A stretch of DNA of 64,000 nt. Source: Idiomarina fontislapidosi (lineage in GTDB: Bacteria; Pseudomonadota; Gammaproteobacteria; Enterobacterales; Alteromonadaceae). The notes beneath the pieces were generated by a model, which had not been told where the DNA came from, ran no database searches, and worked only from the letters and a program-made list of their open reading frames with translations. A program made the position numbers and the translations under genes. Where the stretch lies: the NCBI RefSeq assembly GCF_003226255.1, contig NZ_QJST01000013.1, positions 1 to 64,000 on the forward strand. Reading direction: 5' to 3'. This document shows positions 1 to 64,000 of the stretch, in pieces; positions within the stretch are counted from its first letter, which is position 1, and each line of letters opens with the position of its first letter.

Positions 1-95
1 CCGCACGACTCACTCAATGATATGACACCGTTTGAGTACCGAACTGCGGCATAAATATTCTATGAGATGACTGTGTTATAAATGGGATATTTACA
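1..95 (+). mobile_element. 3' end of an IS3-family insertion sequence
   Basis: Reading frame 1 from the first base gives a C-terminal tail PHDSLNDMTPFEYRTAA followed by a stop at 52-54. The PH-SL-x-x-x-TP-x-E/Y pattern is the usual C-terminus of IS3-family OrfB (DDE) transposases. The right end of the IS probably lies near 95, where the sequence ends in TTTACA; IS3-family termini commonly end in CA. The tniQ-like frame resumes immediately after. The exact IS border is inferred, as the left copy of the inverted repeat is outside the window. Confidence 0.7.
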
Positions 96-780
96 GAGGC
101 TTTCTTTTGTAACGGTTTGCACTCTACATTTCTGCCAACTGCTGGATTGCTGTCCACACTGCAAACAATCAATAGAGCCTCATAGACTCAAAAAGAAAAC
201 TTTAACGGAGTGTATGTATTGTCATCAGGACCTTACTACCGCACCATCAAAAAAAGCTAGCAGCAGGCTCCTAAATACAACCAATGAGCTAATTCAATCG
301 ATAGCCGCCCCTAATACAAATGCCCGGGATATTTTTCATCAGCTCGAGTTTTGGATAGCAGCCTTGCGGAAGTTATCGATTTCTAAGTCGACAACACACA
401 AAGCGATTTTCTCAGGACTTGTTGACGCCAAAGATCGCAAATTGATCTCATCCTGCCGAGGGGTAAACTTTAATTTTTTAACAGTCGAGAGCCGTTCAGT
501 TATCCTAAAGTACTGTAACATTGGCAATAGCGATTTATTGACTCAAGAGCTCTCCAGGCTCTCGTCACAAGGCCTAAGCTCGTCTTTTATGACCTCGCTG
601 TTAACGATTCCACCATTAACAGTATTGAACTTCTTGGGGTTAACATGGCCTCCTGAGTCGAATACCAAACGAGCCTGTCCACAAAACCCAATAACTATTA
701 AAAAAGCACCTCGTCCGCGCCCCTTGGTAGAAAAAAGCTGGGAGCTCCTACTCAGGAAGCATAGCCTTGGAAAACTCTAA
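82..780 (+). pseudogene. TniQ/TnsD-like target-selection protein, 5' end lost
   Basis: The first recognisable segment reads RLSFVTVCTLHFCQLLDCCPHC and continues with a second CMYC knuckle. This is the zinc-finger signature of TniQ/TnsD proteins (aromatic/basic residues, V-C-x-x-H, then L-x-x-x-C-P-x-C). TniQ proteins choose the attachment site for Tn7-like transposons and recruit the TnsC-type ATPase. The usual N-terminal part (about 100 residues or more) is missing, because an IS3-type element ends right in front of the motif. The ATG at 82 would therefore lie inside the IS and is probably not a native start. The rest (about 170 residues) is helical and unrecognised. The gene ends 14 bases inside the next gene, suggesting the two were translated together before the IS arrived. 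Confidence 0.6.
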
Positions 781-2161
781 CGAAAAACACTGCGATCAAT
801 GCGGCCGATTTGTGGACCGTATTACTCGGCATTATCGAGAAGAAAGTTACTGCCTCAACTGCTACTTGCGATGCTTCCCACATTCGGTATGCAGTGAATG
901 CAACAAACAGAAGAGAATTCATTACAGTGATAAAAAGCGTATATGCTGTAACTGCTACACGAAGGTAACACCCTGTGTGCGATGCAGGCGAACCGGGCGC
1001 CCGATCGGCAAAGTCGCATCAAGCGGGCCATTCTGCAATAGTTGCTATCGTTACCTACAAGAGCAGAAAAAATGCTCTCTTTGTGGAAAGATGGACGTCG
1101 TTTCACAAGGTTTATCTGTTGGGGTGGGCTCACTAATTTGTGACTCGTGTCGTGCAAGACTGCGCCCCAAGTGCCCTAAGTGCGGCATTCGCAGAAAGCT
1201 TTATGAAATCGATAGTGGAGCACTCATGTGCTACCGGTGTCGAGATAACATAAAATATTACTGTACCGGTTGTGACGTAGAGTTAACCGGTAAAGAAAAA
1301 ACGCTCTGTCATCTATGCAGCGCAAAACGCCTTAATAAGATTAGAAAGCATCAAAATGCTTTAAGCCTTAACACGCCGGGTTCAAGGAAACTGTTTATAG
1401 AGTTTGTGAACTGGTTAGAAAAAACTCGCAATTCTTTCGATGCTGCCCATAAGCAGAATCGCTACATCCTGTTTTTTCAAACAATTGAACCATTTCCTAA
1501 TGACTGGTACCTGACGCCCGGTTTCCTTACAAAAGTCGATGGCGGATATTTAAGACGTTCCGCCATGCCGCGACAATTCCTAGAAAGTAAAGGGGTCGTA
1601 TTTGACGAGAGGTTACTCGTCACCGCGATGGATTTACGAACAATTGATATGAATACGGCAATACTTGGGGAAACACGGCCATCTGTCCTTCAGGACGCTA
1701 TCCTTGAGTATATTTGCCTTAGAAAAAGTCAGCTTGAGGAAGGAAACATTAAAGCACGGACACTGCGTTTTGAAACATCAGCAATGAAAAACCTGATCGA
1801 TCACAACCGGTGGGCGAAAAGCCCACAGAAAGCGCTGGAAAGCCTATTAAGGGAAGCACCTGGGCTGCGTGCGTCAATATTTAAATTTGTCAGCTTCGCC
1901 CGAACAAACACCAACCTCGGAATGTTCATGCCTAAACTAAACACTGAAAGCGGAGTTGTTGCCGCTCTAAAGCGTTGCTTAAATAAGCCAAGCTCAAAAG
2001 CTTTCCGTGTATACACTTTCTTCGCACTTGACTACTTTCATGATTGTTATCTTCCAAGAAATGCAAAAATTCACATAAGGGAGGTGGGCGACGGCCTGGA
2101 AGTCACATTTAAAAGTCATACATTCTGGGTGCCATCCCCAACTCGTATTTTAAAAAAGTGA
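767..2161 (+). CDS. Multi-zinc-ribbon protein coupled to tniQ-like gene
   Basis: 464 residues, starting at TTG 767 behind AGGAAG (753-758); the start lies inside the end of the tniQ-like frame, so translational coupling is likely. The first ~195 residues hold twelve C-x-x-C knuckles (for example CDQC, CLNC, CSEC, CVRC, CSLC, CPKC, CTGC, CHLC), enough for about six zinc ribbons in a row. The remaining ~270 residues are mostly helical, basic, and carry no motif I recognise. Position directly after a TniQ-like gene suggests a DNA-binding partner in target choice or transposition, comparable in place to the poorly characterised tniE of Tn6022-type elements. That parallel is a guess from gene order; a plain nucleic-acid-binding cargo protein is the alternative. 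Confidence 0.6.
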   Translation: MENSNEKHCDQCGRFVDRITRHYREESYCLNCYLRCFPHSVCSECNKQKRIHYSDKKRICCNCYTKVTPCVRCRRTGRPIGKVASSGPFCNSCYRYLQEQKKCSLCGKMDVVSQGLSVGVGSLICDSCRARLRPKCPKCGIRRKLYEIDSGALMCYRCRDNIKYYCTGCDVELTGKEKTLCHLCSAKRLNKIRKHQNALSLNTPGSRKLFIEFVNWLEKTRNSFDAAHKQNRYILFFQTIEPFPNDWYLTPGFLTKVDGGYLRRSAMPRQFLESKGVVFDERLLVTAMDLRTIDMNTAILGETRPSVLQDAILEYICLRKSQLEEGNIKARTLRFETSAMKNLIDHNRWAKSPQKALESLLREAPGLRASIFKFVSFARTNTNLGMFMPKLNTESGVVAALKRCLNKPSSKAFRVYTFFALDYFHDCYLPRNAKIHIREVGDGLEVTFKSHTFWVPSPTRILKK

Positions 2162-2166
2162 TGCGA

Positions 2167-3891
2167 CTAGCTTGTGGTAATCCGTTTCAGTTTTCGATAA
2201 ATCTGATTTGCAATACCAGTCTCATCGCCTCTATGGGTTATCAAAGAAACACTACTACCAGCGATGCCAGTTGCTCTTTTCCAAACACCCTTAACGTCAA
2301 CGATGCCAGTTAATACTTGAGGTAACGCATCTAAAAAATCACTTGTCGAGGAAGCTTGGAAGATAGCAGTTCTAAACTTCTCATTATTAAACCTTTCAAT
2401 ACAAACAAAAAAGAAATTAATGTCTCTGAATGAGATCTGGAACACACCAAATCGCCTTTTGGGAAGACCAGTATAGATCTCTTTGTTTAAGCGCCGATGT
2501 TCTTTTCTGAAGAGCCAGTCATCATATAGTTCAGGCTCTACTAAAATGAGCTGCCCGGAGGTCAGTACACCGCTATAGAGCCCATTTAACGATGCAGGCT
2601 TAGACACTTTTGCGGATTTTTCGGCAGGCAATTGATTTAACGCCGACCATAATAAGTTCAGTGTATTCGGTAACTCTTTTTTCGGCTCATCATCCTCATG
2701 GATGAGGTTCAGCTTACCAACGTTCGGATTACCGCCTCTTTGATTACTTGGTAACACCTTACTTTCTGGAGTTGGTACTGGTTTGACTTGAGTGTTCTTT
2801 GTTTTATTTTCTTTTGGTACAGCTTTTTGAAGACCTGTTTCGCCCCAGTGCTCCATTTCACCTAATCGGAGATCCTCCCCCATAGAGCTTGATGAAGGTC
2901 TCGACTTTGAGGTTCCAATTAGCTTCTTACTCTTAGTCTTAGTCCGTTTTTTGCGCTTCTTTTCAGATTTATTCCCGTTTTCATCAGTGATATTACTATT
3001 CTCGCGAATAAGAAAGAAATCAGGACACTCCGGAAGCTTATACCTATGGATCTTTAAGGCCAGGAACCGTTCCCCTTTTACTAGCCAAATGCCAGACACA
3101 AGCCATTTGTGAGTTCCAGCGAACCAAGGGCGAACATTCAGATAAGTTGGTTTGTCGCGCTCTCGGTTCAATTGCGTGGATATATAATTTACCGTTCGTT
3201 GTGTGTATCGTTGTGACTTTAGACCCCAAACAAGGTAACGATCATCGTCATACACTTCTTTTGAGAGCCCTAGTTTGTATTCACCCTTTTGAGGAGTATT
3301 GCTGAAGTCAGTGGTATCAAACTTTTTGAATTCCAACTTTTCCAGCGCCACGTTTGCAAAGCTACCAAGGACCGTTTGCTGAAGAAACTGGGATGCCCCG
3401 TACGTATCATCAAAGACAGTTATAGAGTTCGCTAAAAGCTCGATGCCACATTTGGTGGTTACAGTAAAAAATTTTGTCCCTTTAAAGCTACCTGGGATCT
3501 GATATATATCCGGATGTAATATATAACGCTTGTGCTGACTTGCCTCAGGGCTACTGCTTTTGTCTTCCAGCTCCCAGGCGCTGACAAAGTTCCCTTTGCC
3601 TTGCGGATCAATTGTAAATTCAAATATGGTTTCAATTAAATCCGTGCGTTCACTATAGTACTCGCCATTTTTCCAAATACTGCCCTTTTCCAGCAACTTC
3701 GTATAGCTTTTAGCCACCTGAGCAAACTTGTATTCACCGCTTTCCGTGTTTTCCAGCAAAATATCAACCAAGGGTTCGTCAGAAGCTGCCTCATTCCAGG
3801 TTAATGCCCCATATTCCTTTACAAGCCACTCCTTGTCATCAACCGGGAGTCCTTCAATCTGTATGCTATCGGCCACAGCCTTACCTTCCAC
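2167..3891 (-). CDS. TnsE-like transposition protein (divergent)
   Basis: 574 residues, close to the length of Tn7 TnsE (about 540). From memory of that protein, two regions look alike: a middle block with a tryptophan/aromatic segment ending in a short strand and LP (here around residues 255-295), and a C-terminal block where a strand F-F-F-V-C-I-E is followed by an S/T-rich turn, a helix and G-x-W-x-R (about residues 490-545). Between them lies a long Lys/Arg/Ser-rich linker (about 310-410), also a TnsE trait. TnsE directs Tn7 to replicating and conjugating DNA through the sliding clamp. The start is GTG at 3891, with GTG 3876 (behind AAGG) as alternative. It faces the tniQ-side genes tail to tail and lies 68 bp after csrA. 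The assignment rests on weak similarity and needs a profile search. Confidence 0.5.
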   Translation of the reverse strand: MEGKAVADSIQIEGLPVDDKEWLVKEYGALTWNEAASDEPLVDILLENTESGEYKFAQVAKSYTKLLEKGSIWKNGEYYSERTDLIETIFEFTIDPQGKGNFVSAWELEDKSSSPEASQHKRYILHPDIYQIPGSFKGTKFFTVTTKCGIELLANSITVFDDTYGASQFLQQTVLGSFANVALEKLEFKKFDTTDFSNTPQKGEYKLGLSKEVYDDDRYLVWGLKSQRYTQRTVNYISTQLNRERDKPTYLNVRPWFAGTHKWLVSGIWLVKGERFLALKIHRYKLPECPDFFLIRENSNITDENGNKSEKKRKKRTKTKSKKLIGTSKSRPSSSSMGEDLRLGEMEHWGETGLQKAVPKENKTKNTQVKPVPTPESKVLPSNQRGGNPNVGKLNLIHEDDEPKKELPNTLNLLWSALNQLPAEKSAKVSKPASLNGLYSGVLTSGQLILVEPELYDDWLFRKEHRRLNKEIYTGLPKRRFGVFQISFRDINFFFVCIERFNNEKFRTAIFQASSTSDFLDALPQVLTGIVDVKGVWKRATGIAGSSVSLITHRGDETGIANQIYRKLKRITTS

Positions 3892-3959
3892 TGCATCGAA
3901 AAATAAATGAAAGGCTTGATTGTCTAGGTGTTAAGTACTGAAAACTGTTCGCCTGGTAC

Positions 3960-4157
3960 CTACTTAACCGTAATTACCTTTTTCTTTGAGTCACTTTCAG
4001 ACTTAATGCGTATAAAAATTTCTTCTCGGTGAACGTCAACATGTTTAGGGGCGTCAACACCAATACGTACTTGGTTCCCTTTAACCTCGAGAACGGTAAC
4101 GCTGATATCGTCGCCTATTTTTAACGTTTCACCATTGCGGCGAGTAAGAATTAACAT
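3960..4157 (-). CDS. csrA: CsrA/RsmA-family RNA-binding regulator
   Basis: 65 residues with the whole CsrA signature: MLILTRR start, [18 protein letters not shown], and VHREEI. CsrA is a small dimer that binds GGA-containing loops in mRNA leaders, usually blocking ribosome access. All residues known to contact RNA (R6, R7, and the V-x-V-H-R-E-E segment) are present, so it should be functional. AGGGA precedes the ATG at 4157. It lies on the mobile island, upstream of and in the same direction as the TnsE-like gene, whose GTG start is surrounded by GGA (in CAGTGGAAGGTAAGG). It is thus likely an extra, element-borne copy beside a chromosomal csrA; the latter is not in the window. Regulation of the transposition gene is inference. 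Confidence 0.93.
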
Positions 4158-4318
4158 ATCGACTATCCCTGTTGAAAAATTAAAGCTTAACGAAAGCCTT
4201 AAAAAATAAAAAGGCAGGTGCAGAGCTTTAAATAAAAGCCTACAAATCCAAAAGCTATTATCTCACAACAGAGGTTCACCACATTGAGAAAATGAGACAA
4301 GCAAGCCGGTTAGATGAA

Positions 4319-4340
4319 AGGGCTGGACTAAACCAGCCCT
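4319..4340 (-). terminator. Hairpin after yegP-like gene
   Basis: An 8-bp stem AGGGCTGG / CCAGCCCT with a six-base loop lies just beyond the yegP-like stop; on the minus strand it is followed by TTTC. A short U-tract makes it a moderate intrinsic terminator separating this pair from csrA. Confidence 0.5.
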
Positions 4341-4347
4341 CCGGTCC

Positions 4348-4686
4348 TTACTCTCCAGTTAAATCGTGAGTCGGAGCGTCCGGCCCATTCGCTTTAACCG
4401 AAGCAATTCCCGTTTCTCTGGAGTCTCTAGTGGTATACATCTGACTCACACCGATAATTTCCCAGTTACCGCCTTTAAGTACGAAGTAATACTGGTCATT
4501 AGTAGAGATTTTTCTCTCGTACTGCTCATCCAGTGGGCTGTTAACTCTTACTGAGCTTATCCCGTTTTGAGCCCCTTGCTTAGAAGCATACCCCTCACTG
4601 CGAAGGATTTGTTCACCATTTGCGGCTATAAGACGAAAGTAAAACTGCTTATCGATGCCTTTAAATAATTCATACCGTGCTGCCAT
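4348..4686 (-). CDS. YegP-family protein with two DUF1508 repeats
   Basis: 112 residues made of two tandem DUF1508 units of about 50 residues: the first F-Y-F-R-L-x-A-x-NG-x-I-L-x-SE-Y-x-x-K, the second Y-Y-F-V-L-K-x-GN-W-E-I-I-G-x-S-x-M-Y-x-T, each ending in a G-I-x-S-V-K/R-x-N helix. The family forms a small alpha/beta dimer-like fold; its role is unknown. It lies 1 base after the small upstream gene, so the two are one operon. The same pairing occurs elsewhere in proteobacteria (from memory). Confidence 0.85.
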   Translation of the reverse strand: MAARYELFKGIDKQFYFRLIAANGEQILRSEGYASKQGAQNGISSVRVNSPLDEQYERKISTNDQYYFVLKGGNWEIIGVSQMYTTRDSRETGIASVKANGPDAPTHDLTGE

Positions 4687-4687
4687 G

Positions 4688-4858
4688 TTACTTCTCCTTT
4701 CTCACGCCTTTGAAAGGCGTTCCGTCAGACTTAACATCCATGAAGCGACCGGTAACGGCATCTCGCTTAACCCAATGACCGCTTGGGGTTTCTGTTTGAG
4801 AACGTTGGCGCACTGCGCCGCGACGTTGATTATCACCAACAGGGGGATTGGTAGCCAT
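4688..4858 (-). CDS. Small conserved protein (56 aa), yegP partner
   Basis: 56 residues beginning MATNPPVGDNQRRG and ending SDGTPFKGVRKEK. ATG 4858 is preceded by GAGGAGG at ideal distance, which decides this start over the further upstream one. The protein is basic, glycine- and proline-rich and probably disordered. I recognise it as a widespread family of unknown function that begins with N-P-P-V-G-D and contains GRFMDVK. It is transcribed with the YegP-like gene (1-base gap). Confidence 0.75.
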   Translation of the reverse strand: MATNPPVGDNQRRGAVRQRSQTETPSGHWVKRDAVTGRFMDVKSDGTPFKGVRKEK

Positions 4859-4894
4859 AGCAGGCCTCCTCAATTAGTTCAAAATATAAAAAAT

Positions 4895-5003
4895 TTGACA
4901 CTAACCGGGAGTTGATAGAAACTTATGTCGTCGAACAGTAGTTCCATTAACTCCGGTTAATGAACTCAGAAAAGAAGCTGCTCTAAAAAGAGTGGCTTTT
5001 TTT
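4895..5003 (+). ncRNA. Candidate small RNA ending at the orphan terminator
   Basis: The interval between the divergent yegP-pair and WYL genes has a TTGACA box, an inverted repeat that would fold 4903-4958, and a strong terminator at 4975-5003. A transcript of roughly 80-100 nt would carry only one GGA, so it is not an obvious CsrA sponge. No good -10 box was found at the right spacing. No RNA family is recognised, so this is only a candidate. Confidence 0.25.
4975..5003 (+). terminator. Strong intrinsic terminator without an obvious upstream gene
   Basis: A ten-pair stem (two G-U pairs), AAGCTGCTCT / AGAGTGGCTT with loop AAAA, is followed by seven T on the plus strand. No plus-strand gene lies upstream within the window up to this point except the tniQ-side genes 2.8 kb away. 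About 100 bases upstream, TTGACA (4895-4900) and a long-range inverted repeat AACCGGGAGTT (4903-4913) / AACTCCGGTT (4949-4958) suggest a possible short transcript. Confidence 0.6.
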
Positions 5004-5049
5004 CTGTATCTACGATAATACTAATCAATCTGAGCACGTCAAGCATTTT

Positions 5050-5085
5050 GATCTGTTTTTTAGATCTTTTTTGATCGTACTGATC
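5050..5085. promoter_or_regulatory. GATC-rich candidate operator of the WYL regulator
   Basis: Four TGATC/AGATC motifs start at 5050, 5063, 5073 and 5082, separated by T-rich runs and spaced 9-13 bases, directly upstream of the WYL gene (start 5108). Spacing near one helical turn suits binding of a dimeric regulator. BrxR/CapW-type regulators commonly control themselves. Overlap with Dam methylation sites is another reading. Confidence 0.35.
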
Positions 5086-5107
5086 GAGTAATTAGATTGA
5101 GGCAGCC

Positions 5108-5983
5108 ATGACTAGCGAACTTTCAGGTTATCAGAAAGAATTATTAGCTCATATTGAGTTTATAGGTCGATTCTACGGAGTGGTATCTCGAGCTGACCTT
5201 GTAAAAAGATTCGATATAAGTGAGGCAAGCGCTACCCGTACATTCCAGCTTTACCATTCGATAGCTCCTGATAACCTAATTTACAGACCTAATATCAGAC
5301 GCTATGAATGGCAAGACAATGCATCACCTGTTATCGAAGTTTCTATCAATAAATGCCTTAGCACGTTAACTGATGGTTTCGGTGATAGCTTCGCACATGC
5401 CACGGATAACCCATTTGCAGTTAAAAATAGCTTATTCCATGTTAACTTGGACATCTTGGCCGGCATTACTAGAGCTATAAAACGAAAGTACCCAATAACC
5501 ATTAACTATCTATCCAAGTCATCCCCGCAAGGCGCTACAAGACAAATTGTACCTCATTCGATTGCAGATAGCGGACTTCGCTGGCACGTCAGGGCATTTG
5601 ACCGCAAGCGCAATGAGTTTCGTGATTTCGTAATTAACCGAGTTAGCGCATTATCTCCATGTAAGTCTCATGAGATTTTACCTCATGAAGAAAGAGCAGT
5701 TGATGACGCATGGAACACAATAGTAGAGCTCGAACTACAACCTCATCCTAGATTGGGGAAGGTCGCAACGATGATTGAGTTCGAATACCAGATGGTGTCT
5801 GGCATTCTAAAGAAGCGGATTAGACAAGCGTTAGCTGGGTATTTACTTGATAGCTGGAATATTGACTCATCACCAGATGCATCACTCACAGGACAGCATA
5901 TATTGCTACACCTAAAGAACAGCCAACAGCTAAACTTTTCTAGTAAACGTTTAGCTCCTGGTATACATGGCTACGGCGTTTAG
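5108..5983 (+). CDS. WYL-domain transcriptional regulator (BrxR/CapW type)
   Basis: 291 residues. Residues 1-70 form a winged helix-turn-helix (VVSRADLVKRFDISEASATRTFQ), residues ~130-190 a WYL domain with the typical end (LRWHVRAFDRKRNEFRDFVINRVSAL), and residues ~210-285 a WCX-like C-terminal extension. This order and length match BrxR, CapW and related regulators that repress phage-defence operons and release DNA on sensing a ligand. The gene lies on its own strand between the YegP pair and the DUF5131-TcmP pair, with which it converges. Its target is probably its own promoter and may include the neighbouring cargo. Ligand unknown. Confidence 0.85.
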   Translation: MTSELSGYQKELLAHIEFIGRFYGVVSRADLVKRFDISEASATRTFQLYHSIAPDNLIYRPNIRRYEWQDNASPVIEVSINKCLSTLTDGFGDSFAHATDNPFAVKNSLFHVNLDILAGITRAIKRKYPITINYLSKSSPQGATRQIVPHSIADSGLRWHVRAFDRKRNEFRDFVINRVSALSPCKSHEILPHEERAVDDAWNTIVELELQPHPRLGKVATMIEFEYQMVSGILKKRIRQALAGYLLDSWNIDSSPDASLTGQHILLHLKNSQQLNFSSKRLAPGIHGYGV

Positions 5984-6091
5984 TGACATCTTTCTAACGT
6001 TGGTAACCTTAACTATTTGTTCTTATCTGTAATGATTTTTTCATACCGAAGTCTCTGCTTAACTCACTTCCCAATGGATTTATCATCGACG

Positions 6092-7411
6092 TCATGTCTC
6101 TCTTTTAGGCGGAGAGGTCATTATTTTTAAATCGTCGAACGAAAAAAGGGACTGTTGTTGATAACTTAATATATCATTTGCTTTTACTTGTTTGGCTGTA
6201 CGTCTTGGAACTTTAGTTTCGTTATTTATTATTTTCACTTCTTTAAAGTTCATAAGGTTTTGCAAAGCCTCTTTTATCGAACCTTCTGTAGCTGCTGTTA
6301 AGTCTCCAATTTTAGCGAGAAGAGATTGGTAAGTTAATGGCTGATTGTTGTAGATGAACCTTGATAAGTCTTTGGTTAATGCGTTAACACATCTAAGTTG
6401 ACCATCCTTATCAAACTCCATTACATCATCAAACTCAAATGTAGCTTGTTTTGGCACCTTTGAAGCCTTAAAGCCTAGTCCGAACAGGCCATCACCTATC
6501 ACATGGCTAAACTTCCCATTAAACTTATTAGCAGAGTCCCAATGAATGTCCATCATTACCGAGCGAGCCTTATATTGCTTCGATAGGTGCACAAGCCAGT
6601 ACGACCAACCTTTCTTAGGTTCAATAAAAAATAGTGTCATATGATTAGCGCCAGACGCAGTTTTAATGGCAAGCGATAACTGTTCCTGTATAAGATGGTG
6701 CCAGAAGCCATTCCTCTTGAGCTCTTCCAACCTATTCCAGTCAATATAGGGCTCTAAACCAATACGCTTCATAGCGCTCCGGCTTTTTATATTATCAGAT
6801 AAAAAACTCTGTAAAGATTCAAAACCAAATGTTAACAATACCTCACTATTGTTTAGCTGAGTCATTACTTTTTTAATATACTGAAAAGGTACGTCTTTAT
6901 ACGCGAATTGATCGAGTACAAATAAGCAGCGTTGTGCTTTATTGCGCTCAGATATTTTTTTAATGATTTCATCAGCTACAGCATGGAATGAACTGTTATA
7001 TAAAAATAAATTTCTATTAAGTTTTTCTATATGTTGAGACTTGGCTATCTCACTAGTGAGAAACTGGAAGTATTCAGTGTTTTTTTCGACAAAGTAGTAT
7101 TCTGCTTGGACTTCTTTCGAACGCTCAAACTTAGTTTCAAGGTAAGCTTGAGCCTCTTGTACTGAGTTTAATATAAGAAATGGAGAGCCGCTTTCTATAC
7201 TATCATTCAAAATATTAGTGTATTTTCCACCGCCCGCAAAACCATCTACAATTGATATTTTTAACTTATCCCAAGCATAACCTGCCAGTAGCGTACAAAT
7301 GTATCGATGGATATATTCAGAAATAATAGAGTGCTTTACAATACTGTGCTCTTCTAATGGCGGAGGCGGGGCACCCTCAAGCCATGCGTACTTATCCTTT
7401 TTAGCTACCAC
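6092..7411 (-). CDS. tcmP: Three-Cys-motif partner protein TcmP (copy 1)
   Basis: 439 residues. TcmP proteins regularly neighbour proteins with a three-cysteine motif (DUF5131). Seen here: an N-terminal KH-x-I-I-x-EYI helix (about 26-35), a glycine loop VDGFAGGGKY (55-64) followed by SGSPF, a VEKN segment, and LDQFAYKDVP in place of the more usual DPFG motif. The glycine loop resembles the cofactor loop of Rossmann-type methyltransferases, but no methyltransferase catalytic motif follows. The C-terminal ~110 residues look like a winged helix (LTYQSLLAKIGDLTAATEGSIKEAL). It follows the DUF5131 gene by 31 bp in the same direction, so one operon. Function is unknown; this copy is the more divergent of the two on the island. 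Confidence 0.75.
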   Translation of the reverse strand: MVAKKDKYAWLEGAPPPPLEEHSIVKHSIISEYIHRYICTLLAGYAWDKLKISIVDGFAGGGKYTNILNDSIESGSPFLILNSVQEAQAYLETKFERSKEVQAEYYFVEKNTEYFQFLTSEIAKSQHIEKLNRNLFLYNSSFHAVADEIIKKISERNKAQRCLFVLDQFAYKDVPFQYIKKVMTQLNNSEVLLTFGFESLQSFLSDNIKSRSAMKRIGLEPYIDWNRLEELKRNGFWHHLIQEQLSLAIKTASGANHMTLFFIEPKKGWSYWLVHLSKQYKARSVMMDIHWDSANKFNGKFSHVIGDGLFGLGFKASKVPKQATFEFDDVMEFDKDGQLRCVNALTKDLSRFIYNNQPLTYQSLLAKIGDLTAATEGSIKEALQNLMNFKEVKIINNETKVPRRTAKQVKANDILSYQQQSLFSFDDLKIMTSPPKRET

Positions 7412-7442
7412 TATCTGAACTCTCCCTAGCCTTATAAAAGTG

Positions 7443-8198
7443 TCAAGAATATGATACCGCTGCGTCTATTCTTGGCATATCGTCCCATGTTTTTCCATTT
7501 AAAAGTCTGCCGTTGGCTTTTTTCGAACGTTTTTTACCATCAGCTCCCCAACCACCCCATTGCTTAAAGAAAAAAGCTATATTTTGTTCGTCGCACTGAA
7601 TTCTTATATTTTCCGCCCATTCCGGCTTCATTTCTCTTGCATTTGGGCCTGACTCACCACCTACGATTACCCAGTGGATATCGCTAAAGTCTACTTCACC
7701 TAAATCTTCTAAAAGCGGCTCTACTGATAAGAACCTAATGTTAGCATCAACCGAGCGAAGCTTTGCAATTCTCCGTAACCCCTGCTTTCGATTTTCAACT
7801 GTCACACCAAGCCATGCGTTCCGTGGAGCAGACTTATTGAAAAAATATTCAGCCATCCTATCAGCGCGTTTTGTGAGAATTTGATAGATATGCTGGGGAG
7901 TCCTCTCCATCACATCGAAGACTTTGTCGATATAAGAAAAAGGAACCTCTTCGTGAAATAGATCACTCATAGAGTTAACAAAATATTTTGTGGGTTTCTT
8001 CCTTTTTAAAGGCTGCTCTAATCTTTCTGGCAGTAAATTAAGTTTAAATCCATTTTCATAACCAGGAGTTCCCATAGCCTGTAGTCTTTGAGCCATAACT
8101 TCGGCATAACAATATTTGCACCCGGAGGATACTTTTGAACATCCAACCATCGGGTTCCAAGTTTGTTCGGTCCATTCAATTTTGCTTTTAGTACTCAT
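7443..8198 (-). CDS. DUF5131 (phage Gp37/Gp68) three-Cys-motif protein
   Basis: 251 residues starting IEWTEQTWNPMVGC. Cysteines 20, 27 and 30 form C-x6-C-x2-C followed by YA, resembling a radical-SAM iron-sulphur site but with a longer first gap than the canonical C-x3-C-x2-C. Further family blocks are present: FVNSMSDLFHE, Q-I-L-TKR, WLGVTVEN, RFLSVEPLLEDLG, WVIVGGESG and FFKQWGG. Full length for the family. The protein is common in phages and mobile islands and typically pairs with TcmP, as it does here (TcmP follows at 31 bp). Radical-SAM chemistry is a reasonable inference; substrate unknown. It is divergent from the Xre-type regulator. Confidence 0.9.
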   Translation of the reverse strand: MSTKSKIEWTEQTWNPMVGCSKVSSGCKYCYAEVMAQRLQAMGTPGYENGFKLNLLPERLEQPLKRKKPTKYFVNSMSDLFHEEVPFSYIDKVFDVMERTPQHIYQILTKRADRMAEYFFNKSAPRNAWLGVTVENRKQGLRRIAKLRSVDANIRFLSVEPLLEDLGEVDFSDIHWVIVGGESGPNAREMKPEWAENIRIQCDEQNIAFFFKQWGGWGADGKKRSKKANGRLLNGKTWDDMPRIDAAVSYS

Positions 8199-8247
8199 GG
8201 GCTCTCCAAAAACATTCCAAGTGTAATTTATCAGCCTAAGTCAATAC

Positions 8248-8277
8248 TTGCACAACTAGATTAAAAAACGATAACAT
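8248..8277 (+). promoter_or_regulatory. Candidate sigma-70 promoter of the Xre-type gene
   Basis: TTGCAC (8248-8253) and TAACAT (8272-8277) are 18 bases apart, 36 bases before the ATG at 8313, in the 114-base gap between divergent genes. The region is strongly AT-rich. Confidence 0.4.
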
Positions 8278-8312
8278 ATTATCTCATATTCCACATAAAA
8301 ATAAAATATGAA

Positions 8313-8636
8313 ATGAAAACTGTAAAAGAACAGTTAAGTAAATTAGTCAAACGAGACTTAGAAGAGGCAGGAAGCTACGATGAGTTATCTCAAAAAACCG
8401 GAATTAGCAGGTCTACTTTATTTAGAATAGCCAACCAAGAATGGCAAAGACCGGGAAGAGCTATAGAGGAGGCGGCCAAAAAGTATGATGTGCAACTTAG
8501 AAGTCAAAATGACGCAACGCAATGTGAACCGGTCTTAAAAGTGATATCTGAAATATGGGATGGTACAGATAAGCATGCCAAAGCTTTAGCTGACACGTTG
8601 AAAAAAGTACATACTTTAGCCCTTTATTCCAGATAG
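8313..8636 (+). CDS. Xre-type helix-turn-helix protein
   Basis: 107 residues with a helix-turn-helix at about 22-50 (SYDELSQKTGISRSTLFRIAN), followed by a helical tail. It is divergent from the DUF5131-TcmP operon and convergent with the second tcmP, placing it centrally in that block, so it is the natural candidate to regulate it through the shared 114-base gap. It shows no toxin-antitoxin partner. Not a recognised named regulator. Confidence 0.75.
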   Translation: MKTVKEQLSKLVKRDLEEAGSYDELSQKTGISRSTLFRIANQEWQRPGRAIEEAAKKYDVQLRSQNDATQCEPVLKVISEIWDGTDKHAKALADTLKKVHTLALYSR

Positions 8637-8654
8637 TATCGAGAACCAGTAGCA

Positions 8655-9797
8655 TTAGATCAGAGACATATTTTCAGTTAGAGCTTCGGGGGAAGACGGT
8701 TCCTTTTTAGGAAGTATCCTAAACTGAAAATTGTCGGGATATGTGAACTTTTTCTTTCGTTTATCGTTGATAGGCTCGATAAGGTTGTTTTTTTCCATGG
8801 GTTTTAAGACGTTCTTTTTTACTCCTCCAGTGGGAAAGCCTGTTCTATCTGAACCTATGTATTCCAAAATATCCGAGACCGTATAAATTAAGCCGTGTAA
8901 TCTTTCTTGGATTTGATTTATCAGAAGGCTGTAGTCTTTATCATAGCTATTGTTGAGCAACCCCCCATCATCCCCAACATACCTAAAAGAACCGTCTGGT
9001 ATAGCTTTCCAAATCGCGGCTTTCATTTTGTCCGATCCCTTCCAGTGGTTACTCGCAAAAAATATGGTATAGATCAGTTTATTACCACGATACAGATCAA
9101 AGTGAATCACTTGTGATGCACCACTTTTCTTTAATTGTTCCTTATACAATTCCACTAACTTTCTGTGTCTTACAGAGGAATCGTCAATATCTATAATCTC
9201 TTGCCAATTGTCGGTGCCAAAAAGAGCGTTTAGGTGGGGCTGAAACTCATTTTGTTTTTTAAAACGATTTAGATGCTCATACATTATCGAAATAAATATT
9301 TCGACTTTTGGTCGTCTTATTAAATTTTTAACAAGCTCCATAGGAGTATCAGAGACACCAAAGGGGTCAATCATAATAAAACATGATTTTTTGCCTGAAC
9401 ATGAATCGTAAGTTTGAAGCAGGTTAGTACATAAGTCTTGGTTGAATGACTCATTATGCACTTCGTATTTCAAACGTTTTTGACTACTTTTGTATTTACA
9501 GCTAACCAGCTGCTCTAAATGCATAAATCGTTCAGGGTGCTTCTCAACGAAGTGGTATGTGACATTTCCGCGTATAAGGTTTTTATAGCTATGCTCTTGA
9601 AATGCATCCAGCATTATCTGTGGAGATCCAGGTTCCCCTTGAGCATATTCCCCTGGTCCGGAAAAGCCATCTATGATGACTAGTTCATCACTCACTGTAC
9701 CCACAATCGGTAACCATGCATCTAAATATTCTTTTAATACGAGATGCTTACCTTTTGTATGTGGATCTAGAGCCCATAATTTTTTGCTATGTGCCAC
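8655..9797 (-). CDS. tcmP: Three-Cys-motif partner protein TcmP (copy 2)
   Basis: 380 residues and closer to the family consensus than copy 1: T-x-GKH-x-x-LKEYLDAWLPI (13-31), IIDGFSGPGEY (41-51) followed by GSP, HFVEKHPERF, IMIDPFGVSDTP (about 140) and a C-terminal winged-helix-like segment. The DGF-G-G loop suggests a Rossmann-type nucleotide or SAM-binding fold. No second DUF5131 gene accompanies it, so it either shares the DUF5131 partner 0.5 kb away across the Xre gene or acts alone. It diverges from the deaminase gene with only 93 bases between start codons. Function unknown. Confidence 0.85.
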   Translation of the reverse strand: MAHSKKLWALDPHTKGKHLVLKEYLDAWLPIVGTVSDELVIIDGFSGPGEYAQGEPGSPQIMLDAFQEHSYKNLIRGNVTYHFVEKHPERFMHLEQLVSCKYKSSQKRLKYEVHNESFNQDLCTNLLQTYDSCSGKKSCFIMIDPFGVSDTPMELVKNLIRRPKVEIFISIMYEHLNRFKKQNEFQPHLNALFGTDNWQEIIDIDDSSVRHRKLVELYKEQLKKSGASQVIHFDLYRGNKLIYTIFFASNHWKGSDKMKAAIWKAIPDGSFRYVGDDGGLLNNSYDKDYSLLINQIQERLHGLIYTVSDILEYIGSDRTGFPTGGVKKNVLKPMEKNNLIEPINDKRKKKFTYPDNFQFRILPKKEPSSPEALTENMSLI

Positions 9798-9890
9798 TAA
9801 ATTACCTTGAATGAAAAATCAATCAATGCAATAACATATATCCAATCTTATCTTATATCAACCAAATTTAAGTTTATAAAAGAGGCTCAT

Positions 9891-11444
9891 ATGCAGCAGC
9901 AGCTAGATGTGACTGGTCCAGAAGAGTATGAAAATGCGTTCCCGAGAAATGTCCCGAAATATGAAGATCGGCTATCTGATGAGTTAGTAATAGCTCTTGT
10001 GGGGCCAATCGCATCCGGTGTTACAGCTACAGCTAAGCTCCTGGAAGATCTACTTAGCTCAGAGTTTGATTACAAAGTTTTTAAGTATAAGCCAAGTGAT
10101 ATCATTAAAGATGATAGTAAAAATGTAGGTGATGAAATTGGCAAACCGGCAGACTTTGCAACTCGTATAGAGACCTATCAGACTGTTGGAGACAAGTTGA
10201 GGCAAAAATACGGAAACGGTTACCTTGCCAGTAAAATAGTATCTAAGATAGCTAAAAATAGAGATAATAATGACGGCTTCCAGGAGCCCGGGGATGGTAG
10301 CGAAAAACCAATTCCCAAGCAGAAGCGATGGGTTCATATTATTGATTCAATTAAACATCCTGAAGAGTTAAAAATACTGAAAAGGACTTACGGAGATATT
10401 CTTTGGTTATTCGGTGTATTTGCTCCTCTGCAGGTTAGAAAGGAAAGGCTGAAAGATCTGCAAGTATCTGATGTTAGTGCTACGAGCATTATAGATCGCG
10501 ATTATTCGGAAAGTCAGCGCCATGGACAGAAGGTAAAGGACGTATTTCATCAGTCTGACTTTTTCATTCGTAATGATACTCAAAGTAAAAACAATCTAGA
10601 ATTAGATGTCCAACGTTTTCTCGAAGTAATGTTTGGCTCTCCAAAAAGAACACCTACAAAGGATGAGTCGTCGATGTACTCAGCATATGCTGAGGCTTGT
10701 CGTTCTGCCTGTCTATCTCGACAAGTTGGTGCTGCAGTAGTTGATGAAGTTGGAAATTTAATAGGTTTAGGAAGAAATGATGTTCCAAAAGCAAATGGAG
10801 GTCTATATGAATCAGTCGAAACAAAAGCCTCTATTCGCGATTCAAGATGTTATGCGTGGAAAAACGGTGAGTGCCATAATGACGCAAGAAAGAATAAGCT
10901 GTATCGAGATATTTACGTGGAATTAGAAAAGCGAAAGGTTTTGCAGAAAGAGACTACTGAAGATGATGTGATCGACGCCGTGAAATCTACAGATGTTAAG
11001 TCTCTTATTGAATACTCAAGGGCTGTCCATGCTGAGATGGACGCTATCATTTCGATTGCAAGAACTAACAAGCCAGGGTTAATAGGAGCTACCCTTTACT
11101 GCACAACGTATCCATGCCACTCCTGTGCCAGGCACATTGTCGCAAGTGGCATAAAAAAGGTATTTTTTATCGAGCCATACCCAAAAAGTTTAGCTCAAGA
11201 CTTACATTCAGATGCTATCGATTCGACAGAGTCCTCTGACAAAGTTAACTTTCTTCAATACATGGGAGTAGCTCCCAAGAACATACTCAAATTATTTCGA
11301 ATTGAGAAAGGTCGTAAAAAGGATGGAAAGGTTGAGCCGTTTGATAAGAAAACTGCAAAACCAGTTGTTAGAGTATCACTCGATGACTATACTATGCATG
11401 AACGGTTAGAAGTTGCTCGACTGAGGCAAGGTAATGATGGATAA
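9891..11444 (+). CDS. Anti-phage deoxycytidylate deaminase (AvcD/DCD type)
   Basis: 517 residues from ATG 9891, chosen because AGAGG lies 5 bases upstream; an in-frame ATG at 9807 has no such site. The N-terminal ~250 residues are a P-loop kinase-like domain with a loop VGPIASGVTAT (37-47) in which the usual Walker A lysine position is valine. The C-terminal half is a zinc-dependent cytidine/dCMP deaminase with HAE (about 379-381) and PCHSC (about 408-412), and also a CYAWKNGEC insertion. This fused architecture defines the AvcD/DCD defence enzymes, which deaminate deoxycytidine nucleotides on phage infection and starve phage replication. In Vibrio an RNA (AvcI) encoded upstream holds AvcD inactive; here the upstream gap is too short for a full-size AvcI. 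A small gene overlaps the 3' end. Confidence 0.88.
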   Translation: MQQQLDVTGPEEYENAFPRNVPKYEDRLSDELVIALVGPIASGVTATAKLLEDLLSSEFDYKVFKYKPSDIIKDDSKNVGDEIGKPADFATRIETYQTVGDKLRQKYGNGYLASKIVSKIAKNRDNNDGFQEPGDGSEKPIPKQKRWVHIIDSIKHPEELKILKRTYGDILWLFGVFAPLQVRKERLKDLQVSDVSATSIIDRDYSESQRHGQKVKDVFHQSDFFIRNDTQSKNNLELDVQRFLEVMFGSPKRTPTKDESSMYSAYAEACRSACLSRQVGAAVVDEVGNLIGLGRNDVPKANGGLYESVETKASIRDSRCYAWKNGECHNDARKNKLYRDIYVELEKRKVLQKETTEDDVIDAVKSTDVKSLIEYSRAVHAEMDAIISIARTNKPGLIGATLYCTTYPCHSCARHIVASGIKKVFFIEPYPKSLAQDLHSDAIDSTESSDKVNFLQYMGVAPKNILKLFRIEKGRKKDGKVEPFDKKTAKPVVRVSLDDYTMHERLEVARLRQGNDG

Positions 11445-11658
11445 GAAAGTACAAAAAGAGTCATATTGTCAGCTGACGTTGCCTTTGGAACAGTGTCCAG
11501 ATCAGACCCTAAAGTGCACTGTTATCGAAAAAAATGAAGCTAGCTCTTCCTCCAATGTGGTGGACTTATTTGCTGCTGTATCTAGTAAGCAGAAGAATGA
11601 TATGGCAGCTTTTCAAGAGCGAGTTTTTAGAAGCGTTACCGCTTACTTCGATCTTTAG
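11434..11658 (+). CDS. Small protein overlapping the deaminase gene
   Basis: 74 residues starting at ATG 11434 (or 11437), 11 bases inside the deaminase stop, so probably translated by coupling. Acidic/polar; contains SYCQLTLPLEQCPDQTLKC, ending in an amphipathic helix. No family recognised. The tight coupling makes it a candidate modulator or partner of the deaminase, but nothing in the sequence proves this. Confidence 0.5.
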   Translation: MMDKKVQKESYCQLTLPLEQCPDQTLKCTVIEKNEASSSSNVVDLFAAVSSKQKNDMAAFQERVFRSVTAYFDL

Positions 11659-11720
11659 TCTTTGGGTAAACTATTCCTACAACCATTCACAAATAGCCCC
11701 ATATCAGAATAATATACCCA

Positions 11721-12074
11721 ATGGATAAAAGTTTAGTTGAGAAGCTAGTCACTCAAGAAGCGCATGCAAATCTAGCTGAAACTTGGTTTAAATTTATTGG
11801 GTATGTTGGAGCAACTGCTCTTTTTGAAGCTGCAGCGGAGAAGGCCGATTCAACTACTCTAGAAATATTGAAATGGGTGTGTTTTGCGTTACTGTTCAAC
11901 TGGATTAATTACAAAGTTAACAAATTGACTTGGGCGTTGTTTCCTTCTACTTCTGCTACCAATACCGATCCAAGTGTAAAAGCAGTCTCTATTTCAGTTT
12001 TTTCTGTCTCGTTGATAATGTTTGGTGTTTATCATTTAGTCCAGTATTTGGTTTCTGTATTTCTTACCTACTAA
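11721..12074 (+). CDS. Small membrane protein (two or three helices)
   Basis: 117 residues. Hydrophobic segments at about 25-45, 50-65 and 92-117 (for example ISVFSVSLIMFGVYHLVQYLVSVFL) indicate an integral membrane protein. It lies 62 bases after the small gene that follows the deaminase and in the same direction. No family recognised. A membrane effector or sensor in the same defence cluster is possible but unproven. Confidence 0.55.
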   Translation: MDKSLVEKLVTQEAHANLAETWFKFIGYVGATALFEAAAEKADSTTLEILKWVCFALLFNWINYKVNKLTWALFPSTSATNTDPSVKAVSISVFSVSLIMFGVYHLVQYLVSVFLTY

Positions 12075-12186
12075 AGTTAAAAATTTTCGACTCTATAGCC
12101 TTACATGGAGCTGAGGCGTCTCTAAAACTTGCCAAAAACCAAAAGCCCACCAATACTGCTTAAGTTAATAACAAACGAGGCATCTC

Positions 12187-12474
12187 ATGAGAAATTTACT
12201 TTTACTGTTAACCCTTTTAATGGCTTTTGGTTTGGCACAGGCGGATAGCAGTAGTGATAAACATGGCGTAGCTCCCAGTATAGAAGCTTCGGCAGCAATT
12301 GATAACCAAACAAACTGCGCCTCGCCCGAGGGAATCTCATCTTCTGATAGTTTGCTAGCTGATTCCAAAAAATGCTGCAAAGTTTGCAAGAAAGGCAAAG
12401 CTTGCGGCGACTCCTGCATAGCTAAGAGCAAAACTTGCACCAAAGGCCCCGGCTGCGCCTGCAACGGCTATTAA
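12187..12474 (+). CDS. Small secreted cysteine-rich protein
   Basis: 95 residues with a clear signal peptide (MRNLLLLLTLLMAFGLAQA, cleavage after ~19-20). After a Ser/Ala-rich linker, the C-terminal 35 residues hold KKCCKVCKKGKACGDSC then C-x6-C-x3-C-x-C, a compact set of cysteines. I recognise the CCKVCKKGKACGDSC block from other small bacterial exported proteins, often beside secreted HNH nucleases; here such a nuclease gene follows. Likely disulphide-bonded or metal-binding in the periplasm or outside the cell. Start supported by CGAGG upstream. Role unknown. Confidence 0.7.
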   Translation: MRNLLLLLTLLMAFGLAQADSSSDKHGVAPSIEASAAIDNQTNCASPEGISSSDSLLADSKKCCKVCKKGKACGDSCIAKSKTCTKGPGCACNGY

Positions 12475-12618
12475 ACCATCAAACCTGCCCGTCATAGTGC
12501 TGACTGCTGCATTTTCATCGGTAAGCTTGTACCTATCATCAGTTCGTCATCACAAAATAGTCTGAACTGGGCAGTGCTGATATAGCTGCTGTAAAATAAT
12601 TCAAAGGGATATGAAAAA

Positions 12619-13380
12619 GTGCAACGCATCACACACTTGATAACAAGAGCCTACAAATCTCTCATTACTGCCGTTATCGTATCGGCTGCCTTACTTCTTT
12701 CTATTACACCGGTAACGGCTGACGCTCAAACCCCGGCGGTTAAAATGAGTAGCAGCAAGATATGTCACGACACCTCTAGTCCTTATTATAAACGGACAAA
12801 GAACTTCAAAGCGTACGATTCAATTACCGCATGTCTTGATGCCGGAGGCCGGCTTCCTAAAGGACGGAAAGCACCAAGCGCAAGAAGCTCACCTGAGTTA
12901 AGCTCATCCAGCGAGTATTCCAGGAGTGCTTTTGCCGGCTGGCTGGATGAAGACGGCGATTGCCTCAATACACGCCACGAACTTTTGTTGGAGCTTTCAA
13001 CGGGACCAACAACAAAGTCTAGTGACGGTTGTCGCGTTATAAGAGGCAGATGGAACGACCCATATTCAGGTACTGTCTTTTTTGATTCTTCTAAAATGGA
13101 CATCGACCACCTGGTACCTTTAGCCTGGGCCTGGCGACATGGTGCTTCCTCATGGTCTGACTCAGAAAGAGACAGATTCGCCAATGATCCAATCAACCTT
13201 TTTGCGGTAAGCGCAAGTTTAAACCGCAGTAAAGGAGCCCAAGGTCCCGATAGCTGGCTGCCCCCTAATGAAAAATTCCACTGCCAGTACGGGACAAGAT
13301 TTTACCGTGTGCTATTGAAGTACGAGTTTCCTGAAGCTGTCCGTAGCCGTGTTAAGGTGATTGTTAACTCAAAATGCTAA
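12619..13380 (+). CDS. Secreted HNH-type nuclease (GmrSD C-terminal/DUF1524 fold)
   Basis: 253 residues from GTG 12619 behind AAAGGGA; ATG 12611 is out of frame. A signal peptide with hydrophobic core (LITAVIVSAALLLSITPVTADA) ends near residue 35. After a YDS-x-x-x-CLDAGGRLPKG segment (40-75), the nuclease domain has the full signature: R-G-RW-D-PYSG, DIDHLVPLAWAWRHGA, NDPINLFAVSASLNRSKG, WLPP and C-x-YG. The DHLVP histidine is the general base of HNH/His-Me finger enzymes. As an exported single-domain protein it is likely an extracellular or periplasmic DNase rather than a GmrSD restriction subunit. Confidence 0.85.
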   Translation: MQRITHLITRAYKSLITAVIVSAALLLSITPVTADAQTPAVKMSSSKICHDTSSPYYKRTKNFKAYDSITACLDAGGRLPKGRKAPSARSSPELSSSSEYSRSAFAGWLDEDGDCLNTRHELLLELSTGPTTKSSDGCRVIRGRWNDPYSGTVFFDSSKMDIDHLVPLAWAWRHGASSWSDSERDRFANDPINLFAVSASLNRSKGAQGPDSWLPPNEKFHCQYGTRFYRVLLKYEFPEAVRSRVKVIVNSKC

Positions 13381-13487
13381 TTAGGTGCCGTAGTTTGTCT
13401 TAGCTTAAGGAAGGCTACTATCCATGAAAGCCTGTATCCAATTGATAGGCTATATTGGGTTTGAACACTGTTATTGAGGGATCTGCG

Positions 13488-13751
13488 ATGAAAAAAACAG
13501 CAAATCAGTCAGTAGAGGTTGTTACTGATATTCTTTGTGATGCCTGCGGTACTAGCGTTGTTCCTGACTCCCAAAAAAAGCATCGCGACAACCTTAACGA
13601 TTTTAGTGACTATGGAATGCTGAATGCGTCATATGGCTATGGCTCAAATCAGGACGGTGATTCATTCCACTTTGACTTGTGCGAAGTGTGTTTCAAAGAG
13701 TTAGTAAATAAGGTAAAAAGCATTCAGGCCTCTAGCGCTCCAAGCGCTTAA
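13488..13751 (+). CDS. Small protein with two Cys-x2-Cys pairs
   Basis: 87 residues from ATG 13488, preceded by GAGGG. CDAC and CEVC knuckles 50-60 residues apart could bind one zinc; between them is a Y/G/D-rich stretch (DYGMLNASYGYGSNQDGD). Family not named with certainty. Its 3' end overlaps the convergent gene by 20 bases. Confidence 0.6.
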   Translation: MKKTANQSVEVVTDILCDACGTSVVPDSQKKHRDNLNDFSDYGMLNASYGYGSNQDGDSFHFDLCEVCFKELVNKVKSIQASSAPSA

Positions 13752-14709
13752 GGTACTTCTTATAAACCCACCCGGTGCGAGGGATGCCCTCGATGTTATC
13801 TCTGTACCCCACATATATCCATTTTTTGTTTGGGTGTTCCGCCTGCTTTAGCAGTTCAACTTTTTGGTTAGGCATTAAAGTGGTTATAACATGGGAGCCT
13901 TTTCCGGTGTGATATTCAGTTCTCAAGTTTACTGCTCTTACGACGACATATTCTGTCATGTCACTTTGCGCTTCCGGTTCTGCAGGCAGGGCTAACGCAA
14001 TATGGCTACTTAGCTCATACATTTGTCCAAGAATTTCTGTTTGAGAGCTTAACAGCTGCTCTTGGAACTTCTTGTTACCATAATGATCTGTCATGTCATA
14101 ATAAAGAGCAATAATTGATATCAAAAGGCTTAATGCCGCAATAGCATGGACTAGGCTAAAGTTCTCGGAACTGGACTTTGGGTATACCAACTCTAAAGCT
14201 TCCGCGGCCCCCTTAATATCTCCAGCTTCTACTGGATAATCTGATTCTATATCACAGTAGAAATTCTTTATTAGATTTGAGACCCGCTCTGAAATAAAGT
14301 GAGCTTGAGGGAGCTCTATTTCTGATAAATATTGCGTATCAAACTGTGACGTCAAAGCTGCCGCACGAAGCGCTATAACAGAATCGTTTTTTGATATTCG
14401 AGTAGCCTGGCTAACCATCGTAATATGTTCAAGCAGCTCAGCTGGATACGCAAGGTTCAGTTTTTCAGTAAGCGAGCTTTGTATGCCTAAAAAAGCCCCA
14501 ACCCCACTACGAATAGTTCTTAAATTTTCTGACTGCGGCACAAGCTGTGCTGATGCTCTCGCTAACGCAGTGCTTTCTCCAAGGGCCCCATCAATAAGCG
14601 CATTAGCCTTTAAGAGCTGCTTACTGGAAGCTGTGATTGCTTGAGCCTGTCTAATTTGCTTTTCAAGCCTTAAAATATACTCATTGTTTTTACCGGAAGC
14701 TGTTGTCAT
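13732..14709 (-). CDS. Membrane protein with C-terminal SH3-like domain
   Basis: 325 residues. Residues 1-185 are helical with heptad-like regions, a single transmembrane helix lies at about 188-205 (LVHAIAALSLLISIIALYY), and the last ~80 residues form a bacterial SH3 domain (VVVRAVNLRTEYHTGKGSHVI ... WIYVGYRD ... TGWVYKKYLKRL). Such SH3 domains often bind peptidoglycan or regulatory partners. Neighbouring membrane gene 135 bases upstream in the same direction may be co-expressed. Function unknown; cargo of the transposon. Confidence 0.6.
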   Translation of the reverse strand: MTTASGKNNEYILRLEKQIRQAQAITASSKQLLKANALIDGALGESTALARASAQLVPQSENLRTIRSGVGAFLGIQSSLTEKLNLAYPAELLEHITMVSQATRISKNDSVIALRAAALTSQFDTQYLSEIELPQAHFISERVSNLIKNFYCDIESDYPVEAGDIKGAAEALELVYPKSSSENFSLVHAIAALSLLISIIALYYDMTDHYGNKKFQEQLLSSQTEILGQMYELSSHIALALPAEPEAQSDMTEYVVVRAVNLRTEYHTGKGSHVITTLMPNQKVELLKQAEHPNKKWIYVGYRDNIEGIPRTGWVYKKYLKRLER

Positions 14710-14844
14710 AGGCGATGACTCCGCTAAATAAAGAATAGAGTTAGCTTACCAAACTTGAATGCCTTTAGTGGCTTGTTTTGGAAGGCCCTCAACAGCCTTC
14801 TCCTATAATAATTCGGTATTTGGACAAAGCACAGTTTAAACAAA

Positions 14845-15435
14845 CTATCTGAACTTATCTTTTATGCGTTCTAGTCTGGTAAAAACAGGCGTGAAAGCGA
14901 CTTCAACATGTTTAAATCTTCTACTGCTCCCCGGAGCCCAATCCATTCCATCAAAAGAGCGATGGATTTGATTAGCGGTCAAAAGGGCTTCTTCGCTAGG
15001 CGCATAGAACAATAGCTGCTTTCTTAGTTTTTCATATTCATCTTCACGTTGCAGGGCTACTTTCACTAATGCTTGATGCTCAATATCCTTTCGCTTCTTT
15101 GCCTCGCCGGTAGGCTCGGTCTCTTTGATTCCTCGAATCAAGTGAAATTCTAAATTCTCCAAAGCATTTTTAAAGTTGTCAGCTGCATTCTCAAATACAA
15201 GAATTGACTCTACCGCTCCCTTATGAAGGTTTCCTTGTTTCCAATTATCAACCGCCCGCAAACCGACATAAGCAGCAAAACCGGTTGCCGCTGCCGCAAT
15301 TGCAGTAGCTACGGCACTAATAGCCTGCCAATTAATTTGAGAAGATAAATCCCAACGAAAAAAAGTGGCTATTGCCACCCCTAAAACAAGTCCTGTTAAA
15401 ATAGATATTAAGCTTAGTTTCCATTGCTCTTTCAT
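14845..15435 (-). CDS. Two-helix membrane protein of unknown function
   Basis: 196 residues from ATG 15435 (MKEQWK...), with an in-frame upstream ATG at 15477 as alternative. Two transmembrane helices (about 8-28 and 38-60) are followed by a cytoplasmic ~135-residue helical region. The layout resembles DUF4760-like or similar two-helix membrane proteins, but I cannot name a family. It is the last gene before the element end. Confidence 0.55.
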   Translation of the reverse strand: MKEQWKLSLISILTGLVLGVAIATFFRWDLSSQINWQAISAVATAIAAAATGFAAYVGLRAVDNWKQGNLHKGAVESILVFENAADNFKNALENLEFHLIRGIKETEPTGEAKKRKDIEHQALVKVALQREDEYEKLRKQLLFYAPSEEALLTANQIHRSFDGMDWAPGSSRRFKHVEVAFTPVFTRLERIKDKFR

Positions 15436-15542
15436 AAGTACTCTTATATTGCCTTTATTATTAAGCATAAGCCGCATGCAAAAAACACTATACGTCCTAA
15501 TCTTAAGGCATTCTATAACTCATTCATTCGAATAAATTGAGT

Positions 15543-15585
15543 AGCGTCTATTTTGCGAATTTAGAATTTATTGTGCGAATTGACA
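15543..15585 (-). repeat. Transposon right terminus with tandem 20-bp repeats
   Basis: On the minus strand the end reads TGTCA, followed by two abutting 20-bp units, at 15582-15563 (CAATTCGCACAATAAATTCT) and 15562-15543 (AAATTCGCAAAATAGACGCT), matching at 14-15 of 20 positions. A third, inverted, partial copy (TTCGAATAAATT) starts at 15528. Tn7-like ends carry such arrays as binding sites for the TnsB transposase. The bases next to the end (15586-15590, AACCA) would be one copy of the 5-bp target duplication; the other copy is outside the window. Confidence 0.6.
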
Positions 15586-16441
15586 AACCACCACCGACCA
15601 ATGCCGCCGCCGAGCAGGTATGGTGCGGCATGCGCAAATTGCGTTGCGTGAGTTGTTGCGGCGTAAGGTGTGTCTCGACCAATGACTTAATACATGCGAT
15701 CTGCATGCCCTCATTATGAGTCGGGGTGGGGAGAATAGTTAGAAAGCGTTGCGCGAGCATTGTTTTACCGGTCCCAGGCGGCCCGACAAAGAGCAGGTGG
15801 TGACGACCTGCCGCGGCAATAAGTAGCGCCCGTTTCGCCTGTGTTTGTCCGATAATATCCGCGAGATCACCCACATCGTTGTCTTGCGACGAATGCGGCT
15901 TATCGTTTTCTGCGCCGCTGAGTTGATTGTGTCCCTGTAAATGCTCGAACAGTGCAGCCAAATCGGGCACTAAAAAGTGGTTCCCCTGCGCTGCATACCC
16001 TGCCTCGGCGGCATTAGTAGAGGGCACAAAAGCAGCACGGCCGGCACGCTTGCCGGCAATTAATGCGGGTATAAGACCAGACACCGCCTGCGTATTTCCG
16101 GCTAAAGCGAGCTCTCCGTAAAACTCGAATTGCGCCAGTTGACTCGCATCAAGCTGATCGGAAGCGGCAAGAATACCTACTGCAATAGCCAAGTCGAAAC
16201 GAGCGCCCTGCTTGGGTATTTCAGCCGGAGCCAAGTTGACGATAATGCGCGTTGCCGCGGGAAACTCGAGACCGACATTCAGAATCGCTGATTTTACACG
16301 ATCTCTCGCTTCTCTCACCGATGTCGCGGGCATTCCTACAATAGTGAAGGTCGGTAATCCGCGGGCGAGGTCAACTTCCACACGTACTTCGGGGGCTTCA
16401 ATACCAATACTGGCGCGGGTAAAAACAGTTGCAGTAGCCAT
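15548..16441 (-). pseudogene. comM: comM (yifB) 5' fragment interrupted by the transposon
   Basis: The frame starts at ATG 16441 (MATATVFTRA) and encodes the N-terminal Lon-protease-like domain, then the AAA+/Mg-chelatase-type ATPase with Walker A GPPGTGKT (GPPGTGKTMLAQR) and the MPHHTCSAAALVGGG block. After about 285 residues the homology stops at 15586 and the frame runs into transposon DNA, ending at 15548. A complete ComM has about 500 residues, so the second half of the ATPase and the C-terminal domain are lost. ComM is a branch-migration helicase that promotes integration of transforming DNA. The missing half should lie beyond the left edge of the island. Confidence 0.93.
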
Positions 16442-16526
16442 GCTCTCTCTCGCAAATAAGGAGAGCATAGCGATACACGGATAACTTTGATGTCAGCTCA
16501 AGCAGACTTCGTTGTCGACAGAGCGA

Positions 16527-17267
16527 TTACCAATAGTTTTCTGAGGTCACTTGGCCGGGCTTACGACGCGTATTCTTTTCCAAGCCGCGCGCTTTGAGTT
16601 GCTCACGCGATGATTGAATCATGTCGGGATTACCGCATAGCATGACCTGACTACGCTCGGTAAAGTTGATGCCACAGGCATCTTGTAATTCGCTACTCGC
16701 GATTAAATCGGGAATCCGACCTGAAAGCGCTTCGGGCAGCGACTCGCGGGATACGATCGGCTGATAAACTAACTGTCCTGGATAACGTTGCTGGCACTCG
16801 TTGATAAACTCGCGATAGGTCAGGTCTTGTGCTTCACGGACGCCGTGCACGAGCACAATGCGTTTGAACCGACGCCATGGCTGTTCGGTGCGCAGCATAG
16901 AAATAAAAGGACCAATGCCCGTGCCAGTTGAGAGCATCCAAAGGTCATCGCCATCGGGTACCTCATCCAGCGTAAAAAAGCCGCCTGCCGGCTGAGTGAT
17001 ATTGACTTCATCGCCCGGCTTTAGCTCCGCTAGTAAAGGACTCAGCAATCCACCCTCGACTTTTGCAATCACAAAATCGAGAATAGACTCATTCGGTGCA
17101 CTGGCGACCGAATAAGCCCGCAAAACCTGCTCGCCGCCTACATTTAATCCTAATCGCACAAACTGCCCGGCCTTAAAGTCAAATGATTCAGTGATTACGC
17201 GTAGGCTAAAAACACTGTCACTCCATTGAAAATTCTCAACGACTTTACCGCTAATCCATTGAATCAT
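16527..17267 (-). CDS. fpr: Ferredoxin/flavodoxin-NADP reductase
   Basis: 246 residues, the usual length of bacterial subclass I FPR. FAD binding is shown by RAYSVASAP (about 51-59), NADP binding by STGTGIGPFISML (about 112-124), and the C-terminus ends in an aromatic -YW like E. coli Fpr. The enzyme passes electrons between NADPH and ferredoxin or flavodoxin, supporting Fe-S assembly and oxidative stress responses. It lies 14 bases downstream of ubiK, probably same transcript. Confidence 0.92.
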   Translation of the reverse strand: MIQWISGKVVENFQWSDSVFSLRVITESFDFKAGQFVRLGLNVGGEQVLRAYSVASAPNESILDFVIAKVEGGLLSPLLAELKPGDEVNITQPAGGFFTLDEVPDGDDLWMLSTGTGIGPFISMLRTEQPWRRFKRIVLVHGVREAQDLTYREFINECQQRYPGQLVYQPIVSRESLPEALSGRIPDLIASSELQDACGINFTERSQVMLCGNPDMIQSSREQLKARGLEKNTRRKPGQVTSENYW

Positions 17268-17281
17268 CGTACTCGCTACCC

Positions 17282-17533
17282 TTACTCTTGCGTATCGTCT
17301 TGCTTATTCTGCTCAGCAACCTGCTGCTCTAATAGTTCGACGCGTTCGCGCAAACGCAGTAACAACTGTTGTTGCACGTCCATCTCTTCGCGTGTAACCA
17401 AGTCCAGCTTAGATAACTGCGACTGCAAGGTTTGTTTCACACGTTGTTCGACATTGCCGGCTAATTCTTTTACGCCCGCTGGCATGCTCTCGCTAATTTG
17501 TTTAGCAATGTTTTCAATGGTCTTGTTGTCCAT
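17282..17533 (-). CDS. ubiK: Ubiquinone biosynthesis accessory factor UbiK
   Basis: 83 residues, the BMFP/YqiC family: N-terminal amphipathic helices (IENIAKQISESMPAG) and a C-terminal coiled coil (QQLLLRLRERVELLEQQV). UbiK binds lipids and the UbiJ protein to support aerobic ubiquinone synthesis. First gene of the ubiK-fpr pair; rep starts divergently 98 bases away. UbiK next to comM is a common gammaproteobacterial order, so this is native chromosome. Confidence 0.9.
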   Translation of the reverse strand: MDNKTIENIAKQISESMPAGVKELAGNVEQRVKQTLQSQLSKLDLVTREEMDVQQQLLLRLRERVELLEQQVAEQNKQDDTQE

Positions 17534-17631
17534 AAGGGATCCTTAATCAATTTAACCGTTTGGGCTCAGACAAAAGTACGCTAAAATCGCCGCTCTTGAT
17601 TTATTGTACCACTCCTAACCGAGCCTTAATA

Positions 17632-19650
17632 ATGTTAAACGATCGTCAGCGACAAGCCGTTCACTATGTGCAGGGTCCTTTACTCGTTTTAGCGGGCGCA
17701 GGAAGTGGGAAAACCCGCGTAATTACTGAGAAAATTGCCTATCTCATACGCGAGAATATTTACACAGCTCGACAAATTGCTGCGGTGACGTTCACCAACA
17801 AAGCCGCACGCGAAATGCGCGAACGGGTAAACCAAACCATGGGACCCGGCGGCGCACGCGGTTTAACAGTGTCGACCTTTCATACACTCGGTCTTAATAT
17901 CATTCGACGAGAGCTCAGCGCGTTAGGACTCAAACCCGGCTTTTCACTGTTTGACGATCAGGACACTTACGCGCTGCTCAATGGCTTAACCGAGGACGCC
18001 TGGGCAGGCGATAAAGCAGTCATTCAGAAGTGCCAACATCGCATTGGCCAATGGAAAAATGCCATGACCTCGCCCGAGCAAGCATTACAAGAGGCAGCAA
18101 CCGAAGATGATCGTCAGTTTGCTACGGTATTTGCACAATACGAAAAGCACCTGCTCGCCTGTAACGCAGTCGATTTTGATGATTTAATTCGCTTACCGAG
18201 CCAATTATTAAAACGCAACGAACATGTTCGTGCGCGTTGGCAAAAGAAATTTCGTTACCTGCTCGTCGATGAGTATCAAGACACAAATACCAGCCAGTAT
18301 CTGTTGGTCAAACTCCTTGTCGGCGAACGCGCACGCTTTACCGTCGTTGGCGATGACGATCAATCAATTTACTCATGGCGCGGCGCACAACCACAAAACC
18401 TCGCGCTTTTGCAGCAAGACTTCCCAGCTTTGAAAGTGGTGAAGTTGGAGCAGAACTACCGCTCTCATGGCCGTATCCTAAAAGCAGCTAATATTCTTAT
18501 AGAAAATAATCCCCACGTGTTTGAAAAGAAGCTGTTCTCGGACAAGCAGTACGGCGAATCGCTGCGCGTTATCTTTGGTCGTAATGAAGAGCACGAGGCA
18601 GAGCGTGTTGTCGCCGAAATCGTAAAGCAGCGATTTTTAAGCAAGACGCCTTACCATCACTTTGCGATTTTATATCGCGGCAATCATCAGTCTCGGTTGT
18701 TTGAAAAAGCGTTGATGAGCAACCGGATTCCCTACAAAATCACGGGTGGGCAGTCGTTTTTTGCACGCGCGGAAGTAAAAGACATTATGGCGTACCTGCG
18801 CCTGTTGGTTAACCCTGCTGATGATACAGCGTTCCTACGTATTATAAACGTGCCACGCCGCGGTATCGGTCCACAAACCGTGCAACGCATCGGTGAGCTG
18901 TCTAAACAGCTCGGTTGTAGCCTTTTAGAAGCGTGCGACTCGATTCACTTAAAAACCTTATTGAATACGCAGACCTTTAACGCAGTTGATACCTTTGCTC
19001 AGATGATTAAAAACGCTGCGCGAGAAGCCGACCATAACGACAGTGCTGCCGTGGCTGTACGCACTTTGCTGGCAGACATTGGTTATGACGACTGGCTATT
19101 TGAAACAAGTCCGAGTGCTAAAGCTGCCGAAATGCGTGTAAAAAACGTCTATGAGCTCCATAAATGGGTCTCTGATATGCTCGCGGGTAATGAAGAGTAC
19201 GAACCCATCACGCTGGAGCAGGCCGTCGCTAAGCTGTGTCTGCGCGATATGATGTCGCGCAACGAGGATGACGAACAGTTTGATCAAGTGCAGCTTATGA
19301 CTCTGCACGCATCAAAGGGGCTCGAGTTTCCTTTTGTTTTTCTGGTAGGCATGGAAGAAGGTTTACTGCCTCATCAAAGCAGTATTGATGGCAATGACAT
19401 TGAAGAGGAACGCCGCCTTGCCTACGTTGGTATCACTCGTGCTCAGGAGCGTTTAGTGTTTACGTTGGCAAAAGAACGCCGTCAATTTGGTGAAGTATTT
19501 CAACCGCAGCCGAGCCGCTTCTTGCTTGAACTCCCACAAGACGATATCGCGTGGGAGCACGACAAACGTAAACCGAGTGAAGAAGAACGTGAGACATCTC
19601 GCCAACGAGGCTTAGAGATGTTGAAAAACGCACTGAATAAGCCGTCTTAA
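17632..19650 (+). CDS. rep: ATP-dependent DNA helicase Rep
   Basis: 672 residues from ATG 17632 (MLNDRQRQAVHYVQGPLLVLAGAGSGKT); the longer frame from 17560 has no support. A superfamily 1A helicase: Walker A AGAGSGKTRV, VDEYQDTN, GDDDQSIYSWRGA, and late motifs LMTLHASKGLEF and VGITRA. Length and the MLN-x-x-Q-x-x-A start match Rep rather than UvrD. Rep clears proteins ahead of replication forks with DnaB. It converges with the GGDEF gene, sharing 4 bases. Confidence 0.94.
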   Translation: MLNDRQRQAVHYVQGPLLVLAGAGSGKTRVITEKIAYLIRENIYTARQIAAVTFTNKAAREMRERVNQTMGPGGARGLTVSTFHTLGLNIIRRELSALGLKPGFSLFDDQDTYALLNGLTEDAWAGDKAVIQKCQHRIGQWKNAMTSPEQALQEAATEDDRQFATVFAQYEKHLLACNAVDFDDLIRLPSQLLKRNEHVRARWQKKFRYLLVDEYQDTNTSQYLLVKLLVGERARFTVVGDDDQSIYSWRGAQPQNLALLQQDFPALKVVKLEQNYRSHGRILKAANILIENNPHVFEKKLFSDKQYGESLRVIFGRNEEHEAERVVAEIVKQRFLSKTPYHHFAILYRGNHQSRLFEKALMSNRIPYKITGGQSFFARAEVKDIMAYLRLLVNPADDTAFLRIINVPRRGIGPQTVQRIGELSKQLGCSLLEACDSIHLKTLLNTQTFNAVDTFAQMIKNAAREADHNDSAAVAVRTLLADIGYDDWLFETSPSAKAAEMRVKNVYELHKWVSDMLAGNEEYEPITLEQAVAKLCLRDMMSRNEDDEQFDQVQLMTLHASKGLEFPFVFLVGMEEGLLPHQSSIDGNDIEEERRLAYVGITRAQERLVFTLAKERRQFGEVFQPQPSRFLLELPQDDIAWEHDKRKPSEEERETSRQRGLEMLKNALNKPS

Positions 19651-22247
19651 TTTAACGTGCCGTCCGCCGTTGTTTTAGTGCGAACCTGACTAGATTTGAG
19701 ACGTTGGGTTATGTGGGTCCCCTGCCCGAACTCAACGCCTAGCTCACTTAAAATATTCGCCAAGGACTCATTATTAACGCCCGCAGCATAGAGTTCTATT
19801 TCTAACTCGTCACATAAGGTAGCGACATGGCGGAGCATTGCACGGGCACGCCCACTCGTTTCTAATCGCTGAACATAATCCTGATCTAACTTAAGTTTAG
19901 AGAACGGGTAGTTATATAAAAATTGCAATGGACCAGCACCTCGCCCAAAGTGATCAATCACTAGCTTAAAGCCCGCTTGTGATAACCGCCTTAAACTGGC
20001 TACCGAGCGCTTATCATTTTGCGTCAACGCGGTTTCAGAAAACTCCAACACCAACCGTGAAGGATTCACTCTGTAACGCTCGACAATATTCAGTAGCTGG
20101 CGAATATAACCTGACTTGAGTAAGTGACGAACCGAGAGATTAAGGTGAATACACTCGTGTTCTTGACCTGAAGTCAATAAGTGCTCACAACAACGTTTGA
20201 GTAAGTATTGATCGAGTTTAACGATTAAACCGGTTTTCTCGGCGAGCGCGAGATAATCAGACGTTTTCACTCGATTACTCTCGATATTCCACTGCAAGAA
20301 TGCTTCTGATGCATGTTTTTTACGGCCGGCAATATCGGCGATGACTTCAAACTCGACAAAGAAGTCTTGATCGATTCGCGCGTGACGCAACGCACGTTCG
20401 CGCTTAACCGACTCCACTAAAGTACGATGCATCGTGTTGTCGAACACAACATAACGCCCACGACCTTGAGACTTTGCCTCATACATCGCTGCATCGGCGT
20501 CACGCAGTAAACGTTCAACTGAGTCTTGGGCATCGTCGCACATCGCGATACCAATACTCGCTCCCGAATAGTGCTCGTGTCCATTTAATAAAAACGGCTC
20601 ATTTAAACTAGAAATAATCCGTTTGGCGATCTCGCGCGCATCATCCACCGAGGACATCGTATCTAATAAAATAACAAACTCATCGCCGCCTAGTCGCGCG
20701 ACTAAGTCGTTCTCGCGCACGCAGAGTTGAATACGTTTGCTTACATCGAGCAGAAACTCATCTCCTGCCGAGTGGCCCAACGTATCGTTGATGGTTTTAA
20801 AGCGATCCAAATCCAGAAAGAGCACTGCAAAAAAGTGTTCCGGATGACGGCGTTGATGAGCCAACGCCTGTTGCAAGCTTTCGGTAAATAAAGCGCGGTT
20901 CGGCAACCCAGTTAAGCTATCATGATGCGCATCATGGAATAATCGGGCTTCAATTTTTTTACGTCGCTCGATCTCAGACACCAATTCTTCAGTGCGCTCT
21001 TCGACCTTTTTCTCCAAGAATTGGTTTACCCGCTGGATCTCTTCATTTGCACGTCGGCGCTCAATCGCGACCGCAACATGCTGAGAAACAAAGTTCAGCA
21101 ATTCTAAGTCTTCATGCTTATATAAAAACTCGTCATCATATGTTTGTACGGCAATCACACCAAACGCTTTGCCATCCAATACCAGTGGGCTACCAAGCCA
21201 TTGCTTGGCGACAATACCCGTGTCTTCGGTGAGATTGATTTCTTTTTCTTGAGTCAGTTGGGCGCGTTTTTCAGCATCAATAAAGGCAGGTTCTGCTTTG
21301 CGCATGACATATTCGGTAAGTCCTTTACCTATCCGTCGTCGTTCGGCTTTATTATCGCGTTCATCTTTATGGTAAGGAAAGCGGATATATTTTTTATCCG
21401 ATGAGACCAAGGCAACATAAAAGTTATCGGCGTGGATGAGTGTGCCGATTTGCTTATGCAATGCTTCGTAAAAGGTCCCCATGTCTTCTGATGTATTCGT
21501 CAGTTCAGAAATCGCAAAAAGCACAGAGGTTTGCTGTTCGACTTTCTCTCGAACCGTGATTTCCTTCATCAAACTCTCATTCGCATGGCGCAGTTCAGCG
21601 GTTTGATGAGCAATTTCATTTTGTAAGATTTCTTTTTGTTTTAACCGCTCTAACGCATTAACCACATGCTGAGATACGAAAGTCAGTAGATCTTTGTCAT
21701 TATCTTCATAACGATGGTTTTGATGGTAACTTTGCACCACCATGGCACCGATAACGTTGTTACCGGAAACTAACGGTACGCCAAGCCAATCGATAGGTGC
21801 CGAACCCATCTCTTCGATTTCACCCTGCTTTAATAATTGCTGGAATGTCTCGGGCGGACATAGCAACGACTGTCCCGTGCGCATGACGTAGCCCGTAAGC
21901 CCACGCGCTAGAGAAGTCATCGGCATTTGTTCAATCGCATGTTTCTCATCACGCTCATCAACAAAATAGGCAAAGTTAACGACTTTCTTTTCAGGCTCAT
22001 AAAGACATACGTAGAAGTTGCGAGCATACATCAACTCGCCGATGATGGCGTGCACTGATTGGTAAAAGTTATCCATGCTGCGCGCAGAAGCTGCAAGCTC
22101 TGAAATACGAAACAGTGCCTTCTGCACAACTTCCGCTGATCGATAACTGTATGTAAGCCGTTTTAGGCGTTCAATAACCTTAGTGAGCTTTTTGTTTTCT
22201 CGAACAAGCGCAGTTTGATTATTGTCCGGCCCACTAGATGCCGCCAT
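19647..22247 (-). CDS. GAF-GAF-GGDEF protein with degenerate EAL domain
   Basis: 866 residues: two GAF domains (about 40-205 and 240-400), a linking coiled coil, GGDEF (about 435-600) and an EAL-like domain (about 615-850). The cyclase site is intact (RLGGDEFVILL) with an RxxD inhibitory site just before it. The EAL domain keeps an INLS-like motif (LNLSVRHLL) and E-x-x-E (LEFSETAL), but EAL reads EAF, DDFG reads DHFG, and the late E-G-V-E reads AAGVNN, so key metal and catalytic acids are missing. It should make c-di-GMP and may bind rather than cleave it. The GAF domains probably sense a small ligand or redox state. Single gene with its own promoter region. Confidence 0.88.
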   Translation of the reverse strand: MAASSGPDNNQTALVRENKKLTKVIERLKRLTYSYRSAEVVQKALFRISELAASARSMDNFYQSVHAIIGELMYARNFYVCLYEPEKKVVNFAYFVDERDEKHAIEQMPMTSLARGLTGYVMRTGQSLLCPPETFQQLLKQGEIEEMGSAPIDWLGVPLVSGNNVIGAMVVQSYHQNHRYEDNDKDLLTFVSQHVVNALERLKQKEILQNEIAHQTAELRHANESLMKEITVREKVEQQTSVLFAISELTNTSEDMGTFYEALHKQIGTLIHADNFYVALVSSDKKYIRFPYHKDERDNKAERRRIGKGLTEYVMRKAEPAFIDAEKRAQLTQEKEINLTEDTGIVAKQWLGSPLVLDGKAFGVIAVQTYDDEFLYKHEDLELLNFVSQHVAVAIERRRANEEIQRVNQFLEKKVEERTEELVSEIERRKKIEARLFHDAHHDSLTGLPNRALFTESLQQALAHQRRHPEHFFAVLFLDLDRFKTINDTLGHSAGDEFLLDVSKRIQLCVRENDLVARLGGDEFVILLDTMSSVDDAREIAKRIISSLNEPFLLNGHEHYSGASIGIAMCDDAQDSVERLLRDADAAMYEAKSQGRGRYVVFDNTMHRTLVESVKRERALRHARIDQDFFVEFEVIADIAGRKKHASEAFLQWNIESNRVKTSDYLALAEKTGLIVKLDQYLLKRCCEHLLTSGQEHECIHLNLSVRHLLKSGYIRQLLNIVERYRVNPSRLVLEFSETALTQNDKRSVASLRRLSQAGFKLVIDHFGRGAGPLQFLYNYPFSKLKLDQDYVQRLETSGRARAMLRHVATLCDELEIELYAAGVNNESLANILSELGVEFGQGTHITQRLKSSQVRTKTTADGTLN

Positions 22248-22381
22248 GATGCGGGGACTCCCTAACCATCACTTTTAATTATAGTTATTTATTGTTTTAC
22301 TTATTGGGTTGTTACAATTATTAACAAACGTAAAGTATAAACTATAACCAGTGGGTTGCAAGAAATTGCCGCTTATATAAA

Positions 22382-22410
22382 CAAAAAAGCCACCGCAAAT
22401 TGCGATGGCT
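22382..22410 (-). terminator. Intrinsic terminator of the cytochrome c5 gene
   Basis: On the minus strand AGCCATCGCAATTTGCGGTGGC folds into a nine-step stem (one A-C mismatch) followed by six T. It lies 32-60 bases after the cytochrome stop. Confidence 0.85.
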
Positions 22411-22441
22411 CATATTATTCGCTTACTGATGAAGCAGTTAG

Positions 22442-22867
22442 TTAGATTTCTGCAGTCATGTAATCAATTGCTGCTTGAATCTCTTCGTCAGAACAATCAG
22501 AGCAGGTGCCTTTCGGTGGCATTGCATTGAAGCCATTGATCGCATGCTTCAACACAGTCTCCATGCCTTGTGCAAGGCGCGGTTCCCAGTCTTCTGCATT
22601 ATTGATCTTTGGTGCGCCCATGACGCCCGAAGTGTGACACGCAGTACAGTATTGGCCGTAGACTGCCTCACCCGAGCGAGGACCACTGGCGGCAGCTTCA
22701 TTGCCTGCACTTTCGCCTGCAACATAAACCTTGCCAATCGGTTCAATACGTTTTGCAATAGCGTCCTTTGACATGTCATCTTGAACAGCAGCAGAGGCAC
22801 CAAAACTAATTAAGGCGGCCAAGCCGAATGAAAGGCTTTTAAGTGCAAGTGTCGTCAATCGTTTCAC
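22442..22867 (-). CDS. Cytochrome c5 family protein
   Basis: 141 residues: signal peptide (to about residue 26, ASA), one haem site CTACH (about 74-78), a methionine ligand in the NAMPPKG segment and a CSDC pair near the end, the disulphide typical of cytochrome c5. A periplasmic electron carrier, likely to a terminal oxidase. Monocistronic, with a clear terminator, and divergent from dinB. Confidence 0.92.
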   Translation of the reverse strand: MKRLTTLALKSLSFGLAALISFGASAAVQDDMSKDAIAKRIEPIGKVYVAGESAGNEAAASGPRSGEAVYGQYCTACHTSGVMGAPKINNAEDWEPRLAQGMETVLKHAINGFNAMPPKGTCSDCSDEEIQAAIDYMTAEI

Positions 22868-22947
22868 GAGTGTCTCCTAAGAATCTGGCTGGTACACTAT
22901 ACCCAGTACCCAGTGATTATACCCACAAAAGCTCAAAGGATAAACAC

Positions 22948-24018
22948 TTGAACGACGTGACTCGCAAAATAGCGTTATTGGATCTTGACGCTTTCTTCGC
23001 AGCAGTTGAAGTACTGCGCGATCCGAGCCTTAAGAATAAGCCGTTTGCAGTTGGCGGCGGCGGTGAGCGCGGCGTAGTGGCGACGGCTAATTACATGGCC
23101 CGTCGCTTTGGCATTCATAGTGCGATGTCTGGACATCGGGCTCGCCAGCTGTGCCCGCAACTTATTTTCGTCAAACCCAACTTTGCCGAATACAAAGCAA
23201 TTTCTTATCAGGTTCGCGAGATCCTCAGTCGTTATACGCCATCGGTTGAACCCGCATCGATCGATGAGTTTTATCTCGATTTAACTGAAAATGATGCATT
23301 CAAAGGCAGTGCAAGCTTGACCGTTGAGGCGATCAGAAAAGAGATCAGCCAGCTCGGTATCACGGGATCAGCCGGCATATCCAATCAAAAAATGGTCGCT
23401 AAAATCGCCAGTGATGACAATAAACCGAATGGTCAAAAAGTGGTGCCACCTGAACAGGTATTTGAGTATCTCGCCGCACTCCCACTCAAGCGAATTCCCG
23501 GTGTGGGTCCGAAAAGTCAACAAACACTGGGACGCTATGGCTTCACGCACGGTCATCATATTCAAGCAGCGAGCACTGAGCAGCTACAACATGTGCTGGG
23601 CGAAAAAGCCGGATGGTTGCTATACCAGCGTTGCCAGGGCATCGACCCACGTCCGGTGACCATTGACCGAATCCGCAAAAGCGTAGGCGTTGAGCAGACG
23701 CTTCCTGCTGATATACAGCAACTCAATACGGTGCAGGATTACATTCAGCAGCAGCTGCTGCCACAGTTAAAAAAGCGACTGCAGGTCGATCACTGGCGGG
23801 AAAGAACGATAAAGACACAAACGTTAAAACTTAAATTTTCTGACTTTAACCAGACAACTGTCTCTAAAGCCAACACATTTGTGTCGCCGAGCTTATTCTA
23901 TCAGCTTGCCGAGGAGGCTTGGCAAAGAGGTGCTGGTAAACATGTCAGATTGGTGGGGATCAGTGTGATGCTACCTGATCCCAACCAACAAACTCAGCTC
24001 GAGCTGGAGCTGGATTAA
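22948..24018 (+). CDS. dinB: DNA polymerase IV
   Basis: 356 residues from TTG 22948, chosen because AAAGGA lies seven bases upstream and the protein then has the usual DinB length; extending to 22843 would overlap the cytochrome start. Y-family motifs: LLDLDAFFAAVE (first metal aspartate), SIDEFYLDLT (catalytic D-E), and the helix-hairpin-helix RIPGVGPKSQQTL. No clear clamp-binding Q-L-x-L-F at the C-terminus, but QLELELD is near the end. Performs translesion synthesis, usually under LexA; I did not see a clear LexA box. Overlaps the convergent DUF4399 gene by 4 bases. Confidence 0.93.
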   Translation: MNDVTRKIALLDLDAFFAAVEVLRDPSLKNKPFAVGGGGERGVVATANYMARRFGIHSAMSGHRARQLCPQLIFVKPNFAEYKAISYQVREILSRYTPSVEPASIDEFYLDLTENDAFKGSASLTVEAIRKEISQLGITGSAGISNQKMVAKIASDDNKPNGQKVVPPEQVFEYLAALPLKRIPGVGPKSQQTLGRYGFTHGHHIQAASTEQLQHVLGEKAGWLLYQRCQGIDPRPVTIDRIRKSVGVEQTLPADIQQLNTVQDYIQQQLLPQLKKRLQVDHWRERTIKTQTLKLKFSDFNQTTVSKANTFVSPSLFYQLAEEAWQRGAGKHVRLVGISVMLPDPNQQTQLELELD

Positions 24019-24452
24019 TCACCTTTAACAGTGATGGTAATTTTCTCAGACACGACCGCAGGGTTGTGAGGTACGTGGTTTTTGTCACCCAGAATGATTT
24101 GCAAGGTGTGTTCACCCGGCTCCAATGTTAAGGTCGTCTCAGTTTGACCGCCACCAAAGTGGATAATGTCGCCACCCATCGGCTGATCCATCGGTGGTAG
24201 TGATTCCATATCAACAAGCAGGTGGTGGTGACCGGTATTTTTTACATCAACACCAGCAGGCGCTACACCCATGCCTGACAAGCCAAACTTCACTTTAAAA
24301 GTTGAACTCACCACTTCACCATCCTGCGGTGAAATAATATAGGCTTGTGCATCTTGTGGAGCTTCACTCTGGGCCATTTCTTGTGCTTGAGCAGTAGCCA
24401 CGACTGAGCCACCGAACATAGCAAGGGCGCCAATTAACCATGCGCGCTTCAT
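24015..24452 (-). CDS. DUF4399 periplasmic protein
   Basis: 145 residues with a signal peptide (cleavage after TAQA, about 22). The DUF4399 signature is present: IISPQDGEVV-S-FKVKFGLSGMGVAPAG, GHHHLLVD, IHFGGGQTET-L-L-PGEHTLQIILGDKNHVPH-P. The histidine-rich GHHHL loop could bind metal. Function unknown. Confidence 0.88.
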   Translation of the reverse strand: MKRAWLIGALAMFGGSVVATAQAQEMAQSEAPQDAQAYIISPQDGEVVSSTFKVKFGLSGMGVAPAGVDVKNTGHHHLLVDMESLPPMDQPMGGDIIHFGGGQTETTLTLEPGEHTLQIILGDKNHVPHNPAVVSEKITITVKGD

Positions 24453-24473
24453 AATTTTTCTCCTAAAATTGAG

Positions 24474-26366
24474 TTACGACAATTTAAACTTACTCACCAA
24501 GGACTCTAAACGATCAAACTCACCCTGTAATGCTTGGCAAGCCTGATGTGTCTTTTTCAAATTGTGTTGACTGCGTTCATTCATTTCGTTGATGTCTGTC
24601 ACGTCGCGGTCGAGGGTACGAATCACTTGGCTTTGCTGCTGTGTCGCAGAAGCAACAGAATGATTCATATCATCAATTTGTGCAATCACTTCGTCAATTT
24701 CTGTCATATGACGTGTCGACTCATCCGCACTCGCGACACAGGCTTCGCTGGTTTCCTGACTGTCATTGATAATTTCTACCACTGTGCGTGTCCCTTCTCG
24801 CACTTGGGAAATCATCGTTTCAATCTCACCCGCCGATTGCGAGGTACGTTGCGCTAAACTGCGTACTTCATCTGCAACAACCGCAAAGCCTCTGCCCGCC
24901 TCGCCGGCACGTGCAGCTTCTATCGCCGCATTCAGCGCCAGCAAGTTGGTCTGCTCGGTAATTCCCATAATCACTTCAACAATCTTACCAATGTTTTGGG
25001 TGTTCTCATCTAAGCTATGAATGGCCTCTACAGAGTCCTTCATGCGCTTTGAAAGATCGGTAATTTGTTGCATATTAAATTTAAGCGCCTCGCGCGCGGA
25101 AACGGAAATTTCCGTTGCACGGGTTGCCTGCTCGGAGGCATTACCGGCACTCGATGAAATTTCACTCGAGCTGGCTCCCAATTCATTAATAGCTGTAACA
25201 ACGGTACTGGTCCGAGAGGCTTGCTCATCGCCCAAGGAAACTGATTCATTGTTTGCAGCAACCATTTCGGTTACATTCACTTCGAGTTGCTTAGACGCTT
25301 TACGTACATCAAGAATGGCTGCCTGAATTTTTTCAATAAATTCATTCATGCGTGAAGCGACCACGCCAAACTCATCTTCACTTTTGACCTTGATGCGCTG
25401 GGTTAAATCTCCCTCACCATGTGCCAGGTCTGTAACCGCGTAGTTGAGCTGACGTAACGGCTTGAGTAGCACAGATAGTAATGCATTCAGAAGCAGGATC
25501 ACGGCTGCAATACCGACAACTAAATAAATCGCCGCCGACCATGCGAATGAAGAGACATCCGCATAGGCCTTTTCGGTATCGATCGCCACCGCTAAGTACC
25601 AGTTCACACCATCAATGCCCTCAACAGGCTGAAACGTCAACATGAACTCACGGTCGTTAATCGGGTAATCTGTAAATTGTTTTACGATTCGTGCCTCGTT
25701 GCCAAGGTACTGGGATATCGTCTTATCGACGTTGTCAGTTTCCGGGTGACTTAGGATTTTACCGTCCTCGTTAACCAAAAATGCAAAGCCTAACCCCATA
25801 AAATCGGTGTTATTCACGATAGCTGAGACGGTATCAAGCATCATGTCGCCACCCGCAACCCCGAGTAACCGACCATTTTCTTTCATAGGTACCACAGCCG
25901 AAATAGTCAGTTCGTTGGTGGTCACATCGATGTAGGGCTGTGTATATGTCGGCTGCTGCTGTTCGATAGCCAACTGATACCAAGGGCGCTGGCGCGCATC
26001 GTAGTCGTCTGGTAAGTTGATGCTGGTATCATCAAGAATGAATTGACCATCCGTAAGACCATAATAAACATTTTTAAAGTCGCCCGAACGTTTAGCTTGC
26101 TGAACTTTGCGCAGGGCTTCTGGGGTACTATCAGACGCATTGTAAGACTCAGCAGTTGCTTGCACGATACGCATACGATCATTGAGCCATTGCGAAATAT
26201 TATTCGACACCGAATCCGACATCGCATTAATTTGAGCACGTAAGTCGGTGCGAATTTGATCAGACATTTGCCAAAAGTTAGTCGCCGTGAAAATACCTAA
26301 AACCAGCACCAATATTGTTGATGCTGCAATAATCACTTTTTGAGTGAACTTTAATGATTTCAACAT
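24474..26366 (-). CDS. Methyl-accepting chemotaxis protein, dCache sensor
   Basis: 630 residues. One membrane helix (8-28), a periplasmic double Cache domain (about 35-275), a second helix (about 278-300), HAMP (about 302-355) and the cytoplasmic signalling domain with the conserved hairpin tip ([22 protein letters not shown]). The sensor contains [11 protein letters not shown] ... Y-x-D, resembling the amino-acid-binding pattern of dCache_1 sensors, so an amino acid ligand is plausible. No C-terminal CheR-binding pentapeptide is seen. Confidence 0.93.
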
Positions 26367-26394
26367 GTTTATGATCTCTTAGTACAACGGACAG

Positions 26395-27765
26395 TCAGCC
26401 AACCTGTATGTTGGTCTGGGGATAGCGTATCCTACGTTTATTAGGCGTCGTTAAGAAATAAACCAAAGTGAGCGGTCCCACACGCCCAGCAAACATTAAC
26501 AACATAACGATGCATTGACTGAGAGGCGTAAGATCTTCCGTAATCCCCCTCGACAATCCGACCGTTGCCGAAGCTGATAAAACTTCGAACGCTATATCTA
26601 TAAACGGCAGATTATTGAGAATCATTAGAACAAATATCCCAATAAATAACATGGCGATCGTAATCATCGTGATCGATAGCGCTTTCATAACAGCATCCTG
26701 GGACACAGAGCGTTCCATTAGCGTTACGTGTTCGCGGCGACGGATGAAGGTATAAGTCGCCAACATCAAGATGATGAACGTACCGAGTTTAATACCGCCT
26801 GCCGTACTCATCGAACCACCACCGATAAACATGAGCAGCAACATATATACAGCACTGGCGTCCGTCAGCGCACCAATATCAACGCTATTGAAACCTGCGG
26901 TACGTGGTGTCACTGCCTGAAACCATGCCGCTGTCCACTGACCTACATCCGACAGCCCGCCCAGTGTTCTTGGGTTATTATGCTCTAAGCCATAAATAAC
27001 AAACATCGACACCAGATTAATCACCAACGTAGTAATAAGAATGCTCTTTGTATAAACAGAAAAGTTACGCCAGCGGCGTCCTTCGTACATGTTGGTGATC
27101 ACAGAGAAGCCGAGCCCGCCGATAATGAACAAAAACGAAATAATTAAATTAACGGGTACGTTGCTCGCATAGGCGCTCAAGCTGTCTGGCGAGAGACCAA
27201 ATCCCGCATTGTTAAATGCCGATATCGCGTAGAATATGCCGTGTCCGAAGGCTTTGATAAGTGGCATTTCGGGCCACCACAATAACGTCAGCGCTAATGC
27301 TGCGACCAGTTCGCAGATAACGGCAAGGATAAGCACTGCCTTGGCGGTTTTAACGATATTCATTAGGCTGGTTTGATTCATCGCCTCCTTTGCCAGCAAA
27401 CGTTGTTGAATCGAGATTTTACCGCCCAGTGACGACACTGCGAGAATCGCAAAGGTCATAAAACCAATGCCACCTAGCTGTATAAGGACCGCTATCACGC
27501 TGATACCGAATAGGGTGAAGTCGCCGCCCGTATCGGCGACCACCAAACCAGTGACTGTTACCGCAGATGTCGCGGTGAACACGGCTTGAAGCCAAGTAAT
27601 GGGTTCGAGTGTCGCAAAGGGTAACTTAAGTGCGAGCGTACCCAATATAATCAGCACCGCAAAGCCCGAAGCCAAGACAATAGGCGGACTTGCTTTAAAT
27701 GCCTTACTTTGCGTTCGGGCAGAAGTTTTGTATAAGAATGCGAGGGACGGCTTCCACAGTTTCAT
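26395..27765 (-). CDS. TrkH/KtrB-type potassium uptake subunit
   Basis: 456 residues with 8 or more membrane helices and the four pore loops of the TrkH/KtrB family: SAVTVTGL, NNAGFGL, TPRTAGFN and SATVGLSRG. The glycine in each loop forms the potassium filter. Size and the paired regulator fit KtrB rather than the longer TrkH. Last gene of the M14 peptidase-GGDEF-TrkA-TrkH run (starts one base after the TrkA stop). Confidence 0.92.
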   Translation of the reverse strand: MKLWKPSLAFLYKTSARTQSKAFKASPPIVLASGFAVLIILGTLALKLPFATLEPITWLQAVFTATSAVTVTGLVVADTGGDFTLFGISVIAVLIQLGGIGFMTFAILAVSSLGGKISIQQRLLAKEAMNQTSLMNIVKTAKAVLILAVICELVAALALTLLWWPEMPLIKAFGHGIFYAISAFNNAGFGLSPDSLSAYASNVPVNLIISFLFIIGGLGFSVITNMYEGRRWRNFSVYTKSILITTLVINLVSMFVIYGLEHNNPRTLGGLSDVGQWTAAWFQAVTPRTAGFNSVDIGALTDASAVYMLLLMFIGGGSMSTAGGIKLGTFIILMLATYTFIRRREHVTLMERSVSQDAVMKALSITMITIAMLFIGIFVLMILNNLPFIDIAFEVLSASATVGLSRGITEDLTPLSQCIVMLLMFAGRVGPLTLVYFLTTPNKRRIRYPQTNIQVG

Positions 27766-27766
27766 A

Positions 27767-28420
27767 TTATTTCAACTTTGGAGCCATTGATTTCAGCGCC
27801 TTTAAACTGCCCGCAATAACCATGGTCTCATTGCCTTGCAACTCACTTGAAAAACTTGGGCTTGCAACGACTTCATCCCTGCGCTTTAACAGCAACACAT
27901 GAAAGTTATCGACATCATCGGGTAAGATATCGTTAATCGTTTTACCCTCTAAGTTCTCACTCACAGCAATTTCAACACAGAACCAATTATGTCCTAGCGA
28001 CATATATTCATTGACCATGGGATAGTTCAGTGACTGCGCGACACGAATACCCATTTCTTCTTCGGGGTGAACAATGCGAGAGACGCCCAGCTTTGAAAGT
28101 ATCTGATGATGCTCTTTTGATGTGGCTTTTGCCCAAATGGTCTCGACGCCAATACTTTTTAGGTGTAATACGGTCAAAAGGCTTGCCTGCAAGTCCTCGC
28201 CAATCGCGACCAGTACAGTGTCACAACTTTCTAAATTTAACTCACGCAGTGCTTGTTCATCCGTCACATCAGCAATCGCAGCATGGGTCAGCTGATCCGC
28301 CAATGCATCAACACGTTTCTCATCTGAGTCAACACCGATGACCTCGTGTCCTAAATTCAGTAACTCGAGCGAAGTTCTCGCACCAAACCGACCTAAGCCG
28401 ACTACACCAAACTGTGCCAT
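27767..28420 (-). CDS. TrkA/KtrA-type potassium uptake regulator
   Basis: 217 residues: an RCK_N Rossmann domain (GVVGLGRFGARTSLELLNLGHEVIGVDSD, binding NAD(H) or ATP) and an RCK_C domain (about 135-217). It gates the TrkH/KtrB channel encoded next. Its ATG overlaps the stop of the upstream GGDEF gene (TAATG), so the two are translationally coupled. Confidence 0.93.
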   Translation of the reverse strand: MAQFGVVGLGRFGARTSLELLNLGHEVIGVDSDEKRVDALADQLTHAAIADVTDEQALRELNLESCDTVLVAIGEDLQASLLTVLHLKSIGVETIWAKATSKEHHQILSKLGVSRIVHPEEEMGIRVAQSLNYPMVNEYMSLGHNWFCVEIAVSENLEGKTINDILPDDVDNFHVLLLKRRDEVVASPSFSSELQGNETMVIAGSLKALKSMAPKLK

Positions 28421-29451
28421 TACGCTATCTCCTGCACTGTATTACGGACTTGGTTTCGTCCCATATCTTTTGCGTGGTAAAGCAACTTGTCAGCACGCTC
28501 TAACCACTCGAGCCAACTCTCATCACTGCCTAGTTCACTTACACCGATGGAAATGGTCATATTGACCGGTTCTTGCTTGAGTTCAAAATCGTTCTCGGCA
28601 AAAGCTTCACGTAGTTTTTCTGCAGCTTTCGTTGCACCTTCGAGGTTGGTATCTGGCATTAGAATAACAAATTCCTCTCCCCCTACCCTAAATACCTTAT
28701 CAGATGTTCTAAAACTCGCCTTGATTAACTGCGCCGCCTGAATAAGCAGCCGGTCACCATCAAAATGACCGTATCGATCATTTACATCTTTAAAGTAATC
28801 AATGTCACACAGCGCAGCTGAAATTGAACGCCCGTGTCGCGCTTTGAGTGCGACCAGTTGCTCGAGATCAGTCTGCAATTGTTTGCGATTGTAAACACCC
28901 GTCAAGGTATCTGTAGTCGCGAGTTCCGTAAAATGCAGTTGCATACGTGTCAACAATCGAACCAGTGTTAAGGTCAATATCATGATAACTAGCAAGGACA
29001 CTAGCGAACGCCAGGCAACATCCGGCTCAATCGTATAGAGGCTAACGACCGCAAGCACAGTGACAAAGGTCACAGTAACAATAATAGCCAGCCGCCAAGA
29101 GAGTAAAAAAGCAATAGACGCCATAACAGGATACGCCCACAGCAGGCCATGTATGCCATTAACCAATGTCGAATACATAACTGCTGCGCACAACAAGGTG
29201 ACAAAAATAAGATGACGCCCTCTGCGCCGACTGAGTCGTTTTACGCGTAACGCTGTGACCGATGTGTAGCAAATAAACGCGCACAGCCAAGCGAGCATCA
29301 GCCACTGATGCTCAAATGCCTGAATAAAAGCCAGCGGCAATGTCACAAGTACCGCACCCCAATATATTCGGTGCGCTACCTTCCCTGTAAACTGACTCAC
29401 AACATCTTCAGCTGAGTCGTTAGGCGTATCACTGACCTTTCTCAAATCCAT
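28420..29451 (-). CDS. Membrane diguanylate cyclase (GGDEF)
   Basis: 343 residues: about six membrane helices (30-170), a short helix, and a GGDEF domain (about 180-340) with RVGGEEFVIL intact and an RTSD inhibitory site directly before it. It should produce c-di-GMP with product inhibition. It begins 18 bases after the M14 peptidase stop and overlaps the trkA-like start, giving an unusual cyclase-potassium uptake operon. Confidence 0.9.
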   Translation of the reverse strand: MDLRKVSDTPNDSAEDVVSQFTGKVAHRIYWGAVLVTLPLAFIQAFEHQWLMLAWLCAFICYTSVTALRVKRLSRRRGRHLIFVTLLCAAVMYSTLVNGIHGLLWAYPVMASIAFLLSWRLAIIVTVTFVTVLAVVSLYTIEPDVAWRSLVSLLVIMILTLTLVRLLTRMQLHFTELATTDTLTGVYNRKQLQTDLEQLVALKARHGRSISAALCDIDYFKDVNDRYGHFDGDRLLIQAAQLIKASFRTSDKVFRVGGEEFVILMPDTNLEGATKAAEKLREAFAENDFELKQEPVNMTISIGVSELGSDESWLEWLERADKLLYHAKDMGRNQVRNTVQEIA

Positions 29452-29468
29452 GCTAGTCGATGTCCCCG

Positions 29469-32159
29469 TTATTTCGTTTTTGCAGGTGCTAAAAACAAAC
29501 TATTCGCCAGTAAAGGAAGCCAACCATCCATGTAAGCGCGATAGGTCGGTGACTGGGTATAAGCAATCAGCATACCCTCACCTAAAGGTTCAACCATTAA
29601 TTGTGGCTTAAACGGTAGTTGTTGCTTAATCTCTGGCCACAAAAGCCCACTGGCTAACACCTCGTCGCCAGCGGCAAACCAAGCCAGATTACGCCCTTTA
29701 TCAATACTCAGTGGTGCGAATACCTGATTACCCGTAAATGTAGCAACGAGTTCGCTCTGTATGCCCGCAGTAAGCCAATGATTCTGATCTACATTCACGT
29801 TGACCAACGCGCCAGGCACATAGTCTGGCATTTTTTCAGACGCCTTAATGTGTTCCTTAAGTGCGTCTTCCGATTCGATCTGCTGCGCCGGCTTCAGCAC
29901 CGTCTCACTCGCATCATCCGCCACACCCGAGTGAGTCGCATACTCCATATGAGTCGATAGTAAACCAGCCTCAACCGCCCAGCCTGTGGCATTACCGAGA
30001 GTGATTAGTACGCCGCCACGCTCAACCCAGTCACGTAAATTCTTCAGGCTCGAAGCCGAAAAATACGTCGTATAACTTGCCTGACTCTCCGGCATAAGCA
30101 ACACATCAATGCCTTCCAAGCTTGAGCTTACCAACTGTGTGGTGCGAATAGCCGTCACCGGATACCCCAGTTGTCGCTCAATCACAAAGCGCGTGTGACC
30201 TGCACTGAGTGAAGACACCGGCTCGTCCCACGCCACTGCAATCCTTGGTGCAGTGAGTGACTGAACGTTTTCCGAGCCAAAGTTAGGTCCATCAAGCACC
30301 CAACTACTGTCCACTCCTACCACATCGGCGCCTGTATCATAAGCTAAACGTTCTAATGTCTTAGCGAGATCGCTATCGTTATTCTCTGCTCGCGTAAGAA
30401 TCAGAGTTCCGGCGGGGAAAGTTCCTGCTTTTTCGTGAGTAAAAGGTAATTCACTTTGCTTCACAGCTAAACCCGCGCGTAAAGCGGCAGCAATAAATCG
30501 ACTTCCGTTCGCATCGTCTGCCTGAACGATAAAGCCAACCTGGGCTGCTGGGTTAATCACACGACCTGGCGCTATCGGCTCAATGGTCCCGTCAACGATT
30601 GGCAAAGTCACAGTGTCATCACAGTAAGTCACGTCCACATCAAACATGAGTGGTAATGACCAGCCCGTTACATCGTAAATTTGGTCATTCAACAAGTTCG
30701 CTTTACGCTGTTTTTGTTGCTCAACAAAATCAGTCGCCATATCAATTTGTTCATCTAGCAACACGCGGATAAGCCGATAATTGGGCTGCGCCAGATCAAC
30801 GAAATAACTGCCTTTAGGATAACGTGTATCGCACACTTCAACTGCGCTCGAGTTACTCATGACCTCAATGCCGTGTTCCTGCATGAGCGAAGCCAGCCGC
30901 TGTTGTCCTGCCTTATTGTTTGCGTCGGCAAGGATTACGGTGCGTTTGTCACTATCACGCCCTTGTTCAACGGCGCTAACGCGATACTCACGGTAACGAG
31001 AAAGTAGTTCCTCACGTCGAATACTAGCCGTCTCAATGGTTGCTAAGCTACTGGTAAAATGCCGTTCAACGCCATCAAGGTAGGTCAGCGTTGAGCCGTC
31101 CTTACGCTCAAATTGATGACCGCGCGCTGATGCCATTTCGTAAGTCATTGCTACCGAACCGGAATACAATGGCCAGCTGGCACCATAGCCAGGGTAAAAC
31201 GCATCAAATATCTCGCGAGTATAATAGTCATAACCCGCACCATCGAACCACTCCGCGTTATTGCGCCCCACCCAATGCAGAATCTCGCGCTGCGACTCAG
31301 TGATATAAGGGTTGTAGGGCCGTGCTTCGGGCGTAAAGTAATAGCTTGAGTCACCGCCCATTTCATGCAAATCAACAAACAATAACGGTGGAAAATCCCT
31401 AAGTGCTGCCACATGACCCTTGATCTCTGGTTGCGTAAGCGCAATCCAATCGCGATTTAAATCAAAAAGGTAATGATTAGAGCGCCCCTGCGGCCATGGC
31501 TCATTATGCTCAGCACTGCGTCGGTCAGCATCATGCATCAAACCGACCGTCGCATAATAACGGCTTACAAAACGGGCCCGTCCATCGGGGTTTTGCAACG
31601 GATCAATAAACACTACCGTATTATCCAGCCAGCTTTTCGTATCTTCAGAGGTATCTGCTAACAGATGATACAGCGTCATCATGGCTGCTTCAGGCGATGA
31701 AATCTCGTTTCCATGTACGCCATAAGATAACCACACGCTGCTTGGAACCGTCCTCATCAACTGTTCAGCTTCGCGCTTTGACGTTTCGCGGGGGTCGCCT
31801 AAAGCACGCATGTTGGCACCATAATCAGGAAGCTGAGCAATATTATGAGGCGCCGATACGGCGACAAAAAAAAGCGGGCGCCCCTCCCAAGAACGTCCAT
31901 ACTCTATAAGCTTAACGCGCTCGCTTTGGCTCTCACTTAATGCTAAAAAGTAATGGTAGATTGCGTCAGGAGAGGAAATCTTTGTACCGATTTCATACCC
32001 CAGCACTGGCTCGACACTAGGCACATCGGCTTGGTACGTGTACGGTTGTTCTGATTGACTTTGAGCGCTTGCAACGAGTGGAGTAAAGATTAGAGCAGCA
32101 AGCGCGAGCACGCCGGTTGGCTGCCATTTCATACGAGATAATCGGGTAAGTTTAAGCAT
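29469..32159 (-). CDS. Secreted M14-family zinc carboxypeptidase
   Basis: 896 residues. Signal peptide (about 1-32, ending SAQ). The M14 catalytic domain (about 50-380) shows zinc ligands in VHGNEISSPE (H-x-x-E) and DLHEMGG, DPLQNPDGR in between, and the catalytic glutamate in TYEMASARG. The remaining ~500 residues lack a named domain but include a segment resembling a glutamine amidotransferase-like fold (VLLMPESQASY ... GGVLITLGNATG). Likely periplasmic or secreted, for peptide use. First gene of the operon with the cyclase and potassium genes. Confidence 0.88.
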   Translation of the reverse strand: MLKLTRLSRMKWQPTGVLALAALIFTPLVASAQSQSEQPYTYQADVPSVEPVLGYEIGTKISSPDAIYHYFLALSESQSERVKLIEYGRSWEGRPLFFVAVSAPHNIAQLPDYGANMRALGDPRETSKREAEQLMRTVPSSVWLSYGVHGNEISSPEAAMMTLYHLLADTSEDTKSWLDNTVVFIDPLQNPDGRARFVSRYYATVGLMHDADRRSAEHNEPWPQGRSNHYLFDLNRDWIALTQPEIKGHVAALRDFPPLLFVDLHEMGGDSSYYFTPEARPYNPYITESQREILHWVGRNNAEWFDGAGYDYYTREIFDAFYPGYGASWPLYSGSVAMTYEMASARGHQFERKDGSTLTYLDGVERHFTSSLATIETASIRREELLSRYREYRVSAVEQGRDSDKRTVILADANNKAGQQRLASLMQEHGIEVMSNSSAVEVCDTRYPKGSYFVDLAQPNYRLIRVLLDEQIDMATDFVEQQKQRKANLLNDQIYDVTGWSLPLMFDVDVTYCDDTVTLPIVDGTIEPIAPGRVINPAAQVGFIVQADDANGSRFIAAALRAGLAVKQSELPFTHEKAGTFPAGTLILTRAENNDSDLAKTLERLAYDTGADVVGVDSSWVLDGPNFGSENVQSLTAPRIAVAWDEPVSSLSAGHTRFVIERQLGYPVTAIRTTQLVSSSLEGIDVLLMPESQASYTTYFSASSLKNLRDWVERGGVLITLGNATGWAVEAGLLSTHMEYATHSGVADDASETVLKPAQQIESEDALKEHIKASEKMPDYVPGALVNVNVDQNHWLTAGIQSELVATFTGNQVFAPLSIDKGRNLAWFAAGDEVLASGLLWPEIKQQLPFKPQLMVEPLGEGMLIAYTQSPTYRAYMDGWLPLLANSLFLAPAKTK

Positions 32160-32249
32160 TTTCCGTACCTTTTTTAATCATTAAGCTTACCGACTTTTTT
32201 GGAACTTGGATAGATATTTAATGACCGCATTAAACTTAGGAATAATCAT

Positions 32250-32732
32250 ATGAATTATGAAAAACTTCGTGTGCTGAATGAATTAAAGGATGAAGGCGCT
32301 ATCTCAGAAGATGAGTATAACCGCCAGCGAGAAAAACTTGCTAACGAGAGCGAGTTATCATCAAAATCTGAATTTGATGATTTGCGTAAGTTGACTGATG
32401 ATGAAAAGACTTATGCTTTTTTTATGCATCTCTCGCAATTTACCACATTCATTCTGCCAATCATTGGCTTGTTTGCCCCCATACTCATGTGGATTATGAA
32501 GCGTGAAGATGCTTATATTGATGCGCACGGTAAAATTATCTTTAATTGGCTCGTCAGTATTACGATATATACCAGTGTGTTACTGGTGCTCGCCGTGTTT
32601 ACATTGGGACTCACCTTTATTCCGATTGTCATTTTGGGGTTGCTGTCGATTATTTTCGTTATCCTCGGAGCTAAGAACGCAAAAGAGGGCAAAATAAAAG
32701 AGTACCCGCTTTCTATTCGCTTCATGAGTTAG
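32250..32732 (+). CDS. SHOCT-DUF4870 membrane protein
   Basis: 160 residues. Residues 1-35 form a SHOCT-like helical motif (LNELKDEGAISEDEYNRQREKL); the rest is a DUF4870 domain with three membrane helices (FAPILMWIMKRED-AYIDAHGKIIFNW is the family hallmark). Function unknown; possibly a membrane anchor or stress protein. Confidence 0.85.
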   Translation: MNYEKLRVLNELKDEGAISEDEYNRQREKLANESELSSKSEFDDLRKLTDDEKTYAFFMHLSQFTTFILPIIGLFAPILMWIMKREDAYIDAHGKIIFNWLVSITIYTSVLLVLAVFTLGLTFIPIVILGLLSIIFVILGAKNAKEGKIKEYPLSIRFMS

Positions 32733-32797
32733 CAAAACTGGTGTAGCGCTTCTCTTTTACGTACACTCAAGTCAGTTTGAGCATTGAGTCGTATCGC

Positions 32798-33184
32798 ATG
32801 AAGTGGATGTACATCACCATTTGGCGTTGCATCGCCATCCTATTTGTAATGCTTAGCATTATCGGACTTGCCTTACCCGTAATGCCGACTGTTCCTTTTT
32901 TGATAGTCGCGCTTTGGGCGGCGAGTAAAGGGTGGCCGCAACTCGAAACATGGTTACTCAATCACCCGAAATACGGTCCTGATCTGCGGGCATGGCGCGA
33001 CCATCGTCAGATTCGTCGTCGGAACAAAATTATCGCCATTATTATGATGGCGAGTGGCTATATTATTTCTTGGTTTATTCCTTTGCCGCTTTGGTTGCGA
33101 CTCACTGTTGGCGGCATTCTGCTGGTTGTGGCGATTTGGCTGTCATTGTTAGATGAGTATGACGAATCAGAAAAGCGACCCTAA
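32798..33184 (+). CDS. YbaN-family (DUF454) inner membrane protein
   Basis: 128 residues from ATG 32798. The DUF454 signature is clear: LGLALPVMPTVPFLIVALWAASKG at 20-45 followed by L-NHP-YGP-L-W-D-R-I, and two C-terminal helices. Small inner membrane protein of unknown function. It follows the DUF4870 gene by 65 bases, and the weak ribosome site leaves the start slightly uncertain. Confidence 0.85.
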   Translation: MKWMYITIWRCIAILFVMLSIIGLALPVMPTVPFLIVALWAASKGWPQLETWLLNHPKYGPDLRAWRDHRQIRRRNKIIAIIMMASGYIISWFIPLPLWLRLTVGGILLVVAIWLSLLDEYDESEKRP

Positions 33185-33201
33185 GCGTTTTTGAGCTCGC
33201 T

Positions 33202-33215
33202 TTGATGCAAGTCAA
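33202..33215 (+). promoter_or_regulatory. FNR site upstream of hemN
   Basis: TTGATGCAAGTCAA matches the FNR consensus TTGATnnnnATCAA at 9 of 10 positions, 69 bases before the hemN start. hemN is a classical FNR-activated gene, and fnr lies just downstream. Confidence 0.7.
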
Positions 33216-33283
33216 AGGCAAATCCAACCCCCCATTGTTGAACTGCTACACTGCTGCCGTATCAGGCGAATAAGAGGTGCAGA

Positions 33284-34639
33284 ATGCAACATTGGGATTG
33301 GAAATGGCTGAAAAAGTACAATATTCACGGACCACGATATACCTCATATCCAACCGCGTTAAGCTTCCATGAACAGATCGACCCAGCGACCTGCCAAACC
33401 GTTGTGGCAGACTATGAACAACCTATTTCGCTTTATATTCACCTACCCTTTTGCGCATCCCTTTGTTACTACTGTGGCTGCAATAAAATTATCACGCGGC
33501 ATCAATACAAAGCTGATGAGTACCTTGACGCGTTAGGCACGGAACTCGAGCTTTACCGCAACGTGCTGCAACAAAAACGTATTGCCAGTGTGCATTTAGG
33601 TGGGGGGACGCCAACCTTCTTAAACACGGCGCAATTACGCCGCCTAATGGCTTTAATTAATGATGTCAGTTCAACTCAAGCGATTGCCGAGCTGAGTATC
33701 GAGGTGGACCCACGCCAATGCGATAATGAAAAACTCAGTGTATTACGCGCCCTAGGCTTTAATCGCCTCAGCTTTGGTATTCAGGATTTTGATAACGACG
33801 TCCAAGTAGCGATTCATCGCACACAATCATTTGCCTTAGTCGCCGATCAGGTGAATCATGCTCGTTCCCTCGGCTTTGAATCCATTAGTTTTGATCTTAT
33901 CTATGGCTTGCCGCTGCAAACCGAGCGCCGATTCGCGCACACACTCGCGCTCGTCGAGCGTTTAAGCCCTGATCGTGTATCTCTATTTAATTACGCTCAC
34001 TTACCCGATCGCTTTGCCGCGCAGCGAAAAATAAAAGAATCTTGGTTACCGTCACCAGAACAAAAGCTAAACCTATTCAAACAAGCAACTGAGCACCTTA
34101 CTGGGCTGGGTTACCAATTCATCGGTATGGACCACTTTGCTAAACCAACAGACTCACTGGCAAAAGCGCAGCGCGAAGGCAAGTTGACACGGAATTTTCA
34201 GGGCTACGTAACACAAGAGCAAAGGGCTGTTCTGGGGTTGGGTGTCTCTTCTATTTCTCACATTGACGGGCACTACTGGCAAAATGAAAAAGGCTTAAAG
34301 GGCTATTATGATAGATTAGTCACTCGTCAGTTGCCGATTATTAAAGGTTATCACTCAACCACCGACGACAAAATTCGCGCCGATCTTATCAAGCGATTAC
34401 TCTGCGAGTTTCGAGTCGACATCACTGCCTTCTCCGCTCAATGGTCCATTGCTCGTTTTTCAGACTATTTTCGAGACGAGATTGAAAGGCTGCAACCGTT
34501 CATAGATGATAATCTAGTAAAGCTTACACCCGAGCAGCTCGTTATTTCATCGCCAGGTCAATTACTCGTCCGCACCATCGCCAGTAGTTTTGATGCGTAT
34601 TTAACGATTCACCAAACGCGGTATTCTCGTGTAATATGA
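33284..34639 (+). CDS. hemN: Oxygen-independent coproporphyrinogen III dehydrogenase
   Basis: 451 residues, typical HemN length. Radical-SAM cluster site CASLCYYCGCNK (C-x3-C-x2-C), GGGTPTFL, and the HemN-specific N-terminal KYN-x-x-GPRYTSYPTA. It makes protoporphyrinogen precursors in haem synthesis without oxygen. The FNR-type site upstream agrees with anaerobic induction. An extra C-terminal region (VDITAFSAQ...) is normal for HemN. Confidence 0.95.
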   Translation: MQHWDWKWLKKYNIHGPRYTSYPTALSFHEQIDPATCQTVVADYEQPISLYIHLPFCASLCYYCGCNKIITRHQYKADEYLDALGTELELYRNVLQQKRIASVHLGGGTPTFLNTAQLRRLMALINDVSSTQAIAELSIEVDPRQCDNEKLSVLRALGFNRLSFGIQDFDNDVQVAIHRTQSFALVADQVNHARSLGFESISFDLIYGLPLQTERRFAHTLALVERLSPDRVSLFNYAHLPDRFAAQRKIKESWLPSPEQKLNLFKQATEHLTGLGYQFIGMDHFAKPTDSLAKAQREGKLTRNFQGYVTQEQRAVLGLGVSSISHIDGHYWQNEKGLKGYYDRLVTRQLPIIKGYHSTTDDKIRADLIKRLLCEFRVDITAFSAQWSIARFSDYFRDEIERLQPFIDDNLVKLTPEQLVISSPGQLLVRTIASSFDAYLTIHQTRYSRVI

Positions 34640-34664
34640 CACCCGCGAGCAATTTATAACCACC

Positions 34665-34678
34665 TTGATATAGATCAA
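34665..34678 (+). promoter_or_regulatory. Perfect FNR site, distal, upstream of fnr
   Basis: TTGATATAGATCAA is a full match to TTGATnnnnATCAA, 86 bases before the fnr start. Likely autoregulation. Confidence 0.75.
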
Positions 34679-34723
34679 GTTTTATAGTCCGTGTATTTGC
34701 TACGCTCTGCATCATGATTAATA

Positions 34724-34737
34724 CTGATCTATATCAA
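34724..34737 (+). promoter_or_regulatory. FNR site, proximal, upstream of fnr
   Basis: CTGATCTATATCAA has one mismatch to the FNR consensus and lies 27 bases before the fnr start, close to where the promoter or transcript start should be. Binding here would repress, giving negative autoregulation; centres of the two sites are 59 bases apart. Confidence 0.6.
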
Positions 34738-34764
34738 CACCATCCGGTGTAAAGGGGAAGTCAG

Positions 34765-35490
34765 ATGTGTCGCATGAACCAACGTCGAAGCGAGTCAGCT
34801 ATGAGAAATCCAATTCAATGCAATCAGTGCAGTATGCAATCCATTTGCGTACCTGCGGGCTTGGTATCAAGCGAAATCGATAAATTGGATAAAAGTAGCC
34901 GCGAACCCCATGTCTACAGTAAACGCGATATGGTTTATAGCCCCGACCAACCCTTACACTCGTTATTTGCAGTAAAGAGCGGTTCTGTGAAGTGCTACAC
35001 CATTGATAGTGATGGTAAGCAACAGATTACAAGCTTCCACTTAACTGGCGATATCATCGGTATGGAGTCAATTTCTAATGGCGCCGCGGTCACCTACTGT
35101 GAGGCAATGGAAACCTCAATGCTGTGTGAAATTAAGCTGAACCGACTGTTCGCACAAAACTTTACAGGGGTTGATAAAAATTTACTCAGATTGTTGAGCC
35201 ACCGTATTGGACAACGCAACACGCACTATCTTAACGTCGTTAATACGACTGCCGAGCAACGTGTTGCATCTTTTATTATGGGGTTATCCGATCACCTCTA
35301 TGAGCACGGTTTCTCGCGCAACGAGTTTAAACTCCCAATGACCCGTACTGACATTGCCAACTACCTTGGACTCGCCGTAGAAACTGTGAGCCGCGTGTTT
35401 TCCTCCCTTAAACAAAAGGATATCATCGACACGAAGCAGTCGATTTTATTTATCCAAGCGCCAGCTGAACTCAAACAGATGGCGAGCTAA
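34765..35490 (+). CDS. fnr: FNR-type oxygen-sensing regulator
   Basis: 241 residues from ATG 34765 behind AGGGGAAG; ATG 34774 and 34801 are alternatives. Cysteines 19, 22, 28 and 112 correspond to the four [4Fe-4S] ligands of E. coli FNR (C-x2-C-x5-C plus a distant C). The cAMP-like sensor domain spans ~50-145 and the CRP-type helix-turn-helix ends with [11 protein letters not shown], carrying the E-x-x-S-R residues that read TTGAT. Active without oxygen. Two sites lie in its own promoter and others near genes in this window. Confidence 0.95.
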
Positions 35491-35507
35491 AACTTAAGAG
35501 AGGTATC

Positions 35508-36680
35508 ATGCCGCAACCTGCATTCGATTGGTCAGATCCACTGAATTTACGCCATCAACTGACTGAAGAAGAGCTGTTAATACAAAAAACAGCCCATCAA
35601 TATGCACAAGCCAAGCTGATGCCTCGCGTCCAATCCGCGTTTCGTGAAGAGCGATTTGACCGAGATATCATGCGGGAGTTGGGACAGCTTGGGTTACTCG
35701 GGGCAACGATTCCTGAGACTTACGGAGGCGCGGGTGTTAACCATGTCAGCTATGGTTTGATCGCGCGCGAAATCGAGCGCGTCGACAGCGGTTATCGTAG
35801 TGCGATGAGCGTACAGTCGTCGCTTGTCATGCACCCTATTTACGCCTTCGGCAGTGAACAACAACGCGAAAAATATCTACCGAAATTAGCAACGGGTGAA
35901 TGGGTGGGCAGTTTCGGTTTGACGGAGCCTGACGCGGGATCCGACCCTGCGAGCATGCGCACAAAGGCGGTTAAAACGGCAAACGGCTACCGAATTAATG
36001 GTTCAAAGATGTGGATTACCAACGCCCCCATCGCCGACGTATTTGTCGTTTGGGCAAAACTCGAAGATGATATTGTTGGCTTTATCCTTGATCGCGATAT
36101 GCCTGGCTTATCCACCCCCGAGATTGAGGGTAAGTTTTCACTACGTGCGTCGATTACTGGTGAGATCGTTATGGATGACGTTGAGGTCAGTGAGGCGCAG
36201 TTACTTCCTAACGTAAGCGGACTCAAGGGTCCCTTCAGTTGCCTCAACAAGGCTCGCTACGGTATCGCTTGGGGCGCCATGGGCGCCGCGGAATTTTGCT
36301 GGCACGCGGCCCGTCAGTATACCCTTGACCGTGAACAATTTGGTCGCCCGCTTGCCGCCAACCAACTGATTCAAAAAAAATTAGCGGATATGCAAACCGA
36401 GATCAGCTTAGGCTTGTTGGCTGCGCTACAAGCAGGTCGTCAACTCGATTTAGATGCACTTAATCCAACCGCTATTTCGCTTATTAAGCGCAACAACTGT
36501 GGTAAGGCACTCGATATCGCGCGCCAATCGCGTGATATGCATGGCGGCAACGGTATCTCCGATGAATATCATGTGATACGCCATGTCATGAACCTCGAAT
36601 CCGTTAATACCTACGAAGGCACCCACGATGTCCATGCGCTCATACTGGGTCGTGGCCAAACTGGCATAAGTGCGTTTTAA
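35508..36680 (+). CDS. gcdH: Glutaryl-CoA dehydrogenase-like acyl-CoA dehydrogenase
   Basis: 390 residues. The glutaryl-CoA dehydrogenase pattern is strong: DPL-LR-QLTEEE at the start, [37 protein letters not shown], and catalytic glutamate in [15 protein letters not shown]. It oxidises and decarboxylates glutaryl-CoA to crotonyl-CoA in lysine/tryptophan breakdown. It starts 18 bases after fnr with its own AGAGG, so may be cotranscribed with fnr. Confidence 0.92.
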
Positions 36681-36698
36681 GCTGTTCAATCTGATACT

Positions 36699-36718
36699 GA
36701 GGGGTTAATGAACCCCTC
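36699..36718. terminator. Hairpin between gcdH and the chemoreceptor gene
   Basis: A perfect 8-bp stem GAGGGGTT / AACCCCTC with loop AATG lies between the converging genes and covers the chemoreceptor stop. No long T-tract follows on either strand, so a weak bidirectional terminator is the likeliest role. Confidence 0.45.
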
Positions 36719-38405
36719 GGTCATTAAGGTGAGCTTGATACGCTTTGTCACTATGCTGAATATGTTGAAGTAACCAACGCTTCACAAACTCGAGTAGTTC
36801 GCCCACTACCTGATCGCCTCGCTCTATACGGTTTCGAAACTCAACCACCTGCTGCACTAACTGTTGATGCTTGTGCTTATGCGCGGCTAAATCGGGGTAG
36901 TCATGCCGCTCCATCAACAGCTCTTCGTAGCTAAAATGGGTTGCTGTATAGTTAATCAACGAGCTTAGCAAACGCTCTACGGCTTGCTGATCGCCACCAC
37001 GTTGTTGTATCCGATAAAGCTCATTGGCAATGTAAATCAACCGCTGATGCTGCCGGTTAATTTCTTCAATGCCGACATCAAACTGAGGTGACCATTCGAT
37101 AAGCTTTTCTTGTTGTGCTAATCGCGACTCAATGGTTTGCGCGTCCACAGAATAACGATCCCCTAAAGACTGTATTTCGCCACCCAACGTCGTTAACTGT
37201 GCGGCACTTTCCAGCGCGTGTTGTGAGTAACTATCCACTTCTTTAGCCGCATCAGTTGCCGTAGTAATCGCCTCTTTTATCGTCGTCGTGGTCATCGCCT
37301 GCTGCTCCGTTGCAGAGGCTACCTGGGTATTTAAATCAGTAATTTGATGGGTAAAGGTCACGATCGTATCGAGCGCCGCTTCTGCCTCCTCCGCCGATAG
37401 TTTGGCACGCTCAGCCTGTTGGGCATTGTTATTTAAACTACTGACCGCCTGCTGGGTATTCTGCTCCAAACGTTCTACCACGTTTTGGATTTCACCTGTC
37501 GAGGTTTGCACTCGGTGAGCGAGCTTGCGTACTTCATCTGCGACGACTGCAAATCCACGTCCTGTTTCCCCGGCCCTTGCTGCCTCAATAGCGGCATTAA
37601 GTGCAAGTAAGTTAGTTTGTTCAGCGATATCATTAATGGTAGTTAAAATCGTACCAATGGCTTTGCTGTCCTCGGACAAACTTTTGATAACCGATTGTGA
37701 ATGCAGAATATCTTCGCTCAGCGTCACGTTGTGCTTTGCTAGTTGCTGCACACGCTCACGCCCACTACTTGCAGCATTGAGGCTTTCTTGCGCGCTGGTC
37801 GCAGCCCGTTGAGTTGATTCCGACACCTCATTGATAGCAGCGGTCATTTGCTCTGCTGCCGATGACACCTGGTACATGGTGTCAGCTTGCTGCTTGGTTT
37901 TTTCTGCCAATGCTTTATTGGCATCATAATTCGCCGTGCCCAAGCGATTCAGGCCGTCACTGGCAGTACGAATCGCATGCACCGAGTAACTGGTTTCGAT
38001 AGAAATGGTGTTAAGCCGCTCTGTTAAACGCGCCAGTTCGTCACTGCCTTTAAGGTGTGCGGTATTATTCAAATCGCCGTTGGCCAACGCATTCGATATT
38101 CGGTTAGCTTCGCCTAATGAACGCTTGATTCCCGTATACATCGCGGTAAATATCAACAGCTGAGCTAACACCATGCCAGCAAGCATGACTGCATTCCAAA
38201 GAATCACTTGCTTAGGGTCGCTGATATCAACCGCGTGGCCATTAAGCGCGGCTTGTTGGCGCTGGTAAGAGTCCCACATCATCAACAAGCTAAGCACGAT
38301 GACGGGCAAAAACAATAGACTTCCCGTCACAATAAATTTATTTCTGAATCGTAGATTATTAAAAAACAGTTGAATGGGTTTGGTGATTGAAATAAGTACG
38401 TGCAC
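36705..38405 (-). CDS. Chemoreceptor with C-terminal bacteriohaemerythrin domain
   Basis: 566 residues from GTG 38405 behind GGAGGG. Two membrane helices (about 25-45, 68-88) with only a short ~20-residue periplasmic loop, then HAMP, the signalling domain (hairpin [22 protein letters not shown]) and a haemerythrin domain from ~435. The di-iron ligands are visible: INRQH, H-F-S-Y-E-E, H-KHKH and QHIQHSD. With almost no periplasmic sensor, oxygen sensing by the di-iron centre is the likely input, comparable to DcrH. The gene has a perfect FNR site upstream, fitting a microaerobic role. Confidence 0.93.
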
Positions 38406-38487
38406 AAGCCCTCCGAAATTGGCTCACATGACTACCCAAGCGGTAACCTTGATGAACGCACGTTATCCAATTTCAGGGTATAGTGAG

Positions 38488-38501
38488 TTGATCAAGATCA
38501 A
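38488..38501 (-). promoter_or_regulatory. Perfect FNR site upstream of haemerythrin chemoreceptor
   Basis: TTGATCAAGATCAA fits TTGATnnnnATCAA fully, 83 bases before the GTG start of the chemoreceptor. It partly overlaps an inverted repeat behind ppx (38495-38523). Confidence 0.65.
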
Positions 38502-38523
38502 GTCTTCACTAAAGACTTGATCT
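38495..38523. terminator. Perfect 12-bp inverted repeat after ppx
   Basis: AGATCAAGTCTT and AAGACTTGATCT are separated by CACTA, 23 bases beyond the ppx stop. A strong hairpin for the ppk-ppx transcript, but without a T-tract; it overlaps the FNR-type site and may be a dual-use element. Confidence 0.5.
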
Positions 38524-38545
38524 GACCCAACAGAAGACATTTAAC

Positions 38546-40084
38546 TTAGGCAATAACCAACTGGTACCCAAGAACACTTAGATGTTTGTTCTCGCGTTCA
38601 ATATCGGCGGCTAAGATGGCGCTGTTAGCTAAGGGTCCTTGTAGCTTTAACATCAAAGTCGAGCCCTTTAGACTGACGGACCGCAGTGCATCATGGGTTT
38701 GTCGGCTCGCATTTAAAAGCACACCTAAACGAATCACCACTATCATTCTAGCCACCGTCAGATGATCGAACTGCGCGAAATCGGATAGGTCTTCGGCGCT
38801 GATTTTCTTACGAAAATAGCGGCATAGTAAGGCAAGGACACGTTGCTCATCGGAGCTAAAGCCGGGCATATAGGCGTTTGAGAGAATATAGCCCGAATGT
38901 TTTTGAATTCCGCTCGAACTGATGTTCATACCCACTTCATGTAAACCACTCGCGCCTGTGAGCAACAGTTTGATATCAGGCGTGTTGAGTTTCCACGCTT
39001 TCCCCACGCCTTCCAACACACGTTCGACGGAAGCTAATACCCGCTCAGCTTGCGCATCATCGACTTGATAACGCACCGCCATACTTTGGATTGTTTTATA
39101 ACGGATATCCTTATGAAAAACCGCTTGTTCGGCAAGCTCAAACAGCACGCCTTCACGCAATGCGGCATCCACAGAATTCAAACGATCGATATTGAGTTCT
39201 TCACATACTGCGATCAGTACAGCTAATCCACCCACAATTGACGGTATACGAGCTGGCTCAACCTCAGCGGGATCGATCTGTGCTAAGTCTTTTAATGCGA
39301 GCAGCTTGTCTCGCAGTTGATGTAGCTGCTGAAGTTCAATGCTGAGGTCGCCCTCGGTGTTAGGATGAATCCACTTAGCCAGGGCTTTGATGGTACCCGA
39401 GGTGCCCAATACTTGCTCCGCCCGCGCGCGCTTCAATTGCTTACTAAATGGCTCAAGCTCTTGTTTGACGCTTAAAACCGCTTTATTAAAGCGCTTTTCG
39501 GTAATTTTGCCTTTAGCAAAAAAGCGTTCTGACACCACCAAGCTACCAAAACTCTTGGATAATAGCAGTTCGGGAACCTCATCCTTGCCCACAGCAAACT
39601 CAGTACTGCCACCGCCAATATCAATAATTAACCGGGGACCTCTAAATGGCACCGCTTGCGCCACACCAAGATAGATAAGACGCGCTTCCTCTCGACCGGA
39701 GATAACCTCAATTGGAAAGGGCAGGAGCTGTCGAGCAGCCTGGATGAACTCTTTGCGATTATTAGCTTCACGTAAGGTGTGGGTGGCAACGACACGCACC
39801 CGTTCTGGTGCGAAGTCTCTCAGGTGCATCGCAAATTGCGATAAAGCATCCAATCCGCGTTCGAACGCCTCGACACTGATTCCTTTACTTAACAGCCCCT
39901 CAGCAAGTGAGACACGCTGTTTGAACTTATGGATGGGCTGGATTTGCCCTTCAATCACGCGACCAATGATCAGGTGAAAGCTATTCGAACCTAAATCAAG
40001 CGCAGCTAAATGTTCACGGCTATCGGACTTTAGCCACTCTGAATCATTTGTTTGAGTCATAGACTCTTCGTTTGAAGTATTCAT
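38546..40084 (-). CDS. ppx: Exopolyphosphatase / pppGpp phosphohydrolase
   Basis: 512 residues, or 504 from the likelier ATG 40060 (GAAGAG upstream). Ppx/GppA motifs: ALDLGSNSFHLIIGR near the start, IDIGGGSTEF, and GTSGT-KALA; the C-terminal HD-like domain (from ~320) marks the full-length Ppx. Hydrolyses polyphosphate from chain ends. Overlaps the ppk stop, so coupled with the synthase whose product it degrades. Confidence 0.94.
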   Translation of the reverse strand: MNTSNEESMTQTNDSEWLKSDSREHLAALDLGSNSFHLIIGRVIEGQIQPIHKFKQRVSLAEGLLSKGISVEAFERGLDALSQFAMHLRDFAPERVRVVATHTLREANNRKEFIQAARQLLPFPIEVISGREEARLIYLGVAQAVPFRGPRLIIDIGGGSTEFAVGKDEVPELLLSKSFGSLVVSERFFAKGKITEKRFNKAVLSVKQELEPFSKQLKRARAEQVLGTSGTIKALAKWIHPNTEGDLSIELQQLHQLRDKLLALKDLAQIDPAEVEPARIPSIVGGLAVLIAVCEELNIDRLNSVDAALREGVLFELAEQAVFHKDIRYKTIQSMAVRYQVDDAQAERVLASVERVLEGVGKAWKLNTPDIKLLLTGASGLHEVGMNISSSGIQKHSGYILSNAYMPGFSSDEQRVLALLCRYFRKKISAEDLSDFAQFDHLTVARMIVVIRLGVLLNASRQTHDALRSVSLKGSTLMLKLQGPLANSAILAADIERENKHLSVLGYQLVIA

Positions 40085-42119
40085 GTATTTTTAATTGTGA
40101 CCTCAACCGCTTTCGACGCGTCAGCTGACTGCGCTCAGACACTGGCGTGACATACTCATTCACTTGTTCAGCATCAATACGTCTGGCTTTGATATTATCG
40201 TTCCACTGCATATCCATAACAGCCAGTATATCTTGTTGAGCAGCGTGATCGTAGATTGGGCATGCAACCTCAACCCGATGATCGACATTTCGCGTCATCA
40301 AATCAGCCGACGAAATAAATACCTTTGTATCACCATCATTACCAAAGATATACACGCGCGCATGCTCTAAAAAGCGATCGACGATACTGATGATCTCTAT
40401 ATTTTCACTTAGTTTAGGTATATTGGGGCGCAATGTGCACATTCCGCGGACAATACACCGAATCCGAACACCTGCCCTACTCGCGCGATATAGCTGCACG
40501 ATGAGTGCATTATCGACGAGGTTATTCACTTTTAGAAAAATTTCAGCCGGCTTACCATTTTTCGCATGATTAATTTCTCGCTCAATGAGCTCATTAATAC
40601 GCGTGCGTAGATTATTCGGCGCCACCAACAACTGATGCCAAGGATAAAAGCGATAGGGTTGCTCAAGATAATTAAACACGTTCTCAATATCTGAGCAGAT
40701 TTCTGGATGACAGGTAAACAAGCTAAAGTCAGTATAGAGTTTCGCTGTTTTCTCATGGAAGTTACCGGTACCAATGACTCCGTAGCGACGAATCGCCTGC
40801 TCCTCTTGTCGATGTATCAGCAGGAGTTTGGAGTGTACCTTGAGGCCTTGCAGACCAAAAATAACCTTAACACCCGACTCGGTCAGTTCCTTTGCCCACT
40901 CTATATTGGCCTCTTCATCAAAGCGTGCCTGCAATTCGACCATTACAGTAACTTTTTTACCGTTTTGCACGGCATCCATCAATGAATGAATGATGCGAGA
41001 GTTAGGGGCAACTCGATAAATACACATGTGAATTTTTATCACATGGGGGTCGTAACACGACTGTCGAATCACTTCGGTGAAGTGAGCAAATCGATGGTAT
41101 GGGTAATACAGTAAAATATCATTGCGCTTAATTGCGTCGAATACGTTATCTGCTTGCTCAAAACGTGGGTGTTTGAGCGTTGGAACCGAGGGATGCTCAA
41201 GCTTTTTGCCACCTAAATTCGAAAAGGTTAAAAAGTCTTTGGTATTTCGGTATCGCCCACCTGCCACCATCGCATCATATTGATTAAGGTGCAGCTTTTT
41301 ACTCAACAGATTGAGCATGTGAATAGGCATCGCTCGGTCGTAGACGAGCCGCACAGGATCCGCTTTTTCGCGTTGCTTTAATCCCTCTTCCATACGTTCT
41401 AGCAGGCTTTGTTCAATATCATCAGAGGGACGGTATTCTGCATCGCGAGTCATTTTAAACGAAAACGCGATAATCGACTGAAACGGTACAATGCCTTTAA
41501 ATAAACTGGCTAAATTAAGTAGTACAACGTCATCTAAAAATAAGACTTTGCGCAGTTTACTATCACGTTTTTTCGGCAAAATCACGAATCGAGAGAGTTC
41601 ATGAGACGGTATCTGAACGGCAGCGTATTTTCGTTGTCCAGCTTGTTGTAGCTGCGCCAGCAGGTAGGTTTTATCTTCATTAATGACTTTTACCAAATCC
41701 GTGGAGTCATTAATTAATATCGGGACGATTTGTGGTTTTATCTTACTATCAAAATATTCACGAAGGCCTATCTTTTCGTCCTCGGTAACCTGCTCGCCCG
41801 AGGCCCAAATAATATTCTCCGCCCGCAAAGCTTTAATGACTTTACGGTGAATCATTTCAAACTGCTCTTGTAACTGAACAACTTTTTGTTGAATCAGATT
41901 TAGCAGCCGCTCACTTTCCTTTCGTTGCGCATCGTTTTGAGCAAAGAAAATTCGACGACGTACGTCAGCGACACGGACTTGAAAGAACTCATCCATGTTT
42001 GATGAAAAGATACCGAGGAACCGCACCCGTTCAATAACAGGTACTTCTTCATCGTTTGCTTCTTGAAGCACACGCTCGTTAAAAGAAAGCCAACTTAATT
42101 CTTTAAAATAGAACTTCAT
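40044..42119 (-). CDS. ppk: Polyphosphate kinase
   Basis: 691 residues, full-length Ppk1. N-terminal ELSWLSFNERVLQEA, the central helical domain, and the two catalytic phospholipase-D-like domains. The autophosphorylated histidine lies in GVIGTGNFHEKTAKLYTD (about residue 435); R-x-I-V-R-G-M-C-x-LRP and SSADLMTRNVDHRVEV are further markers. Makes polyphosphate from ATP. First gene of ppk-ppx. Confidence 0.95.
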   Translation of the reverse strand: MKFYFKELSWLSFNERVLQEANDEEVPVIERVRFLGIFSSNMDEFFQVRVADVRRRIFFAQNDAQRKESERLLNLIQQKVVQLQEQFEMIHRKVIKALRAENIIWASGEQVTEDEKIGLREYFDSKIKPQIVPILINDSTDLVKVINEDKTYLLAQLQQAGQRKYAAVQIPSHELSRFVILPKKRDSKLRKVLFLDDVVLLNLASLFKGIVPFQSIIAFSFKMTRDAEYRPSDDIEQSLLERMEEGLKQREKADPVRLVYDRAMPIHMLNLLSKKLHLNQYDAMVAGGRYRNTKDFLTFSNLGGKKLEHPSVPTLKHPRFEQADNVFDAIKRNDILLYYPYHRFAHFTEVIRQSCYDPHVIKIHMCIYRVAPNSRIIHSLMDAVQNGKKVTVMVELQARFDEEANIEWAKELTESGVKVIFGLQGLKVHSKLLLIHRQEEQAIRRYGVIGTGNFHEKTAKLYTDFSLFTCHPEICSDIENVFNYLEQPYRFYPWHQLLVAPNNLRTRINELIEREINHAKNGKPAEIFLKVNNLVDNALIVQLYRASRAGVRIRCIVRGMCTLRPNIPKLSENIEIISIVDRFLEHARVYIFGNDGDTKVFISSADLMTRNVDHRVEVACPIYDHAAQQDILAVMDMQWNDNIKARRIDAEQVNEYVTPVSERSQLTRRKRLRSQLKIHEYFKRRVYDSNK

Positions 42120-42200
42120 ACCGAAAACGCCCAGCCGCTTATCTATCTACTATATAGGATAACGCGGCCAAGCGATTACAGTATGACAATAAAATGACAA

Positions 42201-42899
42201 CTAAAATGTGTAACGCAATGCAATCATCGCGACATACGGGTCAATCGCGACATCTGTTTGCTCGATCGTAGCGCCGTTTAATCTCACTGAGGCGGTGGTA
42301 TCAATGTCGATATGGCTTACCATCAACTGTGCGCCCCATCGGTCTGAGATGGTCCAGTTGACCCCCGCCTGTACCGCGGCACCCCACGAGTTGGACAATG
42401 CCAAATCAACGGTGTCATCACTACCGGCAACACCCAATGCTTGTAGCGTTTGGGTTAATTCGGAAGACGCTTGGTCATCAAAGAACGTGGTGTAGTTAAC
42501 GCCGACCCCGATAAAAGGCTTGAGTCCTTCGATGCTGGTGTCCCAGTGATATTGAGCAAATAGCGTTGGTGGCAAGTGTTTGGTTTTACCAATGGAAAGC
42601 CCACTTAATGCGCCAGAGCCATAAATATCATGGGCGAATGGAGTAGCAGCCACCAACTCAAGCCCCCAGCCGTTTTCCCACTGGTAGTCAAAGGTCAAGC
42701 CCAGCTGAGTGTTGGTGTTAACGGCGACACCGGTTGAGTTGGGCGATAAGCCAGCGACTTGCTCAACTGTGTTTAAAGGGCTACTGCTGTCGTCTGGGAT
42801 AACTGAGATAGCACCGACATTGATTGAAAAATCTTGCGCATGAGCAAAAGATGCGGCAAATAGCGTTGCGAATGCAACGGCGGAAGTTAAACGCTTCAT
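42201..42899 (-). CDS. ompW: Outer membrane protein OmpW
   Basis: 232 residues: signal peptide (MKRLTSAVAFATLFAASFAHA) followed by an eight-strand beta-barrel ending in the C-terminal RYTF expected for outer membrane insertion. Family signs: NVGAISVIPDD, GWGLELVAATPFAHDI, LPPTLFAQYHW. Passage of small hydrophobic compounds is proposed for OmpW. An FNR-type site lies upstream, as known for E. coli ompW. Confidence 0.93.
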   Translation of the reverse strand: MKRLTSAVAFATLFAASFAHAQDFSINVGAISVIPDDSSSPLNTVEQVAGLSPNSTGVAVNTNTQLGLTFDYQWENGWGLELVAATPFAHDIYGSGALSGLSIGKTKHLPPTLFAQYHWDTSIEGLKPFIGVGVNYTTFFDDQASSELTQTLQALGVAGSDDTVDLALSNSWGAAVQAGVNWTISDRWGAQLMVSHIDIDTTASVRLNGATIEQTDVAIDPYVAMIALRYTF

Positions 42900-42957
42900 G
42901 GGTCACTCCTACATTTAAATGACCCACGAAGCATAACCAGAATGCGGTTATTGAGGC

Positions 42958-42971
42958 TTGACCTGCATCAA
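42958..42971 (-). promoter_or_regulatory. FNR site upstream of ompW
   Basis: On the coding strand TTGATGCAGGTCAA, one mismatch from the consensus and almost identical to the hemN site (TTGATGCAAGTCAA); 59 bases before the ompW start. It lies just after the yebC stop. Confidence 0.65.
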
Positions 42972-42980
42972 CAGAGCTTT

Positions 42981-43697
42981 TTAAAGCTCTGCATTGTGAT
43001 AGATGTTTTGCACGTCATCACAATCATTCAGCATATCCATCAAACGTTCGAACATCGGCATGTCGTCTTCGGCAATTGCTGTTGTCACGTGCGGCACAAA
43101 TTGAATTTCGTCCGTGTCAAAGTCAATCTCAGCAAACGCCGCTGTCAATGCTTGACGCGCAGCCGCATACTCGGTGTGCGGCGCAAACACAGTAACAACA
43201 CCGTCATCAAACTCGACATCGCCGACATCCACATCTGCGTCCATTAATGCTTCAAGCACGTCATCTTCATTATCATGCTTGAACGCAAAGATCGCGCAAT
43301 GCTCAAACGAATGCATGACGCTGCCTTGCTCACCAATCTTACATTTGCTTTTAGTGAAACAGTTGCGCACTTCGCCAAACGTACGATTAGGATTATCGGT
43401 TAGGCACTCAACGATGACCATACAGTTACTCGGACCGTATCCCTCATAACGCGCGGGAGAAAAGTCTTCACCTGCGCCACCTTGAGCTTTATCGAGTGCT
43501 TTATCAATAACGTGTGACGGCACTTGTTCTTTTTTAGCTCGATCAATCAAGCTCCGTAATGCCAAGTTGGCATCGGGATCAGCCCCACCTTGTTTCGCAC
43601 AGACATAAATTTCACGACCAAAGCGGCTATATACTCGGCTTTTTGCGGTCGCTGTTTTTGCAATGGATTCTTTTCGGTTTTGATAGGCGCGGCCCAT
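42981..43697 (-). CDS. yebC: YebC/PmpR-family protein
   Basis: 238 residues with the family's three-domain outline: basic N-terminal helices (GRAYQNRKESIAKTATAKSRVYSRFGREI), PDAN-ALR, and GYGPSN-CMVIVE. YebC proteins act as transcription regulators, and a subset resolves ribosome stalling. This one begins MGRAYQNRKE, the YeeN-like subgroup, rather than the MAGHSKW form. The stop lies in an inverted repeat (CAGAGCTTT / AAAGCTCTG, 42972-42991). Confidence 0.92.
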   Translation of the reverse strand: MGRAYQNRKESIAKTATAKSRVYSRFGREIYVCAKQGGADPDANLALRSLIDRAKKEQVPSHVIDKALDKAQGGAGEDFSPARYEGYGPSNCMVIVECLTDNPNRTFGEVRNCFTKSKCKIGEQGSVMHSFEHCAIFAFKHDNEDDVLEALMDADVDVGDVEFDDGVVTVFAPHTEYAAARQALTAAFAEIDFDTDEIQFVPHVTTAIAEDDMPMFERLMDMLNDCDDVQNIYHNAEL

Positions 43698-43857
43698 AAT
43701 AGTCTCTCTTACCTTACAAATCAGTTCATAAAACGCACCAGATTTTACACAGCCAGAGCTAAACGGTCTATTTTATTCACAGATTTGTCATCGACTATTA
43801 AACCCACTGTCATGTTTAGCGACTATTTTTACAGCGTTCATCATCGGGAGGCTGAAC

Positions 43858-44667
43858 ATGAGCAAATATAAGCCATCAGTAAACACGCTGTTTCTTTCGG
43901 ATATTCACCTCGGTTCATCAACCAGCCATTGCGAGCTGCTTCTCGAGTTTTTAAAGCATATTCGCTTTAAAAAGTTAGTATTAGTTGGCGATATTATCGA
44001 TTTATGGGCAATTCGTAGCAAAGGCCAAGGTCTCGACGAATCCCATATTAAAGTGATTCGCAAATTGCTTAAGCAAGCACAAGAAGGCGTGCAAGTCGTT
44101 TATATTACCGGTAATCATGATGGCGGCTTACGCCAGTTACTCGACGACTACCCTTTTGATAAGGGCATCGTGAATATTCAATTGACCAACACTTATGATT
44201 ACCACGCGCTTAACGGCGATCGGTACATTGTGCTTCATGGTGATCAATTTGATAACCAGGTGCGAGGTCATCGTCTACTTAACTGGCTCGGTGATAACAT
44301 CTACGAGGGCTTGTTGAAGATAAACCGCATTTTTAATCGTTGGCGCTCGCAAAAAGGTTACGCTTACTGGAGTTTGGCTAAAGCGGTTAAATCACGCTCC
44401 TCGCAAGCACTCAAGTATGTCCATCGATATCAGCTTGCCGCGACCGCCTATGCCGAGCGTAAAGGTTATGATGGCGTCATCTGTGGTCACATCCACGTTG
44501 CTGCCGACCGCCACTTTAATAACACTCATTATTTAAACACCGGTGATTGGCAAGACTCGTGTAGTGCCGTTGTTGAACATGAAAATGGTGAATGGGAGTT
44601 GCTCGATGTGCCTTCTTGGCTGAATAGCCAAGCCAGTATCAAACAACTGAAGCCGCGTGTTGCTTAA
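43858..44667 (+). CDS. LpxH-like metallophosphoesterase
   Basis: 269 residues with all five calcineurin-like blocks: LSDIHLGS, GDIIDLW, GNHDG, LHGDQFD and CGHIH-A. Similar to UDP-2,3-diacylglucosamine hydrolase of the LpxH2 type or related membrane-linked phosphoesterases. ATG 43858 follows GGGAGG. The exact substrate is not shown by sequence. Confidence 0.85.
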   Translation: MSKYKPSVNTLFLSDIHLGSSTSHCELLLEFLKHIRFKKLVLVGDIIDLWAIRSKGQGLDESHIKVIRKLLKQAQEGVQVVYITGNHDGGLRQLLDDYPFDKGIVNIQLTNTYDYHALNGDRYIVLHGDQFDNQVRGHRLLNWLGDNIYEGLLKINRIFNRWRSQKGYAYWSLAKAVKSRSSQALKYVHRYQLAATAYAERKGYDGVICGHIHVAADRHFNNTHYLNTGDWQDSCSAVVEHENGEWELLDVPSWLNSQASIKQLKPRVA

Positions 44668-46310
44668 CAATTAACGCAATTGCGGCCTCGGTTTTTGGCA
44701 ACGTATAGTGCGCTATCAGCTTGGCGCAACAGATCACTATGCATACCACCATTACAATGCTCTGCCACACCAAATGAGGCGGTTATTCGAATCGCTTGAT
44801 GATGGGTGCGGATAACCAACTTTTCTAACGCTGCCCGAAACCGCTCCGCTGTTTTGGTAGCTTGCTTGACGTTTTGATTCGGGAGTAGAAGCGAGAATTC
44901 CTCGCCGCCGGTGCGTGCGAAGATATCGCTGGTGCGCACAAGTTCATCGAGTGTACGCACGAGTTCGATTAATACGCGGTCACCCGCTTCGTGACCAAAG
45001 GTATCATTGATTTGTTTGAAGTGGTCGATATCAAAAGTCACCAACGCCAACGGTTCTTGATAACGTTCGCTGCGATGCACTAAATTCTCAAGCGCCTCGG
45101 TAAAATAACGACGATTGTAAGCGCCCGTTAACGGATCCCGCTCTGCTTGCTCTTTCAGCTTTAATTCAAGTTCTTTCTCTTCGGTGATATCTCTGAGTGT
45201 GCCCAACACCAACTCACCACTCGCTTCCATCTCTACTATCTGTCGCACCCACAGGTAGTGACCATCGGTGTGTTTAATCCGATGCTGGATATCAACCGTG
45301 TGTCCTGGCTTTAGCTCATTTTCCGCGGCTAGAACGCGCTCAAGATCGTCGGGGTGTGTACTGGCTCTAAAAAAATGAAAGTCGCCATTCTCAGGTTTTT
45401 CCTGCCAACCTAGAATGGTGTAAATCATCTCTGACCATTCGATCGATTTATCCTTTAAATTGGCTTCCCAATGACCCAACTTGGTAAGCGTCTGTGCTTG
45501 CTTGAGGTTACGGCGGTGTCTTTCTAGCTCAAGCTCCATGGCTTTGCGCTCAGAAATATCAACAATCATACCGTACCAACTCATTGAATCATGGGTCTTG
45601 TATATGGGGCGTGCATGACCGAACACCCACCGTTCTTTGTCATCTACAACGACCCGATACTCACATATCCAGTCGCTCATGGTCGCTTTTGCGTCCGCAA
45701 TGGTTGCCATGATGTGCGGAATATCATCAGGGTGCAGCGCTTTAAAAATTGCCGAGGCATCATCGACGACTTGTTCGGGCGTCACCCCGTATATTTCTTT
45801 AATACCTGCGCTGGCAAACGGAAACCGCGTGCGTCCGTCACTAAACTGTTGAAACTCATACACAACGCCCGGGATCAATGCGGCAATGGTAGAAAAACGA
45901 TGACGCAACTCAACCAAGTGAGTAATTTCAATATGACTACCAATTACCCATTCAGGTTTGCCATCTGCAGTCCAAGTCTCACAACGACCTGAGTCACGCA
46001 CCCATACCCAGTGGCCATCTTTATGGCGCATGCGCGCTTCGCATTCGTAGAAAGGCGAACGCCCCGAAAAATGGTCTTCGAGGCGTTGGTTGGATAGGAT
46101 TAAATCGTCAGGATGCGAGTGTTGAACCCAACTTTCGATACTCGGCGATAGCTCATCCAGTTGATACCCAATAATATTGGCCCAACGTGCGTTAAACCGG
46201 CACTCGCCCGTTTGAACATTCCATTCCCAAGTACCCGCTTGTGTCGCCTCGATCATCGACAACAATTTTTTCACGTACAAGGATTCAGGCAACGACGACG
46301 AGTTATACAT
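44664..46310 (-). CDS. PAS-PAS-PAS diguanylate cyclase
   Basis: 548 residues without membrane helices. Three PAS domains with PAC segments (about 15-135, 140-260, 270-385; each contains W-H-PDD or similar), then GGDEF (about 390-548) with RTGGEEFSLLLP intact and an RTSD inhibitory site. A cytoplasmic sensor-cyclase. Converges with the phosphoesterase gene, sharing 4 bases. PAS ligand unknown. Confidence 0.92.
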   Translation of the reverse strand: MYNSSSLPESLYVKKLLSMIEATQAGTWEWNVQTGECRFNARWANIIGYQLDELSPSIESWVQHSHPDDLILSNQRLEDHFSGRSPFYECEARMRHKDGHWVWVRDSGRCETWTADGKPEWVIGSHIEITHLVELRHRFSTIAALIPGVVYEFQQFSDGRTRFPFASAGIKEIYGVTPEQVVDDASAIFKALHPDDIPHIMATIADAKATMSDWICEYRVVVDDKERWVFGHARPIYKTHDSMSWYGMIVDISERKAMELELERHRRNLKQAQTLTKLGHWEANLKDKSIEWSEMIYTILGWQEKPENGDFHFFRASTHPDDLERVLAAENELKPGHTVDIQHRIKHTDGHYLWVRQIVEMEASGELVLGTLRDITEEKELELKLKEQAERDPLTGAYNRRYFTEALENLVHRSERYQEPLALVTFDIDHFKQINDTFGHEAGDRVLIELVRTLDELVRTSDIFARTGGEEFSLLLPNQNVKQATKTAERFRAALEKLVIRTHHQAIRITASFGVAEHCNGGMHSDLLRQADSALYVAKNRGRNCVNC

Positions 46311-46474
46311 CTGAACGCATGTTCCTTATTGCTTAAGGGTTTTTGATTTAATATTCATCAAAGCAGAGTATAGCAGTGAATATAGCGTTTCAATCTAATA
46401 TAGAAACATTCGTTCGTTTATAAAGTATACCGTGCGTCATATATTGAGCGTCATCAAGTTATCAGGAGGCGCTT

Positions 46475-47524
46475 ATGAACGCAGCCACTTTACCTATCAT
46501 CTCAATGGATTCGCTCGACTCAGCTGAAGGTCTCGCCAAGCTTCGCCATGCCGCAAGTGATGTCGGGTTCTTTTATTTGGTGGATCACGGTATTAGCTAT
46601 GATAGCCAACAGGACTATCTGCGCCTGAGCCGCGAGTTCTTCCAGCTTACATCTCAGCAAAAGCAGCGTGTTGATATGATCCGCTCCCCACACTTTCGCG
46701 GTTACAACGGAATGGGTAGCGAGATGACGGCTGGGCGGTTAGATGCCCGCGAGCAGTTTGATTGGATGAACGAAGAGCAAGCCATACCCGAAGTTAAGTT
46801 AACGCAGCCTTGGCAAAAACTAATAGGTCCCAACTTATGGCCGTCGGCCATGCCGCAACTTAAACCTGCACTCACCTCGTTGCAGCAGCGCTTAAGCGGT
46901 ATCACGGTTAATCTTTTGCAAAAGCTGTGCATGTCACTCGGTGTCGACGCAAATGCGTTAGACCATACCATCGGTGAACAGCCTTACACTCATGCCAAAC
47001 TCATTCGCTACCCAGGCCAAGAAAGCCCGCAACAAGGCGTCGGGGCGCATAAGGATCCAGGCTACCTTACGCTCGTCATGCAGGATACACAAAGTGGGCT
47101 CAAGGTTGAACGTGATGGTGATTGGGTTGATGTTGCACCTATTCCAGGCGCTTTTGTTGTCAATATTGGTGAACTTTTAGAACTGGCATCCAATGGGTTT
47201 TTAAAGGCAACTAATCACAAAGTTGAGAGTCCAAAGCAAGGTGTCGAGCGTTATTCGATCGCTTTTTTTATGGCCGCCCAGCTTTCAGCAACCGTCCCCG
47301 TGTTGCCATTACCAGACGAGCTGAGGGCGCGTGCATCGGGTCCATCAACGGATCCGAATAATCCGTTACTGACCGATGTCGGTAATAATGTACTTAAAGG
47401 TCGATTGCGTTCACACACACATGTAACACGCCGCCATTATTGTCAGCAGACGGCGCGTACATTATTGGCCAACAGTTTTGCACAAATGCCGATAACGGAT
47501 ATTTGTAACGAATGCACCATTTAA
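46475..47524 (+). CDS. Isopenicillin N synthase-like Fe(II) oxygenase
   Basis: 349 residues. Iron ligands H-x-D (GAHKDPG) and H (TNHKVESP), with R-Y-S for the 2-oxoacid or substrate site, after the N-terminal DIOX_N domain (VGFFYLVDHGI). The family includes 2-oxoglutarate-dependent dioxygenases and IPNS-like proteins; bacterial members are mostly uncharacterised. It lies 17 bases before a peroxiredoxin gene with the same direction, so both may answer oxidative stress. Confidence 0.88.
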   Translation: MNAATLPIISMDSLDSAEGLAKLRHAASDVGFFYLVDHGISYDSQQDYLRLSREFFQLTSQQKQRVDMIRSPHFRGYNGMGSEMTAGRLDAREQFDWMNEEQAIPEVKLTQPWQKLIGPNLWPSAMPQLKPALTSLQQRLSGITVNLLQKLCMSLGVDANALDHTIGEQPYTHAKLIRYPGQESPQQGVGAHKDPGYLTLVMQDTQSGLKVERDGDWVDVAPIPGAFVVNIGELLELASNGFLKATNHKVESPKQGVERYSIAFFMAAQLSATVPVLPLPDELRARASGPSTDPNNPLLTDVGNNVLKGRLRSHTHVTRRHYCQQTARTLLANSFAQMPITDICNECTI

Positions 47525-47541
47525 AGGAAGGAGAGCATAAT

Positions 47542-48174
47542 ATGGGTTTACGAATTGGCGATAAAGCACCCAACTTTGAAATCGAAACCACGCAAGGCAA
47601 AATTGACTTCCATGACTGGGCGAAAGGCTCGTGGGTTTTCTTCTTTAGCCATCCAGCCGATTATACCCCGGTATGCACAACCGAGATGGGCCGTACCGCT
47701 CAGCTTGCCCCTGAATTTGAAAAGCGCAACGTTAAACCGCTGGGCTTATCAACAGATACCGTTGATGCACATAAAGGTTGGATCAACGATGTCAATGACA
47801 CTCAAAATACGTTGCTAGAGTTCCCTATTGTGGCTGACCAAGAGCGCAAAGTTGCAGAACTTTACGATATGATTCACCCAGGTGAGAGCCAAACTGCAAC
47901 AGTGCGCTCGGTATTTATTATCGACCCAGATCAAAAAATTCGGTTAACCATGACGTATCCGATGACCGTCGGCCGTAACTTTGCTGAAATTCTGCGTGTG
48001 ATTGACGCTCTGCAAACGACCGATTCACAAGAAGTTGCCTGCCCTGCCGACTGGGTGCCGGGTGACCGCGTCATTATTCGTCCAACCGTGTCAGAAGAAG
48101 ACGCTCAGAAGAAGTTCCCACAAGGTTACGAGACGCTACGCCCTTATTTGCGTTTAACGGATATTAATAAATAA
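47542..48174 (+). CDS. Peroxiredoxin, Prx6 type
   Basis: 210 residues from ATG 47542, behind AAGGAAGGAG. Peroxidatic cysteine in YTPVCTTEMG, and the C-terminal Prx6-specific region (VACPADW-PGDRVIIRP, YLR). Reduces hydrogen peroxide and organic peroxides. Second cysteine in VACPADW may act as resolving residue. Own terminator follows. Confidence 0.93.
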   Translation: MGLRIGDKAPNFEIETTQGKIDFHDWAKGSWVFFFSHPADYTPVCTTEMGRTAQLAPEFEKRNVKPLGLSTDTVDAHKGWINDVNDTQNTLLEFPIVADQERKVAELYDMIHPGESQTATVRSVFIIDPDQKIRLTMTYPMTVGRNFAEILRVIDALQTTDSQEVACPADWVPGDRVIIRPTVSEEDAQKKFPQGYETLRPYLRLTDINK

Positions 48175-48195
48175 CCTGCTTAAACCTGTTATAAG

Positions 48196-48220
48196 AGCCG
48201 GCGATGACGCCGGCTTTTTT
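48196..48220 (+). terminator. Intrinsic terminator after peroxiredoxin gene
   Basis: AGCCGGCG / CGCCGGCT, perfect 8-bp stem with ATGA loop, followed by TTTTTT. Confidence 0.95.
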
Positions 48221-48296
48221 GTTTGTTCGCTTACCTCAATCGATCCTTTCACGATCATCCGATGATCCCAGCAAAGACTTGTGCATTAAAAAAGCA

Positions 48297-48317
48297 TATA
48301 ATACGCGCCGATCGGCG
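48297..48317 (+). promoter_or_regulatory. Candidate suf promoter -10 box and palindrome
   Basis: TATAAT at 48297-48302 lies 85 bases before sufB and lacks a good -35 box at normal spacing, as for an activated promoter. A perfect 12-base palindrome CGCCGATCGGCG (48306-48317) sits where transcription would start; it does not resemble the Fur or IscR boxes I know. Confidence 0.4.
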
Positions 48318-48386
48318 GTTTAAAGTTGAGTGTTTTACTCGGGTATTTTATAATGAAGGTATCTTAAGTTCAGCAAGGTGGTAAGC

Positions 48387-49823
48387 ATGAGCGAACAAAT
48401 TGATCAGGCACTCGCACGTAAATACGATGCGGGCTTTGTCTCAGAAATCGAATCAGAAACCTTTCCCGTAGGGTTGGACGAAGACGTCATCCGCCGTCTA
48501 TCAGCCATTAAAGGCGAACCTGAGTGGATGCTCGAGTGGCGATTAAAGGCCTACCGCACTTGGCTCAAACAAACTGAGCCCGAGTGGGCGCACGTCGATT
48601 ATCCTAAGATTAACTATCAGGATATCTCTTATTACTCAGCACCTAAGTCTATGAAAGACAAACCTAAGTCTTTGGATGAGGTGGACCCTGAATTGCTGCG
48701 TACCTACGAAAAACTGGGTATTCCTTTGCACGAGCAAGAAATGCTGGCTGGCGTGGCCGTCGATGCTGTGTTTGATTCTGTTTCCGTGGTCACCACCTTC
48801 CGCGAGAAACTCGAGGAAGCGGGCGTTATTTTCTGCCCGATCTCAGAAGCGCTGCAGAAATATCCCGATCTGGTTAAAAAATATTTGGGCACCGTGGTGC
48901 CGCGTGGCGATAACTACTTCGCTGCACTCAACAGCGCCGTATTTACGGACGGTTCGTTCGTATACATTCCGAAGGGCGTGCGCTGTCCAATGGAATTATC
49001 CACTTACTTCCGTATCAACGAACAAAATACTGGTCAGTTCGAACGCACACTGATTGTTGCCGATGAAGGTAGTTATGTCAGTTATCTTGAGGGCTGTACC
49101 GCACCACAACGTGATGAAAATCAGTTACATGCTGCCGTTGTAGAATTGGTTGCGCTAGAAGGCGCCGAAATCAAATACTCAACCGTACAGAACTGGTACC
49201 CCGGCGATGAGAACGGTAAAGGTGGTATTTACAACTTCGTTACCAAGCGTGGTTTGTGTGAGAAAAACGCCAAGATCTCGTGGACGCAGGTCGAAACCGG
49301 TTCTGCGGTTACGTGGAAGTATCCAAGCTGTATTCTTAAAGGTGATAACAGTGTGGGCGAGTTTTACTCAGTGGCACTCACCCGTGGCAAGCAGCAAGCG
49401 GATACGGGTACTAAAATGATTCACTTAGGTAAGAATACCAAGTCGACCATTATTTCTAAGGGTATTTCTGCAGGCTACAGTAACAATGCCTACCGCGGTC
49501 TGGTTCGAATGGGACCGGGTGCTGAAGGTGCGCGTAACTTCACAGAATGCGACTCGCTGTTGATTGGCGATAAATGTGGCGCGCACACATTCCCTTATAT
49601 TGAAAGCAGCAATCCAAGCGCGATTGTTGAGCACGAAGCAACAACATCTAAGGTCAGCGATGACCAGCTCTTTTTATGTCAGCAACGAGGCCTTGACCCT
49701 GAGAAAGCAGTCTCAATGATTGTGAATGGCTTCTGTAAAGAAGTATTCCGCGAATTGCCAATGGAGTTCGCCGTGGAAGCCGGTAAGTTGCTTGAAATCA
49801 GTCTTGAAGGTTCAGTGGGGTAA
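48387..49823 (+). CDS. sufB: Fe-S cluster scaffold subunit SufB
   Basis: 478 residues from ATG 48387 behind AAGGTGG. SufB signature: [23 protein letters not shown], and the long beta-helix core ending [22 protein letters not shown] and [22 protein letters not shown]. With SufC and SufD it forms the SufBC2D scaffold. First gene of a seven-gene operon sufB-C-D-S-A-T-E. Confidence 0.97.
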
Positions 49824-49826
49824 TAA

Positions 49827-50588
49827 ATGCTTACGATCAAAGATCTACATGCACGCGTTGAAGAGAAAACCATCATCAAAGGTCTTAATCTAGAGATCAA
49901 ACCTGGTGAAGTGCACGCAATCATGGGCCCCAACGGTGCTGGTAAAAGTACCCTAGGCTATGTGCTATCGGGTCGCGAAGGCTATGAAGTTGAACAAGGT
50001 GAAGTGACCTTCAATGGCGCTAATTTGCTTGAGATGGAAGTTGAAGAACGCGCTCAGGCAGGCCTTTTCTTGGCATTCCAGTACCCTGTCGAAATTCCAG
50101 GCGTGAGCAACATGGAGTTTATGAAAGAGTCCGTCAACGCAATGCGTAAAGCGCGTGGAGAGGACGAGCTAAGTTCTGCCGAATTTTTGAAAAAAGCAAA
50201 AGCAGCCTGTAAACAAGTGAATTTACCACTCGACTTCTTAAAACGGGGTGTTAACGAGGGCTTCTCAGGCGGTGAGAAGAAACGTAACGAGATCATGCAG
50301 TTGATCATGCTTGAGCCTAAATTAGCGATTCTCGACGAATCTGACTCAGGTCTTGACGTTGACGCACTGCAAGTGGTTGCCAATGGCGTAAACAGTCAAC
50401 GCGATGGTAAGCGCAGCTTCATCGTCGTTACGCACTATCAGCGCCTGCTTGATTTCATCGAGCCAGACTACGTTCATATCTTGGCGCAAGGTAAAATCGT
50501 TAAGAGCGGTGGCCCAGAGCTTGCCAAAGAAGTTGAAGCATCAGGTTACGCTTGGCTTGGTCAAGCACAAGAGGGAGAAGAAGCATGA
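49827..50588 (+). CDS. sufC: Fe-S assembly ATPase SufC
   Basis: 253 residues. ABC ATPase: Walker A GPNGAGKST, signature FSGGEKKRNEI, Walker B LAILDESDSGLD, H-loop THYQRL. Drives SufBC2D conformational change. Starts 3 bases after sufB; stop overlaps the sufD ATG. Confidence 0.97.
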   Translation: MLTIKDLHARVEEKTIIKGLNLEIKPGEVHAIMGPNGAGKSTLGYVLSGREGYEVEQGEVTFNGANLLEMEVEERAQAGLFLAFQYPVEIPGVSNMEFMKESVNAMRKARGEDELSSAEFLKKAKAACKQVNLPLDFLKRGVNEGFSGGEKKRNEIMQLIMLEPKLAILDESDSGLDVDALQVVANGVNSQRDGKRSFIVVTHYQRLLDFIEPDYVHILAQGKIVKSGGPELAKEVEASGYAWLGQAQEGEEA

Positions 50589-51832
50589 GTCAATGGTTAG
50601 CTCACGTGATTGAACGTGCCGCCGCCGTTGATGATTGGTTATCACCAGTACGTGCGGAGGCACTGGCTAAGCTGAAAGAACAAACTTGGCCTGGACGTCG
50701 CACTGAAGCGTGGCGATACACGTCGCTGCATGCTGTCGAAGATCTGTCGCTCGCCACCGAGAGCTCAGTACAGGCAGAAGCGCCAGCCATTGCTGGGCTT
50801 GATGCACTCGATTTAGTGTTTGTCGATGGTCGTTTAACCACCCCATTGGCGGATCTTGATCTGCCTGAGGGTTTAACCATTCGTGCATTGACCGACAAAT
50901 CTGAAGCAGCAGAGCACGTCTTCACTAAAGTAAAACCGAGCCATCATTTATTTGGATTGGTGAACGACGTATTAGCAACTCAAGGTGTCGTCATTGACGT
51001 GGCACAGGATGCTGTTATCGAGCGCCCAATCCGTGTGGTGAATTTCGCTTCGGATAACGTCGAATCGCACACGCGCGTGTTGGTGAGCTTAGGCAAAAAC
51101 GCCAAAGCAACCGTGATTGAACATGGCAGTGGCACGGGTCATAGCTTAAACACCGCGTTCGCTGAATACGATATCGCAAATGAAGCACGTTTAGAGCATT
51201 ACCGCTTTGCACTGCATCAAGGCGATGCCATCCATGTTGGCGGTAGCCACTTTAAGCTCGCGAACAAAAGCCGTTTAAACAGCACGCTGATTGGCTATGG
51301 TTCGCAACTTACGCGCTTAGACGTGGATATTATTCACGCGGGTGAACATGCGCACGCTAAGTTTAACAACGCATACCTGTTAGCGCCTAAAGAACATTTC
51401 GACCTGCATAGCACCATTGAGCACGCGATGCCGAATGGTACGACAGAAGAAAATGCACGTGGAATCATCGGTGACAAAGCGAAAGCCGTATTTAACGGCC
51501 GCATTCATATTCATCGTGATGCACAAAAAACCTTAGCGGAACTGAATAACCGCAATCTGCTGTTGTCTCGCGGTGCGCAGATTAATACTAAGCCCGAGCT
51601 CGAAATATACGCCGACGACGTGCAATGTGCGCACGGCGCGACTGTTGCCGAGATCGATGAAGAGGCGTTGTATTACTTGCTGACGCGCGGTATTAACAAA
51701 CAAATGGCATTGGTCATGCTGAACTTTGGCTTTGTGCAAGAACTGGTATTTGATATGCCGAACAAAGCCTTAGCAGATTGGTTACAACCTATTCTGAAGC
51801 AGCGCTTTGAAGACATGATGGAGCGTTCATGA
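50585..51832 (+). CDS. sufD: Fe-S assembly protein SufD
   Basis: 415 residues from ATG 50585 (ATGA overlap with sufC). Family signs: WPGRRTEAWRYTSL at the N-terminus and beta-helix core ending GATVAEIDEEALYYLLTRGI. Forms the scaffold with SufB and SufC. Confidence 0.96.
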   Translation: MSQWLAHVIERAAAVDDWLSPVRAEALAKLKEQTWPGRRTEAWRYTSLHAVEDLSLATESSVQAEAPAIAGLDALDLVFVDGRLTTPLADLDLPEGLTIRALTDKSEAAEHVFTKVKPSHHLFGLVNDVLATQGVVIDVAQDAVIERPIRVVNFASDNVESHTRVLVSLGKNAKATVIEHGSGTGHSLNTAFAEYDIANEARLEHYRFALHQGDAIHVGGSHFKLANKSRLNSTLIGYGSQLTRLDVDIIHAGEHAHAKFNNAYLLAPKEHFDLHSTIEHAMPNGTTEENARGIIGDKAKAVFNGRIHIHRDAQKTLAELNNRNLLLSRGAQINTKPELEIYADDVQCAHGATVAEIDEEALYYLLTRGINKQMALVMLNFGFVQELVFDMPNKALADWLQPILKQRFEDMMERS

Positions 51833-53046
51833 GCCTTAATGTGGAGCAAATTCGTGCTCAGTTTCCTGTGCTGCAAGAGCAAGTTAACGGTCAGCCGTTA
51901 GTTTATCTCGATAATGCAGCCACAACGCAAAAACCGCAGGCGGTGATTGATGCGTTGGTTGAGTACTATTCGACATATAACTCGAATGTGCACCGTGGCG
52001 CGCACTTTTTATCCGATAAAGCAACTCGTCGGTATGAAGAAGCGCGTCAGGTCGTTGCGAACTATCTCAATGCTTCACGCACAGAAGAAGTCATTTGGAC
52101 CTCAGGCACCACCGAAGGCATTAACTTAATTGCTCAAGGTGTTGCTCAACGCCTACAGCCAGGCGATGAGGTGGTGGTGACTGAAATGGAACACCACGCG
52201 AACTTAGTGACGTGGCAACAAGCGTGCAAACGCGCAGGTGCCAAGCTCAAAGTGGCACCGATAAGCGACGCGGGTGAACTGGATGTAAGCGCCTTTAAAG
52301 CGCTGATAAACGAACACACGGCATTTGTCGCATTCCCGCACATCTCGAACGCATTGGGCACGATTAACCCAGTTAAAGAGCTCACCGCGATCGCGAAATC
52401 CGTCAATGCGCTGGTGCTTATTGATGGTGCTCAAGGTGTCGCCCATGGTGCTGTCGATGTGCAAACCATTGGCTGTGATTTTTACGTATTTTCAGGCCAT
52501 AAAGTGTTTGGTCCAACCGGCGTTGGCGCACTTTGGGGACGTTACGAGATACTCAAAGACTGGCCCGTATGGTTAGTGGGTGGGGAGATGATTGCCACGG
52601 TAACTTACCAAGACGCAACCTGGGGTGAACTGCCTAACCGTTTGGAAGCGGGGACTCCGAATATTGCGGGTGTCATTGGCTTGGCTGCAGCCATTAATTG
52701 GTTACAGCAGTTTGATGCCAACGAGATCCTCGCTCACGAACAGGATCTCCTAGCTTATGCCACCGAATTGGCAGAGCGTATCGAAGGTATGCGCTTAGTC
52801 GGAACCGCGCCGCAAAAGATCGGTGTGATGAGCTTTGTACTCGAAGGCACCCACCCCGCGGACGTTGGCTTCATCTTGGATAAACAAGGCGTTGCCATCC
52901 GTACTGGTGACCACTGCGCTCAGCCGTTAATGAAACGCTTGGGTGTACCGGGCACTGCACGGGCATCGTTTTCAATATACAATACGCGAGCTGACATCGA
53001 CCGTTTGTTTAGTGCGATCAAAAAAGCACAAATGATGTTAGCGTAA
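51829..53046 (+). CDS. sufS: Cysteine desulfurase SufS
   Basis: 405 residues. PLP lysine in SGHKVFGPTG and catalytic cysteine in RTGDHCAQP. Takes sulphur from cysteine and passes it to SufE. ATGA overlap with sufD. Confidence 0.97.
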   Translation: MSLNVEQIRAQFPVLQEQVNGQPLVYLDNAATTQKPQAVIDALVEYYSTYNSNVHRGAHFLSDKATRRYEEARQVVANYLNASRTEEVIWTSGTTEGINLIAQGVAQRLQPGDEVVVTEMEHHANLVTWQQACKRAGAKLKVAPISDAGELDVSAFKALINEHTAFVAFPHISNALGTINPVKELTAIAKSVNALVLIDGAQGVAHGAVDVQTIGCDFYVFSGHKVFGPTGVGALWGRYEILKDWPVWLVGGEMIATVTYQDATWGELPNRLEAGTPNIAGVIGLAAAINWLQQFDANEILAHEQDLLAYATELAERIEGMRLVGTAPQKIGVMSFVLEGTHPADVGFILDKQGVAIRTGDHCAQPLMKRLGVPGTARASFSIYNTRADIDRLFSAIKKAQMMLA

Positions 53047-53062
53047 CGACAGGAGGTAAATT

Positions 53063-53422
53063 ATGTCTGTCGAATCTTTTGTACCGAATAAACAACTCAT
53101 CAGTATGACGCCCAGTGCAATTAAGCACTTTGAAACAAAATTAGCGGATCAGCCGGGTGCGTTGCTACGCCTCTCGACCAAGATGAGCGGTTGTACGGGT
53201 TATGCATACGTATTGAATGCCGTAACTGAAACTCAGGCGGACGACGAGTTAGTCGAAGTGAACGAGTCGCTCACTGTCGCAGTTGCCAAAGATGCTGTTG
53301 ATGTCCTGCGTAATACGGAAATTGATTACGTGAAAGAAGGCATTAACGGTGTGGTTAAATTCAATAACCCGAACGTTGTCAACGAGTGCGGCTGTGGCGA
53401 AAGCTTCAGTGTACAGGCGTAG
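53063..53422 (+). CDS. sufA: A-type Fe-S carrier (SufA-like)
   Basis: 119 residues of the HesB/IscA family. Three conserved cysteines: MSGCTGYAY and the C-terminal CGCG. Accepts clusters from the scaffold for delivery. Located after sufS rather than first as in E. coli. Confidence 0.93.
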   Translation: MSVESFVPNKQLISMTPSAIKHFETKLADQPGALLRLSTKMSGCTGYAYVLNAVTETQADDELVEVNESLTVAVAKDAVDVLRNTEIDYVKEGINGVVKFNNPNVVNECGCGESFSVQA

Positions 53423-53432
53423 GTACTGATTC

Positions 53433-53966
53433 ATGCAACAAAAAATGGTCACCACTCAACGCGAAGTTAAGTGCCGCAAAGTGCCTTCGGGTGAGGTTAA
53501 AGTCATTCCCAAAGGCGAGTTTGTTAACATTACCCAGGATTTGGGTGGTAACTATACTGTGACATGGATGGGCAACATGCTGCGCATCGACGGTACTGAT
53601 GCCGATGCCATTGGTCGTAAGCCTCAGCAACTTAACTTTGAAGCGCCCGCCGACGGCCAGATTAGTGAATCGCAGGTGTGGGAAGCATTAGAGACCATCT
53701 TTGATCCAGAGATACCCATCAACTTAGTTTCGTTAGGGCTTATTTATGCCGTTAATATCGATCAAGACGCACAGCGTATTGATATTGATATGACCCTGAC
53801 GGCACCCGGCTGTGGCATGGGACCGGTACTCGTCGGAGATGTCGAGTATCGACTCAGCTTAGTGCCACACGTAAATAGCGTTAACGTAAACTTAGTATTT
53901 GATCCACCTTGGTCTCGGGACATGATGTCCGAAGAGGCACAGCTTGAAGCAGGCGTATTCTTTTAA
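53433..53966 (+). CDS. sufT: SUF system protein SufT
   Basis: 177 residues. N-terminal ~80 residues are the SufT-specific part (KVPSGEVKVIPKGEFVNITQDLGGNYTV); the rest is a DUF59/MIP18 domain with DPEIPINLVSLGLIY, TAPGCGMGPVL and V-FDPPWSRDMMSEEA. SufT helps maturation of Fe-S proteins, mainly under high demand. It follows sufA by 10 bases. Confidence 0.94.
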   Translation: MQQKMVTTQREVKCRKVPSGEVKVIPKGEFVNITQDLGGNYTVTWMGNMLRIDGTDADAIGRKPQQLNFEAPADGQISESQVWEALETIFDPEIPINLVSLGLIYAVNIDQDAQRIDIDMTLTAPGCGMGPVLVGDVEYRLSLVPHVNSVNVNLVFDPPWSRDMMSEEAQLEAGVFF

Positions 53967-53997
53967 TTATTAGCAGTCTATAAGGGTCGACCTAAAG

Positions 53998-54405
53998 ATG
54001 AATCTACCAAGCACTGATGAAATTATCGAAGATCTTGAGTTTTTAGATGACTGGGAGCAACGCTATCAGTATATCATCGACCTCGGTAAGGGATTGCCTG
54101 GTCTATCAGAGGAGCTTCGTAGAGACGAGTTTATTGTACGTGGTTGCCAAAGTAATGTATGGCTGATTGCGGAACAAAAAGACGACCGATTGTTATTTCA
54201 AGTCGACAGTGATGCAGTCATCGTCCAAGGGTTACTTACACTCGTGTTGGCTGCATTCCATAACAAAACGCCTGAACAAATTCTCGCGTTTGATATTGAT
54301 GGCTACTTCAAAGCGTTGGATCTAGAAAATCATATCACGCCAACCCGTGGTAACGGCCTAAAAGCCATTGTTGCTAAGATCCAGTCAATAGCGCAAAACG
54401 CTTAA
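53998..54405 (+). CDS. sufE: Sulphur acceptor SufE
   Basis: 135 residues. Acceptor cysteine in V-RGCQSNVWL, with F-x-D-W-E-x-R-Y-Q-Y-I-I-D-L-G-K near the N-terminus. Takes persulphide from SufS. Last gene of the operon; overlaps the convergent cytochrome gene by 4 bases. Confidence 0.96.
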   Translation: MNLPSTDEIIEDLEFLDDWEQRYQYIIDLGKGLPGLSEELRRDEFIVRGCQSNVWLIAEQKDDRLLFQVDSDAVIVQGLLTLVLAAFHNKTPEQILAFDIDGYFKALDLENHITPTRGNGLKAIVAKIQSIAQNA

Positions 54406-54908
54406 TCGCGTCGACCAGTGATCATTGGGCGTATCAGTTGTATGCGCCCCCACCACTGTACCCATACCACAGCAGCAATATGTAAACACACCAAAGCAAA
54501 CAACGCGTGAGCACCCCACTCATGCCATTGCTCTAATACCGAACTGCCGTAAAAAGCGTCGATCTCCTCAAGCATAAATCCCGTGGTGGCTTGATAGGCA
54601 AACAATCCCATCATCAATAAGATAACGAGCCCACCTAAGGGGTTATGTCCCGCATCTTTTGGTAATTGACGTTGTTTTAAATGCTGGAGGTGCGCTTTGA
54701 CACGCGAAGGTGTTGGTAGAAAGTCCGCGAAACGCGCACGCTGCGGGCCGATAAAGCCCCACACGGTGCGAAAAATAAGCCAAGCGAACGCATAATAACC
54801 TGCAATTTGATGCGCGGTTTCGCCTGGCTCGAGTAAAAAATAGTTGAGCACAAAAACAAGCGCTATGCTCCAGTGAAACAGTCGAATACCGATGTCCCAA
54901 ATGTGCAT
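54402..54908 (-). CDS. Cytochrome b561-type membrane protein
   Basis: 168 residues, four membrane helices with haem-ligand histidines in RLFHWSIA (about 10-16), AHQIAGYYAF and CLHIAAVVW. Family: prokaryotic cytochrome b561 (Ni-Fe hydrogenase b-type). Transfers electrons across the membrane, usually with a partner. A PepSY lipoprotein gene lies 15 bases upstream in the same direction. Confidence 0.88.
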   Translation of the reverse strand: MHIWDIGIRLFHWSIALVFVLNYFLLEPGETAHQIAGYYAFAWLIFRTVWGFIGPQRARFADFLPTPSRVKAHLQHLKQRQLPKDAGHNPLGGLVILLMMGLFAYQATTGFMLEEIDAFYGSSVLEQWHEWGAHALFALVCLHIAAVVWVQWWGRIQLIRPMITGRRD

Positions 54909-54923
54909 AGCGCTATCCGTACC

Positions 54924-55211
54924 CTATTCCATTTCTTGTTTAACGATACTGCCGTCCACCGGGTTAAAGTAGATTTCTACTTTTTGGTCATCAGCATTGA
55001 AACCATAAATTTCATAGCACTGACCTTCGGTGACTTTAAATTCGTTAATTTTATAGCCCTGATCTTTCAGATTTTGCTGAAACTGAGCCTGATCCATCCA
55101 TTCGCTCTGCGGCGCAGACGTACACTGGGTGTGCGACTCCTCTGCACTACAGGCGCTCAATAATAGCGCGCCTGATGCCAAAGCGACGGAAGCTAACAAT
55201 GTTGCTCTCAT
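54924..55211 (-). CDS. PepSY-domain lipoprotein
   Basis: 95 residues with a lipobox (LLLSAC, cysteine about 21). The PepSY domain (about 35-95) has W-x-x-x-x-x-F-x-x-x-L-x-x-x-G-Y-x-I and DDQKVEIYFNPVDGSIVKQE. PepSY domains often accompany cytochrome b561-like proteins, as here; likely outer or inner membrane-anchored partner. Confidence 0.88.
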   Translation of the reverse strand: MRATLLASVALASGALLLSACSAEESHTQCTSAPQSEWMDQAQFQQNLKDQGYKINEFKVTEGQCYEIYGFNADDQKVEIYFNPVDGSIVKQEME

Positions 55212-55220
55212 TACGCTCTC

Positions 55221-57398
55221 CTATTCGTTCGGTAACGACTGATAACCCATATGGTAAAGGGTAAAGCCAAAGATATCCGAATACTGTTCAATAGTTTTTG
55301 ATACTGGCGTACCCGCACCGTGTCCTGCGTTGGTCTCAATACGAATAAGCTGCGGTGCATTTCCACCCGCTTTATCTTGCAGCTCAGCTGCAAACTTAAA
55401 TGAGTGCGCAGGTACAACACGGTCATCGTGATCGCCTGTAGTCACCAACGTTGCTGGATACTCAACACCCTCTTCTACGTTGTGCACAGGTGAGTAGTTC
55501 AACAAGTACTCGAACATCTCTTTATTGTCTTCGGCTGTACCGTAGTCGTATGCCCAGCCCGCACCGGCAGTGAAAGTGTGGTAACGTAACATGTCCAACA
55601 CGCCGACGGCAGGTAAGGCAACCGCAAATAAGTCAGGACGTTGTGTCATGGTTGCACCCACTAATAACCCGCCGTTTGAACCACCACGGATCGCTAGTTT
55701 ATCTTTTGAAGTATAGTCTTCATCAATCAGGTACTCAGCGGCCGCGATAAAGTCATCAAAGACGTTTTGTTTCTGCATCTTGGTGCCGGCATCGTGCCAT
55801 GCTTTACCATACTCACCACCACCACGCAGGTTGGCAACCGCATACACACCGCCCATTTCTAACCAGGCTGCATTGGCGATACTGAACGAAGGCGTCAAGC
55901 TGATATTAAATCCGCCATAGCCATACAGGATCGTTGGGTTGCTACCATCTAGCTCAGTACCCTTCTTATAGGTGATGATCATAGGTACTTTAGTACCGTC
56001 TTTAGACGTGTAGAAAACCTGCTTCGATTCGTAGTTATTGGGATCGAAATCAGCGCCCGACTCTTCGTAAACCGTCGATTCACCCGTATCTGGATTTAAC
56101 GCATAAATGGTTTGTGGCGTGCTGTAGTTAGTAAATGAGTAATACAGCGTCTCCGCATCATCTTTTCCACCAAAACCACCAGCGCTACCGACGCCTGGCA
56201 ATTCGATTTGACGAATCTCGTTACCCTCGTAGTCGAACTGCTTCACTTGCGATACTGCATCGACCATATACTCAGCAAATATATAACCTGCGCCTGTGGT
56301 CGGATTAAGCACGTTGTCCGTCTCTGCGATTAAATCGCTCCAGTTACCCTCTTGCGGATCCGCGGCATCAACCACGACAACGCGACCGTTTGGTGCTTGA
56401 CGATTGGTTTGGATATAGAGCTTGCCGTTTTCGCTGTCTAATACAGACACGTCTGAATCATAGTCATCGACGACCGTCAGAAGAGGCGCATCATCCTTGC
56501 TCAGATCTTTAATAAACAGTTTATTGCCAGACGTTGAATTCGCGGCCGAGATGACCAAGAATTGATTATCATCTGTAACATAGCCGCCTACATAACGATG
56601 TTTCTGCGCATCCGTACCACCAAATACCAGTTCATCATCGCTCTGTGGTGTACCTAGCTCATGGTAATACAGTTTGTGTTGGTCGGTTTTTGCCGAAAGC
56701 TCGCTGCCCTCAGGTTTATCGTAGCTTGAGTAATAGAACCCTTCGTTACCTTTCCACGAGATACCACTGAACTTCACATCAACCAGTGGATCTTCCAGAC
56801 GCTCTTTCGTTTCGGCGTCAATCACAATAATTTTACGCCAGTCACTGCCACCTTCCGAAATCGAGTACGCGGCAATTTTGCCATCTTCGCTAAAGGTCAA
56901 CTGTGCCAATGAGGTCGTTCCATCTTCACTGAAGGTATTGGGATCAAGAAATACTTCCTCTTGATCGCTACCCTCTTTTTTACGATACACCACGTACTGA
57001 TTTTGCAAGCCATCGTTTTTGTAATAGTAGGTGTAGTCACCCTCTTTGAATGGTGCGCTGACTTTTTCATAGTTCCATAATTCGGTCAGACGCTTCTCAA
57101 TTTTGTCGCGGAAAGGAATTTTCTCAAGATGACTAAACGTAACGTCGTTCTGTGCTTTTACCCATGCTTCAGTTTCGGCACTACGATCGTCTTCTAGCCA
57201 ACGATACGGGTCTTTTATTTCGGTATCAAAATAGGTATCGACCGTATCCCCTTTACGCGTCTCTGGGTACTTCACTTGCACCGACTCCGATTGTTGTTGA
57301 TCGACTTGCTGTGTTTCAGCTGTTTGTGACGTTTCGTTTTGCGCCGGTGAGCACGCAACAAGTACGCTAACAGCGACAGCGCTGAGTACGTATTTCAT
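55221..57398 (-). CDS. Prolyl oligopeptidase-family (S9) lipoprotein peptidase
   Basis: 725 residues. Lipobox VLVAC near residue 16. N-terminal beta-propeller (about 100-430) and alpha/beta-hydrolase domain with the catalytic triad: serine in RGGSNGGLL, aspartate in DHDDRVVP, histidine in GHGAG. Cleaves peptides after proline. Membrane-anchored location suits peptide uptake in a protein-using marine bacterium. Confidence 0.95.
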
Positions 57399-57513
57399 AG
57401 ATATTTCCTTTGTTGTTATTTTGTAACTATTAAGTTAACAGACTGTCCTGAATTACGAAACTTTGGTAGAACAGTAATTCGACCGAATATGCCTAACTTG
57501 AGATAAAGCCAAC

Positions 57514-59415
57514 ATGAATCATAAATCTACATTAAAAGACCTTCCTCAGCTACTTTGTGGTCCCTTGGTTAGGCATGTTGCAGCAGACCATTTTTATCTG
57601 TGGCTGGTCACTCAAACACCCGATGTACCCCAAGTCGTTTGTTGGATTGATGGCAGTTCGTGTGAGGTCTCGATCACCGAGCATATTTTGCCGATTGGTA
57701 AGCATGCCTACGTGATGCTGTTAAAGGTCGAACCGGCACACACCTTTGCGCACAACCAGCAGGTAAATTATGACTTAGTATGGTCCGCAAACGATGAACA
57801 GCTATCGCAACACCACGACTTTTTGCTCTATACGGGTCACTCCAGCCCACACTTTATCTATAAGGACGTCGTTGACCAGCTGTTTCATGGCTCTTGCCGA
57901 CGCCCACACCATACCGCTCAAGACGGTCTTGCCCGAGTGGATAAAGAGATCCAAACTCATCTTGATCGGCCATCTAAGCGCGCCGCACTGCTTTTGCATA
58001 CGGGCGACCAAGTCTATGTCGATGACGTTGCGGGTCCTATGTTGGCATCGATTCATGCACTGATTGATGTGCTGGGATTATTTGATGAAACCTTGCCCGA
58101 TGAGCAGCTTAATCAGCTAGATGATTTAATTCGGCATCCAAACGGATACTACAGCCGTCAATCGCTGCTCCCCGATACAAAAGCCAATGAGGCCTTGACC
58201 GAAAAGTTTTTTGGCGGTGTGAAGAAACCCATTTTTACATCTGCGCACGCAGGTAACCATTTAGTGACGGCTGCAGAAGTTTTTGCCATGTATTTACTCT
58301 GTTGGTCGCCAACACCTTGGCGCCTGATTAATGTTGAACAGCCATCGCAGCTAAACGAGGAGCAAGCCAATCGTTTTCGCGATGAGAAGGCGGCGCTCGA
58401 TGGCTTTGTAAAAATCTTACCTCAAGCAGCCCGTGCAATGGCGCATAGCATTAACTACATGATGTTTGACGACCATGATGTGACCGACGATTGGAACCTA
58501 TCAGCCGCTTGGGAGCTGACCGCCTATCAACACCCTTTTTCAAAACGCATCGTAGGTAACGCGCTGTGGGGTTACCTGATTTTCCAAGGTTGGGGAAACC
58601 AGCCCACTGTTTTGCAACCATTGATAGATGAAAGTAACGCATTACTCAAACAGCCGCTCGTCGAACAGGCCGACGCGCAGGATGAACTGATCGATCAATT
58701 ACTTGATTGGGAGCAGTGGCAGTTTGCTCTCAACACTAAGCCAAAAGTTCTGATACTTGATACGCGCACACGCCGCTGGCGAAGTGAGCGCAGTATTCGC
58801 AAGCCTTCTGGTCTTATGGATTGGGAATCACTGATGGAAATGCAGCATGAGATCATGGATGAAGAGGCCGTAATTTTAGTGTCACCCGCACCCATCTTTG
58901 GTGTAAAGCTGATCGAAGCAATACAAACCGTATTTACCGCAATGGGCAAACCGCTGGTAGTCGATGCCGAGAACTGGATGGCACATAGGGGGGCTGCCAA
59001 TACGTTACTGAATATATTCTCACACAAACGGACACCGCAAAAATTCACTATTTTATCGGGCGATGTGCATTACTCATTTGCGTACGATATCCAACTCCGA
59101 CGCGAAAAGGCAGAATCATTTATTTGGCAAATTACCAGTAGTGGCATTAAAAACGAGTTTCCTGCCTCGCTGCTTGAGTGGCTCGACCGCCTTAATCGCT
59201 GGCTATACTCACCGCGCTCACCGCTTAACTGGCTCACCAAGCGACGTCGGTTTGCCGTATCGCCCCGTCTACCGACGGGTCGGGATGCGGGCGAACGGTT
59301 GTGGAACCATTCGGGTATTGGTTGGGTCAGTTTTGATCAGGATGGTGCGCCGTCTTGCATTCGGCAATTAAATGCAGACGGCGGCGAAACCGAGTTTTTA
59401 AAGGAGGAATCATGA
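57514..59415 (+). CDS. PhoD-like metallophosphatase
   Basis: 633 residues, no signal peptide. PhoD-family metal motifs: HTGDQVYVDD (about 169-178), MMFDDHDVTDDWN (about 317-329) and ILSGDVHYSF (about 515). An N-terminal ~100-residue beta domain resembles the PhoD N-terminal domain. Likely a cytoplasmic phosphodiesterase or phosphatase. Its stop overlaps the start of the apyrase gene (ATGA). Confidence 0.88.
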   Translation: MNHKSTLKDLPQLLCGPLVRHVAADHFYLWLVTQTPDVPQVVCWIDGSSCEVSITEHILPIGKHAYVMLLKVEPAHTFAHNQQVNYDLVWSANDEQLSQHHDFLLYTGHSSPHFIYKDVVDQLFHGSCRRPHHTAQDGLARVDKEIQTHLDRPSKRAALLLHTGDQVYVDDVAGPMLASIHALIDVLGLFDETLPDEQLNQLDDLIRHPNGYYSRQSLLPDTKANEALTEKFFGGVKKPIFTSAHAGNHLVTAAEVFAMYLLCWSPTPWRLINVEQPSQLNEEQANRFRDEKAALDGFVKILPQAARAMAHSINYMMFDDHDVTDDWNLSAAWELTAYQHPFSKRIVGNALWGYLIFQGWGNQPTVLQPLIDESNALLKQPLVEQADAQDELIDQLLDWEQWQFALNTKPKVLILDTRTRRWRSERSIRKPSGLMDWESLMEMQHEIMDEEAVILVSPAPIFGVKLIEAIQTVFTAMGKPLVVDAENWMAHRGAANTLLNIFSHKRTPQKFTILSGDVHYSFAYDIQLRREKAESFIWQITSSGIKNEFPASLLEWLDRLNRWLYSPRSPLNWLTKRRRFAVSPRLPTGRDAGERLWNHSGIGWVSFDQDGAPSCIRQLNADGGETEFLKEES

Positions 59416-60377
59416 ACCGAACACAAGCCGCAGAGTGGCAACGCTACGAACGTTTTGGCGACAAGCAGACACACTATCAAGTGGCGATTATTACCGACGA
59501 GGATCAAGCTTCTAAAATTCAATTAGAGGATGGGCAGACCGCCTGGCACTCTCGCTTGCGAATTGACGAAATCGCTCGGCAAGTCGACTCAGCGACAGGT
59601 GATATTCAATATCACTTTCACGACCTCCCCCCAGACGATACTCACGAGTATTCTTTAGTCTCACTGATTGCTGAGGGTGATCGCGGTGCAGAGTTCTCCG
59701 AGCTGGTTCAGTTTGGTAAGCACTTACTCACTTTTGATGACCGAACGGGACTTGTCTGTGAGGTACGCAACAATAACCAATTGGTGCCCCGACAAATACT
59801 AATGACAGGCAGTGGTGATGAAGAATTCAAAGGCTTTAAGAGCGAATGGGCAACACTAAAAGATAATCACGTCTATATCGGAAGCCATGGCAAGCGTCCA
59901 CAAGAAGAATGGATTAAGGTGATTGGTCGTCACTACGGTTTGCAAAGCATTGATTGGCGTGAAAACTATCAGCGGATGCGCGAAGCCGCTGGTGTTGCAG
60001 AAACCGGGTATATCATCCATGAAGCAGCGGAATGGCATCCTGTGCTGAAAAAATGGTTATTCTTCCCACGCAAGTTATCAAGTCAGCCCTTTGACCCCGA
60101 ACGCGACGAGCGTGAGTGCGGCAACAACCAGTTGTTTATCTGTAGCGAAGACTTCTCCGACATACAGATCATTGAGGTCGGTGAACGTCACCCAGAGCGC
60201 GGCGTATCCTCGATTAAGCTTGTACCTGGTAGGCAAAACGAGTGTATTGGGCTAAAAAGCGTGGAAATTGGGGAGCGCACCGAGACCTATTTCTTCGCCT
60301 TCGATTTAAACGGCCGAGTGCTACAACAAGACACGTTAATCGGACACTATAAATGCGAAGGTATTGAAATCCTCTAA
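59412..60377 (+). CDS. Calcium-activated nucleotidase (SCAN/apyrase family)
   Basis: 321 residues from ATG 59412 behind AAGGAGG, overlapping the PhoD-like stop. It aligns over its whole length, from memory, with animal SCAN-1/CANT1 apyrase: AEFSELVQFGKHLLTFDDRTGLV, FKSEWATLKDNHVYIGSHGK, EWIKVIGR, AAGVAETGYIIHEAAEWHPVLKKWLFFPRKLS, DERE-GNN, GVSSIKLVPGR and the C-terminal YKCEGIEIL. These form the five-bladed propeller that binds calcium and hydrolyses nucleoside diphosphates. No signal peptide, unlike the animal secreted enzymes. Bacterial members exist but are little studied. Confidence 0.88.
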   Translation: MNRTQAAEWQRYERFGDKQTHYQVAIITDEDQASKIQLEDGQTAWHSRLRIDEIARQVDSATGDIQYHFHDLPPDDTHEYSLVSLIAEGDRGAEFSELVQFGKHLLTFDDRTGLVCEVRNNNQLVPRQILMTGSGDEEFKGFKSEWATLKDNHVYIGSHGKRPQEEWIKVIGRHYGLQSIDWRENYQRMREAAGVAETGYIIHEAAEWHPVLKKWLFFPRKLSSQPFDPERDERECGNNQLFICSEDFSDIQIIEVGERHPERGVSSIKLVPGRQNECIGLKSVEIGERTETYFFAFDLNGRVLQQDTLIGHYKCEGIEIL

Positions 60378-60381
60378 TGGG

Positions 60382-60399
60382 AGCGACTAGTCGCTTTTA
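60382..60399 (+). terminator. Weak hairpin between apyrase and glycosyltransferase genes
   Basis: AGCGA / TCGCT with CTAG loop, then TTTT on the plus strand; it covers the stop of the converging gene. A short stem, so low confidence. Confidence 0.35.
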
Positions 60400-62615
60400 T
60401 CCTTGTTGTGGAATCGCGCTAAGGTTTCGCCATATACGCATTCAACATGTTGGGTAAAAGCCTCCACCGAGTAGTCTGCGGCAAACTTGAGCGCCTGTTT
60501 GCCGAGTTGCTCACGGAGTTCATCATCATTGATGAGCTTCACCACTTGCTCACTCCAACGCGCTTGCTTAGCCGGTGTTTTATAACCATTGATATCATCT
60601 TCAACGACATCTTCAATCCCGCTCGAGCGAACCGCCACCACTGGCATGCCCGCCGCCATCGCTTCAAGAATCACCATGCCTTGTGTTTCAGATTGCGATG
60701 CAAACACAAACAGATCACCCAGGGCATACCACTCTGGCATATCTTTAGGTGGCACGGCGCCAGCTAATTGAACACAGTCAGACAGCCCATGTTCATCAAT
60801 TCGCTGTTGTAAGTGTTCGCGTTGATGACCTTCACCTATCTGAATTAACCGCACAGGTTTATTAGCTCGCGTTCGGATATCCACCATGGCATCAATCATG
60901 AAATCGATATTTTTCTCGTCCGATAAGCGCGCAACGCTGACTAATACACATTCATTTTCGCTGATAGAGAGTGACGCTTTTAACGACTCAACCTTACTTG
61001 TACTGACTTTCTGGAAACGCTGGTATTCAATGCCTGTCGGTTGCACATATATTGGCTTAGTCACACCAATCATGCGCAAATACTCCTCTACCGATTGCGT
61101 CGGCACAATCACGCTATCGCATTTATTGGCAAAGCGACGCACCATAATGTGGGCAATAATATTACGGAACAAATTGCCCGGCAGCATGACGTAATGAGCA
61201 TAGTGTTCAAGGCGCGTGTGATAGGTATACACGACGGGCACTTTTAAGCGCTTGGCCATATAAACACCCAGTGAACCTATCCAGAACGGATGGTGCACAT
61301 GGATAATATCAGGCTTAAGTGCTTTCACTTTTTGCCGCACCACGCGCGAAAACAAATGAGCGAACTGAAATTCGCTGTTCTCGCCAAACGAAAACCAATT
61401 TGGCATTCGAATTACATGCGCTTCGTCGCTTCGCGCATTGGCGTATTTTGGGGCGACAATTGAAATTTTATGACCCAAATGCTTTAAGCCCACCCGTAGG
61501 CGTTCAATCGAGATCGGCACGCCGCCGATAAACGGCAAATAATTGTTAGTGAACATCACGATATTCAATGATTTATTCAGCCAAGGCTTAGGATCAATAT
61601 CGTAATCCGGGTAGTACGACTTGCCGACAAAAACCATTTGATACAGCTTTACACTTACTAGCAGTAACGCACTGACAATAAGTATAAAGTTGATATAGCC
61701 CGCATACAGTAATGAGTAGATAAAAAACCAAAGACTCTCGAGGATCTTGAGCACGGGGTGCTGCCCGACTTCTAGCTCATTGACACTGACATCAACGCCT
61801 TCATCCGTGACGCGCACCTTCAGATAATGATAAAAGCTATTATCATGATTGAGCACTAACCCGCCGGCACCCCCGGTGATGTAAAACGGCGTGCCTTTGT
61901 ACATGACTTTGTCATAAATGGACAAGTGGCTAGAAAACACAGCATCGACGGGGTGTTGCTCAACCAATTGCAACAAACCTGAGCGGAATCCCAGAGGCTC
62001 TAAAAAGTCATCGTCGGTGGTAAACAACGCATCGTTTTGAGGTCGTACTGGCGGATGCGATACAAAAATGAACCGGTGCTTTGACTCATCGGCGCGCAAG
62101 ATATCGGTCAACCAGCGCAGCTGCCATTGCCACGGCGTTTTGCCGGTGCTATCTAAAAAAATAAACCGTGTGCTGTCTGCAACAAAACTAAAAAAATGTG
62201 GCCCAAAATGCTCGTAATAACGGAAGCTGCCAAATTCGTCGTATTCGTTATCACCAAAGGTCAGTAAATAGGGCTTATTTAAATGGGATAAACTACCGTA
62301 AAGCGCCCGGTATTTATCTTCACCACCACCGCTCACGGCGTTTCCCGCTGACACGACAAAATCGATATCGGCCTGGTTTAACTCGGGAATAATCCGTTGT
62401 TCAAAGATACCAATCGAATTATTAATATTACCCAATACGGCAAATTGGTAATCTGAATCCCCTTGCAAACGGCTACTGATGCTCGCCACCTGTTCACTAT
62501 GTACGACTTCGAATTCCGGTTGACTGAAGTTCAGATAGACTTTGTAGCCAATCACTAACGCGACAATAGCGACATTTACGTAGAACAATAACTTCAGCCA
62601 TTTACTCTTATTCAT
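60387..62615 (-). CDS. Phosphoesterase-like domain fused to GT4 glycosyltransferase
   Basis: 742 residues. A membrane helix at 8-27, a calcineurin-like phosphoesterase domain (about 55-270), a membrane region (about 295-325), and a GT4 glycosyltransferase (about 350-735) with GGVPISIERL, HVHHPFWIG, VARLSDEKNID and SQSETQGMVILEAMAAG. The phosphoesterase ligands are largely replaced: LGNINN instead of GDxH, SAGNAV instead of GDxV, and SSHLS instead of GHxH, with only FGDNE and VSHPP kept. It may be a non-catalytic domain. Likely glycosylates a lipid or cell-surface molecule at the cytoplasmic face. ATGA overlap with the flippase-like gene upstream. Confidence 0.87.
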   Translation of the reverse strand: MNKSKWLKLLFYVNVAIVALVIGYKVYLNFSQPEFEVVHSEQVASISSRLQGDSDYQFAVLGNINNSIGIFEQRIIPELNQADIDFVVSAGNAVSGGGEDKYRALYGSLSHLNKPYLLTFGDNEYDEFGSFRYYEHFGPHFFSFVADSTRFIFLDSTGKTPWQWQLRWLTDILRADESKHRFIFVSHPPVRPQNDALFTTDDDFLEPLGFRSGLLQLVEQHPVDAVFSSHLSIYDKVMYKGTPFYITGGAGGLVLNHDNSFYHYLKVRVTDEGVDVSVNELEVGQHPVLKILESLWFFIYSLLYAGYINFILIVSALLLVSVKLYQMVFVGKSYYPDYDIDPKPWLNKSLNIVMFTNNYLPFIGGVPISIERLRVGLKHLGHKISIVAPKYANARSDEAHVIRMPNWFSFGENSEFQFAHLFSRVVRQKVKALKPDIIHVHHPFWIGSLGVYMAKRLKVPVVYTYHTRLEHYAHYVMLPGNLFRNIIAHIMVRRFANKCDSVIVPTQSVEEYLRMIGVTKPIYVQPTGIEYQRFQKVSTSKVESLKASLSISENECVLVSVARLSDEKNIDFMIDAMVDIRTRANKPVRLIQIGEGHQREHLQQRIDEHGLSDCVQLAGAVPPKDMPEWYALGDLFVFASQSETQGMVILEAMAAGMPVVAVRSSGIEDVVEDDINGYKTPAKQARWSEQVVKLINDDELREQLGKQALKFAADYSVEAFTQHVECVYGETLARFHNKDKSD

Positions 62616-63661
62616 GCGCCCTTCCTGCGACTTGCCAACATCTCGTACTGCAACGTCACCATGCCAATCAACATGCCTAAGTATATAGTGATAAAGCGCC
62701 AGCTAAAGATAATTAATAATAAGTGATTACTTTGCACAAACTGCGCAAAAAAAGAACCAAACACACCTTCGGATACACCTGATGCGCCGGGGGTCGGCGC
62801 AAAGTACATCACAAACGTAGTCACCACGAGTAAGCCTACGGACTGCCAATAAGGCACCGAGTAATCAAGCGCCCACAGCAAAATGGCTGGGAAGCTGAAT
62901 AGGCTGAGTAGAAAAATAACGGTAAAAAGGACAGAACCCCAAAAAAACAATGGCGGTCCCTTACAGTAATCGCGAAAGCTATCAGCGAAACGAAGCATCT
63001 CACGTTTACTCCAAAAACCCAGCACACGACACCTGTGTTGGCTCACTAAATTTAAGCGTTCTAGCAACTTAAGCGTGCCATTAATTGGCGCGATCAGCCA
63101 ATGTGTTTTAAACAACACCATGGCAAAAAATGCTAAATAAGCTGTCACCAATACGGCAAGTGAGCCACCGATCCCCTTGGACAAAGCAGAATCAGAAAGT
63201 GCGGGCAGTGTAAGCAACAAAATGGGCGTTAAGGTGAAGATGAAAATCACCGCCAATACAGTGCGAATAGTGGTTGCCGCAGTCGCACGTCCAACCGGCA
63301 CACCTTGTTTCGCGAGGTACCAGACTTGCGCAAACCCGCCCCCCGTCGCCATTGGCGTGACGTTCGAAAAGAACAAGTTAATAAAAACCAGTCGTGACAT
63401 GGCAGCGGCGGGTACACGATAGCCTAACGCCCGTAGCGTAAAGTAAAGCCGTAATCCATCACTCGCAAAGTAGACAATCAGAAGCGCGAGTACACTCAAT
63501 AAAATTGAGGGATTCAGTAAGCGATTATCAAACCGTAATTCAGCGCCCTGAAAAAACTGTTGAATACTGTAAAACCCGAGCGCCGTTAATAGAACAAAGA
63601 GGCCACTGAAAATCAGCAGCCTCTTCCAAGCAATGGGTTGTTGTTCTGTATTTATCGGCAT
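62612..63661 (-). CDS. UPF0104/MprF-type membrane protein
   Basis: 349 residues with about eight helices; family signs RLVFINLFFSNVTPMATGGGFAQVWYL and FAPTPGASGVSEGVFGSFF. Such proteins (AglD/MprF flippase-like, lysylphosphatidylglycerol synthase TM) move lipids or glycolipids across the membrane. Start overlaps the SDR stop (TAATG), and its stop overlaps the next ATG: three-gene operon. Confidence 0.88.
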   Translation of the reverse strand: MPINTEQQPIAWKRLLIFSGLFVLLTALGFYSIQQFFQGAELRFDNRLLNPSILLSVLALLIVYFASDGLRLYFTLRALGYRVPAAAMSRLVFINLFFSNVTPMATGGGFAQVWYLAKQGVPVGRATAATTIRTVLAVIFIFTLTPILLLTLPALSDSALSKGIGGSLAVLVTAYLAFFAMVLFKTHWLIAPINGTLKLLERLNLVSQHRCRVLGFWSKREMLRFADSFRDYCKGPPLFFWGSVLFTVIFLLSLFSFPAILLWALDYSVPYWQSVGLLVVTTFVMYFAPTPGASGVSEGVFGSFFAQFVQSNHLLLIIFSWRFITIYLGMLIGMVTLQYEMLASRRKGA

Positions 63662-64000
63662 TAGTATCCGGGCATTAAGAACACTTCACGAACGCAGTTA
63701 CGCGGATGCGCATTGAGAGCGTGTAAAACAGCATCAGCGACATCTTGAGGATCTAATTTATCGGGCTTAGGCTCGTCAAAGAAAGGGGTATTGACCATTC
63801 CAGGCGCAATAACCGTGCAACGACCACTCCACTCACGCATTTCTTCAGCTAAATTCTGCGCAAAACCATGCACGAACCACTTGCTGGCACCATACACCGA
63901 GCCTTTGATCGCCGTGCGGCCAGCCGCCGAGCCCGTCATAATAAAGTGCCCGGTGGTTTTCTTTAAATGAGGTAGTGTCAGCTTAGCCGTGTACAACAGT
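63661..64000 (-). CDS. Short-chain dehydrogenase, C-terminal part (cut by window end)
   Basis: Only the last ~113 residues are in the window; the gene starts beyond 64000. SDR markers: HFIMTGSAAGRTA, catalytic tyrosine and lysine in VYGASKWFVHGFAQNLAEE, and APGMVNTPFF. NAD(P)-dependent oxidoreductase; substrate unknown. First visible gene of the operon with the flippase and glycosyltransferase. Confidence 0.9.
   Translation of the reverse strand, partial: LLYTAKLTLPHLKKTTGHFIMTGSAAGRTAIKGSVYGASKWFVHGFAQNLAEEMREWSGRCTVIAPGMVNTPFFDEPKPDKLDPQDVADAVLHALNAHPRNCVREVFLMPGY

Follow-up and report, generated by a model that had tools for sequence, protein, structure and literature searches.

The window analysed here, a stretch of 64,000 nucleotides from Idiomarina fontislapidosi, carries what we read as a mobile three-enzyme nucleic-acid-modifying module that most likely acts in defence against incoming DNA, an interpretation that we hold tentatively and place just short of an even chance. 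The initial annotation had described two different TcmP genes (439 and 380 aa), one DUF5131 gene and an Xre-type gene in between, and the four open reading frames were indeed found in this arrangement:

6092..7411, minus strand: TcmP1, class Q by motif and tree, 439 aa; TIGR04474 205.6 bits, PF22560 at residues 327-397
7443..8198, minus strand: DUF5131 (Gp37/Gp68), radical-SAM-like, 251 aa; PF07505 367.6 bits, C-x6-C-x2-C
8281..8314, no strand: candidate operator, an inverted repeat in the divergent intergenic region, overlapping the HTH gene start
8313..8636, plus strand: small HTH (Xre-type) regulator, divergent from DUF5131, 107 aa; PHROG transcription regulators
8655..9797, minus strand: TcmP2, class P, 380 aa; TIGR04474 193.6 bits, RlmJ-like model

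Both TcmP scores lie above the TIGR04474 cut-off of 53 bits (NCBIfam) and the DUF5131 score lies above the PF07505 gathering cut-off of 28.9 bits (Pfam). The TcmP proteins fall into two classes, which are defined by motif IV reading DQ (class Q) or DP (class P). TcmP1 has DGFAGGG as motif I and LDQF as motif IV, TcmP2 has DGFSGPG and IDPFG, respectively. This split of the two genes into classes was absent from the initial annotation. The Xre label is weak for the small window protein itself, which is without any Pfam match and matches a PHROG 'transcriptional regulator' (3.5e-7); its homologue in locus L004 passes HTH_3. Genes of the same HTH cluster (c7) are divergent from DUF5131 in 9 loci, window included, and the regulator beside DUF5131 is one of several types, the Xre gene among them. 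The candidate operator has arms of 10 nt that are 90% complementary and separated by a 14-nt gap; the arms are largely retained in Idiomarina abyssalis (locus L003), which argues weakly for an operator because the whole region is 88% identical there. The divergent small HTH protein would keep the DUF5131-TcmP1 unit repressed.

The layout is not due to chance, since it is collinear in I. abyssalis and since two TcmP genes lie beside DUF5131 in 49 of 80 genome loci, the closest ones retrieved with DUF5131. The double-TcmP arrangement, which the initial annotation had made a point on which its idea could fail, is thus conserved. All 49 of these loci combine one class-Q and one class-P gene, as do three plasmid loci and locus L205, and neither Q+Q nor P+P was found among the two-TcmP loci examined in genomes and plasmids. 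The Q+P genome loci span four layouts and four kinds of P partner, with 9 different pairings of layout with P subtype. Moreover, class Q forms one side of a tree branch with an SH-aLRT value of 93 when the motif columns are left out. Even sampling shows double loci to be in the minority (2/37), next to Q-only (8/37) and P-only loci (9/37), and in all 17 single-Q or single-P genomes checked that TcmP is the sole one. A Q+P heteromer is therefore not obligatory, because single-TcmP modules exist with no second TcmP in these genomes. Furthermore, 28 changes of partner state were counted on the DUF5131 tree. These changes, together with the Q-only and P-only loci, support an alternative in which two separate two-gene systems share one DUF5131 and each TcmP acts on its own substrate with no Q-P complex being formed. 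This is a serious possibility against which we lean only mildly, as the two-TcmP loci are always mixed and sharing alone does not require that. It could hold alongside each of the biological roles considered here. DUF5131 was found in 33 of 299 genomes, and all 22 above-cut-off TcmP matches in these genomes adjoin a DUF5131 gene.

Regarding TcmP, the SAM-binding Rossmann fold proposed initially agrees with the model of TcmP2 (pLDDT 90.3), the predicted fold of which is that of an RlmJ-like SAM methyltransferase. RlmJ and the DUF519 protein 2oo3 fill the first ten VIA rows, with Z 15.3-17.2, 206-215 aligned residues and an rmsd of 3.0-3.8, followed by Trm1 with Z 14.5, and RlmJ also comes first in Foldseek (1.1e-7). 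RlmJ is the 23S rRNA m6A2030 methyltransferase, in which the KH lysine, the motif I Asp and the motif IV Asp have known roles; all three residues are kept in 73/73 TcmP rows. E. coli RlmJ matches TIGR04474 weakly and below the cut-off (E 0.0012, 18.8 bits), a profile comparison gave a probability of 29% over 25 columns, and the TcmP alignment profile found no relative in the PDB. TcmP differs from RlmJ in motif IV, in which DPPY is replaced by DP[KYFM] in class P and by DQ in class Q. Moreover, SAM binding may be lacking in some P subunits, because Trp replaces a motif I Gly in 20/39 class-P rows. A further difference to RlmJ lies at the C-terminus: TcmP1 is predicted from its sequence to combine the RlmJ-like methyltransferase domain with a GMT-like winged helix (PF22560), and TcmP2 carries an extension, the helices and strands of which appear to follow the winged-helix order in the DSSP string of the model.

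DUF5131 had been suspected to be a radical SAM variant. This is supported by its match to Radical SAM mobile pair protein A (TIGR04471; 4.9e-31) and by a model (pLDDT 94.8) with a predicted radical SAM barrel fold that is spore-photoproduct-lyase-like. Spore photoproduct lyase accounts for the six best VIA rows (Z 13.7-13.9, 195-197 aligned), a viperin-like enzyme comes next with Z 11.4, and the 50 VIA rows are, except for a designed protein at rank 47, radical SAM enzymes by their titles or as otherwise known. Identity to spore photoproduct lyase is 13-14%, and the DUF5131 alignment profile found neither a relative nor a sequence-level match in the PDB. From the mobile pair A/B proteins (TIGR04471, TIGR04470) DUF5131 differs in scoring far below the cut-offs (107.9/355 and 17.1/410 bits) and in having a methyltransferase-like protein as partner here. 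C20-x6-C27-x2-C30 is invariant in 71 aligned DUF5131 rows, and this conservation suggests that the cysteines may bind a 4Fe-4S cluster and support SAM radical chemistry. The canonical radical SAM motif, also of spore photoproduct lyase, is C-x3-C-x2-C instead; the superfamily also includes members with other spacings. The lyase fold, together with S24 (LexA/UmuD-like) cluster genes located directly upstream and co-oriented in 28/160 loci (two members tested match PF00717), means that DNA repair or damage tolerance also fits: DUF5131 would reverse or alter a damaged base, the TcmP proteins would locate the lesion and damage would raise expression. We regard this as quite unlikely, given the patchy spread of DUF5131, the mobile context, the defence neighbours and the differing cysteine spacing; S24 repressors control prophages too, and no S24 gene lies beside the window copy.

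A Tn7-like element that has inserted into comM carries the module as cargo, which specifies the transposon noted initially: the element ends, the target duplication and the split comM were found in the window and on contig C9. The features of the element in the window, including cargo adjoining the module, are:

82..780, plus strand: probable 3' part of tniQ, 5' part at the edge of contig C9; no family match itself
767..2161, plus strand: zinc-ribbon protein after tniQ, its position would fit Orf3 of Tn6022
2167..3891, minus strand: 574-aa protein that by position may be TnsE-like
5108..5983, plus strand: WYL-domain regulator (PF13280, PADLOC WYL), adjoining cargo outside the module
9807..11444, plus strand: anti-phage dCTP deaminase (NF041025, 471 bits, cut-off 400), adjoining cargo
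15571..15585, no strand: transposon outer end, reading TGTCA inwards; matching end on contig C9
15586..15590, no strand: target duplication of 5 bp, read by eye, also present on contig C9 at the opposite end
15586..16468, minus strand: 5' part of comM, which the insertion interrupts; its 3' part continues from about C9:6945 (called ORF 6990-7628)

A TniQ match above the cut-off is located at C9:90-473, and by eye the 82..780 protein resembles the protein at 15889-16740 of L003. The 574-aa protein has no Pfam and no NCBIfam match, the TnsA-like match remains below the cut-off (72.3 of 110 bits), and tnsB and tnsC, which gave partial matches to other families, are named by order and length. With its comM target, tnsABC-like genes, tniQ and 5-bp duplication the element resembles the Tn6022/AbaR group of Tn7-like transposons, of which Tn6022 carries TniQ+Orf3; TnsE is almost universal in comM-targeting elements (PMC11406308, excerpt). 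It differs in that tniQ is interrupted at contig edges. As proposed initially, a WYL regulator and a deaminase flank the block. Their membership in it is not supported, as homologues were found in only 5/80 and 1/80 (L003) genome loci, respectively, and they are not counted with the module. Comparison with the L003 protein suggests that the deaminase probably starts at an ATG near 9891.

Related modules are found on Tn3-type and Tn7-type elements, plasmids and viral contigs, TcmP1 matches occur in 54 plasmid records, and a DUF5131 relative is present in 153 phage records; no TcmP was detected in 44/80 viral loci, some of which are incomplete. We found neither a nuclease nor a helicase or toxin in the module, and the family matches of its four genes (Pfam, NCBIfam, PADLOC) include no restriction-modification nuclease. 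An anti-phage effect would thus be without an obvious executor. The mobile and viral carriers and the lack of a nuclease would suit self-protection, in which the module marks the DNA of an element or prophage against host restriction. We consider such an anti-restriction role unlikely, since the neighbours are rich in defence genes and since defence systems are common cargo of Tn7-like elements (PMC8649781, excerpt).

The co-occurrence with defence genes, whose absence was to count against the initial annotation, is higher than in two control sets: at 1e-15, 99 neighbour proteins matched 136 PADLOC families, 96 integrase neighbours 21 and 99 random-place proteins 3. A further test, for N6-methylase genes, showed no linkage (0/32). 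The window genes themselves match both component kinds of the PADLOC candidates PDC-M30 and PDC-M41 (TcmP + DUF5131), DUF5131 matching PDC-M30B (5.3e-116) and PDC-M41B (1.4e-112), and TcmP2 (6.8e-45) and TcmP1 (1.3e-23) matching PDC-M30A. The names A and B suggest two genes, whereas in the window a single DUF5131 is accompanied by TcmP genes of two classes. The TcmP/DUF5131 pair is already a PADLOC candidate; the two-class Q+P rule and the fold assignments are new. An excerpt of one study reports PDC-M30 as predicted in 32 P. aeruginosa strains, 68.8% of them resistant (PMC10855318), and PDC-M30 is also named in PMC11878078. None of the literature matches listed gives a function for TcmP or DUF5131.

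In the preferred defence reading, the three cysteines of DUF5131 would hold a 4Fe-4S cluster and generate a 5'-deoxyadenosyl radical, which would act on a base inside the spore-photoproduct-lyase-like barrel. The C-terminal winged helices of the TcmP proteins would find the nucleic acid, presumably DNA, and their RlmJ-like domains would present or methylate the base, with one class-Q and one class-P subunit operating around the shared DUF5131. A bolder version, which we doubt, sees a tripartite hypermodification machine, in which a lyase-like radical SAM enzyme and a strictly mixed DQ/DP RlmJ-like pair, in the manner of METTL3-METTL14, were repeatedly assembled by partner exchange and would mark or disable invading DNA.

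Many genomes and plasmids carry genes annotated as TcmP or DUF5131, and the fold assignments together with the two-class pairing rule make these proteins testable enzymes with named residues. If they do modify DNA jointly, bacterial defence or self-protection would include an unfamiliar chemistry, spread by transposons, prophages and plasmids.

The initial annotation had placed two TcmP genes around a DUF5131 gene and an Xre-type gene, and the ORF calls put the four genes exactly in the stated place. The genes and the two cargo genes flanking them are:

5108-5983, plus strand, WYL regulator (flanking cargo)
6092-7411, minus strand, TcmP1
7443-8198, minus strand, DUF5131
8313-8636, plus strand, HTH gene
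8655-9797, minus strand, TcmP2
9807-11444, plus strand, dCTP deaminase (flanking cargo)

In profile searches TcmP1 and TcmP2 both passed TIGR04474 and DUF5131 passed PF07505; TcmP1 moreover carries a GMT-like winged helix (PF22560). The flanking WYL gene and deaminase were rejected as module components, homologues being present in five and one, respectively, of the best 80 of 569 DUF5131 relatives. A small cysteine-rich protein is encoded at 12187-12474, and a similar one, compared by eye, is found in the collinear locus of Idiomarina abyssalis (3415-3702).

The TcmP proteins fall into two classes according to the residue following the motif IV aspartate, which is glutamine in 34 class Q rows (TcmP1) and proline in 39 class P rows (TcmP2). 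As the classes were set by this motif, the split at alignment position 145 is a definition; independent support comes from a tree from which the motif columns were excluded, in which class Q forms one side of a branch with an SH-aLRT of 93 (quick search without bootstrap, with long-branch warnings). The best 80 of the 569 relatives, a sample skewed toward the window's own branch, comprise 48 loci with DQ and DP, 17 with DQ only, seven with DP only and seven with neither. One further locus, L024, came out of the script as 'DP+None'; inspected by eye, its short protein was read as DQ (LDQYGY) and the locus was counted as Q+P. The conserved double-TcmP arrangement that had been proposed was thereby recovered in 49 of these 80 loci, all 49 being mixed Q+P, and it is a minority form in an even genome sample (2/37). 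Copies below 240 aa were left unclassed, resulting in an undercount for L005, L015 and L049. Hidden P partners in the Q-only loci were rejected, as a neighbour profile search (>180 aa) gave a single gene, in L005, cut by the contig end.

The pairing extends over different gene orders. Leaving L024 (short Q gene) and L053 (DUF5131 ORF hidden by an overlapping ORF) out of the identity and layout counts, the remaining 47 genome loci and the window show four layouts, i.e., P-DUF-Q, DUF-Q-P with P in either direction, and Q-P-DUF, and four P subtypes, giving nine layout-subtype combinations in up to 29 genera. A sign test over these combinations gives p = 0.002, a rough value because the nine are not independent. 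Three plasmid loci (L238, L244, L245) and L205 from the even sample are mixed Q+P too. The 80 viral loci comprise 27 DP, seven DQ, two unclassed and 44 without detected TcmP, many of these being truncated. One might guess that Q and P act in one complex.

In the even sample, DUF5131 is encoded by 33 of 299 genomes of the phylum. The 37 loci pulled from 41 matches (all but the window itself and three matches that were partial or short) comprise two Q+P, eight Q only, nine P only, with L211 and L214 scored '?' and assigned P by eye, and 18 without detected TcmP, a count that may be too high because several contigs are short; L201, whose contig equals that of L054 in length, is probably the same record. 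TcmP passed the cut-off in 22 matches from 19 of the 299 genomes, and each match adjoins DUF5131 (listing without G297, a genome included in the following check); all 17 single-TcmP genomes checked carry one TcmP each. The double form is thus an elaboration of a simpler pair. Parsimony on a DUF5131 tree of 142 among 182 rows, with short flanks tolerated for single-P loci and for no others, counts 28 changes of partner state, and the starred branches force at least five changes for each state. Among Q+P loci the median pairwise identity is 72% for DUF5131, 37% for Q and 18% for P. DUF5131 is the steady enzyme and its partners are the fast-changing part.

Predicted single-chain models of TcmP2 and DUF5131 agree with the earlier proposal of a nucleotide- or SAM-binding Rossmann fold for TcmP and a radical-SAM-like DUF5131. 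The TcmP2 model is nearest to RlmJ, a 23S rRNA N6-adenine methyltransferase, followed by Trm1, and the lysine and the two aspartates of RlmJ are shared by 73 of 73 TcmP rows. The DUF5131 model is nearest to spore photoproduct lyase, followed by viperin-like enzymes. Its three putative cluster cysteines are its sole invariant cysteines; RlmN performs radical methylation by second-cysteine chemistry, which is thus not indicated here, and an RlmN/Cfr-type reaction was rejected. A division into active P and dead Q was likewise discarded: all 34 Q rows keep the lysine, both aspartates and glycines 47 and 49, and 20 of 39 P rows have tryptophan instead of glycine at position 49. The catalytic class was therefore left unassigned. 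PDB profile searches with both alignments gave chance-level rows only.

Upstream of DUF5131, relatives differ in their regulators. The HTH gene is divergent to DUF5131 across a 114-bp gap in the window, and this HTH type takes the same orientation in nine loci, the window counted. The imperfect inverted repeat at 8281-8314 in the gap is given little weight for its conservation, as the whole stretch is 88% identical in I. abyssalis. A co-oriented gene from an S24 (LexA/UmuD-like) cluster immediately precedes DUF5131 in 28 of 160 loci, with a 4-bp overlap in 11 of them; both cluster members tested matched PF00717. Examples are L012 (7366-8004) and L047 (7371-7964), and one S24 gene type starts with a G-A-G-R motif. 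Due to these genes some relatives may respond to DNA damage, which keeps alive the alternative that the module is a repair system in which DUF5131 reverses or alters a damaged base and TcmP locates the lesion.

The module's placement on a transposon was borne out. comM is interrupted at 15585/15586, with its other part on a second contig of the assembly (C9), both transposon ends read TGTCA inwards, and identical five bases flank the two ends (window 15571-15590; L088 6900-6960). On C9, gene order and partial matches point to tnsA, tnsB, tnsC and the 5' part of tniQ. The latter gene is split between the edges of the two contigs, and positions 1-53 of the window, inside tniQ, resemble the terminal part of an IS transposase. 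The carrier is consistent with the Tn6022/AbaR group of Tn7-like elements that target comM, as described in PMC11406308. In L014 comM breaks behind the same GGG as the window copy, a comM fragment starts at that VGGG in L054, a comM 3' fragment is present in L064 and a remnant lies next to an intact copy in L071, all of them adjoining the module or close to it, which suggests that such cargo entered comM more than once.

The proposed enrichment of defence genes held in part: there are more PADLOC matches than in two control sets, whereas none of 32 N6-methylase matches in 20 genomes lay on the module-bearing contig (several contigs being short), and a linked N6-methylase was rejected. At 1e-15, 136 PADLOC families matched among 99 case neighbours, versus 21 among 96 integrase neighbours and three among 99 random-place proteins; these are families, not distinct proteins, and overstate the contrast because many PADLOC models are redundant. 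Labels were listed for 25 of the 136, and the label mad3 alone matched four proteins of the random set. The scan covered 99 of 226 case genes, 96 of 136 integrase-neighbour genes and 99 of 138 genes from random places. A case locus had to have TcmP, with one locus taken per named genus and the c2 and c7 regulators removed; the controls were hand-picked (20 integrase loci among the matches listed, 20 random places), and the sets differ in species. At 1e-85 the case set retained 19 families with 11 labels, i.e., 12 proteins provided that each has a single label: type IIG and type III restriction, PglX, DrmD, GajA, GajB, DarG, type I specificity subunit, AbiEii, PDC-S05 and PDC-S19. The integrase set retained DpdF and PsyrT, so that the contrast is about 12 versus two proteins (Fisher p 0.01-0.03 for 10-12 versus two).

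Among the ten plasmid loci viewed, L241 has the sole annotated CBASS-like set, L244 and L245 carry restriction-like or DUF262 genes, VapC toxin genes occur in L244 and L246, and the others are dominated by genes for mobility, metal resistance or conjugation and by unnamed ones. On L241, a Sinorhizobium meliloti plasmid, the surroundings of TcmP also include an HD-domain gene and another radical SAM gene. PMC12445080 tabulates regulated genes of S. meliloti, among which the TcmP gene SMa2243 is listed next to the defence gene Hna. Of the viral DUF5131 genes (L135-L168 and further phage records) many belong to Gordonia and Mycobacterium phages, and TcmP was undetected in 33 of the 34 loci L135-L168, L137 having one; a TcmP2 scan of viral contigs gave no match. 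A literature search on DUF5131 returned no paper and one on the three-Cys-motif partner returned three, whole-word searches of the main text of PMC8649781 found no comM, yifB, three-Cys, Gp37, radical SAM or Idiomarina, and a word search of PMC10853773 found neither GMT nor RlmJ.

Taken together, the module is genuine and conserved, and it can be interpreted in enzymatic terms. It likely modifies nucleic acids, and a role in defence, for which it is already a PADLOC candidate, is plausible.
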